Positions 1 through 55,020 of a stretch of 55,020 nt of DNA are shown piece by piece; the stretch's first letter is position 1, and each line of letters opens with the position of its first letter. Under the pieces are notes generated by a model. The model was not told the DNA's origin. It ran no database searches and was given only the letters and a program-made list of their open reading frames with translations. Position numbers and translations under genes: made by a program. Source of the stretch: Flavobacteriales bacterium (GTDB lineage Bacteria > Bacteroidota > Bacteroidia > Flavobacteriales > BACL11); NCBI GenBank assembly GCA_028122735.1, contig JAOHSR010000005.1, positions 1 through 55,020 of the forward strand, read 5' to 3'.

Positions 1-888
1 GGCGAGCTATTATCTACAAATATTCTAAGTGCATATTTAAACTTGAATGATTTTAGAAATAATTTACTTGATGCAAGAGATATTTTTAAAACAGATAATC
101 AATATCAATCCGCAAATATAAACTGGGAATTAACTAATAAATGTATTAGAGAAAAGATAGAGAATTTTCCGGTAGTAACTCAAGGTTTTATTGGTTGCAC
201 TTCTGAAAATTTCACTACAACCTTAGGTAGAGAAGGGTCGGATTTTACAGCTGCTGTTTTAGCAAATGTTCTAAATGCAGAACAAGTTATCATATGGAAG
301 GATGTGGAGGGGGTTTTAAACGCAGATCCAAGGTTTTTTTCTGAAACTAAATTGATCAAACAACTATCTTTTACAGATGCTATTGAGCTTGCCTATTATG
401 GAGCAAAGGTTATTCATCCAAAAACAATTCAACCTTTAAAAGAAAAAAAAATTCCTTTACACGTAAGATCTTTCAAAGACGTAAATAAATCGGGTACTAT
501 TATTAATAGTGAAATTAATAATAAAAAAAAACCATCCTATATTGTTAAGGAAAATCAGGTTCTTATATCCATTTCAGATTTAGATTTGTCATTTATCATA
601 GAAGAGCATTTAAGCTATATATTTATGCTTTTGTCTAAGTTTAACATAACAATAAATTTAATGCAAAATTCTGCAGTTAGTTTTTCAATATGCGTAGATA
701 ATCATAGTTATAAGATTCCATTATTAATTGAAGAAATATCAAAAAAATTTAGTGTGTACTACAATATGGATTTGAATTTGTATACTATACGCTATTATGA
801 TCATGAATCTATTTCAAAAGTAATAAGTGATAAAAAAATATTTCTTGAGCAAAAGAGCAGAAATACGGTCCAGTTCATCACTTCTTGA
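1..888 (+). CDS. lysC: Aspartate kinase, 5'-truncated by the window edge
   Basis: The reading frame is open to base 1 with no stop, so the gene starts outside the window and 295 residues are visible. It phosphorylates L-aspartate, the first step towards lysine/DAP, threonine and methionine. The text TTLGREGSDFTAA matches the aspartokinase TTLGRGGSD active-site segment, followed by WKDVEGVLNADPR and the helix ending GAKVIHPKT, all family hallmarks. The remaining ~120 residues after the kinase domain are an ACT-type regulatory region. The frame stops there, so this is a monofunctional kinase and not a ThrA fusion with homoserine dehydrogenase. A TTG at 43 is only an internal codon. Its product feeds the meso-DAP used by MurE in this window. 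Isozyme class cannot be judged from this part. Confidence 0.93.
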   Translation, partial: GELLSTNILSAYLNLNDFRNNLLDARDIFKTDNQYQSANINWELTNKCIREKIENFPVVTQGFIGCTSENFTTTLGREGSDFTAAVLANVLNAEQVIIWKDVEGVLNADPRFFSETKLIKQLSFTDAIELAYYGAKVIHPKTIQPLKEKKIPLHVRSFKDVNKSGTIINSEINNKKKPSYIVKENQVLISISDLDLSFIIEEHLSYIFMLLSKFNITINLMQNSAVSFSICVDNHSYKIPLLIEEISKKFSVYYNMDLNLYTIRYYDHESISKVISDKKIFLEQKSRNTVQFITS

Positions 889-898
889 ATTAAGTTGA

Positions 899-906
899 TA
901 TCTTTG
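899..906 (+). promoter_or_regulatory. TAnnTTTG promoter element before the 600-aa gene
   Basis: TATCTTTG matches the Bacteroidota -7 element exactly and lies 15 bases before the ATG at 922, just after the lysC stop. No TTG sits at the usual -33 distance. It suggests the downstream gene can be transcribed on its own. Confidence 0.5.
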
Positions 907-921
907 CCAAGATAAAAAATA

Positions 922-2724
922 ATGAAACAAACTCATACTTTTCATATTCCTGTAATGGGAACCGCTTTCACTGCCGATACTCCACTAAAAGTTGCTCAGT
1001 ATGGTATAGATTCTGTTGTTTCAATTGTTGATGATGTTTTACTTGAGAGGCTTAGGAAAATATATAGTGAGAAAAATGGCTTTGATTATGTTGAGATAAA
1101 AAAATCTATTAAAGATCATAGAGCAAATAGAATAACATCCTATTTAAATTTAATAAACGAGCTTACTCAAAAGAAATATAATGAGTTCACAGAATCTACT
1201 AAAGAAAAATTTGACGAAATAAAAAAATATTTTTCATTACTTCCAAATAGTTCTGATATTAAGTCTGAGTTCTACAGCTTAATAGATGACTCAATTGGTT
1301 TTGAAGAATTGAAAATATGGTTGAGAGAAAATTTGAAATTAGGTAGTATTGATGTTAATATTATGACAAAAGTTGATAAATCAAATTTTTTCAATAATGA
1401 AGAATTATCTGTTGAATATAATGATGCCCATGCTGCATTAAGAGGCTATGCAAAAAGTAATTTAGCTTCTTCAGTTATTTTTTCTGCAGGAATGAATCCT
1501 AGATTATATGGGTATATAAGTAATTTTGATGATTTTTACCCTAATGAGAACGGTTACATAAAGAAAAAAATAGTTTTAAAGGTAAGTGATTACAGATCAG
1601 CTATTATTCAAGGAAAGTTTTTAGCAAAAAAAGGTTTGTGGGTGTCTGAATATAGGATTGAATCTGGATTAAATTGTGGAGGTCATGCTTTTGCAACTGA
1701 TGGTCTATTAATGGGGCCAATTTTATCGGAGTTTCGTGACAATAAAGATGAGTTAGTAAAACAAACATATGAGGTGTTATTGTCTGGCTTAGCATCTGCC
1801 GAAAGAGTAATTCCAAAAAACAATTTGCCAATAAAGATTACTGCTCAGGGCGGAGTTGGAACTCCTGATGAACAAAGTTTTTTAATTGATCATTATAATT
1901 TAGACTCTGTTGGTTGGGGAACTCCATTTTTACTTGTCCCTGAAGTAACTACTGTTGATGAGCAAACTAGAGACAAGTTGTTAAAAGCAAAAGAAAAAGA
2001 TTTGTACTTAAGTAATGTTTCTCCATTAGGAGTACCATTTAATAATTTGAGAAATAATTCTAAAGATATAGAAAGAAATGAAAAAATTAGTAATGGTAAG
2101 CCTGGCAGTTCTTGCCCAAGAAGATTTTTAGCTCTTAGTAAAGCATATGATAAACAAGGGATTTGTTCTGCATCAAGAAAATTTCAAAAAATAAAGATTA
2201 AAGAGTCTGACTCAGATGACACAATTAATCTAAATAAAGTTTATGAAAAGACTTGTTTGTGTATGGGTTTAGCTGCACCAGCAGTTTTGAATAATAAAAT
2301 TGATGTAAAAGAAAGTCAGTCTGTTTCCATTTGTCCAGGTCCTAATCTTGCTTATTTTTCTAAATATATGAGTCTTCAAGAAATGTCTAAACAAATATAT
2401 GGAATGGCAGAAAGTATTACTAGATTTGATAGGCCACATTTTTTTGTCAAAGAATTAGAATTGTATATTAAATATTTTAGTGATAAAATTGATGAATCAA
2501 CTAATGATTTTAATAAAAAACAAGAAAAGTATTTTACTAAGTTTTTAAATAATCTTAATGAAGGGATTAATTATTATTCAGATTTATTTAGTGATATTAA
2601 ATTTAAATTTCATCAAAGTAGTGATGTGATTTTATGTGAAATTGAAGACAAGAAGTCTTCTTTAGATAGTATATCTAAGAAATTAGATGATTTAATAAAG
2701 GCTAACTTTTCTGAACAAGATTAA
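922..2724 (+). CDS. Large hypothetical protein, FMN TIM-barrel (nitronate monooxygenase)-like
   Basis: A 600-residue soluble protein that I do not recognise by name. The start HIPVMGTAFTADTPLKVA looks like the first strand and loop of an FMN barrel. GLNCGGHAFATDG (Cys252, His255) resembles the EAGGHxG loop of 2-nitropropane dioxygenase/nitronate monooxygenases. ITAQGGVGTPDE (Gly310-Gly313) and VGWGTPF (Gly331-Thr334) resemble their phosphate-binding strands. Unlike that family it is nearly twice the usual length. Five cysteines fall at residues 398, 415, 445, 447 and 471, in SSCPRRF, GICSAS, TCLCMG and SICPGP, and could hold a metal or Fe-S centre. The C-terminal ~120 residues are Lys/Asp-rich and helical-looking. 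It follows lysC by 33 bases and its 3' end overlaps the convergent dehydrogenase gene by 23 bases. The enzyme assignment is inference; the substrate is unknown. Confidence 0.6.
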   Translation: MKQTHTFHIPVMGTAFTADTPLKVAQYGIDSVVSIVDDVLLERLRKIYSEKNGFDYVEIKKSIKDHRANRITSYLNLINELTQKKYNEFTESTKEKFDEIKKYFSLLPNSSDIKSEFYSLIDDSIGFEELKIWLRENLKLGSIDVNIMTKVDKSNFFNNEELSVEYNDAHAALRGYAKSNLASSVIFSAGMNPRLYGYISNFDDFYPNENGYIKKKIVLKVSDYRSAIIQGKFLAKKGLWVSEYRIESGLNCGGHAFATDGLLMGPILSEFRDNKDELVKQTYEVLLSGLASAERVIPKNNLPIKITAQGGVGTPDEQSFLIDHYNLDSVGWGTPFLLVPEVTTVDEQTRDKLLKAKEKDLYLSNVSPLGVPFNNLRNNSKDIERNEKISNGKPGSSCPRRFLALSKAYDKQGICSASRKFQKIKIKESDSDDTINLNKVYEKTCLCMGLAAPAVLNNKIDVKESQSVSICPGPNLAYFSKYMSLQEMSKQIYGMAESITRFDRPHFFVKELELYIKYFSDKIDESTNDFNKKQEKYFTKFLNNLNEGINYYSDLFSDIKFKFHQSSDVILCEIEDKKSSLDSISKKLDDLIKANFSEQD

Positions 2725-3625
2725 TGATTTTTTTAGATAAAGTTACTGCAATCTTATAATTACTTTCAAATGTCCAACCTGCAATATGTGGGGTAAGTAT
2801 TGTTTTGCTTGATTCAATTAAGTATTTCAAATCTGCATTTTTACTTATTTTTTCAAATGAATTTTTTTCTTGTTCAAATACATCCAAGCAGGCACCTAAT
2901 ATTTTTTTATCATTTAACCCTTTAATTAATGCATTTGTTTCAATACATTGTCCTCTTGAGGTATTAATTATATAAAATGGTTTTTTCGCTTTATCAATAA
3001 AACTTTTGTTAACTAAATATTTTGTTTCCTCTGTTAGTGGAATGTGTAAGCTGATTATATCTGAAAATTCTAGTATTTTATCTAAATTAGATTTAAACTT
3101 ATAATTTTTCTTGTATTTGTCGTATACTAATATTTTGACATTAAAATTTTCAAGAATTTTTGCAAATGAACTTCCTGTATTTCCAAAACCTATTATTCCG
3201 ATAGTTTTCCCTGACAGTTCAAATCCCCTATTCTTTTCTCTATTCCAAATCCCATTTCTTATTTCTTGGTCAGAAACTCTAATATTATTTAGTAAATTTA
3301 AAATCATTGCAACTGCATGTTCAGCAACAGCTTGCCTGTTGCCTTCAGCAGCATTAAAACATTTTATATTTTTTTTATTTGTATAGTGAAGATCTATATT
3401 TTCAGTACCTGATCCTGCCCTAGCAATAAATTTCAAGTTTTTGGCTGCATTAATAAAAGTTTGATCAATTTTAAATCGACTCCTAATTACTAGTCCATCG
3501 TAATTCTTTATTATTTTAAGGATTTCAGACTTACTCTTATCATACATTTCATCACAAATAAATCCTTCACACTTAAGATCTTCAATTAACTTTGGATGTG
3601 TGGTATCAATAAAAATTATTTTCAA
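2702..3625 (-). CDS. D-isomer-specific 2-hydroxyacid dehydrogenase (SerA-like)
   Basis: This 307-residue NAD-dependent enzyme belongs to the D-3-phosphoglycerate dehydrogenase family. Visible motifs are RAGSGTENID near residue 71 (substrate loop), the Rossmann loop GIIGFGNTG near 145, NTSRGQ with the substrate-binding Arg, LDVFE, and TPHIAGWT with the catalytic His. There is no C-terminal ACT domain, so it is the short form. Substrate could be 3-phosphoglycerate (serine synthesis) or another 2-hydroxyacid; the sequence does not settle it. It is the last gene of the leftward run mlaE-mlaF-rsmA, one base after rsmA, and its 3' end overlaps the convergent 600-residue gene. Confidence 0.85.
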   Translation of the reverse strand: MKIIFIDTTHPKLIEDLKCEGFICDEMYDKSKSEILKIIKNYDGLVIRSRFKIDQTFINAAKNLKFIARAGSGTENIDLHYTNKKNIKCFNAAEGNRQAVAEHAVAMILNLLNNIRVSDQEIRNGIWNREKNRGFELSGKTIGIIGFGNTGSSFAKILENFNVKILVYDKYKKNYKFKSNLDKILEFSDIISLHIPLTEETKYLVNKSFIDKAKKPFYIINTSRGQCIETNALIKGLNDKKILGACLDVFEQEKNSFEKISKNADLKYLIESSKTILTPHIAGWTFESNYKIAVTLSKKIINLVQKS

Positions 3626-3626
3626 G

Positions 3627-4388
3627 CTATTGAATGTTTGAAGTTATATTTATAAAATCATTCACGCATAAGTTCTCTGCTCTTAGCTTTAGTAGATGTT
3701 TGGTTTTATCGTCTTTTTTTAAATTAAAACTTTTTAATGCATTATTGATAGTTTTTCTTCTTTGATTATATGCTGCCTTAATAATCATTTTATAGGATTT
3801 TAAATCTACATCAATTTTTTTTCTTTTATTTCTGACAAGTTTTATTACAGCTGATTTAACTTTAGGAGGTGGGGAAAATTGATTTTCATCTACAGTAAAA
3901 CAATATTCTATATCGTAAAATGTTTGAAGTAGGACACTTAAAATGCCTTTTTTTCTGCCAGAAGGGCTTGCCACTCGTTCAGCAACTTCTTTTTGGAACA
4001 TGCCCACAACAATATCTACTTTTTCATAGTTTTCATAAACTTTAAAAAGAATTTGTGAAGAAATATTGTAAGGGAAATTTCCAATTATTGAGAGATTTTG
4101 ACTGTAAACTTCATTTAGATTTATTTTTAAGAAATCTTGTTCAAAAATATTATGTTCTAGTTCGGGGATTTTATTTTTTAAGTACAAAACAGATTCTCTG
4201 TCAATTTCTACTAATTTAAGATTAATATCTTTTTCGTGTAGGTACTTTGTTAGGACTCCCATCCCAGGTCCTATTTCTAAAACATTTTTATTATTGTTAT
4301 TTAAAATTAAATCTGTGATTCTACTTGCAATTTCCTCATTAATTAAAAAATGTTGTCCTAAAAATTTCTTAGCTCTAACAGCTTTCAT
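3627..4388 (-). CDS. rsmA: 16S rRNA dimethyladenosine transferase RsmA/KsgA
   Basis: A 253-residue SAM-dependent enzyme that dimethylates two adjacent adenines (A1518/A1519 in E. coli numbering) near the 3' end of 16S rRNA, late in 30S assembly. The N-terminus AKKFLGQHFLI is the family signature, EIGPGMG at residues 38-44 is the SAM-binding motif I, and NFPYN at 104-108 is the catalytic motif IV that grips the target adenine. The C-terminal ~70 residues are the small basic helical domain, with RRKTINNALK. Its ATG directly abuts the stop of mlaF with no spacer, implying co-transcription and translational coupling. Confidence 0.96.
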   Translation of the reverse strand: MKAVRAKKFLGQHFLINEEIASRITDLILNNNNKNVLEIGPGMGVLTKYLHEKDINLKLVEIDRESVLYLKNKIPELEHNIFEQDFLKINLNEVYSQNLSIIGNFPYNISSQILFKVYENYEKVDIVVGMFQKEVAERVASPSGRKKGILSVLLQTFYDIEYCFTVDENQFSPPPKVKSAVIKLVRNKRKKIDVDLKSYKMIIKAAYNQRRKTINNALKSFNLKKDDKTKHLLKLRAENLCVNDFINITSNIQ

Positions 4389-5138
4389 TTATATGTTCTT
4401 TAGTCTTTTAAATAATTTAGATGCAAATACAAAATTATTTAGTTGCTCATTATTACTTTGTAGTAATTCTTCTTTGTTTCCTGTCCAACTTATTTGACCA
4501 TTATTAATATAGGCGATAGAGTCACCTATTTCCATTACAGAATTCATATCATGAGTGTTGACAATTGTAGTAATGTCATCCTCAACGGAAATTTCTTTAA
4601 TCAAATTGTCAATAATAATTGCAGTTTTAGGATCAAGACCAGAATTTGGCTCATCACACAATAAATATTTTGGCTTCAAAACAATTGCTCTGGCAATAGA
4701 TACTCTTTTTATCATTCCGCCACTTAGCTCACTGATTTTAAGTGTATTATTATTTTGAAGATTTACTCTTTCAAGACAATTGTTTACTCTTTCTATTTTT
4801 TCTTCATAAGATTGATTTGTAAACATTGTTAATGGAAACATAATATTTTCTTCCACATTCATAAAATCATATAATGCTCCTTTTTGAAATAAAACTCCTA
4901 TTTCTTGTCTTAATTTTCTTTTTTCTTTTGAGTTTAATTGATTAAAATCTCTTCCGTCGTATAAAACTTCTCCTTTATCAATTTTGTGTAAACCTATTAA
5001 TATCCTTAGAAGTGTTGTTTTACCAGAGCCGCTCTCTCCAATTATTAAATTGGTTTTTCCTTTTTCAAATTTGAACGAAATATTTTTTAGAACATGATTG
5101 TCTCCAAAAGATTTATGTATGTTGTTTATTTCAATCAT
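4389..5138 (-). CDS. mlaF: Mla-type lipid ABC transporter ATPase
   Basis: A 249-residue ABC ATPase. Walker A is GESGSGKTT at residues 34-42, the signature is LSGGMIKR, and Walker B is YLLCDEPNSGLDP, followed by an NTHDM switch His. The LSGGM variant of the signature and the adjoining MlaE-type permease place it in the MlaF/Ttg2A group, which powers phospholipid movement between inner and outer membrane. It overlaps mlaE by four bases and rsmA follows without a gap. No MlaD-type MCE substrate-binding protein is encoded nearby, so that subunit must lie elsewhere. Confidence 0.9.
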   Translation of the reverse strand: MIEINNIHKSFGDNHVLKNISFKFEKGKTNLIIGESGSGKTTLLRILIGLHKIDKGEVLYDGRDFNQLNSKEKRKLRQEIGVLFQKGALYDFMNVEENIMFPLTMFTNQSYEEKIERVNNCLERVNLQNNNTLKISELSGGMIKRVSIARAIVLKPKYLLCDEPNSGLDPKTAIIIDNLIKEISVEDDITTIVNTHDMNSVMEIGDSIAYINNGQISWTGNKEELLQSNNEQLNNFVFASKLFKRLKNI

Positions 5139-5875
5139 GCTAATAGTAAATCTGTTAAAAGAAAATTAAAAATCAGAACAATAATACTGCTATATACTAC
5201 TGCTTTTGTACTTGACCTTCCTACATCTAACGCCCCACCATTTGTATAATATCCAAAATAAGAAGATACAGAGGAAATGATAAATGCAAAAACAGTTATT
5301 TTAATTAAACAATAAGTAACATAAAATGCATTAAATTCATATTTAATTCCATACAAAAAACTTGCTGTTGTAATTCCAGCAGTTTGGCATCCAACCCATC
5401 CACCAATTAATCCAATAGTTATGCTAAGGATAATTAAAATTGGGAAGAAAAGTACTGTTGCAAAAATTTTTGGGAGTATTAAAAATGATGCAGAGTTTAC
5501 ACCCATAATTTCTAATGCATCAATTTGCTCTGTAACTCTCATTGAGCCTATTTCAGATGCAATGTTGGATCCCACTTTGCCAGCTAATATTAATGCTAGC
5601 ATTGTTGGGCAAAATTCTAAAATCAAAGATTCTCTTGTTGCGTATCCAATTAAATACTTAGGGTATATTGGACTTTCAAAGTTAAATGCAGTTTGAATAC
5701 TAACAACTGCTCCAATAAAAAATGAGATTATAGTAACAATCCCAAGTGAGTTAAGACCTATTTTTTCTAATTCAAGATTGAATTGTTTAAAGAAAACACT
5801 TTTCTTTTCAGGAAAGCTAAATGTTTTGTTTAACATTAAAAAATATTGCCCGATTTGTATTAAGATTGATTTCAT
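5135..5875 (-). CDS. mlaE: Mla-type lipid ABC transporter permease
   Basis: A 246-residue integral membrane protein of the MlaE/DUF140 family. The conserved central segment reads LALILAGKVGSNIASEIGSM followed by RVTEQIDALEIMGV, the family's cytoplasmic coupling helix. Four or five hydrophobic spans are visible, including one near residues 45-65 and three in the C-terminal half. With the overlapping mlaF it forms the inner-membrane core of a phospholipid transporter. It is the first gene of the leftward operon that continues through rsmA. The upstream strand carries a TATCTTTG element about 50 bases before the ATG. Confidence 0.9.
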   Translation of the reverse strand: MKSILIQIGQYFLMLNKTFSFPEKKSVFFKQFNLELEKIGLNSLGIVTIISFFIGAVVSIQTAFNFESPIYPKYLIGYATRESLILEFCPTMLALILAGKVGSNIASEIGSMRVTEQIDALEIMGVNSASFLILPKIFATVLFFPILIILSITIGLIGGWVGCQTAGITTASFLYGIKYEFNAFYVTYCLIKITVFAFIISSVSSYFGYYTNGGALDVGRSSTKAVVYSSIIVLIFNFLLTDLLLA

Positions 5876-5900
5876 TAAGTTTAAAAGTAAGTATTTTATT

Positions 5901-5908
5901 TAAATTTG
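5901..5908 (+). promoter_or_regulatory. TAnnTTTG promoter element of the small lipoprotein gene
   Basis: TAAATTTG lies 9 bases before the ATG at 5918. The bases that follow, GTAATCGCT, recur exactly before lnt at 33985-33993. No clear -33 TTG is visible. Confidence 0.5.
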
Positions 5909-5917
5909 TAATCGCTC

Positions 5918-6043
5918 ATGAAACTACAAAGATATTATATTATTCTTCTAATTTTAATAATTTTTATATGCTCCTCATGCAATATTATTAAAAAGAGCAA
6001 TTGTGATTGCCCTAATTTTTCTGCTCAAAACTCCAAAAATTAA
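5918..6043 (+). CDS. Very small lipoprotein (41 aa)
   Basis: The ATG opens a 41-codon frame ending at TAA. After a short basic start (MKLQR) come about a dozen hydrophobic residues, then ICSSCN, a lipobox-like site with Cys21 (or Cys18) as the probable lipidated residue. The mature peptide carries a CDCPNF motif and a short polar tail. Small Bacteroidota lipoproteins with a Cys-Pro-x-Phe core are common but uncharacterised; I cannot give a function. Support comes from the perfect promoter element 9 bases upstream and from its filling an otherwise empty gap between mlaE and the metal exporter. Confidence 0.65.
   Translation: MKLQRYYIILLILIIFICSSCNIIKKSNCDCPNFSAQNSKN
5927..5934 (-). promoter_or_regulatory. 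Possible mlaE operon promoter element
   Basis: Read leftward, this is TATCTTTG, 51 bases before the mlaE ATG. It lies inside the small lipoprotein frame on the other strand, so the two promoters would face away from each other with overlapping transcripts. Confidence 0.35.
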
Positions 6044-6076
6044 GTATTAATTTACTTTAGATTTAATCTAAATAAA

Positions 6077-6084
6077 TATATTTG
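6077..6084 (+). promoter_or_regulatory. TAnnTTTG element upstream of the metal exporter
   Basis: TATATTTG matches the -7 consensus. The annotated start is at 6203, so the transcript would carry a leader of about 115 bases, unusually long for this window. Confidence 0.45.
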
Positions 6085-6202
6085 CAGGTGAAAAATTTAG
6101 CAAGTATATGCATCAATTACACTACATTGTTTCTAATAAATTCTTTTCAAATAAATTATGTGATGCTGATATTTTAACTTAAATTACAATGAAAGTATAA
6201 AT
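6085..6202 (+). other. Leader region with a possible 29-codon ORF
   Basis: Between the TATATTTG element and the exporter start lies AT-rich sequence without a strong hairpin. A GTG at 6088, three bases after the promoter element, opens a 29-codon frame to a TAA at 6175-6177, with hydrophobic content (MKNLASICINY at the start). It may be a leader peptide, a regulatory leader or chance; I cannot choose between these. Confidence 0.2.
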
Positions 6203-7309
6203 ATGGAATTTAATTTTAGTTCATTTTTTTTAGATAATCTTGAAGCTGCAGGTGCAATAGGTGGTTATGTGTCTCTGTCAATCATTGGTTTTGCTTTAAT
6301 CAGTTTTGCAATAAAAAAAAGAAATAATAATGTTTCTGTTCAGATTGGACCTAAATGGACACATCCTATTATTGGATCTTTTTTGGGAGCAATTCCTGGA
6401 TGTGGGGCTACAATTGTAGTTGCGTCATTATATAAAAATAAAAATATTTCATTCGGCGGTTTATTAGCTACTTTCATTAGTACCTTAGGAGAGGGTTCTT
6501 TTGTTTTGTTAGGAGCTTCTAATGAGGCTTCTGTAGTTGGTAATCTAAAAGCTTACGTAATTATTACCATCTTTGGAATAGTTGCAGGAGTATTTTTTGG
6601 ATATTTTTTTGATATTATTGGTTTTAGAGCTGAATCTGAAAATATTCAACAACAAAACAATGAGGATTTAAATCTTAGTAAAACAAAAAACACCTCAGTT
6701 AGTATATTTTTTCAAAAACTTGGCTTTTATTCTATTTTAACAATGGCTATGTTTTTAGCTCCCGGTTCTATTATGGCATTATGGGGAGGAGGGATTGAAG
6801 CAATTTCAAGTCTAACTTACTGGATTTCGATAGCGCTTACTGTTACATGTATAATTTTTTATTATGTAAATAAATTAACTTTTAAAGATCACGACTGCTA
6901 TTCTTCATACAGTAATGTTAAATCAACGATATTACATGCGGTTTTAGATATTGCTATGGTTGTAACGTATGTTTTTATTGGATTATTTGTTGCTAACTAT
7001 GTTATTGATATACTTGTTGGTGCTGATACATTTGATGCGTGGATGACATCCTCTGTTCATCTTGTTATATTCTTAGCAGCTTTAATAGGGGTGACACCGG
7101 GTTGTGGAGGAGTAATTGCAGTTGCCGTCGCTTTTATAACTATTCCTAATTTCCCTATGGCAGCATTAATCGCAGCTGCTATTTCCACTAGTGGAGATGG
7201 AATCTTTCCTTTACTTGCCGAGAATAAAAAAGATGGATTTATTATATCTTTACTCGGGCTAGTAATTGCTTTGCTTGTAGGTTACTTAGCATTAGTTATA
7301 GGTTTCTAA
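6203..7309 (+). CDS. Putative heavy-metal/manganese exporter, 10-TM type
   Basis: A 368-residue membrane protein with about ten hydrophobic spans. It is built from two similar halves. The first has IPGCGATIVVASLY followed by ATFISTLGEGSFVLL, and the second VTPGCGGVIAVAVAF followed by AAAISTSGDGIFPLL. Paired PGCG and STxG(E/D)G loops in a 10-TM protein are what I know of the ArsP_2 family, described as putative arsenic or manganese exporters. A soluble polar loop with QQQNNEDLN separates the halves. The Cys in each PGCG loop could bind metal. The substrate is not determined by the sequence. It is followed closely by an SprT-like gene. Confidence 0.65.
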   Translation: MEFNFSSFFLDNLEAAGAIGGYVSLSIIGFALISFAIKKRNNNVSVQIGPKWTHPIIGSFLGAIPGCGATIVVASLYKNKNISFGGLLATFISTLGEGSFVLLGASNEASVVGNLKAYVIITIFGIVAGVFFGYFFDIIGFRAESENIQQQNNEDLNLSKTKNTSVSIFFQKLGFYSILTMAMFLAPGSIMALWGGGIEAISSLTYWISIALTVTCIIFYYVNKLTFKDHDCYSSYSNVKSTILHAVLDIAMVVTYVFIGLFVANYVIDILVGADTFDAWMTSSVHLVIFLAALIGVTPGCGGVIAVAVAFITIPNFPMAALIAAAISTSGDGIFPLLAENKKDGFIISLLGLVIALLVGYLALVIGF

Positions 7310-7327
7310 TAATTATTAAATTTAACA

Positions 7328-7906
7328 TTGGATTTTCAAAATTATATTCCACTCCGGGCTTCTCCCTACATTGCAAAATGGATTAGTGAATTAGATATTG
7401 ATATTAGATTTGTTAACGCCAGAAAAACTAAATTAGGAGATTATCGATTTAGAAATAATCAGCATTTTATTACGGTTAACAATAATTTAAATAAATATGC
7501 TTCATTAATTACATTGACTCATGAAATTGCCCATGCTTTTACTTTTGCTGAATTTGGAAAAAATATAAAACCTCATGCAATGCAATGGAAAGAAAATTTT
7601 AAAAAATTGATGCTGAATTTTTTTGATTATAATATTTTTCCTGATGATATTTTACCTGCACTTTCTAGGTACTTAATTAATCCATCTGCTAGTACAACTA
7701 ATGATGAGTTTTTATCTTTAATTTTAAGAAAATATGATAGTGAAATTTTTTTAACAATTTCAGAAATTAATGATGGAGATAATTTTACATACTCAGGTGA
7801 AAAGTATATGAAATGTCAAAAAATGAGAAAAAGAATAAAATGTCTAAATTTAACTAATAATAGATATTACCTTTTTAATCCAATAGCAAAGATTGAAATA
7901 AATTGA
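7328..7906 (+). CDS. SprT-like zinc metalloprotein
   Basis: A 192-residue protein starting at TTG. THEIAHAF supplies the HExxH zinc site (His65, Glu66, His69), and a third His at 83 within PHAMQWKENF matches the spacing of SprT-like domains. The C-terminal part holds a pair of cysteines (MKCQKMRKRIKCLN) where SprT proteins often have a zinc-ribbon. The family includes the eukaryotic DNA-protein crosslink protease Spartan; the role in bacteria is not settled. A near-consensus promoter element, TAAATTTA, sits 3 bases before the TTG. In flavobacteria an SprT gene next to manC is a familiar pair. Confidence 0.82.
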   Translation: MDFQNYIPLRASPYIAKWISELDIDIRFVNARKTKLGDYRFRNNQHFITVNNNLNKYASLITLTHEIAHAFTFAEFGKNIKPHAMQWKENFKKLMLNFFDYNIFPDDILPALSRYLINPSASTTNDEFLSLILRKYDSEIFLTISEINDGDNFTYSGEKYMKCQKMRKRIKCLNLTNNRYYLFNPIAKIEIN

Positions 7907-7929
7907 TGTGAAAATATAGTTTAAATTTG
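7903..7929 (+). promoter_or_regulatory. manC promoter (TTG ... TAAATTTG)
   Basis: TAAATTTG at 7922-7929 precedes the manC TTG start by 14 bases. A TTG at 7903-7905, at the end of the upstream gene, could be the -33 element, though the spacing of 16 is short. Confidence 0.45.
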
Positions 7930-7943
7930 CAAAAAAAAATATT

Positions 7944-9020
7944 TTGAATAAAAACAACTATGCTGTAATAATGGCCGGAGGTATTGGGTCTAGATTCTGG
8001 CCACTTAGTAAAAAAGAGATGCCAAAACAATTCTTAGATATTTTAGGCATTGGAGAAACTCTTATACAGCAAACATTTAGAAGGCTTGCTTTAATATGTC
8101 CTAAGGAAAATATCTTTATTGCTACTAACAATGAATATGTTAATTTATGTAAGGAGCAAATAAACCAAATTTCAGAGGATAATATACTATGTGAACCAGT
8201 AATGCGAAATACAGCACCTTGCATTGCTTATGCATCATTTAAAATTCATTCAATTAATTCTGAAGCTAAAATGATTGTTGCTCCATCAGATCACCTTATT
8301 ACAAATGATGCTGAGTATGTCAGAATTGTAAATGAAATATTTGACATACTTCCTAAAGAAGAAATAATAGTAACTCTAGGAATTCAACCGTCTCGCCCAG
8401 ATATAGGTTATGGATACATACAATATGAAGACACAAACTCTGTTGATTCTAATCTTAATATTAAAAAGGTAAGAACTTTCACTGAGAAACCTAATAGAGA
8501 TTTGGCATTACAATTTTTGGATAGCGGAGATTTTTTATGGAATGCTGGTATATTTCTATTTACTTCTAAAGTTATTATTGACTCATATAGAAAAGATTTA
8601 AGAGATATATATGATATTTTTAAAAGTGGTGAGGGAATTTATGGTACCTCTAATGAAAAAGATTTTATTAGCAGAAAATTTGCATCTTGTAAAAATATTT
8701 CTATTGATTATGGAATTTTAGAAAAATCTGATATTGTGTATGTGTATCCATCTATTTTTGGTTGGAGTGATTTAGGTACTTGGGGATCAATAGATACTCA
8801 TTTACCTAAAGATGATGAGAATAATACTGTCAGAGGAGGGGATATTCAATTGTATAATTCAAAAGACAATATTGTTATTCTTGATAGTGGTAAAGAATGT
8901 ATTATTAATGGTTTAACAGGATACATTGTTGTTGAAAGTGATAATTCTTTATTAATCTGCAACAAAGCAGATGAGCAAGAGATAAAAAAATTCACATCAG
9001 GATTAAAAAGTAATAAATAA
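7944..9020 (+). CDS. manC: Mannose-1-phosphate guanylyltransferase
   Basis: A 358-residue enzyme that makes GDP-mannose from mannose-1-phosphate and GTP for surface polysaccharides. Residues 10-30 hold the nucleotidyltransferase signature MAGGIGSRFWPLSKKEMPKQ. FTEKP, WNAGIFLF and GWSDLGTWGS are the sugar- and metal-binding motifs of the GMP family. The length equals the monofunctional form, without the isomerase domain of the longer type. TTG is the start because the conserved N-terminus begins a few codons on and no ATG fits. It converges with fumC, one base apart. Confidence 0.93.
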   Translation: MNKNNYAVIMAGGIGSRFWPLSKKEMPKQFLDILGIGETLIQQTFRRLALICPKENIFIATNNEYVNLCKEQINQISEDNILCEPVMRNTAPCIAYASFKIHSINSEAKMIVAPSDHLITNDAEYVRIVNEIFDILPKEEIIVTLGIQPSRPDIGYGYIQYEDTNSVDSNLNIKKVRTFTEKPNRDLALQFLDSGDFLWNAGIFLFTSKVIIDSYRKDLRDIYDIFKSGEGIYGTSNEKDFISRKFASCKNISIDYGILEKSDIVYVYPSIFGWSDLGTWGSIDTHLPKDDENNTVRGGDIQLYNSKDNIVILDSGKECIINGLTGYIVVESDNSLLICNKADEQEIKKFTSGLKSNK

Positions 9021-9021
9021 T

Positions 9022-10413
9022 TTATTTATTACACATCAAAATGGGGTTTACCCATTTGTCAAATTCTTCTTCAGAAAGATATTTAAGTTTTAGCGCTTCT
9101 TCTTTTAGAGTTGTTCCATTATTGTAAGCGTTTTTTGCAATTTCTGATGCCTTGTCATATCCTATTTTGGTGTTTAGAGCAGTAACTAACATCAATGAGT
9201 TTTTTAGATTCTTTTGAATATTGCCAAGATTTGGTTGTATTCCTGAAATACAATTCTTTTCAAATGATTTACAAGCACCAGCTATTAGTTCTGCTGATTG
9301 TAAAAAATTTGCTGCAATTACAGGCTTAAAAACATTAAGCTGTAAGTGTCCTTGCATACCAGCAACTGAAATTGTTGTGTCATTTCCAATTACTTGTGCA
9401 CATACCATGGTTAAGGCTTCTACTTGAGTTGGATTTACTTTTCCAGGCATTATCGACGACCCTGGCTCATTGGAAGGTATCAATACTTCACCAATTCCGC
9501 ATCTTGGTCCTGAAGATAATATGCGAATATCATTAGCTATTTTATTTAAAGAAATCGCAAGTTGTTTTAAAGCGCCATGCGATTCTACTATGGCATCATT
9601 AGCTGAGAGTGCTTCAAATTTGTTGCTAGCACTTAAGAAATTAATCTCAGAAAATTCAGATATTTTTTTTGCTACTAAATCAGCATATCCTTTAGGTGTG
9701 TTTAGTCCAGTACCTACGGCAGTTCCCCCAATAGCCAACTCAGATAAGTGAGGTAAAGTATTTTTTAAAGCTTTAATTCCAAAATCTAATTGAGCTACAA
9801 AAGCTGAAAATTCTTGACCTAATGTTAATGGAGTAGCATCCATCAAATGAGTTCTTCCAATTTTAACTATCTCTTCAAAGGCTTTAGATTTTTTTTCTAA
9901 TGAATTTCTTAAGCTTTCAAGACAAGGAATTGTTTTATTTAAAATTAGTTTCATTGCTGCAATATGAATAGCAGTAGGAAACGTATCGTTAGAGCTTTGA
10001 GATTTATTTACATCATCATTAGGATGTACTAATTTTTTTGTGTCATCTATTTTACCTCCATCATTCATATGAGCTAAGTTAGCTATTACCTCATTTATAT
10101 TCATATTTGATTGAGTGCCACTGCCAGTCTGCCAAATTACTAATGGAAATTGATCATCATGCTTTTGATCTAATATTTCATCACAAACCTTTGAAATTGC
10201 TTCTTTTTTTTCATTTGATAAAATACCAAGTTCATAGTTTGCATGAGCTGCAGATTTTTTTAAAATCGCAAAGCCATAAATAATTTCTAATGGCATACTA
10301 GATTGAGGTCCTATTTTGAAGTTGTTTCTACTTCTTTCAGTTTGAGCTCCCCAAAATTTGTTAAAAGGAACCTTAACTTCCCCCATAGTATCTTTTTCTA
10401 TTCTATATTTCAT
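9022..10413 (-). CDS. fumC: Fumarate hydratase class II
   Basis: A 463-residue, oxygen-stable, iron-free fumarase that interconverts fumarate and L-malate in the TCA cycle. The superfamily signature [13 protein letters not shown] lies near residues 316-328. Near the N-terminus are [14 protein letters not shown] and [15 protein letters not shown], and further on [17 protein letters not shown] with the catalytic His. Its length is normal. It is a single-gene unit converging with manC; I saw no TAnnTTTG element immediately upstream. Confidence 0.97.
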
Positions 10414-10470
10414 CTTAAAATATTTTGTTTGTTTAATAAGTTGTTGTTTCTTTGTTTTTAAATAATAACT

Positions 10471-10614
10471 ATGAAATTTATAGGTTTTTTAGCTTTCCTT
10501 TTTGTTTTTTTAATGGCATTTTGGTGTCTTTTTTTTCTGGCTAGTGTTATTCCTTATTTTATATATGTTTGGTTAAGAGAAGGTCGACTTGAAGAACATC
10601 AGATCCCCGATTAG
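10471..10614 (+). CDS. Tiny single-span membrane protein (47 aa)
   Basis: ATG to TAG gives 47 codons encoding one long hydrophobic stretch (residues 3-34, rich in Phe and Leu), then a charged tail [14 protein letters not shown]. The frame sits alone between fumC (divergent) and prfB (convergent), where nothing else explains the sequence. The positive residues after the span suggest a cytoplasmic C-terminus. There is no promoter match to the consensus; CTTTG occurs upstream in a T-rich stretch. I do not recognise a family. Confidence 0.45.
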
Positions 10615-10639
10615 CCTAACAAATCTACTATTATTTTTT

Positions 10640-11710
10640 TTATCCAAATTCTATTAAGTAAGCCTTGATAAATTCGTTAATATCTCCATCCAAAATATTT
10701 TTCGGATTAGTAGATTCATAGTTTGTTCTTAAGTCCTTGACTAGTTTGTAGGGATGAAGCACATAATTTCTAATTTGAGATCCCCATTCAATTTTTTTCT
10801 TCTCTCCTTCTATTTTTTCTTTTTCTTTTTGTTGTTTTTCAATTTCAATTTTATAGAGTTGAGATTTTAATAGTTTAATTGCCTTTTCTTTGTTTTCTAG
10901 CTGTGATCTAGTCTCAGAATTTTCTATAATTATACCAGATGGATTATGTTTTAATCTGACTGCTGTTTCTACCTTATTTACCCCTTGGCCTCCAGCACCT
11001 CCAGCACGAAAAGTATCCCAGCTTATCTCTGATGGATTAATTTTGATATCAATGCTTTCATCTACTAATGGATATACAAATACAGAAGCAAAAGTTGTAT
11101 GTCTTTTTGCATTTGAGTCAAATGGAGATATTCTCACTAATCTGTGTACTCCGTTTTCACTTTTTAAATTTCCAAATGCATAATTTCCATCGAACTCTAG
11201 TGTGACTGATTTTATTCCTACAGGATCAGCATTTTGTAAATCTAGCTGCTTAACTTTATATCCATTTTTCTCTCCCCACATAAGATACATTCTCATTAAA
11301 ATTTGAGCCCAATCTTGGCCTTCTGTTCCTCCTGCACCGGGATTAATAGTCATTATTCCATTTAATTTATCTTCTTTAGAATTTAACATTTTTTTAAATT
11401 CTAATTCTTCAAGAAATTTTACAGTTTTTTGCAGTTGTTTAGAAAGTTCCTCTTCCTCTGCTTGTAATTCAATCAATATATTTAATTCTTCAATATTATT
11501 TTCAATTTTTAAGTAGAGATTTATCCATTGCTCGACATCTTTTTTATCTTTTAATATTTTTTCTGCTTCTTTAGGATTGTTCCAAAAATTATTTTGCATC
11601 ATTTTTGAATCTAATAAAGCAAGTTTTTCTTTTTTAGATTTAATATCTAAAAATTTAGCGAGCTGATTCCTTCTTTCTAAAATATTTGTTAATTCCTCTT
11701 GGCTAATCAT
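10640..11710 (-). CDS. prfB: Peptide chain release factor 2
   Basis: A 356-residue release factor that reads UGA/UAA stops and hydrolyses peptidyl-tRNA. The tripeptide anticodon SPF, near residue 195 in VRISPFDSNAKR, identifies RF2. GGQ at residues 240-242, in RAGGAGGQGVNKVETAVR, is the catalytic loop. Unlike E. coli prfB the frame is continuous from ATG: where the +1 frameshift site lies after the first ~25 codons there is plain in-frame ...AKFLDIKSKK. So the usual autoregulation by RF2 level is absent here. The ATG overlaps the recX stop by eight bases. Confidence 0.96.
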   Translation of the reverse strand: MISQEELTNILERRNQLAKFLDIKSKKEKLALLDSKMMQNNFWNNPKEAEKILKDKKDVEQWINLYLKIENNIEELNILIELQAEEEELSKQLQKTVKFLEELEFKKMLNSKEDKLNGIMTINPGAGGTEGQDWAQILMRMYLMWGEKNGYKVKQLDLQNADPVGIKSVTLEFDGNYAFGNLKSENGVHRLVRISPFDSNAKRHTTFASVFVYPLVDESIDIKINPSEISWDTFRAGGAGGQGVNKVETAVRLKHNPSGIIIENSETRSQLENKEKAIKLLKSQLYKIEIEKQQKEKEKIEGEKKKIEWGSQIRNYVLHPYKLVKDLRTNYESTNPKNILDGDINEFIKAYLIEFG

Positions 11711-12182
11711 AATCTTCAGAAATAATTTTGATTTTTTTCCATATTAAATCTGACTCATAACCTTTTTGGTAAAGGAATTTGGCGATTTTAGAATTCTTAT
11801 TAAAAATATTGTTTTCACTTATTTGATTTGATTTGTAATTTATTAGGTCAGTTAATGATTTGTTATATTTTTCGTCAGAAATTTGCGTAATTGCATTTTG
11901 AATATCCTCATTTTTTATACCTTTTTGTAAAAGGTGGTTTGATATCTTTATTTTCCCCCATCTTCTACTATTAAACTTCCCCATACAATACAATAACGCA
12001 TATCTTTCTTCATTAATATAATTATGATCTATTAAATGATTCATTATTTCATCCTGATTATGAAAAACTTTCCATTCATATAATTTTTTAATTATATCAG
12101 ATTTACATTTTTCTGAGTAAGAACAATATTTTTCTAACTTATTAATAGTAATTTTTAAATTCAATATTTTGTTTTTTGACAA
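11703..12182 (-). CDS. recX: Regulatory protein RecX
   Basis: A 159-residue RecX family protein, which binds RecA filaments and restrains their activity in recombination. Evidence is the repeated three-helix modules: CSYSEKCKSDIIKKLYEW, then LIDHNYINEERYALLYCMGK and SRRWGKIKISNHLLQKGI, in the order seen in RecX. recA is not in this window; the downstream partner is prfB. A TACATTTG element ends four bases before the ATG, so the transcript may be nearly leaderless. Confidence 0.9.
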   Translation of the reverse strand: MSKNKILNLKITINKLEKYCSYSEKCKSDIIKKLYEWKVFHNQDEIMNHLIDHNYINEERYALLYCMGKFNSRRWGKIKISNHLLQKGIKNEDIQNAITQISDEKYNKSLTDLINYKSNQISENNIFNKNSKIAKFLYQKGYESDLIWKKIKIISEDYD

Positions 12183-12186
12183 AAAT

Positions 12187-12194
12187 CAAATGTA
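12187..12194 (-). promoter_or_regulatory. recX-prfB promoter element
   Basis: Read leftward this is TACATTTG, four bases from the recX ATG. The same 10-mer on the plus strand, CAAATGTACG, occurs before nadE at 36787-36796. Confidence 0.55.
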
Positions 12195-12214
12195 CGTATT
12201 ATGCTTAATAATCT

Positions 12215-12222
12215 TAAATTTG
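12215..12222 (+). promoter_or_regulatory. MFS gene promoter element
   Basis: TAAATTTG followed by C, five bases before the ATG at 12228. It is back to back with the recX element inside a 45-base divergent gap. Confidence 0.55.
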
Positions 12223-12227
12223 CGTGA

Positions 12228-13487
12228 ATGAAAAATAAGCAGGCAATAACTCTTCTTTTCTTGTCAAATATTATTTCTGGACTAGCTCAAGGGATTAGTA
12301 TGATTGCTATACCATGGTATTTTATTGAAATTATAGATAAACCACAATTTTTTGCGCTTTCTTATATTGTAATTACAACTTCTACATTGATCTGGGGGAT
12401 TTATGCTGGTTCATTGATTGATCGATATTCTAGAAAAAAAATTTTTATTATAACAAATATTGTATGTGGTTTGTTTATTGGAGGTGTTGCTTTTTTTGGT
12501 TCTTACAATGGTTTTTTATCAGAGTATTTAGTTGTTTCTGTATTCGCTATAACTATATTTAATTACAATATTCATTATCCTAATTTATATGCTTTCGGTC
12601 AAGAAATTACTGAAAAAAGTAAATATGGTAAATTAAACTCCTATATAGAAGTGCAAGGACAAACAACTAGTGTGCTTGCTGGCGCTTTTGCAGCTATTTT
12701 ACTAACAGGGACAGAAAATAAAAATTTAAATATTGCTGGATTTAATTTTTCACTTCCTTTTGATGTAGAGCCTTGGCCAATTTATGATATTTTCTTAATG
12801 GATGCTGTTACATATTTAGCAGTAATTGTAATATTTTCATTAATAAAATATACACCTATTGTTAATGAAAAAATTCATACTGGAAATCTTTTTGATAGAT
12901 TGAAGATTGGATTTAATTATCTCAAGCATAATCCAGAGATCTTTATTTTTGGAATTACTTCATATATGTTATTTGCATTTACCTTAGTTGAGTTGCATGT
13001 AATATTACCATCTTATGTGCATGACTTTCTTTTGGCTTCTGGAAATGTGTATGCTTCAGCAGAAATTTATTATTCTGTTGGAGCAATTTTTTCAGGTGTG
13101 CTTATTTTAAGATTGTTAAAGAATTTAGATACATATATAAGCGTTATCTTATTAATGTTGATGGTTTCAATGGCGTTTTTTGCCATGACCTTTTATAATT
13201 CCTTAATTGTCTTTTTTGTTGGTAGTTTAATTTTAGGTATAACAAATGCTGGGGTAAGGATTTTAAGAACAACTTATTTATTTAACCATATTCCAAATAA
13301 TTTAATTGGCAGAGCAACTTCTGTATTTAGCTCATTAAATATTATTGTAAGAATTTCTCTTATATCTTTATTGTCATTAACCTTTTTTGATTTAGGTGAT
13401 AATATAAGATGGGGTTATTTAATTGGTGTTGCTATGATGCTAATTTCAATCTCTATTTTAATAGCAATGTATTTTAGAAAAAAATAA
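12228..13487 (+). CDS. Major facilitator superfamily transporter
   Basis: A 419-residue membrane protein with about 12 hydrophobic spans in two halves. Between spans 2 and 3 lies GSLIDRYSRKK, a form of the MFS motif A (GxxxDRxGRR). A large hydrophilic loop near residues 155-185 interrupts the first half (TENKNLN...PWPIYDI). The layout resembles the MFS_3/enterobactin-exporter-like branch, but the substrate cannot be read. It stands alone, divergent from recX, with its stop touching the rng stop on the other strand. Confidence 0.85.
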   Translation: MKNKQAITLLFLSNIISGLAQGISMIAIPWYFIEIIDKPQFFALSYIVITTSTLIWGIYAGSLIDRYSRKKIFIITNIVCGLFIGGVAFFGSYNGFLSEYLVVSVFAITIFNYNIHYPNLYAFGQEITEKSKYGKLNSYIEVQGQTTSVLAGAFAAILLTGTENKNLNIAGFNFSLPFDVEPWPIYDIFLMDAVTYLAVIVIFSLIKYTPIVNEKIHTGNLFDRLKIGFNYLKHNPEIFIFGITSYMLFAFTLVELHVILPSYVHDFLLASGNVYASAEIYYSVGAIFSGVLILRLLKNLDTYISVILLMLMVSMAFFAMTFYNSLIVFFVGSLILGITNAGVRILRTTYLFNHIPNNLIGRATSVFSSLNIIVRISLISLLSLTFFDLGDNIRWGYLIGVAMMLISISILIAMYFRKK

Positions 13488-15020
13488 CTATTTATTTACA
13501 ATGCTGTATTGTAATAAATGTAGCCTGTCATCTCCGACAACTTTTATAGTTTTCTTAAACTTATTTTCCCATTTGTGTCTAATTGAAGAAAAGAACCATC
13601 CTTTATTAATATAGCTTGCTACAAAAGGATGTGTTGCTATTTGAATTTTGTTTGATTTAATAACTGTTAGATTAGCAATTTTATTTTCAATTTGATCAAT
13701 TAGTAATAAGCTGGAGTCTATTTTTCCTCCACCATCACACATTGGACATTTTTCTAAAGTATCAATTGTAAGAGCAGGTCTAACTCTTTGTCTAGTTATT
13801 TGTATTAATCCAAATTTTGTTGGAGGTAAGATGTTGTGTTTAGCCTTATCAGTACTCATGGCTTTTTTCAGGCTTTCGAAAAGAAGTTTTCTGTTTTTTT
13901 CAAATTTCTGATCAATAAAATCAACAACAATAATCCCCCCCATATCTCTTAATCTTAATTGGCGAGCAATTTCTTTAGCTGCTTCAATGTTAACTTCTAA
14001 AGCATTTTCTTCTTGATTTTTTTTAGCATCAACTTTTTTTCCGCTATTAACGTCTATAACATGCAACGCTTCTGTATGTTCTATAACAAGATATGTTCCG
14101 TTTTTAATTGTTACGTTTTTACCAAATGCACCTTTTATCTGCTTGGTAATATTATATTTTTGAAAAATTGGTGTTTCTCCTTTGTGGATTTTCACGATTT
14201 TTTCTTGTTCTGGTGATATTCTTGCTAGGTAGTCTTTTAATTCTTGAGCAATTTCAGTGTTATTGACAATAATGTTATTGAATTTTGCATCTAGCAAATC
14301 TCTAAGAATTGTAGAAGATCTATTAAGTTCTCCTAATATTTTTACAGGGGCTTTTGATCCTTTTAGTTTTTTGCTAATAACTTGCCATTTTTTATAAAGA
14401 TTCTTCAGATCTTGATCTAATTCAGCTACTTTTTTACCTGTAGCTACAGTTCTAATAATAACACCAAAACCAGGCGGCTTTATACTTCTTATAAGTTTTT
14501 TAAGACGTGCCTTTTCCTCAGATTTAGCAATCTTTTGTGAAACAGAGACTTTGTCAGAAAATGGTGTTAGAACCATATATCGTCCAGCTAGTGATAATTC
14601 TGTTGTAAGTCTAGGTCCTTTAGTTGAAATTGGTTCCTTCGAAATTTGAAGTAAAAGATGATCGCCAGATTTTATTGTGTCAACAATCTTTCCATCTTTG
14701 TCAATGTTCTTTTCGCTTTTGAAGTTTTTTAGTGAGGCAGTATTGAGTTTGTTTTGAATTGCTTTTTCAGTAAACTTTTTAAGAGAATTTACTTGGCTTC
14801 CTAAATCTAAGTAGTGAAGAAACCCATCACGTTCATATCCAACATTTACGAATGCCGCATTTAAACCTGGGACAACTTTTTTTATTTTCCCTAAATATAT
14901 ATCGCCTACTGAAAAGTTATTATCGTGTTTTTGTTTATGTAACTCAATTAACTGCCCATCACATAACAATGCAATTACTACTTCAGAAGACCTTGAATCG
15001 ATTATGAGGTCGAATTTCAT
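13488..15020 (-). CDS. rng: Ribonuclease E/G family endoribonuclease
   Basis: A 510-residue RNase G-type enzyme for rRNA and mRNA processing. The N-terminus holds the S1-like domain (GDIYLGKIKKVVPGLNAAFV, then GYERDGFLHY). The catalytic core carries HVIDVNSGK and GGIIVVDFIDQ, whose aspartates bind Mg. Near residue 420 is the zinc-link CPMCDGGGK. Without the long C-terminal scaffold of RNase E it is the short G form usual in Bacteroidota. It is the last gene of the leftward unit hup - 29-aa basic protein - rng, 40 bases after the small gene. Confidence 0.94.
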   Translation of the reverse strand: MKFDLIIDSRSSEVVIALLCDGQLIELHKQKHDNNFSVGDIYLGKIKKVVPGLNAAFVNVGYERDGFLHYLDLGSQVNSLKKFTEKAIQNKLNTASLKNFKSEKNIDKDGKIVDTIKSGDHLLLQISKEPISTKGPRLTTELSLAGRYMVLTPFSDKVSVSQKIAKSEEKARLKKLIRSIKPPGFGVIIRTVATGKKVAELDQDLKNLYKKWQVISKKLKGSKAPVKILGELNRSSTILRDLLDAKFNNIIVNNTEIAQELKDYLARISPEQEKIVKIHKGETPIFQKYNITKQIKGAFGKNVTIKNGTYLVIEHTEALHVIDVNSGKKVDAKKNQEENALEVNIEAAKEIARQLRLRDMGGIIVVDFIDQKFEKNRKLLFESLKKAMSTDKAKHNILPPTKFGLIQITRQRVRPALTIDTLEKCPMCDGGGKIDSSLLLIDQIENKIANLTVIKSNKIQIATHPFVASYINKGWFFSSIRHKWENKFKKTIKVVGDDRLHLLQYSIVNK

Positions 15021-15060
15021 GGTTTATTTTACTGATTAAAAAATAGGTTAACGAAACAAA

Positions 15061-15150
15061 TTATTTGTTTTTGTGTCTATTTTTTCTAGAGCGCTTTTTG
15101 CGCTTGTGTGTAGCAATTTTTAATCTTTTCTTTTTCTTCGCTCCTGACAT
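15061..15150 (-). CDS. 29-residue, highly basic small protein
   Basis: The frame runs ATG to TAA on the minus strand, MSGAKKKKRLKIATHKRKKR plus nine more basic residues. Sixteen of 29 residues are Lys or Arg. I recall near-identical ~30-residue proteins (GKKRKRHK...ATHKRKKR...NRHK) in the same place, between HU and RNase G, in many Bacteroidota, usually annotated as hypothetical. The composition resembles tiny ribosomal proteins such as THX, so binding to rRNA or DNA is likely, but that is inference. It follows hup by 20 bases. Two CGC codons, rare here, pair in the mRNA to form a hairpin (15090-15104). Confidence 0.85.
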   Translation of the reverse strand: MSGAKKKKRLKIATHKRKKRSRKNRHKNK

Positions 15151-15170
15151 CTTAAATATTTTTTAAAGTT

Positions 15171-15455
15171 TTATTTTACTTTATTTTTTACGTCCTGCAC
15201 AAAAATCTTCGCAGGTTTGAATGAAGGGATATGGTGCTCTGGAATAATAATAGTCGTATTTTTCTTTATGTTACGACCAGTTTTTTTAGCTCTTTTTTTT
15301 GCCTTGAATGTTCCAAATCCTCTTAAAAATACAGCTTCGTTTTCAGAAACAGCACTCATAATTTCACTCATAAATGACTCTACTACAGCAAGTGTTGTTA
15401 CTTTTTCTACTCCTGTTTTTGATGATATCTTACTAACAACTTCTGCCTTTGTCAT
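15171..15455 (-). CDS. hup: HU family DNA-binding protein
   Basis: A 94-residue HU/IHF protein that bends and packages DNA. MTKAEVVSKISSKTGVEK begins the helical body, FLRGFGTFKAKKRAKKTGRN is the signature at the base of the DNA-binding arms, and IPEHHIPSFKPAK ends the arm, with Pro at the kink position as in HU/IHF. It heads the leftward unit that continues with the 29-residue basic gene and rng, and has a TATATTTG element 25 bases upstream of the ATG. Confidence 0.95.
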   Translation of the reverse strand: MTKAEVVSKISSKTGVEKVTTLAVVESFMSEIMSAVSENEAVFLRGFGTFKAKKRAKKTGRNIKKNTTIIIPEHHIPSFKPAKIFVQDVKNKVK

Positions 15456-15480
15456 GAATATATTTTACTAAATTTGAATG

Positions 15481-15488
15481 CAAATATA
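15481..15488 (-). promoter_or_regulatory. hup operon promoter element
   Basis: Read leftward this is TATATTTG, 25 bases before the hup ATG. A rightward TAAATTTG at 15469-15476 and a near match TACTTTTC at 15527-15534 could serve mutY. Confidence 0.5.
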
Positions 15489-15541
15489 TCAAATTTTATC
15501 TATCCCTTTAAATCATATTTTATAAATACTTTTCTTTTTAA

Positions 15542-16582
15542 ATGAATTTTTCTAATCAATTAATTACTTGGTATAATATTAACAGTAGGGACCTTCCTTG
15601 GAGACAAACTAATGATCCATATAAGATTTGGTTGTCTGAAATAATATTGCAACAAACTAAAGTACAGCAAGGATTACCATACTTTAATAATTTTATATGC
15701 GAATTTCCTACGATCTTTGATTTGGCTAACTCTAGTGAAGATAAAGTTTTAAAGCTTTGGCAGGGATTGGGTTACTATTCTAGAGCTCGAAATCTACATT
15801 ACACCGCTAAATACATTTGCTTTAGCTGTAACGGAAATTTCCCCCAGAATTATAAGGATATTTTAAACCTAAAAGGCGTAGGAGAGTATACTGCATCAGC
15901 AATTTCTTCTTTTGCCTTTAATAAAAATTATGCTGTTTTAGATGGTAATGTTATTAGAGTTTTAAGTAGAGTTTTTGGTATATACAATTATTTTGATACC
16001 TCCTCAGGTAAAAAGCAATTCAAAAAACTTGCTGATTTTAATTTGCCATTAAAAGATAGTTATACTTATAACCAAGCCATAATGGAATTTGGAGCTTTAG
16101 TTTGTACACCAAAAACACCCAAATGTATTAACTGTATTTTTCAAGACGAATGTTATGCGTTTAACAATTCAAAAGTTCAAATTTTACCTAAAAAACAAAA
16201 TAAAATTAAAGTTAAGAATAGATATTTAAATTTTTTAATTGTCTCAATTGGAGATCATGTTCTTCTAAAGAAAAAAAATAAAGGTATTTGGTCTGGTTTA
16301 TATGAATTTCCGTCATTAGAATTTAAAAAAGATATTTCAAAAAATAATGTTGTTGAAAGTAGTCAGTGGACTAATTTTTTTTATAGAAATAATTTTCAAA
16401 TTAATAATATTTCTCCCATTATTGTACATAAATTATCTCATCAGAAATTACATATTAGGTTTATTCATATTAAGAGTGATAAAGTAAAGCCTAATACATA
16501 CCAACTCTTTAAAAAAGATCAATTATTACAACTTCCAGTATCTAAGGCTATTGAGAACTATCTTAGTCAATCATTTATTTGA
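15542..16582 (+). CDS. mutY: A/G-specific adenine DNA glycosylase
   Basis: A 346-residue base-excision enzyme that removes adenine mispaired with 8-oxoguanine. LSEIILQQTKVQQ holds the catalytic Glu region, LKGVGEYTASAISSFAF is the helix-hairpin-helix, and LDGNVIRVLSRVF carries the catalytic Asp. Four cysteines at residues 188, 195, 198 and 204 have the C-x6-C-x2-C-x5-C spacing of the [4Fe-4S] cluster. The C-terminal ~110 residues are the NUDIX-like domain that senses the opposite base. It starts the conserved flavobacterial run mutY-ssb-gldE-gldD. Confidence 0.96.
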   Translation: MNFSNQLITWYNINSRDLPWRQTNDPYKIWLSEIILQQTKVQQGLPYFNNFICEFPTIFDLANSSEDKVLKLWQGLGYYSRARNLHYTAKYICFSCNGNFPQNYKDILNLKGVGEYTASAISSFAFNKNYAVLDGNVIRVLSRVFGIYNYFDTSSGKKQFKKLADFNLPLKDSYTYNQAIMEFGALVCTPKTPKCINCIFQDECYAFNNSKVQILPKKQNKIKVKNRYLNFLIVSIGDHVLLKKKNKGIWSGLYEFPSLEFKKDISKNNVVESSQWTNFFYRNNFQINNISPIIVHKLSHQKLHIRFIHIKSDKVKPNTYQLFKKDQLLQLPVSKAIENYLSQSFI

Positions 16583-16592
16583 TAGTTTTTTT

Positions 16593-16600
16593 TAAATTTG
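16593..16600 (+). promoter_or_regulatory. ssb promoter element
   Basis: TAAATTTG lies 24 bases before the chosen ssb ATG. The A-rich stretch between them would form an unstructured leader. It overlaps an in-frame TTG at 16598, which argues against starting there. Confidence 0.5.
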
Positions 16601-16624
16601 TTTAATAAAATTAAAAAAAAGTTA

Positions 16625-17008
16625 ATGTCTGGTGTAAATAAAGTTATTCTTATAGGTAATCTAGGTAAAGACCCAGAAGTTAGATATTTGGATAATGGTG
16701 TAGCTGTGGCGAATATGTCAATCGCCACTACTGAAAACTATAAAAACAAAGAGGGAGATCGTGTTAGTCAAACTGAATGGCATGATGTAGTTCTTTGGCG
16801 AGGTTTAGCTGAAATTGCAGAAAAGTATTTGAAAAAAGGTTCTAGTGTATATATTGAGGGGAAAATTAGAACAAATAAATGGATTGATAAAGACGAAAAT
16901 ACCAGATATAAAACAGAGATTCTAGCTGACAAGTTAAATATGCTAGCAAGATCTGTAAATTCAGAAGATAATAATACACCATCTACTGAAGATGACTTGC
17001 CCTTTTAA
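16625..17008 (+). CDS. ssb: Single-stranded DNA-binding protein
   Basis: A 127-residue SSB. The OB fold starts [18 protein letters not shown], with [20 protein letters not shown] typical of the core. The linker is short ([10 protein letters not shown]) and the end EDDLPF is the acidic tip that recruits RecQ, DNA polymerase III and other partners. I start at ATG 16625, nine codons after an upstream TTG, because the family begins a few residues before VNKVILIG and because the TTG lies within the promoter element. It precedes gldE by 14 bases. Confidence 0.96.
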
Positions 17009-17022
17009 TTAATATTTATCCT

Positions 17023-18345
17023 TTGAAAGAAGATCCTTTACCCATTATTTTAAATATACTTTCTCAAGTTGATATTAATTTTTTTCAAATTGAAAATATT
17101 TTAATATTCTTTTTGATAATTGTGCTACTAACTTTTTCTGCTTTTATTTCTGGAGCTGAAATCTCATATTTTTCTCTTAGTATGTCTGATTTAGAAAAAT
17201 TAAGAGATGATAATCCCAAAAATAATTTGATTTTTAAATTATTAAAATCACCAAATCATTTATTAGCAACAATATTAATTGCTAATAATTTTATTAATGT
17301 AGCTATTGTTATAATATCTGCATATTTAACAACTATTTCTTTTACTTTTCCAGAAGAGTCAATACTAGAGTTTGTTTTTCAAGTAATTATAATTACTTCT
17401 CTCTTAGTCCTTTTTGGAGAGATAACTCCAAAGGTATATGCCAATCAGAATGCAGTAAAATTTAGTTTGTTGATGGCAAAGCCACTTACATTTTTAAATA
17501 AATTATTTTATCCATTTAGTTTTTTGTTGGTTTCATCAACATCTATAATTGAAGATAAATTGATTAAAAAAGAATCAAATGTTAATATTGATGAACTTTC
17601 AAAAGCATTGGAACTTACCGATCAAGAAAATGATGGAAAAGAAGGGAAGATTTTAAGAAGTATTGTAGAGTTTGGCAATACAGATGTTAAAGAAATCATG
17701 AAGTCAAGAGTTGATGTTATAGCCGTGGACAAAAAAACTAAATACTCTGACCTTCTAAAGATCATTACATCATCAGGATATTCAAGAATCCCAGTTTATG
17801 ACGAGCAATTTGATAATATTTTAGGCATATTATATATAAAAGACTTAATTCCTTATCTATCTAAGGATAACAATTTTAACTGGATAGATTTGTGCAGACT
17901 TCCTTTTTTTGTTCCAGAGAATAAAATGATTAACGATTTGCTTAAGGAGTTTCAAGCTAAGAAAAATCATATTGCTATTGTTGTAGATGAATATGGAGGC
18001 ACCTCTGGAATAGTTACTTTGGAAGATGTGTTAGAGGAAATTGTTGGTGAGATAAATGACGAGTTTGATGATGATGATCACAATTATTCAAAATTAAATG
18101 ATAAAAATTATGTTTTTGAAGGAAAAATCTTATTAATTGATTTTTTAAAAATTGTCAAAGTTGATTTAGATTTTTTTGATGATTTAAAAGGGGAGTCAGA
18201 TTCTTTAGCTGGATTGATTTTAGAACATAAAGGTATAATTCCAAAGATTGGAGATATTATAAAAATTAAGGGATTTATTTTTCAAATAGAATCTGTTGAT
18301 TTAAGAAGAATTAAGCGAGTAAAAGTATCACTAGATGAGGTATAG
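17023..18345 (+). CDS. gldE: Gliding motility-associated protein GldE (CNNM/CBS membrane protein)
   Basis: A 440-residue inner-membrane protein from a TTG start. The N-terminal DUF21/CNNM domain has hydrophobic spans near residues 25-45, 85-105 and 115-135, with the family's FGEITPKVYANQNA. A CBS pair follows (VKEIMKSRVDVIAV, then HIAIVVDEYGGTSGIVTLED), and a C-terminal CorC/HlyC domain. In flavobacteria this protein, coupled to gldD, is called GldE and supports gliding and T9SS function, probably partly redundant with paralogues. It overlaps gldD by 11 bases. A general metal-ion transport role is the alternative. Confidence 0.88.
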   Translation: MKEDPLPIILNILSQVDINFFQIENILIFFLIIVLLTFSAFISGAEISYFSLSMSDLEKLRDDNPKNNLIFKLLKSPNHLLATILIANNFINVAIVIISAYLTTISFTFPEESILEFVFQVIIITSLLVLFGEITPKVYANQNAVKFSLLMAKPLTFLNKLFYPFSFLLVSSTSIIEDKLIKKESNVNIDELSKALELTDQENDGKEGKILRSIVEFGNTDVKEIMKSRVDVIAVDKKTKYSDLLKIITSSGYSRIPVYDEQFDNILGILYIKDLIPYLSKDNNFNWIDLCRLPFFVPENKMINDLLKEFQAKKNHIAIVVDEYGGTSGIVTLEDVLEEIVGEINDEFDDDDHNYSKLNDKNYVFEGKILLIDFLKIVKVDLDFFDDLKGESDSLAGLILEHKGIIPKIGDIIKIKGFIFQIESVDLRRIKRVKVSLDEV

Positions 18346-18877
18346 TTTGTTGTTTTTATTTTTATTTGCATGTGGAAGTGACTACACTCCAAAGCCAAGA
18401 GCATTTTTTAAGATTAAATTTCCAAAAAAAGAATATCAAACTTTTAGCGATTATAGATTAGCATTTACATTTTTATATCCAAAATATTCTAGTGTTGAAA
18501 TTGAAAAGAATATTAATTTTTTAAATATAAATTTCCCCAAATTTTCTGGCAAATTATACCTCACTTATGTTAATTTAAATGATGATTTGAATGAGCATGT
18601 TGAGCAATCAAGATCATTAGCATATAAACATAATGAACAGGCAGATATGATTAGTGAGCAAGTGTATATAAATGAAGAAAATAATATTTTTGGAATGCTT
18701 TATGATTATCAAGGTATTACAGCAACTTCTTCTCAGTTTTATTTAACAGATAGTCTTAATCATTTTTTTAGAGGTTCTTTTTACTTTAACACACAAATAA
18801 ATGATTCTATTGCTCCAGTTAATAATTTTATTAAAGAGGATATTAAAGTTTTAATTGAATCTTTAAGATGGGATTAG
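18335..18877 (+). CDS. gldD: Gliding motility lipoprotein GldD
   Basis: A 180-residue lipoprotein needed for gliding and T9SS in flavobacteria. The signal MRYSLLFLFLFACGSD gives lipidation at Cys13. Immediately after comes TPKPRAFFKIKFPKKEY, the GldD hallmark. The rest is a soluble periplasmic domain with no further spans. The start codon lies within gldE, so the two are translationally coupled. The family's precise mechanism is unknown. Confidence 0.92.
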   Translation: MRYSLLFLFLFACGSDYTPKPRAFFKIKFPKKEYQTFSDYRLAFTFLYPKYSSVEIEKNINFLNINFPKFSGKLYLTYVNLNDDLNEHVEQSRSLAYKHNEQADMISEQVYINEENNIFGMLYDYQGITATSSQFYLTDSLNHFFRGSFYFNTQINDSIAPVNNFIKEDIKVLIESLRWD

Positions 18878-18881
18878 AGTT

Positions 18882-19757
18882 TTGAATGTATTTTCAATCA
18901 GATATTTTTATCTAATTATCTTATCATTAATATGGGGAAGCTCTTTTATATTAATGAAAAAGGGTTTAGAGGTTTTTTCATATGAACAAGTTGCAGCTTT
19001 AAGATTATTTATTACTTTTCTTGTTTTAACACCTTTTGTTTTTTCTGCATTAAAAAAAATAAAAAGGAAACATTATGTCCCAATTCTAGTTGCTGCACTT
19101 TTTGGAAGCGGTATACCTGCCTTTTTATTTACACTTGCTCAAACTTACTTAGATAGTTCTTTTGTAGGAATTTTAAATTCCTTAACTCCTTTATTTACTT
19201 TTTGTATTGGTATTATAATATTTAATCATAAATATCATAAAATTAATTTGCTAGGAGTTTTTATTGGTCTGATTGGGGCTGTTTTCCTTTCATTAAATAC
19301 TCTTAATCAAAGTATTAGTGTTAATATTTACGTCTATCTCGTTGTATTGGCCTCTTTACTATATGCAATTAGCGCAAATGTTATTAAAAGATACCTTTAT
19401 AATTTAGATTCAACCGATATAACTACCATTGTTTTTTTAATAGTAGGTCCTCTTTCTGGAGTTTATGTTTTTAGTACAGATTTTATAGTTTTATTAGATA
19501 ATAATAAGGCATATGAATCTCTTTTTTATATATCTATATTAGCGATTATATGTACTGCATTTGCAGGAATAATATTTTATAAACTAATTAAAATTTCATC
19601 CCCAACCTTTGCAACTTCTGTTACCTACTTAATTCCTATTGTTGCTTTATTTTGGGGTTTTATTGATGGAGAAGAATTAATAGATCAATATTTTATTGGT
19701 GTCGCTTTAATTTTTTCAGGAATATACTTGGTTAATAAAAATTCTATAAATATTTGA
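18882..19757 (+). CDS. EamA/DMT family transporter
   Basis: A 291-residue membrane protein with ten hydrophobic spans in two EamA repeats. The first starts LSLIWGSSFILMKKGLEVF, the typical DMT start, and the second has the conserved loop around AISANVIKRYLY. The end TYLIPIVALFWGFIDGEE is a DMT signature. It starts at TTG four bases after gldD and is likely co-transcribed with it. The substrate is unknown; family members export amino acids and other metabolites. Confidence 0.88.
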   Translation: MNVFSIRYFYLIILSLIWGSSFILMKKGLEVFSYEQVAALRLFITFLVLTPFVFSALKKIKRKHYVPILVAALFGSGIPAFLFTLAQTYLDSSFVGILNSLTPLFTFCIGIIIFNHKYHKINLLGVFIGLIGAVFLSLNTLNQSISVNIYVYLVVLASLLYAISANVIKRYLYNLDSTDITTIVFLIVGPLSGVYVFSTDFIVLLDNNKAYESLFYISILAIICTAFAGIIFYKLIKISSPTFATSVTYLIPIVALFWGFIDGEELIDQYFIGVALIFSGIYLVNKNSINI

Positions 19758-19859
19758 TTTACAAATATTTAGTATATTTATAATATCAAATCACTACTTA
19801 TAATATTAATTATTGAATTTTTTTTTAATCTTTTTTTCTTCATTACAAATGGGAATATA

Positions 19860-20051
19860 TTGGACACTAGATTAAAATCACATAAATATGTTAAAGAAGA
19901 TTACAAAGAAATATTTTATTTAAAAAATAAAGACTCAATCAAAACATTTTGTGTGAAGCATGAAGAGTTTGAAAATGTTAAGAAAATAAGACAATATGTT
20001 GCTGGTGGAGGCCAAGAAACACACTATAATGTTACATCTTTTATAGACTAG
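19860..20051 (+). CDS. Small hypothetical protein (63 aa)
   Basis: A TTG-initiated frame of 63 codons, rich in Lys, Glu and Tyr, with YKEIFYLKNKDSIKTFCVKH in the middle and VAGGGQETHYNVTSF near the end. No signal peptide or membrane span is visible. It sits ten bases from the convergent M43 gene and 102 bases after the EamA gene. That 102-base gap is AT-rich and holds no recognisable promoter or hairpin. Codon choice (AAA, GAA, AGA) fits its neighbours. I do not recognise it; a chance frame is possible. Confidence 0.45.
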   Translation: MDTRLKSHKYVKEDYKEIFYLKNKDSIKTFCVKHEEFENVKKIRQYVAGGGQETHYNVTSFID

Positions 20052-20061
20052 ATTCTTTAAC

Positions 20062-21183
20062 TTATTTTAGAATAATTTTTTTCTCAACTGTATTATCATC
20101 ATAGATGTAAAGATATATCGCCTGAGAATTAGAAGAGTTTTCTCTACCTAAAATATCAATTACTTTAATTAATTTTCTGCTATTTGTTGGCAATTCATTA
20201 AAGCTTGTAATATTATTACATAAATTATGACTTAGAAAATCTGATCGGTATAAATTAATTGCAGAAATCATTCTTGCTTTTTGGCCTTGTGTGAATAAGT
20301 TCATACATCCATCATTTGTGTAGTCCATATAATTCATAAACATATCTCCGCTAGAATTAGAAGTGCCACAGCTATTTGCATTGTGTGGAAAAGCAGGACA
20401 GTTATAATTTTCTTCTTCTTGCGTAGGAGTGTCATTTACATTGTCGTTACCACAATTGCCACCATTTCCCCATAAATGATCTAAATTTAGCCAATGTCCA
20501 ACTTCATGAGTACAAGTTCGCCCTTTGTTATATGGTGCTTGTACACTTCCAGTAGTGCCGAAATATCTGTAACCAATTACTACACCATCATCTGGATTAT
20601 TAAAACTAGATGGAGGAGTAGCATATCCCAATATACCACCTGATAAATCACAAACCCAAATATTGAGATATTTATCTTTATCCCAGGAATCAATACCTCC
20701 AGAGGCATTAGATTTCATATTGTCCGTTTGAATCGAGAACGATGTTTGACTAGTTTGTGTTCTTGTTATACCAGTTGTAGGTGCGCCATTAGGATCTACT
20801 GTAGCTAGACAGAAATCAATTTCTGTGTCAGCAACAATTCCTTGCCAGACATTAGGAGTCATTATTGCATCTATATTAGTTCTTCTAAAATCAGCATTTA
20901 AAACATCTATTTGAGAGATAACTTGTTGGTCTGTAATGTTTTCTGCACTTGTATTCCAAACAACATGAACTACTACAGGAATTGTAATAATAGATTTTGA
21001 ATTTGAGATATAATGATTTTCTATCCAATTTTTTGATTCAAAGTTTACCTTTTCTCTCTGTTGTTTATATTGAGGGTGTTTATGATTTAAAATTTCAATA
21101 TGCTCGATTGTTGAACATCTTTCTTGAGCAAAAGATGTGAATGATACTGTAAATATGAATGATAGAAAGAAATTAAATCTCAT
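20062..21183 (-). CDS. Secreted M43-family zinc metalloprotease with T9SS tail
   Basis: A 373-residue secreted protease. A Sec signal peptide ends at SFTSFAQ, the mature part has a propeptide-like segment, and HEVGHWLNLDH (His226, Glu227, His230, His236) is the HExxHxxGxxH zinc site of pappalysin/cytophagalysin enzymes. FMNYMDYTNDGCMNLFT supplies the Met-turn. The last ~45 residues (IKVIDILGRENS ... VEKKIILK) form a type A sorting domain, which directs export through T9SS and anchoring or release at the surface. It lies with gld genes in the same window but is a separate unit with its own TATATTTG element. Confidence 0.92.
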   Translation of the reverse strand: MRFNFFLSFIFTVSFTSFAQERCSTIEHIEILNHKHPQYKQQREKVNFESKNWIENHYISNSKSIITIPVVVHVVWNTSAENITDQQVISQIDVLNADFRRTNIDAIMTPNVWQGIVADTEIDFCLATVDPNGAPTTGITRTQTSQTSFSIQTDNMKSNASGGIDSWDKDKYLNIWVCDLSGGILGYATPPSSFNNPDDGVVIGYRYFGTTGSVQAPYNKGRTCTHEVGHWLNLDHLWGNGGNCGNDNVNDTPTQEEENYNCPAFPHNANSCGTSNSSGDMFMNYMDYTNDGCMNLFTQGQKARMISAINLYRSDFLSHNLCNNITSFNELPTNSRKLIKVIDILGRENSSNSQAIYLYIYDDNTVEKKIILK

Positions 21184-21199
21184 GTAATTGTCTTTTTTG

Positions 21200-21207
21200 C
21201 AAATATA
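21200..21207 (-). promoter_or_regulatory. M43 protease promoter element
   Basis: Read leftward this is TATATTTG, 16 bases before the protease ATG. No -33 TTG at a standard distance. Confidence 0.5.
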
Positions 21208-21282
21208 AAACTAAATTTTTTTATTTGTTTTGCTTACTTAAGGGTGCAAATCATCTTTTTTATAATAAAAAAAACAAAAATA

Positions 21283-21313
21283 TTGCTGATTTCTTCTTGT
21301 TTTGTTACTTTTG
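21283..21313 (+). promoter_or_regulatory. rplU-rpmA promoter (TTG-N20-TACTTTTG)
   Basis: TTG at 21283-21285 and TACTTTTG followed by C at 21306-21313 are 20 bases apart, the consensus layout for the main Bacteroidota sigma factor. The element is 27 bases before the rplU ATG. This is the best full promoter in the window. Confidence 0.7.
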
Positions 21314-21340
21314 CAGACCATTTTTAAAAACAAAATTAAA

Positions 21341-21772
21341 ATGTACGCAATAGTTGAAATAGCAGGACAACAGTTTAAGGTTGAGAAAGACCAACAAATA
21401 TTTGTACATCGTTTAGATGCAAAGCAAGGAACAAAAGTGTCTTTTGATAAGGTGTTACTTACGGATGATAAAGGCAATGTAAATATTGGTTCTCCTTTAG
21501 TAAAAGGAATGTCTGTAACAGCAAAAGTAATGGAGCACTTAAAGGGAGATAAAGTAATTGTTTTTAAAAAGAAAAGAAGAAAAGGATATAAAGTTAAAAA
21601 TGGACATAGACAATATTTAACTAAGCTTGAAATAGAAAAAATTGGCTCATCTACTTCAAAAAAGAAAGTAGTTGAAGATAAGATAGAAAAAGAAGAAGTA
21701 GCTAAAAAGCCAGCAGCTAAAAAGCCAGCAGCTAAAAAGCCAGCAGCTAAAAAGCCAGCAGCGAAGAAATAA
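21341..21772 (+). CDS. rplU: 50S ribosomal protein L21
   Basis: A 143-residue L21. MYAIVEIAGQQFKVEKDQ and the core KKRRKGYKVKNGHRQ are diagnostic. I start at ATG 21341 and not at an in-frame TTG at 21302, because the family begins MYAIVE and the TTG is upstream of the predicted transcript start. The protein is longer than the ~100-residue norm: a Lys/Ala tail follows residue ~105, ending in four exact KKPAA-type pentapeptide repeats. Such tails are common in this phylum and probably contact rRNA. It is co-transcribed with rpmA, 24 bases on. Confidence 0.97.
   Translation: MYAIVEIAGQQFKVEKDQQIFVHRLDAKQGTKVSFDKVLLTDDKGNVNIGSPLVKGMSVTAKVMEHLKGDKVIVFKKKRRKGYKVKNGHRQYLTKLEIEKIGSSTSKKKVVEDKIEKEEVAKKPAAKKPAAKKPAAKKPAAKK
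21701..21760 (+). repeat. 15-base tandem repeat, four perfect copies, in rplU
   Basis: The unit GCTAAAAAGCCAGCA is repeated exactly at 21701, 21716, 21731 and 21746, then decays to GCGAAGAAA before the stop. Each unit encodes AKKPA, so gain or loss of a unit keeps the frame. Confidence 0.97.
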
Positions 21773-21796
21773 TTATAACAGAAAAAACTTTATAAA

Positions 21797-22048
21797 ATGG
21801 CACATAAAAAAGGAGCAGGTAGTACTAAAAACGGAAGAGACTCAAGAAGTAATAGGCTTGGTGTAAAAATATTTGGTAATCAATCAGTCATTGCTGGTAA
21901 TATTATTGTGAGACAAAGAGGAACGGTACATAATCCTGGTGATAATGTGGGTATGGGTAAAGATCATACTTTGTTTGCTTTAACTGATGGGACTGTAAAG
22001 TTTACTAAAAAAAGAAATAACAAATCCTATGTTTCAGTACAAGCCTAA
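21797..22048 (+). CDS. rpmA: 50S ribosomal protein L27
   Basis: An 83-residue L27 whose N-terminus reaches the peptidyl transferase centre. [20 protein letters not shown] and [13 protein letters not shown] are diagnostic. The mature N-terminus is encoded directly, without the cleaved extension seen in Firmicutes. It ends the rplU-rpmA unit and is followed by a strong terminator. Confidence 0.98.
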
Positions 22049-22072
22049 TAATAAACAGATTGTATAAAAGGG

Positions 22073-22103
22073 AAACTCTTGAGCAATCAAGGGTTTTTTT
22101 TTT
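22073..22103 (+). terminator. Rho-independent terminator after rpmA
   Basis: AAACTCTTGA (22073-22082) pairs with TCAAGGGTTT (22087-22096) around a GCAA tetraloop, with one G-U pair, and runs into ten T residues ending at 22103. Confidence 0.88.
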
Positions 22104-22110
22104 AATTTTG
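22079..22110 (+). promoter_or_regulatory. serS promoter overlapping the rpmA terminator
   Basis: TAATTTTG at 22103-22110 ends 17 bases before the serS ATG. A TTG at 22079-22081, within the terminator stem, is 21 bases upstream of it. Terminator and promoter thus share bases. Confidence 0.5.
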
Positions 22111-22127
22111 TTTTAAACACTTTATAG

Positions 22128-23390
22128 ATGTTAAATATTTCCAATTTAAGAGAACAGAAAAATAAGATTGTTGCATTATTAAAAATTAAAAATTTTGATG
22201 CTTTAGATTTAATTGATTTAGTTATTAAAAAAGACAATTCCAGAAAATTAAATCAACAGAAGTCTGATGATGTTTTGTCTAAGCTAAATCAAATTGCAAA
22301 AGAAATCGGTTTTTTATATAAGCAAGGTGATTTAGATAAAGCTAATGCATTTAAAAAATCTTCAGCAGAACTAAAAGAAGAGTCTAAAAGATTATCTGCT
22401 ATTCAAAAAGAAACTCAAGAGGAAATCAAAGAAATTTTATTGCAAATTCCTAACATTCCACATGAAAGTGTTCCAGCTGGTAATTCTGAAATTGATAATG
22501 AAATTATTAAAGAGGTTGGTGAAATTCCCAAGCTTCATGAGAACTCTCAGCCTCATTGGGAGCTTACAGAATTATATGATTTAATTGATTTTAATCTCGG
22601 TAATAAAATTACTGGAGCTGGTTTTCCTGTTTTTAAAGGAAAAGGAGCGAAATTACAAAGAGCACTGATTTCCTTTTTTTTAGATCAAAATATTAATGCA
22701 GGATATGAAGAATACCTCCCACCATCTGTTGCAAACTCTGATTCGATGTTTGGAACAGGTGCTCTTCCTGATAAGGAAGGTCAAATGTATCATGTTACAG
22801 AAGATGATTTATATTTAATACCTACAGCAGAAGTTCCAGTAACAAATTTCTTTAGAGATACTATTATAAAAGACTTTCCAATTAAATGTACAGCTTATAC
22901 TCCATGCTTTAGAAGAGAAGCTGGCTCTTATGGTAAAGATGTTAGAGGATTAAATAGATTACATCAATTTGATAAAGTTGAAATTGTTCAAATTGAACAT
23001 CCAGATCATTCATATTCTACTTTAGACAAAATGGTTAAACATGTAGCTTCTATTTTAGATAAACTTGAATTACCTTATAGAATTTTAAGATTATGTGGGG
23101 GAGACTTAAGCTTTACATCTTCTTTAACCTATGATTTTGAAGTTTATTCAGCTGGACAAAAAAGATGGTTAGAAGTAAGTTCTGTTTCAAATTTTGAATC
23201 TTTTCAGGCAAATAGATTAAAATTAAGATTTAAGAACAAAGAAGGTAAATCTCAACTATGTCATACCTTGAACGGTAGTGCATTAGCATTGCCAAGAATT
23301 TTTGCTGCACTTGTTGAAAATAATCAAACAACTGATGGTATTAAGATTCCAAAAGTTTTACAAGCCTATACAAGATTTGATAGTATTTAA
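22128..23390 (+). CDS. serS: Seryl-tRNA synthetase
   Basis: A 420-residue class II synthetase. The N-terminal ~110 residues form the Lys/Glu-rich coiled-coil arm that grips the long variable arm of tRNA-Ser. FRREAGSYGKDVRGLNRLHQ is motif 2 and LNGSALALPRIFAALVENNQ leads into motif 3. Length is normal. It begins the rightward run serS - TPR protein - DUF4286 gene, with a 3-base gap to the next gene. Confidence 0.97.
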   Translation: MLNISNLREQKNKIVALLKIKNFDALDLIDLVIKKDNSRKLNQQKSDDVLSKLNQIAKEIGFLYKQGDLDKANAFKKSSAELKEESKRLSAIQKETQEEIKEILLQIPNIPHESVPAGNSEIDNEIIKEVGEIPKLHENSQPHWELTELYDLIDFNLGNKITGAGFPVFKGKGAKLQRALISFFLDQNINAGYEEYLPPSVANSDSMFGTGALPDKEGQMYHVTEDDLYLIPTAEVPVTNFFRDTIIKDFPIKCTAYTPCFRREAGSYGKDVRGLNRLHQFDKVEIVQIEHPDHSYSTLDKMVKHVASILDKLELPYRILRLCGGDLSFTSSLTYDFEVYSAGQKRWLEVSSVSNFESFQANRLKLRFKNKEGKSQLCHTLNGSALALPRIFAALVENNQTTDGIKIPKVLQAYTRFDSI

Positions 23391-23393
23391 TTC

Positions 23394-25196
23394 ATGAGAG
23401 TTTTAATATTATTATTATTTACATTTTCCTCATTTGCTCAAAATAATAATCAAAAAATAGCTTACCAATATTTTATTAACGGAGACTATGATAAGGCCAT
23501 TGTTATATATGAAGAGTTAAATAAAAGTAATATCTCTGTAAATACATATAGTCCATATTTTATATCACTAATAAATACCAATAATTTTTTCACTGCTGAA
23601 AAGTTAGCTAAGAAATTATATTCTAAAAACCCTCAAAGATTAAATTATTTAGTTGACATAATTATTTCTTTAAAAAAGCAAGAAAAATCAAATAAGTTTA
23701 CTTTTAATCTAAAAAAATTATTCCGAAAATTAAATGGAAAAAATTCTCAAGCTATACAATTGGCAAATCGTTTTTTGTCATTTGAAATGTATGATATTTC
23801 GCTAGAGATATATGAAAGATCTTCTAAGATTAATGATTCTTTTTCATACGATCTTCAAAAAGCTCAGATATACGCTTTATTAGGCGAGGATGAAATGATG
23901 GTTAATCAATATTTAGATTTTTTATTAAAAAATCCAAATCAAAAAAAGATTGTTTTTTCTAATATTCAAAGATTTTTAGACAATAATGGAATAAAAGATT
24001 CTGACAATACTAATCTAGTTAAAAGGTCTCTTCTAAGTATTATTAAAAAGTATCCTAATCGTTATGATTTTAATGAAATGCTCGTTTGGCTTTTTATGCA
24101 AAATCAACAATATAAACTTGCACTTCAGCAAGTAATTTCACTAGACAGAAGAAATCAAAACTCCTTAGCTAAGATATTTGATATTACAGAAAAGTTACTA
24201 GACTTAGAAAAATTTAAACTTGCTATTGAAGGGTTAGATTACATCATTTCTAAGGGGTTTAATTCTGAACTATATATAACCTCATATATTAATAAACTTT
24301 TTGCAGAAACTAAAATTGTAAAAAATAAGAATGAAGACTTAGAACCAATTAATGAGAAATATAATTCAGTAATTAATGAAGTTGGTAAAAATAGTTATAG
24401 TATTTTATTACTTTCAAATTATGCCCATTTTAAAGCATTCTACATGAAAAATTTAGAGGAAGCTAAAGTTATTCTTGAAGATGCAATGAAAATAGTAAAT
24501 GCTGATCCTATAGACATAGCTGAGTGTAAAATACAATATGCTGATATTATGTTGTTATCGGGCAATATTTGGGACGCTCTCTTATTTTACTCTCAAGTGG
24601 AAAAAGATTTTAAAGAAAATCCTATTGGCCACACGGCAAAGTTTAAGAGAGCAAAAATAGCATACTATAAGGGAGAATTTACTTGGGCACAAGCACAATT
24701 AGATGTTTTGAAGGCATCTACTTCTAAATTAATTTCTAATGATGCAATGGATTTATCTTTGTTAATTACTGATAATTATAATCTTGATACAATTGATCAG
24801 CCAATGATGCAGTTTGCTAGAGCAGATTTATTGTTCTTTCAACAAAAATATGATGAAGCTATTCTATCTTATGATTCTATTTTAACAATTTTTAAGGGTC
24901 ACGACTTGTCTGACGAGATTTATTTTAGAAAATATAAAATTTATTTAGAAAAGAATGATACCGAATTATCTGTTAAGATGTTAGAGAAAATTATTAATGA
25001 TTTTTCTTTCGAGATTTTAATAGATGATGCATTATACAATATTGCTAAAATTTATGAGAATGAATATAATAATAGCACCAAGGCCAAAGATTATTATCAA
25101 AAAATCATCTTAGATCATGAAGGTAGTATTTATGCGTCAGAAGCGCGAAGTAGATTTCGCTTTTTAAGAGGTGATGAAATCAATGAAGAGAAATGA
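23394..25196 (+). CDS. Periplasmic TPR-repeat protein (600 aa)
   Basis: A signal peptide (MRVLILLLFTFSSFAQ) precedes ~580 residues of helical repeats. TPR-like units are visible near the start (AYQYFINGDYDKAIVIYEEL), around residues 375-440 (SGNIWDALLFYSQVE, then YKGEFTWAQAQLDVL) and near the end (FFQQKYDEAILSYDSI, then AKDYYQKIILDHEGS). The last units resemble YbgF-type outer-membrane repeats. It probably acts as a periplasmic or outer-membrane scaffold. No catalytic motif is seen, and the partner is unknown. It overlaps the DUF4286 gene by four bases. Confidence 0.75.
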   Translation: MRVLILLLFTFSSFAQNNNQKIAYQYFINGDYDKAIVIYEELNKSNISVNTYSPYFISLINTNNFFTAEKLAKKLYSKNPQRLNYLVDIIISLKKQEKSNKFTFNLKKLFRKLNGKNSQAIQLANRFLSFEMYDISLEIYERSSKINDSFSYDLQKAQIYALLGEDEMMVNQYLDFLLKNPNQKKIVFSNIQRFLDNNGIKDSDNTNLVKRSLLSIIKKYPNRYDFNEMLVWLFMQNQQYKLALQQVISLDRRNQNSLAKIFDITEKLLDLEKFKLAIEGLDYIISKGFNSELYITSYINKLFAETKIVKNKNEDLEPINEKYNSVINEVGKNSYSILLLSNYAHFKAFYMKNLEEAKVILEDAMKIVNADPIDIAECKIQYADIMLLSGNIWDALLFYSQVEKDFKENPIGHTAKFKRAKIAYYKGEFTWAQAQLDVLKASTSKLISNDAMDLSLLITDNYNLDTIDQPMMQFARADLLFFQQKYDEAILSYDSILTIFKGHDLSDEIYFRKYKIYLEKNDTELSVKMLEKIINDFSFEILIDDALYNIAKIYENEYNNSTKAKDYYQKIILDHEGSIYASEARSRFRFLRGDEINEEK

Positions 25197-25501
25197 TTAT
25201 ATATAATATTACAGCAAATGTTGATTTAGAAATAGTTGAAGACTGGCTTTTATGGATGAAAGAAGAACATATTCCAAAGGTTTTAGAAACAAAGCTATTT
25301 GTTTCAGCTACAATTAATAGAATTATTTCAAATTCAGACTCAGGTTCTTCTTATGCAATAGCATATAAATCAAAATCCTTAGCTGATCTTCAGAAGTATG
25401 AAACTTTATTTGCAACTGATTTAAGAAATGAGTATAATTTAAAATACTCAAATAGTGCTCCAACTTTTAGAACAATTATGGAAATTGAAAAGGAATTTTA
25501 A
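25193..25501 (+). CDS. DUF4286 family protein
   Basis: A 102-residue protein matching the DUF4286 pattern: MIIYNITANVDLEIVEDWLL, WMKEEHIPKVLETKLF, then a compact alpha/beta ferredoxin-like fold. It resembles EthD/antibiotic-monooxygenase-like dimeric domains, but no catalytic residue is clear. It is common in Bacteroidota and often neighbours rsmA; here rsmA is 20 kb away. It overlaps the TPR gene by four bases (ATGA) and converges with the MBL gene, one base apart. Confidence 0.82.
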   Translation: MIIYNITANVDLEIVEDWLLWMKEEHIPKVLETKLFVSATINRIISNSDSGSSYAIAYKSKSLADLQKYETLFATDLRNEYNLKYSNSAPTFRTIMEIEKEF

Positions 25502-25502
25502 T

Positions 25503-26141
25503 TTATGATAAAAAAGGATTATTTTTTTTCTCTTCCCCAATGGTTGTGCTCGGCCCGTGTCCACAGTGAACAATAGTTTCATTATCCAGTGTTAGTAGTT
25601 TGTTCTTAATACTTTTAATTAAGACATTGAAATCTCCGCCTGGTAGATCAGTTCTACCAATACTATTTTTAAATAAAACATCACCAGATAAAATAAAATT
25701 ATATTTTTTTGAATATAAACTAATGTGTCCGGGAGAATGACCTGGAGTGAATAAAGTATTAAGTTCTGAGTTTCCAAATTTAATAATATCGCCTTCATTC
25801 AAAAATTTTTTTGGAAGAGGTGATGACTCAAAATTAAAAAAACCATACATTTTTGCAATCTCTTGTGAATTATTAAGAAGATCTAAATCTTTTTTGTTTG
25901 TCATAAGATCTAAACCCCATCTTTTAGAAACAAAATTATTTCCTAAAATATGATCAATATGACAATGAGTATTAATTAAATAGATAGGTTTTAATTTATT
26001 CTCTATGATATAGTTTTCTAATTCATTTTTTTCTTCTTGTTGGTAACAACCAGGATCAATAATGATACAATCGCTTGTATTGTCAGAAATAATAAAAGTG
26101 TTTTCTTGAAATTGATTAAATGTAAATATTTTGATCTTCAT
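25503..26141 (-). CDS. MBL-fold metallohydrolase (glyoxalase II-like)
   Basis: A 212-residue metallo-beta-lactamase-fold hydrolase. THCHIDH (His59, His61, Asp63, His64) is the metal-binding motif, with further ligands in FTPGHSPGHIS, LSGDVLF and VHCGHGPST. The layout fits the glyoxalase II/YcbL group that hydrolyses thioesters such as S-lactoylglutathione or related compounds. Lacking the C-terminal substrate domain of true GloB, its substrate is uncertain. It is transcribed from a TATCTTTG element 15 bases before the ATG, divergent from the TauE gene. Confidence 0.87.
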   Translation of the reverse strand: MKIKIFTFNQFQENTFIISDNTSDCIIIDPGCYQQEEKNELENYIIENKLKPIYLINTHCHIDHILGNNFVSKRWGLDLMTNKKDLDLLNNSQEIAKMYGFFNFESSPLPKKFLNEGDIIKFGNSELNTLFTPGHSPGHISLYSKKYNFILSGDVLFKNSIGRTDLPGGDFNVLIKSIKNKLLTLDNETIVHCGHGPSTTIGEEKKNNPFLS

Positions 26142-26156
26142 AATTATAATATTTTA

Positions 26157-26164
26157 CAAAGATA
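26157..26164 (-). promoter_or_regulatory. MBL gene promoter element
   Basis: Read leftward this is TATCTTTG, 15 bases before the MBL ATG, and only nine bases from the rightward TauE element. Confidence 0.5.
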
Positions 26165-26173
26165 TAAGTTCTT

Positions 26174-26181
26174 TATATTTG
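26174..26181 (+). promoter_or_regulatory. TauE-M20 promoter element
   Basis: TATATTTG ends 15 bases before the ATG at 26197. It lies downstream of an in-frame ATG at 26131, which supports the shorter protein. Confidence 0.55.
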
Positions 26182-26196
26182 TGTGAAATTACTTCT

Positions 26197-26562
26197 ATGA
26201 GTTTTATTACAATTCTTTTTCTTCTTTTAATTGGTCTTTTGGCTGGTGTGCTTAGTGGAGTTGTTGGTGTTGGAGGAGCAATAGTTATTATTCCTTTATT
26301 ATTACTTTTAGGTTTTTCGCAACAAGAAGCTCAAGGAACTTCTATTGCAGTGATGCTGCCTCCAATAGGAATATTAGCAGCTATAAATTATTATAAATCA
26401 GGCTTTGTAAAGTGGGAATACGCAATTGTAATAGCATTTGCTTTTCTTATTGGGGGATATGTAGGCTCAAAATTTGCAATTTCAATGAATCCACAAATTT
26501 TAAAAAGATTTTTTGGTATAGTGTTATTAGTTTTTGCGATTAAATTTATTCTAGGCAAATGA
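26197..26562 (+). CDS. Half-length TauE/SafE family membrane protein
   Basis: A 121-residue protein with four hydrophobic spans. LLAGVLSGVVGVGGAIVIIPLL is the N-terminal TauE/SafE signature (positions ~12-33), followed by QEAQGTSIAVMLPP. Typical members have two such halves and ~250 residues; this has one, so it would act as a dimer. I start at 26197 because the upstream ATG at 26131 would place the promoter element inside the gene and would add a foreign leader. Substrate unknown (sulfite, sulfonates or others in the family). It overlaps the M20 gene by four bases. Confidence 0.82.
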   Translation: MSFITILFLLLIGLLAGVLSGVVGVGGAIVIIPLLLLLGFSQQEAQGTSIAVMLPPIGILAAINYYKSGFVKWEYAIVIAFAFLIGGYVGSKFAISMNPQILKRFFGIVLLVFAIKFILGK

Positions 26563-27722
26563 TTAATAAGATAAAAGATTTAAGTGAGAATTATTTTGAT
26601 GAGATCTTGACTATTAGACGTCATTTACATATGTATCCTGAACTTTCATTTCAAGAATTTGAAACTTCAAAATATATAAAAGACAGATTGAATCTGTGGG
26701 GTATAAATTTTATTGATGGTTATGTTGAAACAGGTATTTTAGTTGTTCTAGAGGGAAAAAATCCTAACTCAAAAAGTTTAGCTTTGAGAGCAGATTTTGA
26801 TGCCTTGCCAATTAATGAAAAAAATAGCGTTGAGTATTGTTCAAAAAATGAAGGTGTTATGCATGCTTGTGGTCATGATGCTCATACGGCATGTCTTTTA
26901 GGTGCCTTGAAAATACTACACTCTTCCAGAGAACTATGGAATGGTACAATTAAGTTTATTTTTCAACCAGCTGAGGAAAGGCTGCCAGGTGGTGCAAAAC
27001 AAATGATAGAAGAAGGAGTTTTAGAAAATCCAAATGTTACCAATGTAATGGCTCAGCATGTTCTTCCAGATTTAGAAGTAGGAAAAGTTGGGTTTAGAGC
27101 TGGTATCTATATGGCTTCTACAGATGAACTTTATTTTAAAATAAAAGGTGTTGGCGGTCATGCTGCAATTCCTTCCCAATATAATAATCCAATATTAGCA
27201 TCATCTAAACTAATCTTAAAGTTAACAGATTTTTTTGCAAGTCATAAGGATTCTATTTTTGCTGTTGGTTATTTTCAAGCAGATGGATCTACAAATGTTA
27301 TTCCTGATCAGGTGAAATTAATGGGGACATTTAGAGCTCTTTCTGAAGAATATAGAAAACAATCACATATAGATATGAAAAGTATTGTGAGTGATGTTGA
27401 AAAAAAATATAATGTTAGGATTGAACTAGATATAAGACATGGCTATCCAGCGTTATATAATGATGAAGAATTTACTAAAAAACAAATATCTTTTGCTAAA
27501 GAATATCTTGGAAAAGAAAATGTAATAGACCTGCCCATTAGAATGACAGCTGAAGATTTTTCATACTTTGCTAATGCTGTTCCATCTTGTTTTTATCGGC
27601 TCGGCACCGGAAATAAGAAAAAAGGTATTGTTCATGGTTTGCATACCTCAAGATTTGATATTGATGAAAAATCTTTAAAAATTGGAATGGGTATGCTTGC
27701 TTATTTAGCTATTAGTTCATAA
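26559..27722 (+). CDS. M20 family amidohydrolase
   Basis: A 387-residue metal-dependent amidohydrolase of the IAA-amino acid/hippurate hydrolase group. IRRHLHMYPELSFQE is the N-terminal signature, HACGHDAHTACLLGA supplies metal ligands near residue 105, FQPAEE the catalytic Glu, and MTAEDFSYF and HGLHTSRFD the C-terminal ligands. The central GVGGHAAIPSQYNNP is the lid/dimerisation domain. It removes acyl groups from amino acids; the true substrate is unknown. Its 3' end overlaps the convergent flavoprotein gene by 11 bases. Confidence 0.9.
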   Translation: MINKIKDLSENYFDEILTIRRHLHMYPELSFQEFETSKYIKDRLNLWGINFIDGYVETGILVVLEGKNPNSKSLALRADFDALPINEKNSVEYCSKNEGVMHACGHDAHTACLLGALKILHSSRELWNGTIKFIFQPAEERLPGGAKQMIEEGVLENPNVTNVMAQHVLPDLEVGKVGFRAGIYMASTDELYFKIKGVGGHAAIPSQYNNPILASSKLILKLTDFFASHKDSIFAVGYFQADGSTNVIPDQVKLMGTFRALSEEYRKQSHIDMKSIVSDVEKKYNVRIELDIRHGYPALYNDEEFTKKQISFAKEYLGKENVIDLPIRMTAEDFSYFANAVPSCFYRLGTGNKKKGIVHGLHTSRFDIDEKSLKIGMGMLAYLAISS

Positions 27723-28227
27723 GCTTTTTCCCAATGCTTGTGAATTCATCACAAAATAGTATCATCCAATCTTTTACTGCTTTTGATTTTAAAGCATTAT
27801 TATTAAAATCTTTAGAGGAGGCATAGACTATTCTTGGTAGTTGTATCATTTTCCATTCGTTCATACAAATTTGAGTAAGATGCATTGTTGAGAGATAGCT
27901 TTTGTCTCCTCCGGCAGCGCAAAGAATTCCAAAAAACTTTCCTTCTACCTTTTTAAAACAATTGTCTAATATTATTTTTAAGGAGTCGTTTATTGAATAA
28001 TTATGCACTCCCATTGCAATGATTAAGTTATCTGCCTCAGAAATTTTATTTTCTAAATTTACTAATTCCTTAGATTGGATTGAATGATATGCTTTAAGCT
28101 GAAAATTTCTGGCATCAATTATTTCACTTTTCACATTTAATTTTTGAAGTCTCTTGTGTACTTCTTTACAAAGAATAAATGATTTAGAGCTTTTTGCAAG
28201 CGAGCTAGATATAATTACTGTATTCAT
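27712..28227 (-). CDS. NADPH-dependent FMN reductase-like flavoprotein
   Basis: A 171-residue flavodoxin-fold protein. The N-terminal loop IISSSLAKSSKSFILCKEV is the FMN phosphate-binding region of the FMN_red family (normally GSxRxxS). ADNLIIAMGVHNYSINDSLK aligns with the flavin loop, where GSPVYN is usual. It could reduce flavin or quinones. The variant loops make the activity uncertain. It follows recQ with a one-base overlap, so it is probably co-expressed with it. Confidence 0.72.
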   Translation of the reverse strand: MNTVIISSSLAKSSKSFILCKEVHKRLQKLNVKSEIIDARNFQLKAYHSIQSKELVNLENKISEADNLIIAMGVHNYSINDSLKIILDNCFKKVEGKFFGILCAAGGDKSYLSTMHLTQICMNEWKMIQLPRIVYASSKDFNNNALKSKAVKDWMILFCDEFTSIGKKLMN

Positions 28228-30431
28228 TAGTTACCTACTTTTGAGATAAAATCAATTCTTAATATTCTAATTTCATCGTCATTAAATTCATCTTCATCAA
28301 ATTCTTGTCTTGCTTCGTCAAAAGAAAAGTTTTCAGTAGTTTTAAAGAAATCATGTATTTCATTTAGCTCTTCTTCATCCATCATTTCATCAATAATATG
28401 TGAGAGATTGATTTTTGTTCCTGATTCAACAATGTTTTCAATCTCTGATAAAAGTTCATCAATAGTAAGCGTTTTTCCTCTAGCAATATCATCAAGATTC
28501 ATTTTTTTATCTAAAGATTGAATGATATATATTTTATTGTTTTTCTTGTTTGCAACAGTTCTAACTACAATATCCACTGCTCTTTCTATTTCATTTTCCT
28601 CAACATATTCTTTTATTACATCAATAAATTCTTGGCCATATTTTTTTGCTTTACTTACTCCAACCCCTTGTATTTGAGCTAATTCCTCAAATGTGATTGG
28701 ATACTGATTAGCCATATCTATCAATGAGGGTTCCATAAATAAAATAGATGGAGGCAAGCCAATTGTTTTAGCTTGCTGTTTTCTAAGATCTTTTAAAATA
28801 GCATATAGTTTGTTGTCTAATGCATGTCCTTTTTGATTTGTTATTATCTTTTGATCATTTAGTTCATTATAATCATGATCTTCAGTAATCATAAAACTTT
28901 TAGGGCTTTTTATAAAATCAATTCCATTATCAGTTATTTTTAAAATGCCATATGACTCAATTTCTTTAGTGATTAATTGTTTTACATATACTTGTCTTAT
29001 AATAGAGTGCCAAAACTGAATGCTTTTTTCTTTCCCAGATCCAAATACATGACTTATCTGAGACATGTGTTGTTTGATTAGACTGTTGCTTTCACCAATC
29101 ATAATCTTTGCAATTTCCTTAGGTTTAAACCTTTGTTTACATTCAATAATTACCTCTAATAATTTTTTCACTTCTACTTTTCCTTCTAAAGTCGGTTTGG
29201 GATTTTTACAATTATCACACATTTGATTACAATCGGAGGAGGCAAATTCCTCTCCAAAGTAATGAAGAATATATTTTCTTCTACACATAGATGTTTCTGA
29301 AAAGGCTATTGTTTCCATAATTAACAGCCTACCAATTTCTTGCTCAGCAATTGGCTTTCCTTGAAGAAACTTTTCAAGTTTTTCAATGTCCTTATAATCA
29401 TAAAATGTAATAAGATCTCCTTTTCCTCCATCTCTGCCTGCTCTGCCAGTTTCTTGATAATATCCTTCTAGGCTTTTTGGGATATCGTGATGTATTACGA
29501 ATCTAATATCTGGCTTATCAATACCCATTCCAAAAGCAATTGTTGCTACAATAACATCACAATCTTCCATTAAGAACGCATCTTGATGTGCTACACGTTT
29601 TTTTGTTTCTAAGCCAGCATGATATGGAAGAGCTTTAATACCATTGATTTGTAAAACTTCAGCAATTTCCTCTACTTTTTTTCGGCTAAGGCAATAAACA
29701 ATCCCTGATTCTCCTTTTCTCTGGTTGACATATGTTATAAGCTGCTTGGCGATATCTTGTTTTGGACGTATTTCATAAAACAAATTTTTCCTATTAAAAG
29801 AATCTAAATATAGTTTTGCATCTTCAATTCTTAAATTTTTCATAATATCTAATCTAACTTTTGGTGTAGCTGTAGCTGTTAGAGCAATAACAGGAGCAGT
29901 AGCGATATTATTTATTATTTGTCTTAACTTTCTATATTCTGGACGAAAGTCATGTCCCCATTCAGAAATGCAATGCGCTTCATCAATAGCAAAAAATGAG
30001 ATTTTATTTTTATTGAAAAAGGCAATATTTTCCTCTTTAATAAGTGATTCTGGAGCTACATAAAGTAATTTAGTTTTCCCATTAGTTATGTCTTCTTTTA
30101 CTTGTGTAGCTTGAGTTTTTGATAATGAAGAATTTAGAACATGGGCAATACTGTCATTATCACTAAATCCTCTTAAAGCATCTACTTGATTTTTCATTAA
30201 GGCAATTAATGGAGAAATAACAATTGCAAGACCTTCTGAAAGTAAGGCTGGTAGCTGATAGCACATAGACTTTCCTCCTCCAGTTGGCATAATTACCATG
30301 GAATCATTTCCTGCTAGAAGGTTTAAGATGATTTCTTCTTGTTTTCCTCGAAAATTGTTGAATCCAAAAACTTTCTTTAGATTTTCATGTAAGATGTCTG
30401 TATTAATTCTCTTACTTGTTTTAATATCCAT
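28227..30431 (-). CDS. recQ: ATP-dependent DNA helicase RecQ
   Basis: A 734-residue 3'-5' helicase for recombination and fork repair. Walker A is MPTGGGKSMCYQLP near residue 48, DEAH near 150 in AIDEAHCISEWGHDFR, and motif VI is YYQETGRAGRDG. A zinc-binding domain follows with CRRKYILHYFG and CDNC, then the winged helix and an HRDC domain (near residues 545-620). An acidic C-terminal tail of ~100 residues is typical of Bacteroidota RecQ. SSB, its known partner, is also in the window. A 15-base palindrome lies just upstream of the ATG. Confidence 0.96.
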   Translation of the reverse strand: MDIKTSKRINTDILHENLKKVFGFNNFRGKQEEIILNLLAGNDSMVIMPTGGGKSMCYQLPALLSEGLAIVISPLIALMKNQVDALRGFSDNDSIAHVLNSSLSKTQATQVKEDITNGKTKLLYVAPESLIKEENIAFFNKNKISFFAIDEAHCISEWGHDFRPEYRKLRQIINNIATAPVIALTATATPKVRLDIMKNLRIEDAKLYLDSFNRKNLFYEIRPKQDIAKQLITYVNQRKGESGIVYCLSRKKVEEIAEVLQINGIKALPYHAGLETKKRVAHQDAFLMEDCDVIVATIAFGMGIDKPDIRFVIHHDIPKSLEGYYQETGRAGRDGGKGDLITFYDYKDIEKLEKFLQGKPIAEQEIGRLLIMETIAFSETSMCRRKYILHYFGEEFASSDCNQMCDNCKNPKPTLEGKVEVKKLLEVIIECKQRFKPKEIAKIMIGESNSLIKQHMSQISHVFGSGKEKSIQFWHSIIRQVYVKQLITKEIESYGILKITDNGIDFIKSPKSFMITEDHDYNELNDQKIITNQKGHALDNKLYAILKDLRKQQAKTIGLPPSILFMEPSLIDMANQYPITFEELAQIQGVGVSKAKKYGQEFIDVIKEYVEENEIERAVDIVVRTVANKKNNKIYIIQSLDKKMNLDDIARGKTLTIDELLSEIENIVESGTKINLSHIIDEMMDEEELNEIHDFFKTTENFSFDEARQEFDEDEFNDDEIRILRIDFISKVGN

Positions 30432-30433
30432 CT

Positions 30434-30449
30434 AAAAGTAATACTTTTG
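30434..30449. promoter_or_regulatory. Palindromic divergent promoter region, recQ/kdsD
   Basis: AAAAGTA-A-TACTTTT at 30434-30448 is a perfect 15-base palindrome. Rightward it gives TACTTTTG (30442-30449), the promoter consensus, 44 bases before kdsD. Leftward it gives TACTTTTA, one mismatch, two bases before the recQ ATG. It may be two facing-away promoters sharing one core, or an operator. Confidence 0.45.
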
Positions 30450-30493
30450 TTTATGTTGCGTTGTTTACTAAACGAATATACTATTAATTTACC

Positions 30494-31462
30494 ATGAAAT
30501 CATCAATTGAAATTAAAAAAATTGCTGAAAATGTAATAAATATTGAATATAAATCTATTCAAAATTTAATTTATAGTATTAACGATCATTTTGTTCAGGC
30601 AGTTAAATTAATTTCAGAATCAAATGGGAGGCTAATTGTAGCTGGAGTTGGAAAGAGTGCCAATATTTCTAGTAAACTTGTTGCAACCTTTAATTCTACA
30701 GGGCAACCATCTGTTTTCCTTCATGCAGCTGATGCAATACATGGAGATTTGGGTAATGTTCAAAAAAATGATATTGTAATATGTCTTTCAAAGAGCGGTA
30801 ATACTGAAGAAATTAGATTACTAACTTCAAATCTAAAAATTTTAGGAAATAAGATTATATCAATATGTGGTAATCCATCATCTTTTCTTGTAAAGAATAG
30901 TGATATTAATATTAACGCCTTTGTTAGTGAAGAGGCTTGTCCACATGATTTAGCTCCAACTTCTTCAACTACTGCCCAGCTTGTTTTAGGAGACGCATTA
31001 GCTATTTGTCTTTTAGAATACAGAGGTTTTACTAAGGAAGACTTTGCCCGCTTTCATCCAGGAGGAATATTAGGTAAAAAACTATCTCTGAAAGTTGATA
31101 GTGTTATAAATGATAGGGCACCTCTTGTTTTTGAAGATGATGTGTTAAAAGATATTGTTATAGAAATATCAGAAAATAGACTTGGTGCTACAGCAGTTTG
31201 TGATGACAAAAAGAATATTGTAGGAATGATAACTGATGGTGACTTAAGAAGGTGTTTTGAAAACAACACTGAGCTTTCAGATTTAAAAGCAAAAGAGATA
31301 ATGACAAAAAACCCTAAAAAAATAAATAGTCAATCTCTTGTTTATGATGCTTTTAAAATAATGAAATCTCATAACATTACGCAATTGATTGTTGTTGAAA
31401 ATGGTTTGTATAAAGGAATTATTCATTTACATGATATTATAAAAGAAGGAATAGTTCAATGA
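30494..31462 (+). CDS. kdsD: D-arabinose 5-phosphate isomerase (KpsF/GutQ type)
   Basis: A 322-residue SIS-domain protein with two C-terminal CBS domains. The SIS part has VAGVGKSANISSKLVATFNS, LHAADAIHGDLG and CLSKSGNTEEI. PHDLAPTSSTTAQLVLGD is the KdsD catalytic segment. It makes arabinose 5-phosphate, the precursor of Kdo in lipopolysaccharide. The CBS pair (from ~residue 205) likely binds nucleotides or regulates activity. It overlaps tatC by four bases in the unit kdsD-tatC-lptB, a familiar Bacteroidota order. Confidence 0.93.
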   Translation: MKSSIEIKKIAENVINIEYKSIQNLIYSINDHFVQAVKLISESNGRLIVAGVGKSANISSKLVATFNSTGQPSVFLHAADAIHGDLGNVQKNDIVICLSKSGNTEEIRLLTSNLKILGNKIISICGNPSSFLVKNSDININAFVSEEACPHDLAPTSSTTAQLVLGDALAICLLEYRGFTKEDFARFHPGGILGKKLSLKVDSVINDRAPLVFEDDVLKDIVIEISENRLGATAVCDDKKNIVGMITDGDLRRCFENNTELSDLKAKEIMTKNPKKINSQSLVYDAFKIMKSHNITQLIVVENGLYKGIIHLHDIIKEGIVQ

Positions 31463-32262
31463 GTAAAAAAGATTTAGACATGTCTTTTCTTGATCATCTT
31501 GAAGTGTTGAGATGGCATTTGATTCGTTCAGGTATTGCTATTATTTCTCTATCAATTTTAGCATTTATTTGTAAAGACTTTATTTTTGATACTGTTTTAT
31601 TAGCTCCTAAAGATCCTAACTTTTTTACCTATAAATTTCTGTGTAATATCTCACAATCTTTAGGTATGGGTGATGCTTTATGTATTAAAGAATCGCCATT
31701 TTCGTTAATGAACATCACTATGTCTGGCCAATTTTCTACTCACTTAATGACTTCATTATATGCAGGTTTTATTTTAGCTTTTCCATATGTTTTTTGGGAG
31801 ATATGGAGGTTTGTAATACCTGCTTTGAAAGATAGTGAAACTAAAGTTACAAGAGGTGTTGTTTTTTTTAGTTCATTTTTGTTTTTGGTAGGAGTTTTAT
31901 TTGGATATTATATAATTGCTCCATTATCTATAAATTTCTTAGGTTCTTATCAAGTTAGTCAAACAGTTGCAAATCAAATTAGTTTAACATCATTTGTGAC
32001 AACAGTAACTACTGTTAGTTTGGCTAACGGTATAATTTTTGAACTTCCTATTTTAGTATATTTCTTAACAAAAATCGGTTTTTTAACACCTGAATTTATG
32101 AGAACTTACAGAAAACATGCTATGGTTCTTACATTAATTTTATCTGCTATAATAACACCCCCAGATATTACTTCTCAAATATTGGTTTCTTTCCCCTTAA
32201 TAATATTATATGAGATTAGCATTAGAATTTCTAGAGCAGTAATTAAACGAAATAATTTATGA
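31459..32262 (+). CDS. tatC: Twin-arginine translocase subunit TatC
   Basis: A 267-residue inner-membrane protein with six hydrophobic spans. MSFLDHLEVLRWHLIRSGIA is the TatC N-terminus that recognises the twin-arginine signal, and FPYVFWEIWRFVIPALK is the conserved first cytoplasmic loop region. Near the end IITPPDITSQILVSFPLIILYE is diagnostic. An insertion after span 1 (residues ~45-75) is typical of Bacteroidota. The other Tat subunits are not in the window. Both ends overlap neighbours by four bases. Confidence 0.96.
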   Translation: MSKKDLDMSFLDHLEVLRWHLIRSGIAIISLSILAFICKDFIFDTVLLAPKDPNFFTYKFLCNISQSLGMGDALCIKESPFSLMNITMSGQFSTHLMTSLYAGFILAFPYVFWEIWRFVIPALKDSETKVTRGVVFFSSFLFLVGVLFGYYIIAPLSINFLGSYQVSQTVANQISLTSFVTTVTTVSLANGIIFELPILVYFLTKIGFLTPEFMRTYRKHAMVLTLILSAIITPPDITSQILVSFPLIILYEISIRISRAVIKRNNL

Positions 32263-32984
32263 TTTTAAGAACGGATAAAATTTATAAATACTACAATAAA
32301 AAAGCTGTTGTTAATGGTGTTTCAATTGAATTAAGGCAAGGTGAAATTGTAGGTTTACTTGGTCCTAATGGTGCAGGAAAGACAACAACATTTTATTCAA
32401 TTGTAGGATTAATTAAGTCAAATAAAGGAGCTGTTTTTTTAAATGATATAGATATTACATCACAACCAATGTATAAGCGTGCTCAAATGGGAATTGGATA
32501 TTTACCTCAAGAAGCATCAGTGTTTAGAAGTATGAGTGTTGAGGATAATATAAAATCAGTTCTTGAGATGACCAAATTAACTAAAAAGAAGCAAGATGAA
32601 AAATGTGAGCAGCTTATAAAAGAATTTGGTTTAACTAAGGTTAGAAAAAATATAGGAAATTTACTATCTGGAGGAGAAAGAAGAAGAACAGAAATTGCTA
32701 GGGCCTTAGCAACCGAACCAAAGTTTATTTTGTTAGACGAACCATTTGCTGGAGTTGATCCAATTGCAGTGGAGGATATTCAAAATATTGTAAGAAAATT
32801 AGTACAAAAAAATATTGGAGTTTTAATTACCGATCATAATGTACACGAAACCTTATCTATTACAGATAGAGCTTATTTGCTTTTTGAAGGAGCTGTACTA
32901 AAGCAAGGATCTTCTGAAGATTTAGCTTCAGATGAAAAAGTTAGAAAATTATATTTGGGAAAAAATTTTGAGTTAAGAAGGTAG
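32259..32984 (+). CDS. lptB: LPS export ABC transporter ATP-binding protein
   Basis: A 241-residue ABC ATPase. Walker A GPNGAGKTT is at residues 35-43, the signature is LLSGGERRRTEIARAL, and FILLDEPFAGVDPIAVEDIQ is the LptB Walker B and beyond. ITDHNVHETLSITDRAYLL holds the switch His. It energises extraction of lipopolysaccharide from the inner membrane with LptF and LptG. Linkage to kdsD fits an LPS role. Convergent with purS, two bases apart. Confidence 0.95.
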   Translation: MILRTDKIYKYYNKKAVVNGVSIELRQGEIVGLLGPNGAGKTTTFYSIVGLIKSNKGAVFLNDIDITSQPMYKRAQMGIGYLPQEASVFRSMSVEDNIKSVLEMTKLTKKKQDEKCEQLIKEFGLTKVRKNIGNLLSGGERRRTEIARALATEPKFILLDEPFAGVDPIAVEDIQNIVRKLVQKNIGVLITDHNVHETLSITDRAYLLFEGAVLKQGSSEDLASDEKVRKLYLGKNFELRR

Positions 32985-32986
32985 TT

Positions 32987-33238
32987 CTAAACTTTAGATA
33001 ACTCAAATGTGTAAGATTCCATAATTTGATTGCAAAGCATTTTTTGACAAGCAGTTTCAACTTTTTGGCTAGCTAAATCTGCGTTTTCAGCATCGATTTC
33101 TAAAGTAATATGCTTACCAATTCTAACATTGGTAATCTCTGAAAGCTCTACGTTTTTCATACTAGCGCTTACTGCTTTACCTTGAGGATCAAGAAGTGAT
33201 TTTAGTGGCATTATGTCAATTTCTGCTTTAAATCTCAT
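32987..33238 (-). CDS. purS: Phosphoribosylformylglycinamidine synthase subunit PurS
   Basis: An 83-residue protein. LLDPQGKAVSASMKN and EITNVRIGKHITLEIDAEN match PurS, the small subunit that bridges PurQ and PurL in purine synthesis. It stands apart from any purL or purQ gene in the window and instead follows pssA, overlapping it by four bases. Many Bacteroidota carry a long single-chain PurL, so the need for PurS here is uncertain. Confidence 0.85.
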   Translation of the reverse strand: MRFKAEIDIMPLKSLLDPQGKAVSASMKNVELSEITNVRIGKHITLEIDAENADLASQKVETACQKMLCNQIMESYTFELSKV

Positions 33239-33960
33239 AATAGATTATTTATGATTGATAATATTACATACAAAATTACAATAAAAGGTATTGCAGCCAA
33301 ATTAAAAAAGAACAATAATATTAATGAAGATATCAACATAAATAGTCTGATTATATTTAATTGACTGGAAATGTTTTCTTGAAAATTTACTTTTATTGAA
33401 AATAAGTTTAATTTACTTATCATTAATATTGAAAGAACAACTGAGATAATACATAAAGAATATGTATTGTTATAAATAGAGTGGAAAATCTCAGATTTAA
33501 TAAGTGGAATTGAGGCGATAAAGATTGCCGTCATAGGTGTTGGAAGTCCAATAAACGAATCCTTTTGGTTTTTATCAATATTAAAATTTGCTAATCTAAG
33601 TGCAGCAAATATTGGTATTAAAAAAGCGATTAAAGAGATGTTTAAGAATGGAGTTTCATAAGAAAAATCACCAAATAATTGAGTTACATTGCTAGCGCTT
33701 AAAAGTTTAAATAAGATAAATGAAGGAGCAAGTCCTGATGTTACTAAATCAGCTAAACTGTCTAGTTGTAATCCAAATTCATTTTCAATTTTTAAGAGTC
33801 TTGCAAAGAATCCGTCAAAAAAATCCATAAAAATTCCTAGAAAAATAAAAAGTGCAGCAAGGCTTAATTGGTTATTAAATGTTAAGATAATTGAAAGTAT
33901 TCCGCAACATAGATTAGCGATAGTTATGTAATTTGGGATATTTCTAATTATTGCATTCAT
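33235..33960 (-). CDS. pssA: CDP-diacylglycerol--serine O-phosphatidyltransferase
   Basis: A 241-residue membrane enzyme that makes phosphatidylserine, the precursor of phosphatidylethanolamine. FFDGFFARLLKIENEFGLQL followed by DSLAD supplies the CDP-alcohol transferase signature DGxxARx8GxxxDxxxD. About six hydrophobic spans are visible, and LPTPMTAIFIASIPL is typical of the PssA branch. It is the first gene of the leftward pair pssA-purS. TATTTTTG ends five bases before the ATG. Confidence 0.93.
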   Translation of the reverse strand: MNAIIRNIPNYITIANLCCGILSIILTFNNQLSLAALFIFLGIFMDFFDGFFARLLKIENEFGLQLDSLADLVTSGLAPSFILFKLLSASNVTQLFGDFSYETPFLNISLIAFLIPIFAALRLANFNIDKNQKDSFIGLPTPMTAIFIASIPLIKSEIFHSIYNNTYSLCIISVVLSILMISKLNLFSIKVNFQENISSQLNIIRLFMLISSLILLFFFNLAAIPFIVILYVILSIINNLL

Positions 33961-33965
33961 ATAAG

Positions 33966-33973
33966 CAAAAATA
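33966..33973 (-). promoter_or_regulatory. pssA promoter element
   Basis: Read leftward this is TATTTTTG, five bases from the pssA ATG, so the leader would be nearly absent. Confidence 0.5.
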
Positions 33974-33993
33974 TGATAATATTTGTAATCGCT

Positions 33994-35544
33994 ATGAAAA
34001 ACTATTTGCTCGCTATTTTATCTGGATTACTATTAAGCTTTGCATGGCCAGTAGATGGTTTTACCTATTTAATTTTTTTTTCATTTGTTCCATTGTTTTT
34101 TGTTCAAAAAGATTTGAAGGAATCAAATAAAAAGTCGCGATTGAGGTTTTTCTTTTTTTCTTATTTAGCTTTCTTTCTTTTTAATATAACCACTACTTAT
34201 TGGGTGTATTTTGCAAGTCCATTTGGATCAATTGCAGCATTTATTTTGAATTCCCTATTTATGGCTTTGATAATGTTACTTTTTTATGCTTCAAAGGAAA
34301 AATTAGGCTCAAGAATTGGATATCTATCACTAATAGTTTTTTGGATTTCTTTTGAGTATCTACATTTAAACTGGGATCTTTCTTGGCCTTGGTTAACTCT
34401 TGGTAATTGTTTTTCTGAGACTTTGTTTCTTGTTAATTGGTATGAATATACTGGAGTTCTTGGAGGTACATTTTGGATTCTTTTTGTAAATATTTTGTTT
34501 TATGAGTTGTTGAATTCTTTAAATAAAATTAAAAGTTCTTTGTACTTTTTACTGGCTCTAGTATTGCCAATATTATTATCACTAAATATTTCGAAAAATA
34601 AATCTATTGATATAAAAGATAATCTTTATGTTGTTGTTGTTCAGCCAAATATTGATCCCTATTACGAAAAGTTTCAGCTTAGTTATAAAGATCAGTTGTC
34701 TGAATTCATAAAGCTTGCTCGTACAAAGATTGATTCTAATACTGAGCTTTTAGTTGGTCCTGAAACTGCCTTGCAAGAGAGTATTTGGGAATCCAAAGTT
34801 GATTATACAGAGAGTATTGAGGTATTTAAAAATCTACAAGAAGAATTTCCTAAATTAAACATTCTTGTTGGAGCAACTACATTTAAATTATTTAAGGATG
34901 GTGAGGAGAAAACATCAACTGCTCGCCAATTTCGAAAAGAAGAATTATGGTATGATGTATATAATTCAGCAATTTTTATTTCACATAAGCAAAAGGTTTC
35001 TATATACCATAAAACTAAGCTTGTTCCGGGTGCAGAGAAAATACCTTTCCCGTATTTATTAAATAATTTTTCAGCTCTATCTGTTGATCTTGGTGGAGTA
35101 AGTGGCTCTTTAGGTAGTGAAAATAGTATAGAGAAATTTGAAGTAATGGATAAAAAAATTCTTCCACTAATATGCTATGAATCTATATATGGTGATATGA
35201 ATACTGGAAAAAATGTTGATGTTATTAGTATAATCACTAATGATGGTTGGTGGGGAAATACAGCAGGTCATAAGCAGCATTTTAGCTATGCAAAATTACG
35301 AGCTATTGAACAAAAAAGAACTATAGTTAGAAGCGCTAATACAGGTATTTCTGGTTTTATAAGTCCATTGGGAGAGGTTGGAGAGATTGCGAAATGGGAT
35401 GAGAAGAAGGTAATAAAGTCACAGGTTGCAATATGCAACACTGTAACTTTTTATAATCAATTTGGAGATTACTTAGGAAGGATATCCTCCTTTATAAGTA
35501 TCATTTTTATTTTAATGATTTTTGTTAAATCAAAAATTCAATAA
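33994..35544 (+). CDS. lnt: Apolipoprotein N-acyltransferase
   Basis: A 516-residue inner-membrane enzyme that adds the third acyl chain to lipoproteins such as the GldB and GldD products. About six spans occupy residues 1-200, followed by a nitrilase-like domain with the triad Glu257 (GPETALQ), Lys340 (YHKTKLVPGAEK) and Cys394 (LICYESIYGD). SIITNDGWWG is typical. I choose ATG 33994 over ATG 33973: it starts MKNYLLAILSGLLLSFAWP, the usual form, and lies just after a 13-base block, ATTTGTAATCGCT, shared with the start at 5918. Confidence 0.95.
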   Translation: MKNYLLAILSGLLLSFAWPVDGFTYLIFFSFVPLFFVQKDLKESNKKSRLRFFFFSYLAFFLFNITTTYWVYFASPFGSIAAFILNSLFMALIMLLFYASKEKLGSRIGYLSLIVFWISFEYLHLNWDLSWPWLTLGNCFSETLFLVNWYEYTGVLGGTFWILFVNILFYELLNSLNKIKSSLYFLLALVLPILLSLNISKNKSIDIKDNLYVVVVQPNIDPYYEKFQLSYKDQLSEFIKLARTKIDSNTELLVGPETALQESIWESKVDYTESIEVFKNLQEEFPKLNILVGATTFKLFKDGEEKTSTARQFRKEELWYDVYNSAIFISHKQKVSIYHKTKLVPGAEKIPFPYLLNNFSALSVDLGGVSGSLGSENSIEKFEVMDKKILPLICYESIYGDMNTGKNVDVISIITNDGWWGNTAGHKQHFSYAKLRAIEQKRTIVRSANTGISGFISPLGEVGEIAKWDEKKVIKSQVAICNTVTFYNQFGDYLGRISSFISIIFILMIFVKSKIQ

Positions 35545-35545
35545 T

Positions 35546-35905
35546 TTATTCGTCAGAATTATCTTCATCAGCGATTATAATAATTTTCTGTTCACTATCG
35601 TCAAAAACAACTTCAAAAGCATTGGTGTCAGCGATCATAATAATATTCTCTTCACCCTCATCAAATATAACTTTTCCTCCAAATGCTTCAGCCATTGCAG
35701 CAATACCCATATTTGGATCTTTTATGTTAAATGATGATTCGTTTTGAGTTTGATGGTCATGATTTATATTAAAGCCATCATTTGCATCTGAATTTACATT
35801 ACTAATATTAAAGTCTGTTGATGTTGTGTTTAGCGAGCTAAGTACAATTAGTACAATAGCTAAAACTCCTAATCCCCACGTTAGAGGTGTTTCAATATTT
35901 TTCAT
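35546..35905 (-). CDS. Hypothetical membrane-anchored protein with internal duplication
   Basis: A 119-residue protein. Residues ~8-25 (TWGLGVLAIVLIVLSSL) form a single anchor, then a polar Asn/Asp-rich stretch. The C-terminal half has two similar units: AFGGKVIFDEGEENIIMIAD and AFEVVFDDSEQKIIIIAD. The DNA of the units is also alike (35569-35628 and 35629-35694), pointing to recent tandem duplication. The acidic, beta-strand-like pattern could bind cations, but nothing proves it. I recognise no family. It converges with lnt, one base apart. Confidence 0.65.
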   Translation of the reverse strand: MKNIETPLTWGLGVLAIVLIVLSSLNTTSTDFNISNVNSDANDGFNINHDHQTQNESSFNIKDPNMGIAAMAEAFGGKVIFDEGEENIIMIADTNAFEVVFDDSEQKIIIIADEDNSDE

Positions 35906-36002
35906 AGATTATGTTTTTTGTTTGGTTATCGCTAATTTAATGAAATATTCTTTGATAATTATTTACTATTAAAAAAGGCCTATTAAATCTTACGTGCTCA
36001 AA

Positions 36003-36776
36003 CTAGCTTCTTAGTTTTTTAGGGATTTTACAGACTGGAATAGGAATCATCTTGTGTTTGTTTGATAGATTAAATTTTTTGAAAATAGTCATTATTTTTT
36101 CTTCTTTTTGAGAAAGCTCTTGTTTGTTGATGTTTTTCATAGCCCACTCTAACTCGTCATAAGTTGCGCCAATCTGCTCTTCATCAGTTTGGTTGTTATC
36201 CCAAAGTCCATCAGTAGGAGGGGCTGTTAGAATTTCATTTATTATTCCAAGCTCTTTTCCAAGATGAAAAACTTCAGATTTTAATAGGTCTGCTATAGGA
36301 CTTATGTCAACACCACCATCGCCATATTTTGTATAAAAGCCTATACCAAAGTCTTCTACTTTATTACCAGTACCAGCGACCAGATAATTATTTATCTGAG
36401 CATTATAATATAGGGTTGTCATTCTTAATCTTGATCGGGTATTAGCCAAAGCAAGATTTGTGTCTTGATTTTCAGTATTTGAAATTTTTTTAAAACTTTC
36501 AAACAGATCTGTTAAATCAATTTCTAAAGAGCTTACATTTTCATGCTTTTTTTCTAGCCATTTTATATGTTTTTTACCTCTTGAAACTTGCCTTAAGTTT
36601 TGATGAATTGGCATCTCAAGACAAAGTAATGGTAGCTTAGTTTGGGCTAGTATAGTTGAAGTTACTGCAGAGTCAATCCCGCCAGATATTCCAATAATAA
36701 ATCCTTCAGTTTTTGAAGTTTTAGAATATGAACTCAGCCAGTTCTTGATATGATCAACAGTTTCTTTTGTTTTCAT
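36003..36776 (-). CDS. nadE: NH3-dependent NAD synthetase
   Basis: A 257-residue enzyme that converts nicotinate adenine dinucleotide, ATP and ammonia to NAD. SGGIDSA at residues 31-37 is the ATP pyrophosphatase P-loop. GTGNKVEDFGIGFYTKYGDG followed by GVDISPIADLLKSEV is highly conserved in NadE. There is no glutaminase domain, so ammonia is the donor. A 97-base gap to the unknown gene at 35905 is AT-rich and holds no clear hairpin. In flavobacteria nadE commonly neighbours gldB, as here (divergent). Confidence 0.95.
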   Translation of the reverse strand: MKTKETVDHIKNWLSSYSKTSKTEGFIIGISGGIDSAVTSTILAQTKLPLLCLEMPIHQNLRQVSRGKKHIKWLEKKHENVSSLEIDLTDLFESFKKISNTENQDTNLALANTRSRLRMTTLYYNAQINNYLVAGTGNKVEDFGIGFYTKYGDGGVDISPIADLLKSEVFHLGKELGIINEILTAPPTDGLWDNNQTDEEQIGATYDELEWAMKNINKQELSQKEEKIMTIFKKFNLSNKHKMIPIPVCKIPKKLRS

Positions 36777-36780
36777 AAGC

Positions 36781-36811
36781 TTGTTGCAAATGTACGAGAT
36801 TATTATCTTTG
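36781..36811 (+). promoter_or_regulatory. gldB-gldC promoter (TTG ... TATCTTTG)
   Basis: TATCTTTG at 36804-36811 ends five bases before the gldB ATG. TTG triplets at 36781 and 36784 are 20 and 17 bases upstream of it, within the normal range. Confidence 0.62.
36787..36794 (-). promoter_or_regulatory. nadE promoter element
   Basis: Read leftward this is TACATTTG, ten bases before the nadE ATG. It is nested between the -33 and -7 elements of gldB, so the two promoters interlock. Confidence 0.5.
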
Positions 36812-36816
36812 TTTAT

Positions 36817-37788
36817 ATGAGATATTTCATTACAATACTTGTTTTACTTCTTTTTGCATGTAGTTTAAATAAAAACGATATAAATACTGTTGATGTTTTT
36901 CGCTTTGAAAATCAGATTTTTCAAACTAACGGTTCAAATATTGTTTCTGACAGGTTAGAGTGGGAAGGTGAGGTTGGCTCTTTTGCTTTATCTTATTATA
37001 ATTTTCTTTTCAATACTAATAATGACACTATAATTAATAATCAAATTTTATCATTTATTAATAATAATGATATGAGAGAGGTTTATGATACTATCAATTT
37101 AATTTTTTCTTCTTTAGAAGATTTAAGTAAAGAATTAGGGGTTTCATTTCAGAATTTTAGTGTTTTATTTCCAGAATATCATTCTCCTAAAATAATATCA
37201 ATGTTTAGTGGTTTCAATTATGGAGTTATTGTTCAAGACTCCTTAATTGCAATTGGTTTAGATTTTTACCTTGGCAAGAATAGTGTTTTTTATCAGAGAT
37301 TAGGAGATCCAGAATATTTGTGTTTGCAAAAGCAAGCAAAATTTATTACTCCAAATGTTGTGGAAGCTTGGTATGATAGTTTTTTTAGCTCTAGTAATAA
37401 GCAAACTAATTTTCTATCAGAATTAATATATAAAGGAAAAATAATGTACTTAATGTCTAGAACGCTTGAGAATATTTCTTTTGGAGATCAATTAAGATTT
37501 AGCAAAACTGACTTGCAGTGGTGTGATAAAAATGAATCATCTATTTGGACCTTTTTAATAGAAAATGATGTGTTGTTTTCAAGCAGAGAAAAAGAATATA
37601 GATCGTACATTAATCATGCTCCTTTTTCAAAAGGAATGACACAAGATTCTCCTTCAAGGATAGCTTACTATATTGGATATAAGATTGTTGAGAAATACAT
37701 GAAAAATAATAATGAAGTTTCTATTAAGGAGCTTATGTTTGAGGAAGATTTTATGCAAATACTAACTAAATCAAAATATAAACCATAG
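36817..37788 (+). CDS. gldB: Gliding motility lipoprotein GldB
   Basis: A 323-residue lipoprotein of the GldB/DUF2268-like family, required for gliding and T9SS. The signal MRYFITILVLLLFACSLN gives lipidation at Cys15. The body includes LDFYLGKNSVFY, the Trp/Asp-rich EAWYDSFFS and the end PSRIAYYIGYKIVEKYMK, typical of GldB. I start at ATG 36817: the upstream TTG at 36781 would precede the promoter. It is followed by gldC one base later. No catalytic site is known. Confidence 0.93.
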   Translation: MRYFITILVLLLFACSLNKNDINTVDVFRFENQIFQTNGSNIVSDRLEWEGEVGSFALSYYNFLFNTNNDTIINNQILSFINNNDMREVYDTINLIFSSLEDLSKELGVSFQNFSVLFPEYHSPKIISMFSGFNYGVIVQDSLIAIGLDFYLGKNSVFYQRLGDPEYLCLQKQAKFITPNVVEAWYDSFFSSSNKQTNFLSELIYKGKIMYLMSRTLENISFGDQLRFSKTDLQWCDKNESSIWTFLIENDVLFSSREKEYRSYINHAPFSKGMTQDSPSRIAYYIGYKIVEKYMKNNNEVSIKELMFEEDFMQILTKSKYKP

Positions 37789-37789
37789 A

Positions 37790-38113
37790 ATGAAAAAAAT
37801 ATTAAAATTTGAAGTAACACTTGATGAAAATAACCTTCCTGAAGGAATTGATATGTTGGGAGACGAGGTTGATGATATTAGTATTAATTTAAAAGCTCTT
37901 ATGATTGCGGCCTGGGATTCTAAAAAGAAAGAAACATTAAGAGTAGATATATGGACAAAGGATATGCCTGTTAATGATATGTTTATTTTGTATCATCAAA
38001 ATATGATGGGTATGGCTACATCTTTAGAAAAATCTACCGGTGAGGGCAAATTAGCAGAAGGTTTAAGAGATTACTGTGCCTTTTTTGCTGAGAAAACTAA
38101 GATTCTTGGTTAG
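37790..38113 (+). CDS. gldC: Gliding motility protein GldC
   Basis: A 107-residue soluble protein. FEVTLDENNLPEGI, then AWDSKKKETLRVDIWTKDMP and LRDYCAFFAEKT match GldC. It is coupled to gldB and improves but is not strictly needed for gliding in the model flavobacterium. Its 3' end overlaps the convergent engB gene by 17 bases. Confidence 0.95.
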   Translation: MKKILKFEVTLDENNLPEGIDMLGDEVDDISINLKALMIAAWDSKKKETLRVDIWTKDMPVNDMFILYHQNMMGMATSLEKSTGEGKLAEGLRDYCAFFAEKTKILG

Positions 38114-38711
38114 TTTTAAAATCCTTATTTAACGCTGATATATAATCTAATAATTCTTTTAATCCGGTTCTTTTTATTGAAGATGTCATAAAATACTTTG
38201 GAAGGCTTTCCCAATCATTTAGCATTGTAGCTTTGAATTTATTGAAATTCTTTGCAAGCGTGCTTCTTCCTTGTTTATCAGTTTTAGTAAATACTATTGT
38301 AAATGGGATATTATTCTCAGCTAAAAACTGCATGAATTCATTGTCAACTGCCTGTAAGTCATGTCTGGAATCAATTAATACAAATAAGCAAATTAAATTT
38401 TTTCTATTAAGAAGATAGTCGTTTATCATTTTATGAAATTTTGCTCTCAAGACCTTTGAGGTTTTTGCATAGCCATAGCCAGGAAGATCGACCATAAACC
38501 AATCCTCATTTATTAAAAAATGATTTATTAACTGTGTTTTGCCAGGTTTGCCAGAGATTTTAGCAAGAGATTTATTATTTGTGAGAGCATTTATTAGGCT
38601 TGATTTTCCAACATTTGATCTGCCAATAAATGCATATTCAGCTTTATTATCATTTGGGCAGAGTTTGTAATTAGTATTACTAATTACAAAAGAAGCCTTT
38701 TTAATGATCAT
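38097..38711 (-). CDS. engB: Ribosome biogenesis GTPase EngB/YsxC
   Basis: A 204-residue GTPase for 50S assembly. GRSNVGKSS (residues 30-38) is the P-loop, DLPGYGYAK is G3, and FTKTDKQG is G4. The length and TQLINHFLINEDWFMVDLPG fit EngB. It lies one base after the alpha/beta hydrolase gene in the same direction and overlaps gldC convergently. Confidence 0.96.
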   Translation of the reverse strand: MIIKKASFVISNTNYKLCPNDNKAEYAFIGRSNVGKSSLINALTNNKSLAKISGKPGKTQLINHFLINEDWFMVDLPGYGYAKTSKVLRAKFHKMINDYLLNRKNLICLFVLIDSRHDLQAVDNEFMQFLAENNIPFTIVFTKTDKQGRSTLAKNFNKFKATMLNDWESLPKYFMTSSIKRTGLKELLDYISALNKDFKTNQES

Positions 38712-38712
38712 G

Positions 38713-39462
38713 CTAAATGTTATTCTTTAGCCATTTTGAAACTATTTCGCTAAATTCCTTTGGGTGTTCCCACATTGGTGCATGTCCACATTTGTCTACC
38801 CAGAATAAAGATGAATTTGGTAATAGTTTGTTGAATTCTTCAGCAACATGAGGAGGAGTTACTTTGTCATACTTTCCCCATATTAGGCAGGCGGGAGGAT
38901 TCATTTTAGGCAAATCCTTTGCCATATTATGCCGTATTGCTGATTTAGCAAATGCTAAAAGCCTTATTGTAGAATCTCTTTTATTTGCAATCTCAAATAC
39001 TCTGTCTACTAAGTCTTTTGTCGCTACTTTAGGATCATAAAAAACTTCTTCTGTCTTTACTTTTATGTAATCATAATCTCCTCTTCTTGGAAATGAATTG
39101 CCAAAGGCACTTTCGTATAAGCCAGAGCTACCAGTTAAAATTAATGAGTCTACTTTTTCAGGGTACATTTTTGTGAAAATAAGTCCTATATGCCCACCCA
39201 TTGAATTGCCCAAAAGCGAAGCTTTTTCAATTCCTAAATGATTCATAAATTTTAGAAGATATTCAGCTTTATTTTTTACTGAACATTTTAAATATGGAGT
39301 TTCAAATAATTTTAGATCTAAACCATAAACTTTATAATCATTTGAAATAAAATCTACCATCTCCCCAAAATTTTCAACACCCCCCATTAGACCGTGTAAT
39401 AAAATAATTGGCTTTCCATTACCTTTTTCTAAATATGTAAATCCGCCCGAAGAATTAACCAT
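38713..39462 (-). CDS. Alpha/beta hydrolase
   Basis: A 249-residue serine hydrolase. HGLMGG is the oxyanion loop, GNSMGGHIG the nucleophile elbow, and CGHAPMWEHP carries the catalytic His. LIWGKYDKVTPP precedes it with the Asp. I start at the ATG at 39462 because the upstream ATG adds a non-matching leader. In flavobacteria this hydrolase is a usual neighbour of engB and mraZ. Substrate unknown. Confidence 0.88.
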   Translation of the reverse strand: MVNSSGGFTYLEKGNGKPIILLHGLMGGVENFGEMVDFISNDYKVYGLDLKLFETPYLKCSVKNKAEYLLKFMNHLGIEKASLLGNSMGGHIGLIFTKMYPEKVDSLILTGSSGLYESAFGNSFPRRGDYDYIKVKTEEVFYDPKVATKDLVDRVFEIANKRDSTIRLLAFAKSAIRHNMAKDLPKMNPPACLIWGKYDKVTPPHVAEEFNKLLPNSSLFWVDKCGHAPMWEHPKEFSEIVSKWLKNNI

Positions 39463-39561
39463 AGTATTTTTTTGGATTATACAAAGTAACAAAAATTATA
39501 ATTAAAGACTATCCAAAGCATTCATTGTTTGATTTATAAATGTGTGGTAAAAGTTATCAAC

Positions 39562-39591
39562 AAAGTGGGGTAAAGTGGTAAATAGTGGGGT
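39562..39591 (+). promoter_or_regulatory. MraZ box: three direct repeats at 10-base spacing
   Basis: AAAGTGGGGT, AAAGTGGTAA and ATAGTGGGGT follow each other with exact 10-base period (39562, 39572, 39582). This fits the AAAGTG(T/G)NNN triplet described for MraZ operators. A weaker GTGGT at 39544 may be a fourth half. The near-consensus -7 element TATATTTA (39599-39606) begins eight bases downstream, so bound MraZ would cover the -33 region. Confidence 0.8.
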
Positions 39592-39611
39592 TATTTATTA
39601 TATTTACAGTT

Positions 39612-40088
39612 ATGATTAACATTTTAGGAACATATGAGTGCAAAGCAGATTCTAAGGGGAGAATTATGTTACCAGCTCCACTTAAAAAACAAATTTCTAC
39701 TGTTATTTCTGATGGTTTTGTTGTGAAGCGTAGTGTTTTTAATAAATGTTTAGAGATACACCCTATGTCTGAGTGGAATAAAATTGTTAATCAGGTCAAT
39801 CAATTAAATCGTTTTGTTAAGAAGAATAATGATTTTATAAGATCATATATGTCAGGTTTAAAAATTGTAAATCTTGATAGTTCTTCAAGAATCTTAATTC
39901 CAAAGGATTTAATTGTATTTGCTGCACTAGAAAAGCAAATTGTATTATCTTCTTCAGTAAATATAATTGAAGTTTGGGATAAAAAAGAATATGAAATTTC
40001 AGTATCGAAATCTCTTAAGGGTTTTGGTGATTTAGCTGAAGAAGTTATGGGTGATAATAGTTATCTGTCTGCTGATGACATACCATAA
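39612..40088 (+). CDS. mraZ: Transcriptional regulator MraZ
   Basis: A 158-residue protein with two SpoVT-AbrB-like halves. MINILGTYECKADSKGRIML followed by PAPLKK is the Bacteroidota form, and LDSSSRILIPKDL begins the second half. MraZ forms rings that bind the direct repeats before its own gene and so regulates the whole division cluster. ATG 39612 is chosen because it matches the family start, and the GTG at 39585 lies within the operator. It overlaps rsmH by 14 bases. Confidence 0.96.
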   Translation: MINILGTYECKADSKGRIMLPAPLKKQISTVISDGFVVKRSVFNKCLEIHPMSEWNKIVNQVNQLNRFVKKNNDFIRSYMSGLKIVNLDSSSRILIPKDLIVFAALEKQIVLSSSVNIIEVWDKKEYEISVSKSLKGFGDLAEEVMGDNSYLSADDIP

Positions 40089-40971
40089 TCCTGTATTACT
40101 ATCTGAAAGTATTAATGGTTTAAATATAAAACCAAATGGAGTTTATGTTGATGTAACATTTGGTGGTGGAGGGCATTCAAAAGAAATAATTAAAAATATA
40201 AAAGATGGTTTTCTTTTTTCTTTTGATCAAGATGAAGATGCATTAAAAAATAAGCTGCCAAATCTTAATTTTAAGCTAATAAGATCCAACTTTAAATATA
40301 TTAAGAATTTCCTAAAATTAGAAGGGATTACAAAAATAGATGGGTTGATAGCTGATCTTGGGATTTCATCACATCAAATTGATATACCTAAAAGGGGTTT
40401 TGCCTATAAATTTGATTCTTCTTTAGATATGAGAATGAACACTGATAGTAGTCTTACTGCAATTAATGTTGTTAATGAATATACAGAGAAAGAATTGTCA
40501 GATATTTTTTTTTATTACGGAGATTTTAAAGATTCTAAAAAAATTGCAAAGCAAATTTTTAATAAAAGAAATGAAAAGAAAATTATATCGACCTATGATC
40601 TTATTGATGCGTTAGATGGACTATTCTCTGAAAAAAATAAAAATAAATATCTCGCTAGAATTTTTCAAGCAATTAGAATAGAGGTAAATGATGAAATTAA
40701 CTCTCTTAAAAAATTACTAAATGATGCAACTGAATTATTAAAAAGCAAAGGAAGGCTCGTTGTTATTTCCTATCATTCTTTAGAAGATAGACTAGTTAAG
40801 AATCTGATAAATAAGGGGAGTATTGATGGTGAAAGTAATCAGGATTTTTTTGGAAGAGTTTCAAAGATATATTCCCCAATTAATAAAAAAGTTATTATTC
40901 CTAATGATGATGAAGGTAAAAAAAATAAACGCTCAAGAAGCGCCAAATTACGAATAGCTGAAAAAATATAA
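40075..40971 (+). CDS. rsmH: 16S rRNA (cytosine-1402-N4)-methyltransferase
   Basis: A 298-residue SAM-dependent enzyme that modifies C1402 at the ribosomal P site. MTYHNPVLLSESI is the family start, DVTFGGGGHSKEI the SAM motif, DLGISSHQID and RGFAYKFDSSLDMRMN follow, and ISYHSLEDRLVK with RSAKLR close it. ATG 40075 lies within mraZ, implying coupling. It overlaps ftsL by one base (TAATG). Confidence 0.97.
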   Translation: MTYHNPVLLSESINGLNIKPNGVYVDVTFGGGGHSKEIIKNIKDGFLFSFDQDEDALKNKLPNLNFKLIRSNFKYIKNFLKLEGITKIDGLIADLGISSHQIDIPKRGFAYKFDSSLDMRMNTDSSLTAINVVNEYTEKELSDIFFYYGDFKDSKKIAKQIFNKRNEKKIISTYDLIDALDGLFSEKNKNKYLARIFQAIRIEVNDEINSLKKLLNDATELLKSKGRLVVISYHSLEDRLVKNLINKGSIDGESNQDFFGRVSKIYSPINKKVIIPNDDEGKKNKRSRSAKLRIAEKI

Positions 40972-41300
40972 TGAGTAGTAAAAAAAATAAAACATCGATT
41001 TTGTCAATTTTAAAAGGGGATTTCTTTTCAAAAACTCAAAATAGAAAGTATGTTCCTTTTTTATTTCTCATTGTTTCTCTGCTCTTAATAAATATTAGAA
41101 TGACATTTCATGCTGAAAGTTTACAACGAAAATCTGTCAATCTTGAACATGAGGTTGCTGATCTTAGATTACGGTACATAACAACAAAATCTCAACTAAT
41201 GAGTATTTATAAGAGGTCTGCTATTGAAGAAATGGTCTCAAATCAAGGCTTACAAACTTCCTTAACTCCAGTTTATATTATTGATGTCAATGAAGAATAA
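40971..41300 (+). CDS. ftsL: FtsL-like cell division protein
   Basis: A 109-residue bitopic protein. A basic N-terminal region precedes one span (residues ~29-44, VPFLFLIVSLLLIN), and then a heptad-like periplasmic coiled coil (NLEHEVADLRLRYITTKSQL). The sequence is weakly conserved, but size, topology and position between rsmH and ftsI identify FtsL, which with FtsQ joins the FtsI-FtsW synthase. It overlaps rsmH by one base and ftsI by 11. Confidence 0.88.
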   Translation: MSSKKNKTSILSILKGDFFSKTQNRKYVPFLFLIVSLLLINIRMTFHAESLQRKSVNLEHEVADLRLRYITTKSQLMSIYKRSAIEEMVSNQGLQTSLTPVYIIDVNEE

Positions 41301-43371
41301 AGTTAATTATAGAGTTATTTCACTTTACGTCTTTATGTGCGTAATTGCTATTGTTGTTGTGTCAAAAATCTTAGTAATACAAAGATTAAATCAAGAAATA
41401 AGTAGTGTAAACCTTCCAAAATTATTTAAGATACAAGCTTCTAGAGGAAACATTTTTTCTGATGATGGTTCATTATTAGCAATATCAATGCCATTGTACA
41501 ATGTTTTTTTAGATCTAAGTGTGATAGATGAGCAATTATTTAACAATGAGGTAAATAGTTTGTCACAATCATTATCACTACTTTTTAAAGATAAATCTAC
41601 TGAGCAATATGAACAGTATTTACGCGATTCCAGATCTAAAAAAAATAATAAATATGTAAGGCTCCGAAACAAGGTTTCTCATAATGAACTTATAATGTTA
41701 AAGAGTTTTTCAATTTTAAAACTTGGTAAAAATAGAGGGGGTTTAATTGCCGAAGAACGCCCAAATAGAGAAAATCCTTTTGGATTATTAGCAAGAAGAA
41801 CAATAGGAGTTTTAAGAGAGTCAAATCCAATAGGCTTAGAGCGAGCTTATAATAAAACTTTATCTGGAACCGATGGATTACAATTAAAACAAAGAGTTGG
41901 TAAAAGTTTTTGGAGAAACGAAGAGTCAGAGCTAAATTCATTACCAAAATCTGGAAATGATATTGTAACCACCATTAATATTGATATGCAAGATGTAACT
42001 GAAAAGGCTCTTAAAAGTGCATTAAGTTTTCATGATGCAGATTGGGGAACTGCTATAATAATGGAAGTAGAATCTGGGCATATAAAAGCAATTGCAAATT
42101 TAAAATATGAAGATGGTGATTTTGATGAACATTATAATCATGCAATTGCAGAACATTCAGAGCCTGGATCCACTTTCAAGCTAGCTTCGATTCTAGCTGG
42201 ATTAGAAGATGGTTTTTATTCTCTTTTAGACTCAGTTGATACAGAAGACGGAACTCATCAATTTTATGACAAAACAATGAGAGATTCCAAAAAAGGAGGT
42301 TATGGAAAAATATCAATTGGAGATGCATTTGTACAATCATCCAACGTAGGTATTTCTAAAGTAATTAATAGGTCTTATAAAGATAAGCCTCAAGACTTTA
42401 TAGATAGAATATATAAAATGGGATTATGTACTCCATTGGATCTTGAATTACCATATCCAAATAGTTTATTGATTAAACAACCAGGAAGTCCTGGATGGTC
42501 TGGAGTTACATTGCCTTGGATGTCTATTGGCTATTCTTTGCGATTAACTCCTTTACATATTTTAACTTTTTATAATGCTATCGCTAATAATGGGGTTATG
42601 GTTTCTCCACTGTTTACAACACAGATTTTAAAGGACGGTAAAAAAGTATCTGAATACTCAAAAAAAATTATAAATCCGGCAATATGTTCAAAATCATCAA
42701 TTGTTCAAATTATGCCATACCTAATTGATGTAGTTGAAAAAGGAACAGCGAAATCTATTAGAACTAGAAAATATAAGATTGCTGGAAAAACAGGTACCAC
42801 TTTATTAGCATATGGAGAAAAATCAGAGGATAATATAAAACAATATCAAACTTCATTTGTCGGTTTTTTTCCAGCTGAAAACCCAAAATATTCTTGTATG
42901 GTTGTTGTAAATAACCCAAAAGAAAACGGATTTTACGGAGGTAATGTTTCAGCTCCGGTTTTTAAAGAAATTTCAGATAAAGTTTTTGCTGCAGATATTT
43001 CTATTCATAATTCAATTTTAATTGTAGAACAAATAAAGGATACTCCCAACTTAACTCAAGGAAAAACTGAGGATATGAGTAAATTATTAGATAATTTATC
43101 TCTTGAATATGAAAAAACAAAATCTAATTGGATGGTTCCATCATACTCTAGTAAGAAGATAAGTTTGGAAAGAAGAAGTATTGAGAAAGATTTTGAAGAA
43201 GGATTAATGCCAAATTTATTTGGCATGAATTTATTAGACGCTGTTTATCTTTTAGAAAATGCTGGATTAAAAGTTGAGATTAAAGGTAAAGGTCATATTG
43301 TTAATCAATCTATAAAAAAAGGAGATCGGTTTTTGGCTGATCAAAAAATAAGTTTAATCGCATCAATATGA
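41290..43371 (+). CDS. ftsI: Division transpeptidase FtsI with PASTA domain
   Basis: A 693-residue penicillin-binding protein that cross-links septal peptidoglycan. After one span (residues ~12-28) come the pedestal (RGNIFSDDGSLLA), and the transpeptidase motifs Ser294-x-x-Lys297 (EPGSTFKLAS), SSN at 351-353 (QSSNVG) and KTG at 500-502 (AGKTGTT). The last ~55 residues (GLMPNLFGMNLLDAVYLLEN) form one PASTA domain. TTG 41281 and ATG 41284 are alternative starts a few codons earlier. It overlaps murE by four bases. Confidence 0.95.
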   Translation: MKNKVNYRVISLYVFMCVIAIVVVSKILVIQRLNQEISSVNLPKLFKIQASRGNIFSDDGSLLAISMPLYNVFLDLSVIDEQLFNNEVNSLSQSLSLLFKDKSTEQYEQYLRDSRSKKNNKYVRLRNKVSHNELIMLKSFSILKLGKNRGGLIAEERPNRENPFGLLARRTIGVLRESNPIGLERAYNKTLSGTDGLQLKQRVGKSFWRNEESELNSLPKSGNDIVTTINIDMQDVTEKALKSALSFHDADWGTAIIMEVESGHIKAIANLKYEDGDFDEHYNHAIAEHSEPGSTFKLASILAGLEDGFYSLLDSVDTEDGTHQFYDKTMRDSKKGGYGKISIGDAFVQSSNVGISKVINRSYKDKPQDFIDRIYKMGLCTPLDLELPYPNSLLIKQPGSPGWSGVTLPWMSIGYSLRLTPLHILTFYNAIANNGVMVSPLFTTQILKDGKKVSEYSKKIINPAICSKSSIVQIMPYLIDVVEKGTAKSIRTRKYKIAGKTGTTLLAYGEKSEDNIKQYQTSFVGFFPAENPKYSCMVVVNNPKENGFYGGNVSAPVFKEISDKVFAADISIHNSILIVEQIKDTPNLTQGKTEDMSKLLDNLSLEYEKTKSNWMVPSYSSKKISLERRSIEKDFEEGLMPNLFGMNLLDAVYLLENAGLKVEIKGKGHIVNQSIKKGDRFLADQKISLIASI

Positions 43372-44828
43372 AACTCGATCTATTACTACATAAAGTAGAT
43401 GTGTTAGATATTATTGGAGAGACTAATATTACGATTAGTAATATTCAATTAGATTCTCGAAAAATATCTAATGGTGAGATGTTTATTGCATTAGCTGGTA
43501 CACAGAAGAGTGGAGATGAATTTATCACGAGTGCTATTAAGAATGGAGCCAAGGCAATTGTGTGCCATAACATTCCTTCAAATTATTCTGAAAACGTTAC
43601 ATACATTTTAGTGAATGATTCCAACGATGCTCTTTCTATAATTTCCAATAATTTTTATGATTTTCCATCTAAAAAGCTAGAAATTGTTGGTGTTACTGGA
43701 ACAAATGGAAAAACATCAATTGTAAGTCTTCTGCATCAGTTATTTTCAATTCGAGGTTATAAATGTGGATTAATCTCAACAATTGAAAATATAATTGATC
43801 AGGAAAAACATATTAGTACACATACAACTCCTGATATTTTACAAATCAATTTTCTGATAAGTAAAATGGTAGAACTGGGTTGTTCTTATTGTTTTATGGA
43901 AGTAAGTTCTCATGCTTTAGATCAAAATAGGATAAAGGGGCTTACTTTTAAGATTGCAGTTTTTACAAATATTACACACGATCATTTAGATTATCATAAA
44001 AGTTTTAAGAACTATTTAAATGTAAAGAAATCTTTTTTTGACAATCTAGAAAAAAAATCCATAGCTCTCATTAACAGCGATGATAAAAATGCAGATGTTA
44101 TGATGCAAAATTCATTAGCTAAAAAATATACTTATTCTCTACAGTCTATTTCTGATTTTAAGTGCAAAATTATTGAATCAGATTTTGATGGCATGTTATT
44201 ACAAATAGATAGTTATAAAATTTGGGTCAAGCTAGTAGGTAAATTTAATGCATATAATTTACTTGCTGTATATTCTGTATCTAAACTGTTAAAAGGAAAA
44301 ACTGACGATATTTTAAAAGCATTAAGTATGATATCTTCTGCTGAAGGAAGATTTCAAACTCTAAAATCAGATAATAATATTGTTTTTATTGTCGATTATG
44401 CTCACACTGAAGATGCTCTTCAAAATGTTCTATCTACAATAAATTCTATTAGAAAAAAAAATCAAAATTTAATTACAGTATTCGGTTGTGGAGGTGATAG
44501 AGATAAGTTAAAGAGACCACTAATGACAAATGTGGCTTGCGAATTAAGTTCTCAAGTTATTATTACTTCTGATAACCCTAGAAATGAAAATATGAGTGAT
44601 ATTGTTTCTGATATGCTAGCTGGTATTAGTCAACAAAATATAGAAAAGACAATTGTGATTGATGATAGAAGACAAGCAATAAAAACAGCTTTTAGATTAG
44701 CAAAAAGTAATGATATCATATTAGTTGCTGGAAAAGGACATGAGAAGTTTCAGCAAATATCAGAAGTTAAAACACCTTTTGATGATAAACAAGAAATATT
44801 AAAATTAATCAACCAAAATATTAACTGA
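43368..44828 (+). CDS. murE: UDP-MurNAc-L-Ala-D-Glu:meso-DAP ligase
   Basis: A 486-residue Mur ligase adding the third stem residue. GVTGTNGKT at residues 108-116 is the ATP loop, [12 protein letters not shown] a conserved core motif, and DNPRNE at 402-407 is the DNPRxE recognition motif for meso-DAP. This agrees with a Gram-negative DAP wall. It overlaps ftsI by four bases and mraY by one. Confidence 0.97.
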
Positions 44829-46042
44829 TGCTATATTACTTATTCGAATTCTTAGAAAATAATTATGATTTACCAGGTGCTGGTGTTTTTCAATATATTT
44901 CATTTAGATCTGCTCTTGCTATAATTACCTCTCTTTTAGTTTCTTTAGTTTTTGGTGGTCGTATTATTAATTTGATTCGTAATAAACAAATTGGAGAGCA
45001 GGTAAGAAAATTAGGTTTAGAGGGTGAGCAAGCTAAATCCGGAACCCCAACAATGGGTGGATTAATAATATTATCAGCAGTATTGGTTCCTACTCTTCTT
45101 TTTGCACGCTTAGATAACATCTATATTCAGGTAATGTTAATATCTACGATTTGGTTGGGTGTTATAGGTTTTGTAGATGATTATATTAAAGTTTTTAGAA
45201 AAGATAAAGAAGGTCTTGCTGGAAAGTTTAAAATATTAGGTCAAGTTGGAATTGGAGTAATTGTTGGGCTTGTAATGGTTTTTCATCCTGATATAGTTGT
45301 TAAAGAAAAAAATATTCCAACAGAAATAGAAGGAATTTATGATTTTTCAGAAAATGCTGAGAAATCATCAATTACAACTATTCCATTTCTAAAAAATAAT
45401 GAGTTTGATTATCAAGATTTAACATCATGGATTGGTGATGGAATGAATAAGTATTCATGGTTGTTATTTATTTTTGTAGTGATCTTTGTTATTACGGCTG
45501 TTTCTAACGGGGCAAATATGACCGATGGATTAGATGGTCTTGCTACAGGAACTTCTGCTATAATTGGCTCAACATTAGTTTTGTTTACTTATGTGTCTGG
45601 TAATATAATAGCTGCTGATTATTTAAATATAATGTATATTCCTAATAGTGGCGAGCTAGTAATATATATGTCAGCATTTGTTGGGTCATGTGTTGGTTTT
45701 ATGTGGTATAACTCTTACCCAGCTCAAGTTTTTATGGGTGATACTGGTAGTTTATCTTTAGGCGGTATTATTGCTGTTGTTGCAATTTTAATTAGAAAAG
45801 AACTATTAATTCCAATTTTATGTGGTGTATTCTTAATTGAGAATCTTTCAGTAATACTACAAGTAGGATATTTTAAATACACTCGAAAAAAATATGGAGA
45901 AGGTAAAAGAATCTTCAGAATGGCGCCTCTTCATCACCACTTTCAAAAGTTAGGAATTCACGAAAGTAAAATTGTTACAAGATTTTGGATAGTCGGAATC
46001 TTTTTAGCAATACTAACAATAGTAACATTAAAACTAAGATAA
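44828..46042 (+). CDS. mraY: Phospho-MurNAc-pentapeptide transferase
   Basis: A 404-residue inner-membrane enzyme that makes lipid [11 protein letters not shown] near residue 71 is the family signature, [16 protein letters not shown] holds catalytic aspartates, [15 protein letters not shown] is the substrate motif, and [11 protein letters not shown] the conserved C-terminal loop. Ten spans are visible. A ~60-residue soluble insertion ([11 protein letters not shown] ... DLTSWIGDG) is typical of Bacteroidota MraY. murD starts immediately after the stop. Confidence 0.97.
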
Positions 46043-47368
46043 GTGAGTAATAATATTGCAATATTAGGTGCTGGAGTTAGTGGTATTGGAGCAGCAATTT
46101 TAGCTTCAAATAAAAATTATAATGTTTTTATTTCTGATAGTAGTTTAATTAATAAAAAAAATAAAAAAATACTAGATAACCATAATATCACTTGGGAAGA
46201 AAATGGTCATGATTTAGCTAAAATATTAACCTCTGATTTAGTTATTAAAAGTCCCGGAATACCCAACCATATTAATCTAATTCAAAAAATAATTGAAAAA
46301 GAAATAAGTATAATCTCTGAAATTGAATTCGCTTCAAGATTTACAAAAGCAAAAATAGTTGCAATTACAGGAACTAATGGTAAAACTACTACTGCTTTGC
46401 TTGTATATAAAATTCTTAATGATTTCGGATTTGATGTTTTACTTGCTGGAAATATAGGTTTAAGTTTTGCTGCTGAAATTTGTAAGAAAGATTATGATTT
46501 TGTTGTCTTAGAAGTAAGTAGTTTTCAACTTGATAATATAGTTGAGTTTAGACCTTCAATTTCAATAATTCTAAATATAAGTGCAGACCATTTAGATAGA
46601 TATAATAATAATTTTTCAAATTATGTCTACTCTAAATTGCAGATTACAAAAAATCAGACAAAGAAAGATTTTTTGATCTATAACTATGATGATAATTCAT
46701 TATCTGATTTAAAAACAGAGGCAAAGAAAATACCCATTTCACTGAAATATAAATTATATGGTGATAGTGGCTTATATACTAATAACAAAATGAATATTAA
46801 TTTAAATAACAAAACAATGACAATAGAAAAGTTAGCTTTAAAAGGTACTCATAATATTTTTAATTCGATGGCTGCTGCTATGGCAGCAAGAGTTTTTGAA
46901 GTTTCAGATGATAAAATAAGAAAATCATTAATTGATTTTGAAAATATTGAGCATAGACTGGAGTATGTTCTTACAGTGCATGGTATAGATTTTATTAATG
47001 ATTCCAAAGCAACAAATGTAAATGCTGCCTGGTATGCAGTTGAAAGTATGAATAAGCCATTTGTATGGATCCTTGGAGGTATTGATAAGGGTAATGACTA
47101 TTCGGCATTAATTAAAGTAGCTAAAGAAAAAAATATTAAGGCAATTATTTGTTTAGGAGATAATAATGAGAAAATAATAAATGCTTTTAAAAATGATGTA
47201 GATATAATTCAGCAAGCAGCCGATATGCAAGAAGCTGTAAAGCAATCATATAATTTAGCTGAAGGTGGTGATGCGGTTTTACTTTCTCCAGCGTGTGCTA
47301 GTTTTGATCTTTATGAAAATTTTGAACATAGAGGTGGTGAATTTAAAAAGATGGTGAGAGCTTTGTAA
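46043..47368 (+). CDS. murD: UDP-MurNAc-L-alanine:D-glutamate ligase
   Basis: A 441-residue Mur ligase. The N-terminal Rossmann domain begins NIAILGAGVSGIGAA, GTNGKTT at residues 110-116 is the ATP loop, ISADHLDRY the metal site, and INDSKATNVNAAWYA with LGGIDKGNDY the C-terminal domain. It starts at GTG directly after mraY with no gap. ftsW follows one base after its stop. Confidence 0.96.
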   Translation: MSNNIAILGAGVSGIGAAILASNKNYNVFISDSSLINKKNKKILDNHNITWEENGHDLAKILTSDLVIKSPGIPNHINLIQKIIEKEISIISEIEFASRFTKAKIVAITGTNGKTTTALLVYKILNDFGFDVLLAGNIGLSFAAEICKKDYDFVVLEVSSFQLDNIVEFRPSISIILNISADHLDRYNNNFSNYVYSKLQITKNQTKKDFLIYNYDDNSLSDLKTEAKKIPISLKYKLYGDSGLYTNNKMNINLNNKTMTIEKLALKGTHNIFNSMAAAMAARVFEVSDDKIRKSLIDFENIEHRLEYVLTVHGIDFINDSKATNVNAAWYAVESMNKPFVWILGGIDKGNDYSALIKVAKEKNIKAIICLGDNNEKIINAFKNDVDIIQQAADMQEAVKQSYNLAEGGDAVLLSPACASFDLYENFEHRGGEFKKMVRAL

Positions 47369-47369
47369 A

Positions 47370-48506
47370 ATGGTAGATTTTTTAAAAAATATAAACCTTA
47401 AAGGTGATAAAGTAATATGGGGTGTTATTATCTCTTTATCTCTTTTTTCTGTGCTATTAGTTTACAGTACTGCAGGATGGGAATATTTGTTTAGTCATTT
47501 AATAAAATTATCTGTGGGTTTATTTTTTTTATATCAAGTTCATAAAATCAAGTTTAAATATTTTGCAAAAATTGGTGTGTTAGGTTTTGTTATTAGTATA
47601 ATCTTATTGCTCTTAGTTTTTGTTATTGGAGTAACTGTTAATGGCGCATCAAGATGGCTATCTATAGCAGGAGTGCAATTTCAACCATCTGATATTGCTA
47701 AACTTTCTATCTTATTATTCATGGCTAGACAATTGAGTAAATACAGACATGAAATCAAAGATTTCAAATTTCTTTTTTTGTATATTTTGGCTCCTTTAAT
47801 AGTAATATGTTCTTTGATTCTGCCAAATAACTTTTCAACTTCAGCATTAATTTTTCTGAACGGTTTAGTTTTGATGTTTGTAGCAAAAGTTAATATAAAA
47901 TATATTGCTTCAATAATTGGTTTCGGTATTTTTGGTGCTTTTTTTATTTATGGTATTGCTAAAATATCACCTGAATTATCAAATAAGATAATGCCAAGAT
48001 CTGCTACTTGGGTAAGTAGGGTTGATAGTTATTTTAACACAAAAGAAGTAAAAAAATTAGATCAAGATTATCAACAACATCAGGCATTAGTAGCTATATA
48101 TAACGGAGGTTTTTCTGGAGTTGGTCCTGGGAAAAGCACTCAAAGAAATATATTACCGTACTCTTCTTCAGATTTTATATTTGCTATAATGGTTGAAGAA
48201 TATGGTTTATTAATAGGAGCTATATTCCCCATGCTACTTTATCTGATTTTATTTTATAGAGCATTACGTATTGCTACTAAAATAGCTAGTGTTTTTGGAG
48301 GGTTAATTTGTGTTGGTTTAATGTTTAGCCTAGTATTTCAAGCATTTATAAATATGCTTGTTTCTGTTGGAGTATTACCAGTTACAGGCCAAACACTTCC
48401 CCTTATAAGTATGGGTGGAACATCAATCTTATTTACTTGTATTACACTTGGAATAATTTTAAGTGTTAGTAATGACACATCAGATAGAGAATATGAAACA
48501 GCCTAA
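47370..48506 (+). CDS. ftsW: SEDS glycosyltransferase FtsW
   Basis: A 378-residue membrane protein with about ten spans that polymerises lipid II at the septum with FtsI. GASRWLSIAGVQFQPSDIAK is the SEDS core with the catalytic Asp; SDFIFAIMVEEYG is conserved. PVTGQTLPLISMGGTSILF ends the family signature. Position in the dcw cluster distinguishes it from RodA. It overlaps murG by 14 bases. Confidence 0.96.
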   Translation: MVDFLKNINLKGDKVIWGVIISLSLFSVLLVYSTAGWEYLFSHLIKLSVGLFFLYQVHKIKFKYFAKIGVLGFVISIILLLLVFVIGVTVNGASRWLSIAGVQFQPSDIAKLSILLFMARQLSKYRHEIKDFKFLFLYILAPLIVICSLILPNNFSTSALIFLNGLVLMFVAKVNIKYIASIIGFGIFGAFFIYGIAKISPELSNKIMPRSATWVSRVDSYFNTKEVKKLDQDYQQHQALVAIYNGGFSGVGPGKSTQRNILPYSSSDFIFAIMVEEYGLLIGAIFPMLLYLILFYRALRIATKIASVFGGLICVGLMFSLVFQAFINMLVSVGVLPVTGQTLPLISMGGTSILFTCITLGIILSVSNDTSDREYETA

Positions 48507-49593
48507 AATAATAATAAGTGGTGGCGGTTCAGGTGGGCATATCTTTCCTGCTATTGCTATTGCAAAATCTTTATTCGAAATAGATAAGAATATTGATTTT
48601 TTATTTGTGGGTGCAAGTGATAAAATGGAAATGGAAAAAATTCCAGCAGCAGGATTTAAAATAATTGGTTTGTGGATAAGTGGTTTTCATAGAAAAAATG
48701 TTTTAAGAAACTTGTTATTTCCTTTGAAGTTGCTCTTCAGTATTATAAAATCTTTTTTTATAATTCTAAAATTTCGACCTGATTTAGTGATAGGTACTGG
48801 TGGCTTTGCAAGTGGCCCAGTACTTTTTGTTGCTTCATTATGTAAAATACCCACACTAATTCAAGAGCAAAATTCATATGCTGGTATTACTAATAAATTA
48901 CTTGCAAAGTATGCAGATAAAATTTGTGTTGCATATGATGATATGCATCGATTTTTTCCACAGCATAAAATAATAAAAACGGGTAATCCAATCAGGAAAA
49001 ATATTATTGAAAATACTATAATTTTAGAAAAAGCAAAAAAAGATTTTAAAATTGAAAATAATAATCTTACAGTTTTAGTAGTTGGTGGGAGTTTAGGAGC
49101 AAGAACAATTAACACTTCAATTTTAAATTCTCTAAACTTATTTAAGAAAGAAAAATTAAATCTTATTTGGCAAACTGGTCAACATTTTAGTGCAATTGCA
49201 ATTAATGCAGTGAAAGAGTTAGGCAAAGATGGGATTAGTACTTTTTCATTTATTAAAAATATAGAAACTGCGTACAAAGCAGCTGATATTATTATTTCTC
49301 GAGCTGGGGCGATTGCCATATCAGAATTATGTGTAATTGGAAAGCCAGTCATTTTAATTCCATCACCAAATGTAGCGGAAAATCATCAGTTTAAAAATGC
49401 ACAATCACTAGTTAATAAAAATGCAGCACTTCTGGTTAAAGACTCACAAGCAAATGATAAACTTGTATTAAAGATCATTTCATTAAAAAATGATAGTCAA
49501 TTGATGAAAGAATTAAGTGTAAATATTAAAACTATGGAAGCTAAAGATGCTTCTTCAATTATTGCATCTCATGCAATTAGCTTAATAAAATGA
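48493..49593 (+). CDS. murG: UDP-GlcNAc:lipid I transferase MurG
   Basis: A 366-residue GT-B enzyme that makes lipid II. GGGSGGHIFPA at residues 10-20 is the N-terminal loop, GTGGFASGPVLF and LIQEQNSYAGITNKLL follow, and VVGGSLGARTIN starts the C-terminal domain. SRAGAIAISEL and PSPNVAENHQFKNA bind UDP-GlcNAc. ATG 48493 gives the normal start; in-frame codons from 48463 lie in the ftsW coding region. It overlaps murC by four bases. Confidence 0.97.
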   Translation: MKQPKIIISGGGSGGHIFPAIAIAKSLFEIDKNIDFLFVGASDKMEMEKIPAAGFKIIGLWISGFHRKNVLRNLLFPLKLLFSIIKSFFIILKFRPDLVIGTGGFASGPVLFVASLCKIPTLIQEQNSYAGITNKLLAKYADKICVAYDDMHRFFPQHKIIKTGNPIRKNIIENTIILEKAKKDFKIENNNLTVLVVGGSLGARTINTSILNSLNLFKKEKLNLIWQTGQHFSAIAINAVKELGKDGISTFSFIKNIETAYKAADIIISRAGAIAISELCVIGKPVILIPSPNVAENHQFKNAQSLVNKNAALLVKDSQANDKLVLKIISLKNDSQLMKELSVNIKTMEAKDASSIIASHAISLIK

Positions 49594-50972
49594 ATATAAA
49601 GACATATAAAAATATTTATCTAGTTGGTATCGGGGGGATTGGGATGAGTGCCTTAGCAAATTATTTTTATTCGCAAAATAAAAATGTTTACGGTTATGAT
49701 AGAGTCAAGTCTAAATTAACGGAAAATTTAGAAAAAAAAGGTATAGAAATAAGTTATGAAGATAATATCAATTCTATTCCTTCAGTTTTTGATAGTTCAT
49801 CTAAGGATCAATTGGTAATATATAGTTCAGCTATTTCAAATAATAATATTCTTTCATACTTCTGTGATAATAGTTACGATGTCTGTAAAAGATCAAAGGC
49901 ATTAGGATTAATAAGTGAACATTATTATACGATTGCAGTTGCTGGTACTCATGGAAAAACAACTACTTCAATTATGCTTTCTCATATATTGAAACAATCT
50001 AATGTTAATTGTACAGCATTTTTAGGCGGTATTAGTAAAAATTATGACACTAATTTTCTATTGTCAGATAAAAGTAAATATATGGTTGTTGAAGCGGATG
50101 AATTTGATAGATCATTTTTGTCATTAAATCCTGACATAGCTATTATTACTTCTCTAGATTCTGATCACTTAGATATTTATGGTAGTTACAAAGAATTTAT
50201 AGATACATTTCAGAAATTTGCTTCTCAAGTAAAAAAGAATGGGTATTTAATAATAGAAGAAAGTATTGTAAATAAATTTGAAACCCCTAAACATGTTAAT
50301 TTATTTACGTATTCACATTCATCAATTTCAGATTTCTATGCATCTTCTTTAAATTATCAATCTGATAAGATTAACTTTTTGTATAATGAAAAAGGAAAAA
50401 AGTTTAATCATAATAATAATGTTGAATTATCAATGCCAGGATATCATAATGTTAGTAATGCAATAGCTGCAATTTCAGCATGTTCATTATTAGATATATC
50501 AAATAAATTTATCTCTCAAGCTCTTAATTCATTTGAGGGAATAAAAAGAAGATTTGATTTACATATAAATAATTCAGAAAAAGTATTTATTGATGATTAT
50601 GCTCATCATCCTACTGAAATTATTGAAACTATAAAAACAGTTAAAAAGATGTTTGCGGGAAGACATCTTACAGTATTGTTTCAGCCTCATTTATTTTCTA
50701 GAACAGATGATTTTAAACATGAATTTGCCCAATCTTTGTCTCTAGCCGATTCACTTATATTATTAGATATATACCCAGCTAGAGAAAAGCCAATAAAGGG
50801 AGTTGATTCTAAGATGTTGCTAGATTTATGCGTGAATAGTTCTAAGAAACTTATTTCTAAAAATTTAGTGATTAAAAATTTAGAAAATCAAAAAATAGAT
50901 ATTCTATTAACATTAGGTGCGGGTGATATAGCTGATTTGGTTGTGCCAATAAAAAAAATCATTAGCTCATGA
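49590..50972 (+). CDS. murC: UDP-MurNAc:L-alanine ligase
   Basis: A 460-residue Mur ligase that adds the first stem residue. LVGIGGIGMSALANYFYSQ is the UDP-binding loop, GTHGKTTT from residue 119 the ATP loop, VEADEFDRSFL the catalytic region, and DDYAHHPTEI the C-terminal signature. It overlaps ftsQ by four bases. Confidence 0.97.
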   Translation: MNIKTYKNIYLVGIGGIGMSALANYFYSQNKNVYGYDRVKSKLTENLEKKGIEISYEDNINSIPSVFDSSSKDQLVIYSSAISNNNILSYFCDNSYDVCKRSKALGLISEHYYTIAVAGTHGKTTTSIMLSHILKQSNVNCTAFLGGISKNYDTNFLLSDKSKYMVVEADEFDRSFLSLNPDIAIITSLDSDHLDIYGSYKEFIDTFQKFASQVKKNGYLIIEESIVNKFETPKHVNLFTYSHSSISDFYASSLNYQSDKINFLYNEKGKKFNHNNNVELSMPGYHNVSNAIAAISACSLLDISNKFISQALNSFEGIKRRFDLHINNSEKVFIDDYAHHPTEIIETIKTVKKMFAGRHLTVLFQPHLFSRTDDFKHEFAQSLSLADSLILLDIYPAREKPIKGVDSKMLLDLCVNSSKKLISKNLVIKNLENQKIDILLTLGAGDIADLVVPIKKIISS

Positions 50973-51664
50973 AGTTGTTTTTATATATAATGAGATTAGT
51001 TTGTGTTTGTACATTATTCTTTTTTTTATTGTCGTTTACAATAAAAAGCGAAGAACAACTCACGAAAAATATAAATCAAATTAATATTGACCATCAGAAC
51101 AAATTTATTGAAAAGTCAAAAATTTTTGAAATTTATGATAGTAATATTAATAATCAGAAAAATATTAATTTTTTAGAAAACCAAATTAACAATCATCCTC
51201 AAATAAAAGATGCGCAAGTATATATTCAGCATAACGGTGATATAGATATTAATCTTTCAGAACGAATTCCATTAGTTAGAGTCTTTGATAAAAATACAAG
51301 CTATTATCTTGACACAGATTGTAAGCCAATGCAACTTTCATCACATTACACATCTAGCAATCTTATTGTTAATGGTGATATAGTTTTTTTTAATGAGAAT
51401 GAAATATGTAACTTGTATCATCATATAAAATCTAATCCTTTTTTAGAATCTTTAGTAGCTCAGATTTATTTGCAAAAACAAAATATTATTTTAATTACCC
51501 GATTTAAAGATTTAGAAATTAATATTGGCAATTTAGATAATCTAGAAATAAAGCTAGATGGTTTACTCGCTTTTTACGAAAAGATTATAAAATTTAAAGG
51601 ATGGAATTATTACACATCTGTTAATCTAAAATATGATGATCAAATTATATGTACAAAAAAATAA
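50969..51664 (+). CDS. ftsQ: Cell division protein FtsQ/DivIB
   Basis: A 231-residue bitopic protein. One span (residues ~3-25) leads to a POTRA-like region ending NHPQIKDAQVYIQHNGDIDI, the FtsQ pattern, then LSERIPLVRVFDKNTSYYLD, the beta domain that binds FtsB/FtsL. The cytoplasmic tail is very short. It overlaps murC by four bases and directly abuts ftsA. Weak sequence conservation; position supports the call. Confidence 0.9.
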   Translation: MKLFLYIMRLVCVCTLFFFLLSFTIKSEEQLTKNINQINIDHQNKFIEKSKIFEIYDSNINNQKNINFLENQINNHPQIKDAQVYIQHNGDIDINLSERIPLVRVFDKNTSYYLDTDCKPMQLSSHYTSSNLIVNGDIVFFNENEICNLYHHIKSNPFLESLVAQIYLQKQNIILITRFKDLEINIGNLDNLEIKLDGLLAFYEKIIKFKGWNYYTSVNLKYDDQIICTKK

Positions 51665-52942
51665 ATGATGGAAATAAATAATTCAGAAATAATTGTTGGT
51701 TTAGATATAGGTACAACTAAAGTTTCTATAATAATTGGAAGAAGAAATCAATATAATAAAATTGAAATACTAGGAAATGGAAAATCGGTTTCTAGCGGAG
51801 TTTCAAGAGGAATTGTTTCAAATATTGACAAAACTGTTGAGTCTATAAAGCAAGCACTTGATGAAGTTGAAAAAAAGAATAACCTCTCTATTAAGGAAGT
51901 ATTTGTTGGAATAGCTGGACAACATATTAAGAGTTTACAACACAGGGGGGAAATAGTTAGAGACAATATTAATGTTGAGATTGGTCAGCAGGATATTGAT
52001 AAGCTAAAAGAAAATATGTTTAAGCTTATAACTATTCCAGGAGAAGAAGTTATACACGTTATTCCGCAGGAATATACTGTTGATGGTGAAGATGGAATAC
52101 AGGATCCTAAAGGAATGGCAGGTGTTAAGCTAGAAGCAAATTTTCATGTAATTACTGCTCAGGTTGGAGCTGTTAGAAATATTATGAGATGTGTTGAAAA
52201 GGCTGGTCTTGTTCCAAGAGAACTTATTTTAGAACCCTTTGCATCTGCAATTGCTACTCTTGATGAAGATGAGCTAAGGGAAGGAGTAGCTTTAGTTGAT
52301 ATTGGTGGAGGAACAACTGATGTTGCTATTTTTTTAGATAATATTATTAGACATACTGCTGTGATTCCTTTTGGAGGTAATATTGTAACAAAAGATATTA
52401 AAACAGGTCTTTCTATTTTAGATAAGCAAGCAGAACTTTTAAAAATAAAATTTGGAGCAGCAATGTATACGGACGATCAAGAAAATATCATGGTTTCTAT
52501 TCCTGGTCTTCGTGGAAGAGAGCCAAAAGAAATTGCAGTAAAAAATCTATCTGAAATTATTGGTGCTAGAATGAAAGAAATAATTGATTTAGTATATCAT
52601 GAAATAAAAGTTTCAGGATATGAAAATAAATTAATGATGGGGATAGTAATTACTGGAGGTGGTTCCCAATTAAAGAATTTACAACAATTAGTTTCATTTA
52701 TTACTGCTAAAGAAACAAGAATAGGGTATCCAAATGAACATCTCTCTAGCGATTCAAAAGATATGGTTAAGAGTCCAATGTATTCAACTGGTGTCGGATT
52801 GGTACTAAAAGGTTTTGAAAATAAAATAAAAAGTAATTTAAATCAAATTAATAATGATGAAACTGAAGAAGATTCTACAAAAGAAAAATCAAAAAGTTTA
52901 ATTGCATTATTTACTGACTTTTTTGAAGATAATATAGATTAA
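51665..52942 (+). CDS. ftsA: Cell division protein FtsA
   Basis: A 425-residue actin-like protein that tethers FtsZ. VGLDIGTTKVSIIIGRR is the phosphate-1 motif, LVDIGGGTTDVAIF phosphate-2, and VITGGGSQLKNL the adenosine motif. The 1C domain lies between residues ~85 and 165. The C-terminus (SLIALFTDFFEDNID) is amphipathic and membrane-targeting. ATG occurs twice in a row (51665, 51668). A 38-base A-rich leader without any hairpin separates it from ftsZ. Confidence 0.96.
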   Translation: MMEINNSEIIVGLDIGTTKVSIIIGRRNQYNKIEILGNGKSVSSGVSRGIVSNIDKTVESIKQALDEVEKKNNLSIKEVFVGIAGQHIKSLQHRGEIVRDNINVEIGQQDIDKLKENMFKLITIPGEEVIHVIPQEYTVDGEDGIQDPKGMAGVKLEANFHVITAQVGAVRNIMRCVEKAGLVPRELILEPFASAIATLDEDELREGVALVDIGGGTTDVAIFLDNIIRHTAVIPFGGNIVTKDIKTGLSILDKQAELLKIKFGAAMYTDDQENIMVSIPGLRGREPKEIAVKNLSEIIGARMKEIIDLVYHEIKVSGYENKLMMGIVITGGGSQLKNLQQLVSFITAKETRIGYPNEHLSSDSKDMVKSPMYSTGVGLVLKGFENKIKSNLNQINNDETEEDSTKEKSKSLIALFTDFFEDNID

Positions 52943-52980
52943 AGAAAACAAATAAATAAAAACAAATAAAAACAACAAAT
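52943..52980 (+). other. A-rich ftsZ leader
   Basis: The 38 bases before the ftsZ ATG are almost all A with some T and C and only a single G near the start. There is no Shine-Dalgarno. An A-rich unstructured leader is what strong Bacteroidota start sites tend to show, so it likely enhances translation of ftsZ over its neighbours. Confidence 0.5.
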
Positions 52981-54618
52981 ATGAGCTTAATAGATACAGA
53001 TTTTGAATTTCAATTACCAAAAAATCAATCTTCACAAATTAAAGTGATGGGAGTTGGAGGCGGCGGAAGCAATGCCGTAAATTATATGTTTGAACATGGG
53101 ATAAAGGGAGTAGATTTTGTTATTTGTAATACAGATCTCCAAGCTCTTGAAGCTAGTGTAATACCAACAAAAATTCAATTAGGAAAGAATCTTACAGAAG
53201 GTTTAGGTGCTGGATCTGATCCTGATGTTGGAATGAAAGCAGCACAAGAAAGCTCAGATAGAATTAGTGAATTATTAGATGCAAATACTAAAATGTTATT
53301 TATAACTGCAGGAATGGGTGGCGGGACTGGCACTGGTGCTGCTCCAGTCATTGCTGAAATTGCAAGGGATAAAGGAATTTTAACAATAGCTGTTGTAACT
53401 CATCCATTTGCTAATGAAGGGGGTTATAGAAAGCAGTATGCTAAGGATGGATTAGAAGAATTAAAAAAGTATGTTGATACATTATTAGTTATTAATAATG
53501 ATAAATTAATTGAAATTTATGGCGATTTAACATTCACTCAAGCCTTTGGCAAAGCAAATGAAGTTTTAAATACAGCTACAAAAGGAATCGCAGAGGTAAT
53601 CTCTCAGCATTTAAGAGTTAATATTGATTTAAATGATGCTAGAAAAGTATTAGAAAATAGTGGAACTGCTGTTATGGGTCAAGCTATAGCTAGCGGAGAG
53701 AATCGAGCAATAGAGGCTGTAACGGAGGCATTAGATTCTCCACTTTTAAATGATAATGACATTACAGGTGCTGAACAAGTATTATTAAAAATAGTTTCTG
53801 GTGAAGGAACTGATGAGATTACAATTAAAGAATTAGGAATTATAAAGGATCAGATTCAAAAAGCTGCTGGAAGAGATGTAAATATTATTGAAGGTATTGG
53901 TAATGATGCTTCATTAGCAGGTGAAGTTAGTATTACTGTAATAGCAACTGGATTTGAAACTAAAAAAGTAAATGAACCAGTTACTATTAAACTTGAAGAT
54001 ACAGATGATATTGTTGATAATGCTTCTGATCATTTAGGAACAATAAATGATAATGTTCAACAGACACTATACCTTGAAGATGAGGATGAGTCATTTGATT
54101 CTGAACACTTTAAATCAGAAGTGGTAGAGGTTCAAAAAATTGTTGAAACAGATAAAAAAGTTATAAGTTTAGAAGACGATGAACATTTTGTTGCTGAGCC
54201 AGAAGAATTAATTTCTGATATTTTAGAATTAAATAACGAAGATTCTAATTTAGAAAAAAAAGTTTTAGTAAATAAAGATATAACTAATGAGGAAAGTTTA
54301 GAATTTCATCAGCCAAGTATTGAAGAAGGTGAGAAATTGAATTCTGAAGAAGATATTCAATTAGTAGATAATAAATCTATGCGAATTGAAGCTAGAGAAA
54401 GAGAGGTGCGATTAAGAGAAATCTCAATAAAATTAAGAACTCCTTCTGGATTAACTAAGCTTGAAGATGAGCCAGCATATAAAAGAAACAATATTGATTT
54501 AGAAGAAACTGCTCATTCTTCTGAAGATGAGATCTCTCATTTTTCATTAACTTCAGATAATGAAGAAAAGATAATTCTTAAAGATAAAAATTCTTTTTTA
54601 CACGATAATGTGGATTAA
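52981..54618 (+). CDS. ftsZ: Cell division protein FtsZ
   Basis: A 545-residue tubulin-like GTPase that forms the division ring. GVGGGGSNAVNYM is the N-terminal loop, GMGGGTGTGAAP from residue 111 the tubulin signature, and NIDLNDARKVL the T7 region. Residues ~325 onward are a long, acidic, low-complexity linker, making the protein ~150 residues longer than E. coli FtsZ. The end PAYKRNNIDL and NSFLHDNVD is the conserved peptide of this phylum. It is the last gene of the dcw cluster. Confidence 0.98.
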   Translation: MSLIDTDFEFQLPKNQSSQIKVMGVGGGGSNAVNYMFEHGIKGVDFVICNTDLQALEASVIPTKIQLGKNLTEGLGAGSDPDVGMKAAQESSDRISELLDANTKMLFITAGMGGGTGTGAAPVIAEIARDKGILTIAVVTHPFANEGGYRKQYAKDGLEELKKYVDTLLVINNDKLIEIYGDLTFTQAFGKANEVLNTATKGIAEVISQHLRVNIDLNDARKVLENSGTAVMGQAIASGENRAIEAVTEALDSPLLNDNDITGAEQVLLKIVSGEGTDEITIKELGIIKDQIQKAAGRDVNIIEGIGNDASLAGEVSITVIATGFETKKVNEPVTIKLEDTDDIVDNASDHLGTINDNVQQTLYLEDEDESFDSEHFKSEVVEVQKIVETDKKVISLEDDEHFVAEPEELISDILELNNEDSNLEKKVLVNKDITNEESLEFHQPSIEEGEKLNSEEDIQLVDNKSMRIEAREREVRLREISIKLRTPSGLTKLEDEPAYKRNNIDLEETAHSSEDEISHFSLTSDNEEKIILKDKNSFLHDNVD

Positions 54619-54620
54619 AA

Positions 54621-54642
54621 AAACCGTCTGTTAAGACGGTTT
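54621..54642. terminator. Bidirectional terminator between ftsZ and groEL
   Basis: AAACCGTCT (54621-54629) and AGACGGTTT (54634-54642) form a nine-pair stem around GTTA. A-rich sequence before and T-rich after give U-runs on both strands, so it can end both convergent genes. Confidence 0.92.
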
Positions 54643-54647
54643 TAGTA

Positions 54648-55020
54648 TTACATCATTCCAGGCATTCCTCCTCCGCCCATTGGAGGCATTGGTGGTCCGG
54701 AATTTTCTTCTTTAATATTAGAAATAACGCATTCTGTAGTTAGAAGCATACCAGCAACTGATGATGCATTCTCTAATGCAACTCTAACAACCTTTGCAGG
54801 GTCAATTACACCAGCTTTATACAAGCTTTCAAATGTTTCTGTTTTAGCATTAAATCCAAAGTCAGCTTTTCCATCCTTTACTTTTGCAACTATTACAGAT
54901 CCTTCTAAGCCAGCATTTTCTACAATTTGTCTTAGTGGTTCCTCAACAGCTCTATAAATGATATTAATTCCAGTTTGTTCGTCATCATTTTCAGCCTTTA
55001 GTTTATCCAAGCTTTGTGAA
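54648..55020 (-). CDS. groL: Chaperonin GroEL, C-terminal part
   Basis: The frame is open to the window's right edge, so only the last 123 residues are seen. They match the GroEL end: [40 protein letters not shown] and [11 protein letters not shown]. The tail GGGGMPGMM is the flexible Gly-Met tail inside the folding chamber. A TTG at 55008 is an internal codon, not a start. It converges with ftsZ across the shared terminator. Confidence 0.97.

Follow-up and report, generated by a model that had tools for sequence, protein, structure and literature searches.

A 29-residue basic peptide encoded between HU and RNase E/G-family genes in a Flavobacteriales bacterium is very probably ribosomal protein bS22

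According to published structures, actinobacterial bS22, mitochondrial mS38/COX24/AURKAIP1 and eukaryotic eL41 are basic helices that occupy the same ribosomal pocket. Published bS22 members are 55-65% positively charged, and the protein of Cutibacterium acnes lies between helices h27, h44 and h45, where its contact with H67 forms a new intersubunit bridge (PMC10085706). Mycobacterial bS22 is likewise found near the decoding centre (PMC6133939). In Borrelia burgdorferi, bS22, which consists of 61% Lys/Arg, sits in a pocket of 16S rRNA helices h2, h27, h44 and h45 and touches helix H68 of 23S rRNA, and its gene carries no insertion in a transposon library; the same paper assigns the bS22 of Flavobacterium johnsoniae to the pocket of the small subunit and describes bS22 and bL38 as different proteins (PMC10618245). 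Yeast mitochondria that have lost the counterpart, mS38, translate less and have an altered decoding centre (PMC6582356). Neither S22 nor bL38 occurs as a name in PMC9976891.

The gene and its match to bS22

Within the window, that is, the whole 55,020-nt stretch of DNA that was analyzed, we focused on a short ORF on the minus strand (15061..15150). Read from 15150 to 15061, it starts with ATG, ends with TAA and encodes the peptide MSGAKKKKRLKIATHKRKKRSRKNRHKNK. With 29 residues, of which 16 are Lys/Arg (18 counting His), this peptide falls within the length and charge of bS22 (about 28-33 residues, over half Lys/Arg), and among the 548 ORFs in the window that reach 20 aa, it alone has a Lys/Arg share of 40% or more. 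Upstream, in the same direction and separated by a 20-nt gap, lies the gene for a 94-aa HU/IHF-family DNA-binding protein (15171..15455, minus strand; Pfam PF00216 Bac_DNA_binding, 6.9e-25). Downstream, also in the same direction but after a 40-nt gap, is a gene encoding a 510-aa RNase E/G-family enzyme (13488..15020, minus strand), which matches Pfam PF10150 RNase_E_G (3.5e-99) and NCBIfam TIGR00757 (Rne/Rng) above cut-off, and scores below the cut-off of the NCBIfam ribonuclease G equivalog model. The earlier note had described a 29-residue basic peptide between HU and RNase G with 16 Lys/Arg, and this is indeed a real ORF in that position. Judging from spacing and direction, the three genes would form one operon. 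A divergent mutY-type gene, adenine glycosylase-like (15542..16582, plus strand; Pfam HhH-GPD, 2.8e-17, and NUDIX_4, 4.9e-13), lies outside this group and serves as a context marker.

At position -3 relative to the start codon of the peptide gene is an A, a base favored there in the phylum. Sigma-70-like sites are about as frequent as in shuffled sequence (13 versus a mean of 10.1, sd 3.3), and no terminator-like site was found between 13400 and 15700, a result that says little since shuffles average only 0.6. Across the window, neither Rfam nor a tRNA search gave a hit. The genome to which the window belongs, which is 58.7% complete, has one copy of the gene.

When the peptide was searched as a single sequence against the PDB (E up to 10), three distinct sequences were matched, and its alignment with bS22 chains from ribosome structures covered almost all of its residues. 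The best match was 7jil_5 (E 3.3e-5, improving to 4.9e-14 with an 18-row profile), chain 5 of PDB entry 7JIL, which we take to be the Flavobacterium johnsoniae ribosome. It was followed by 9i5v_10 (3.6e-4 and 6.5e-12) and by 8fmw_V, labeled "bS22" (0.0041 and 1.6e-10). Identity in the aligned stretch is 19/26 for both 7jil_5 and 9i5v_10, and the alignment scores of 103, 101 and 88 for 7jil_5, 9i5v_10 and 8fmw_V exceed the maxima of 72, 71 and 67 reached by 5,000 shuffles each. The 7JIL chain is one residue longer (30 versus 29 aa) and the alignment spans profile positions 1-29; the window peptide begins with MSGAKKKK rather than MPSGKKRK, and has Asn rather than Lys beside the last Lys. Borrelia burgdorferi bS22 (8FMW chain V), although from another phylum and with a reported GUG start (PMC10618245), shares the stretches THKRKK and RKNRHK and is identical at 16/23 positions.

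The names attached to these chains differ. 7jil_5 is labeled "30S ribosomal protein S22 | 50S ribosomal protein L38", a double label that becomes clearer since PMC10618245 separates bS22 from bL38, while 9i5v_10 is named "AURKAIP1/COX24 domain-containing protein," so that some annotators do name this form. The 18-row profile matched no actinobacterial bS22 and no mitochondrial mS38 chain in the PDB (E up to 1), and the link to these proteins therefore rests on published structures. A phage search with the peptide gave no match, which is of little weight because the tool filters low-complexity queries. Comparison with known chains thus makes it almost certain that the product of the gene is bS22, a structural protein of 29 residues in the small ribosomal subunit. 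This protein is already known, and the find is ordinary in kind.

Conservation of the reading frame

An ORF this short, in an AT-rich stretch and without a Pfam or NCBIfam match, could be a lysine-rich accident of intergenic DNA. We compared the window gene with 27 related loci (L002-L028), whatever peptide each encodes, leaving aside one locus from another family of the order (L029) and one whose peptide is one residue shorter (L030). DNA differences from the window gene amount to 277, 37 and 29 at codon positions 3, 1 and 2, respectively, and the summed amino-acid differences are 39, as against a mean of 215 and a minimum of 198 in 500 random placements of the same base changes; the 27 comparisons depend on one another, and the set leans toward conserved copies, since its loci were picked by protein match. 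Among L001-L030, the identical peptide is encoded in 12 of the 30 loci by twelve different DNA sequences; in these loci the changes number 90, 10 and 0 at codon positions 3, 1 and 2, all of them silent by construction.

Conservation extends beyond close relatives. Selecting 18 members out of the 59 loci and aligning them gave 14 invariant columns out of 29. Best tblastn bit scores over the 59 loci range from 45.1 to 61.6, and 100 composition-matched shuffles reach at most 26.9 anywhere, a control that, as the loci were selected by matching, excludes composition alone as the source of the scores and nothing more. The frame of the bS22 ORF is conserved, and it is under selection as a protein. 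In view of the shuffle controls, the invariant columns, the codon comparison and the finding of the peptide in 377 of the 395 genomes sampled across the phylum (see below), we reject a chance ORF, the probability of which we regard as negligible.

Gene order and distribution in the phylum

The tblastn search and synteny comparison that the earlier note had proposed showed the peptide to be conserved among relatives, not the lack of conservation that the note had named as contrary evidence. Gene order was compared in 59 loci, with gaps taken from the ends of tblastn matches and hence approximate. The best-scoring 30 of the matches (L001-L030) comprise the window's own genome, 28 of the same family and one of the same order. 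Here, RNase G is downstream in 30/30 (about 17-40 nt), HU lies upstream in the same direction in 29/30 (about 3-40 nt; the exception is L029) and the mutY-type gene is divergent in 28/30. In the exceptional locus, from a genome of 0.3 Mb (G051), bS22 is kept next to RNase G, HU and mutY are undetected, and a divergent ORF, CBS-type by eye, is found on the upstream side. Five more loci of the order (L031, L034, L035, L036 and L039) all have both HU and RNase G, the latter at about 138-218 nt.

Further away, this arrangement loosens. In 12 loci from other parts of the class (L037, L038, L040-L043, L046, L049, L050, L053, L054 and L059), RNase G is always downstream (12/12, about 68-348 nt), and HU, detected in 11/12, lies about 0.87-1.2 kb upstream; L038 and L040, the two that were read by ORF, have an extra ORF in between that is tetratricopeptide-like by eye. 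In 12 loci outside the class (L032, L033, L044, L045, L047, L048, L051, L052 and L055-L058), neither HU nor RNase G was detected at a significant E-value within about 1.5 kb (0/12 for each). Four of these loci were read by ORF (L032, L033, L044 and L052); by eye, the neighbors there are YtxH-like and YaaA-like, and three of the four loci also have an ORF resembling an alpha/beta-hydrolase. The suggestion that the peptide occupies the same place in other Bacteroidota is thus borne out within the order (RNase G in 35/35 loci, HU in 34/35), partly so in the rest of the class, and fails outside it.

These comparisons also bear on what the peptide does, since it had been proposed to be ribosome- or nucleoid-associated. 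A nucleoid-associated peptide working with HU would fit the neighboring gene, which is just upstream in 29 of the 30 best-scoring loci, and the very basic composition. However, HU adjoins bS22 in 34/35 loci of the order and in 0/24 outside it, where the peptide persists all the same, which is not the pattern of a lasting link with a nucleoid gene, and the sequence matches ribosomal chains. No result supports the nucleoid half of the proposal, which we reject on the strength of the ribosomal match and of the loss of adjacency outside the order; we judge it extremely improbable. The ribosomal half stands, by virtue of the matches to bS22 in the PDB.

bS22 is common in the phylum, but not universal. 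As a single sequence, the peptide matches 55 of 60 relatives; of the five misses, four are assemblies 61-76% complete and the fifth is a 97% complete assembly in which the profile match is cut by a contig end. In a sample of 395 genomes of the phylum, the single sequence matches 376 and the profile 377, the latter including 357 of the 370 good-quality genomes. The 18 genomes without a profile match comprise seven of f50, four of genus g118 of f38, six of f32 and one of f43, those from f32 and f43 being assemblies of 230-520 contigs. A second search of the 24 single-sequence misses (19 from the phylum sample and five relatives), now with the profile and E up to 10, left 22 without a match; the other two matched partially, over positions 1-14, in one case right where a contig ends. 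Genus g118, with eight members sampled, is split, four genomes lacking a profile match (G282, G329, G341 and G403) and four having one (G137, G206, G305 and G419); a recent loss or divergence is possible in the non-matching half.

A clear absence concerns f50, where the misses are all seven sampled genomes of the family, each 98-99% complete (G202, G250, G254, G364, G383, G399 and G443). In all seven, we found the corresponding locus (L066-L072), with YaaA-like, YtxH-like and hydrolase-like genes arranged as in L052, in which bS22 is present. None of these loci has an ORF of 20-60 aa with at least 38% Lys/Arg, and the L052 peptide, searched against them by tblastn, retrieved just one 10-residue fragment in one locus (E 0.32). 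At E up to 10, the profile found nothing in the seven genomes. Pfam model PF08213 gave a single 13-position match in one of them (E 1.07, below cut-off), but this model also fails where bS22 is present. Together, these searches point to a loss of bS22 in f50, or to divergence past recognition plus a move.

Proposed role and significance

By analogy with the solved ribosomes, the 29-residue protein would form a bent basic helix in the pocket of 16S rRNA made by h2, h27, h44 and h45, near the decoding centre, and would touch 23S rRNA at H67/H68, adding an intersubunit bridge. There, it may neutralize rRNA charge, hold the top of h44 and steady the 70S ribosome. Expressed from one transcript, HU, bS22 and the RNase E/G-family enzyme would keep pace with growth and with the maturation of ribosomes. 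More speculatively, a class-wide bS22-RNase G operon might set 16S rRNA maturation and the filling of the h44/h45 pocket together, with at least one whole family having dropped bS22 cleanly; we offer this combined proposal tentatively and consider it unlikely as it stands.

bS22 could also act away from the ribosome, for instance as an antibacterial peptide once it is released, which would add to its ribosomal role rather than replace it. Such activity has a precedent in C. acnes bS22, which inhibits growth in disk tests as well as cell-free translation (PMC10085706). However, the published tests concern the C. acnes peptide acting on other species, and by eye there is no hint of export in the 29 residues or in the two neighboring genes. 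We view this added role as very unlikely here.

For bS22, there is a gap in annotation. Pfam scans of the 18 bS22 members, the window peptide and 17 others, matched no family, and NCBIfam likewise gave none for the window peptide and, across the 18 members, one chance-level match for one member (E 9.4). The Pfam model for the mitochondrial counterpart, COX24_C (PF08213; mS38/AURKAIP1), reaches its cut-off in 0/15 genomes, four of which, from genus g118, do have a bS22 profile match, and passes it in 1 of 14 named control genomes. The models tried thus miss a bS22 that is common in the phylum, with the consequence that gene counts and ribosome inventories can omit it, and pipelines that use these models can leave a blank between HU and RNase G. 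As for family f50, if it does lack bS22, it would let the role of this protein be tested by comparison.
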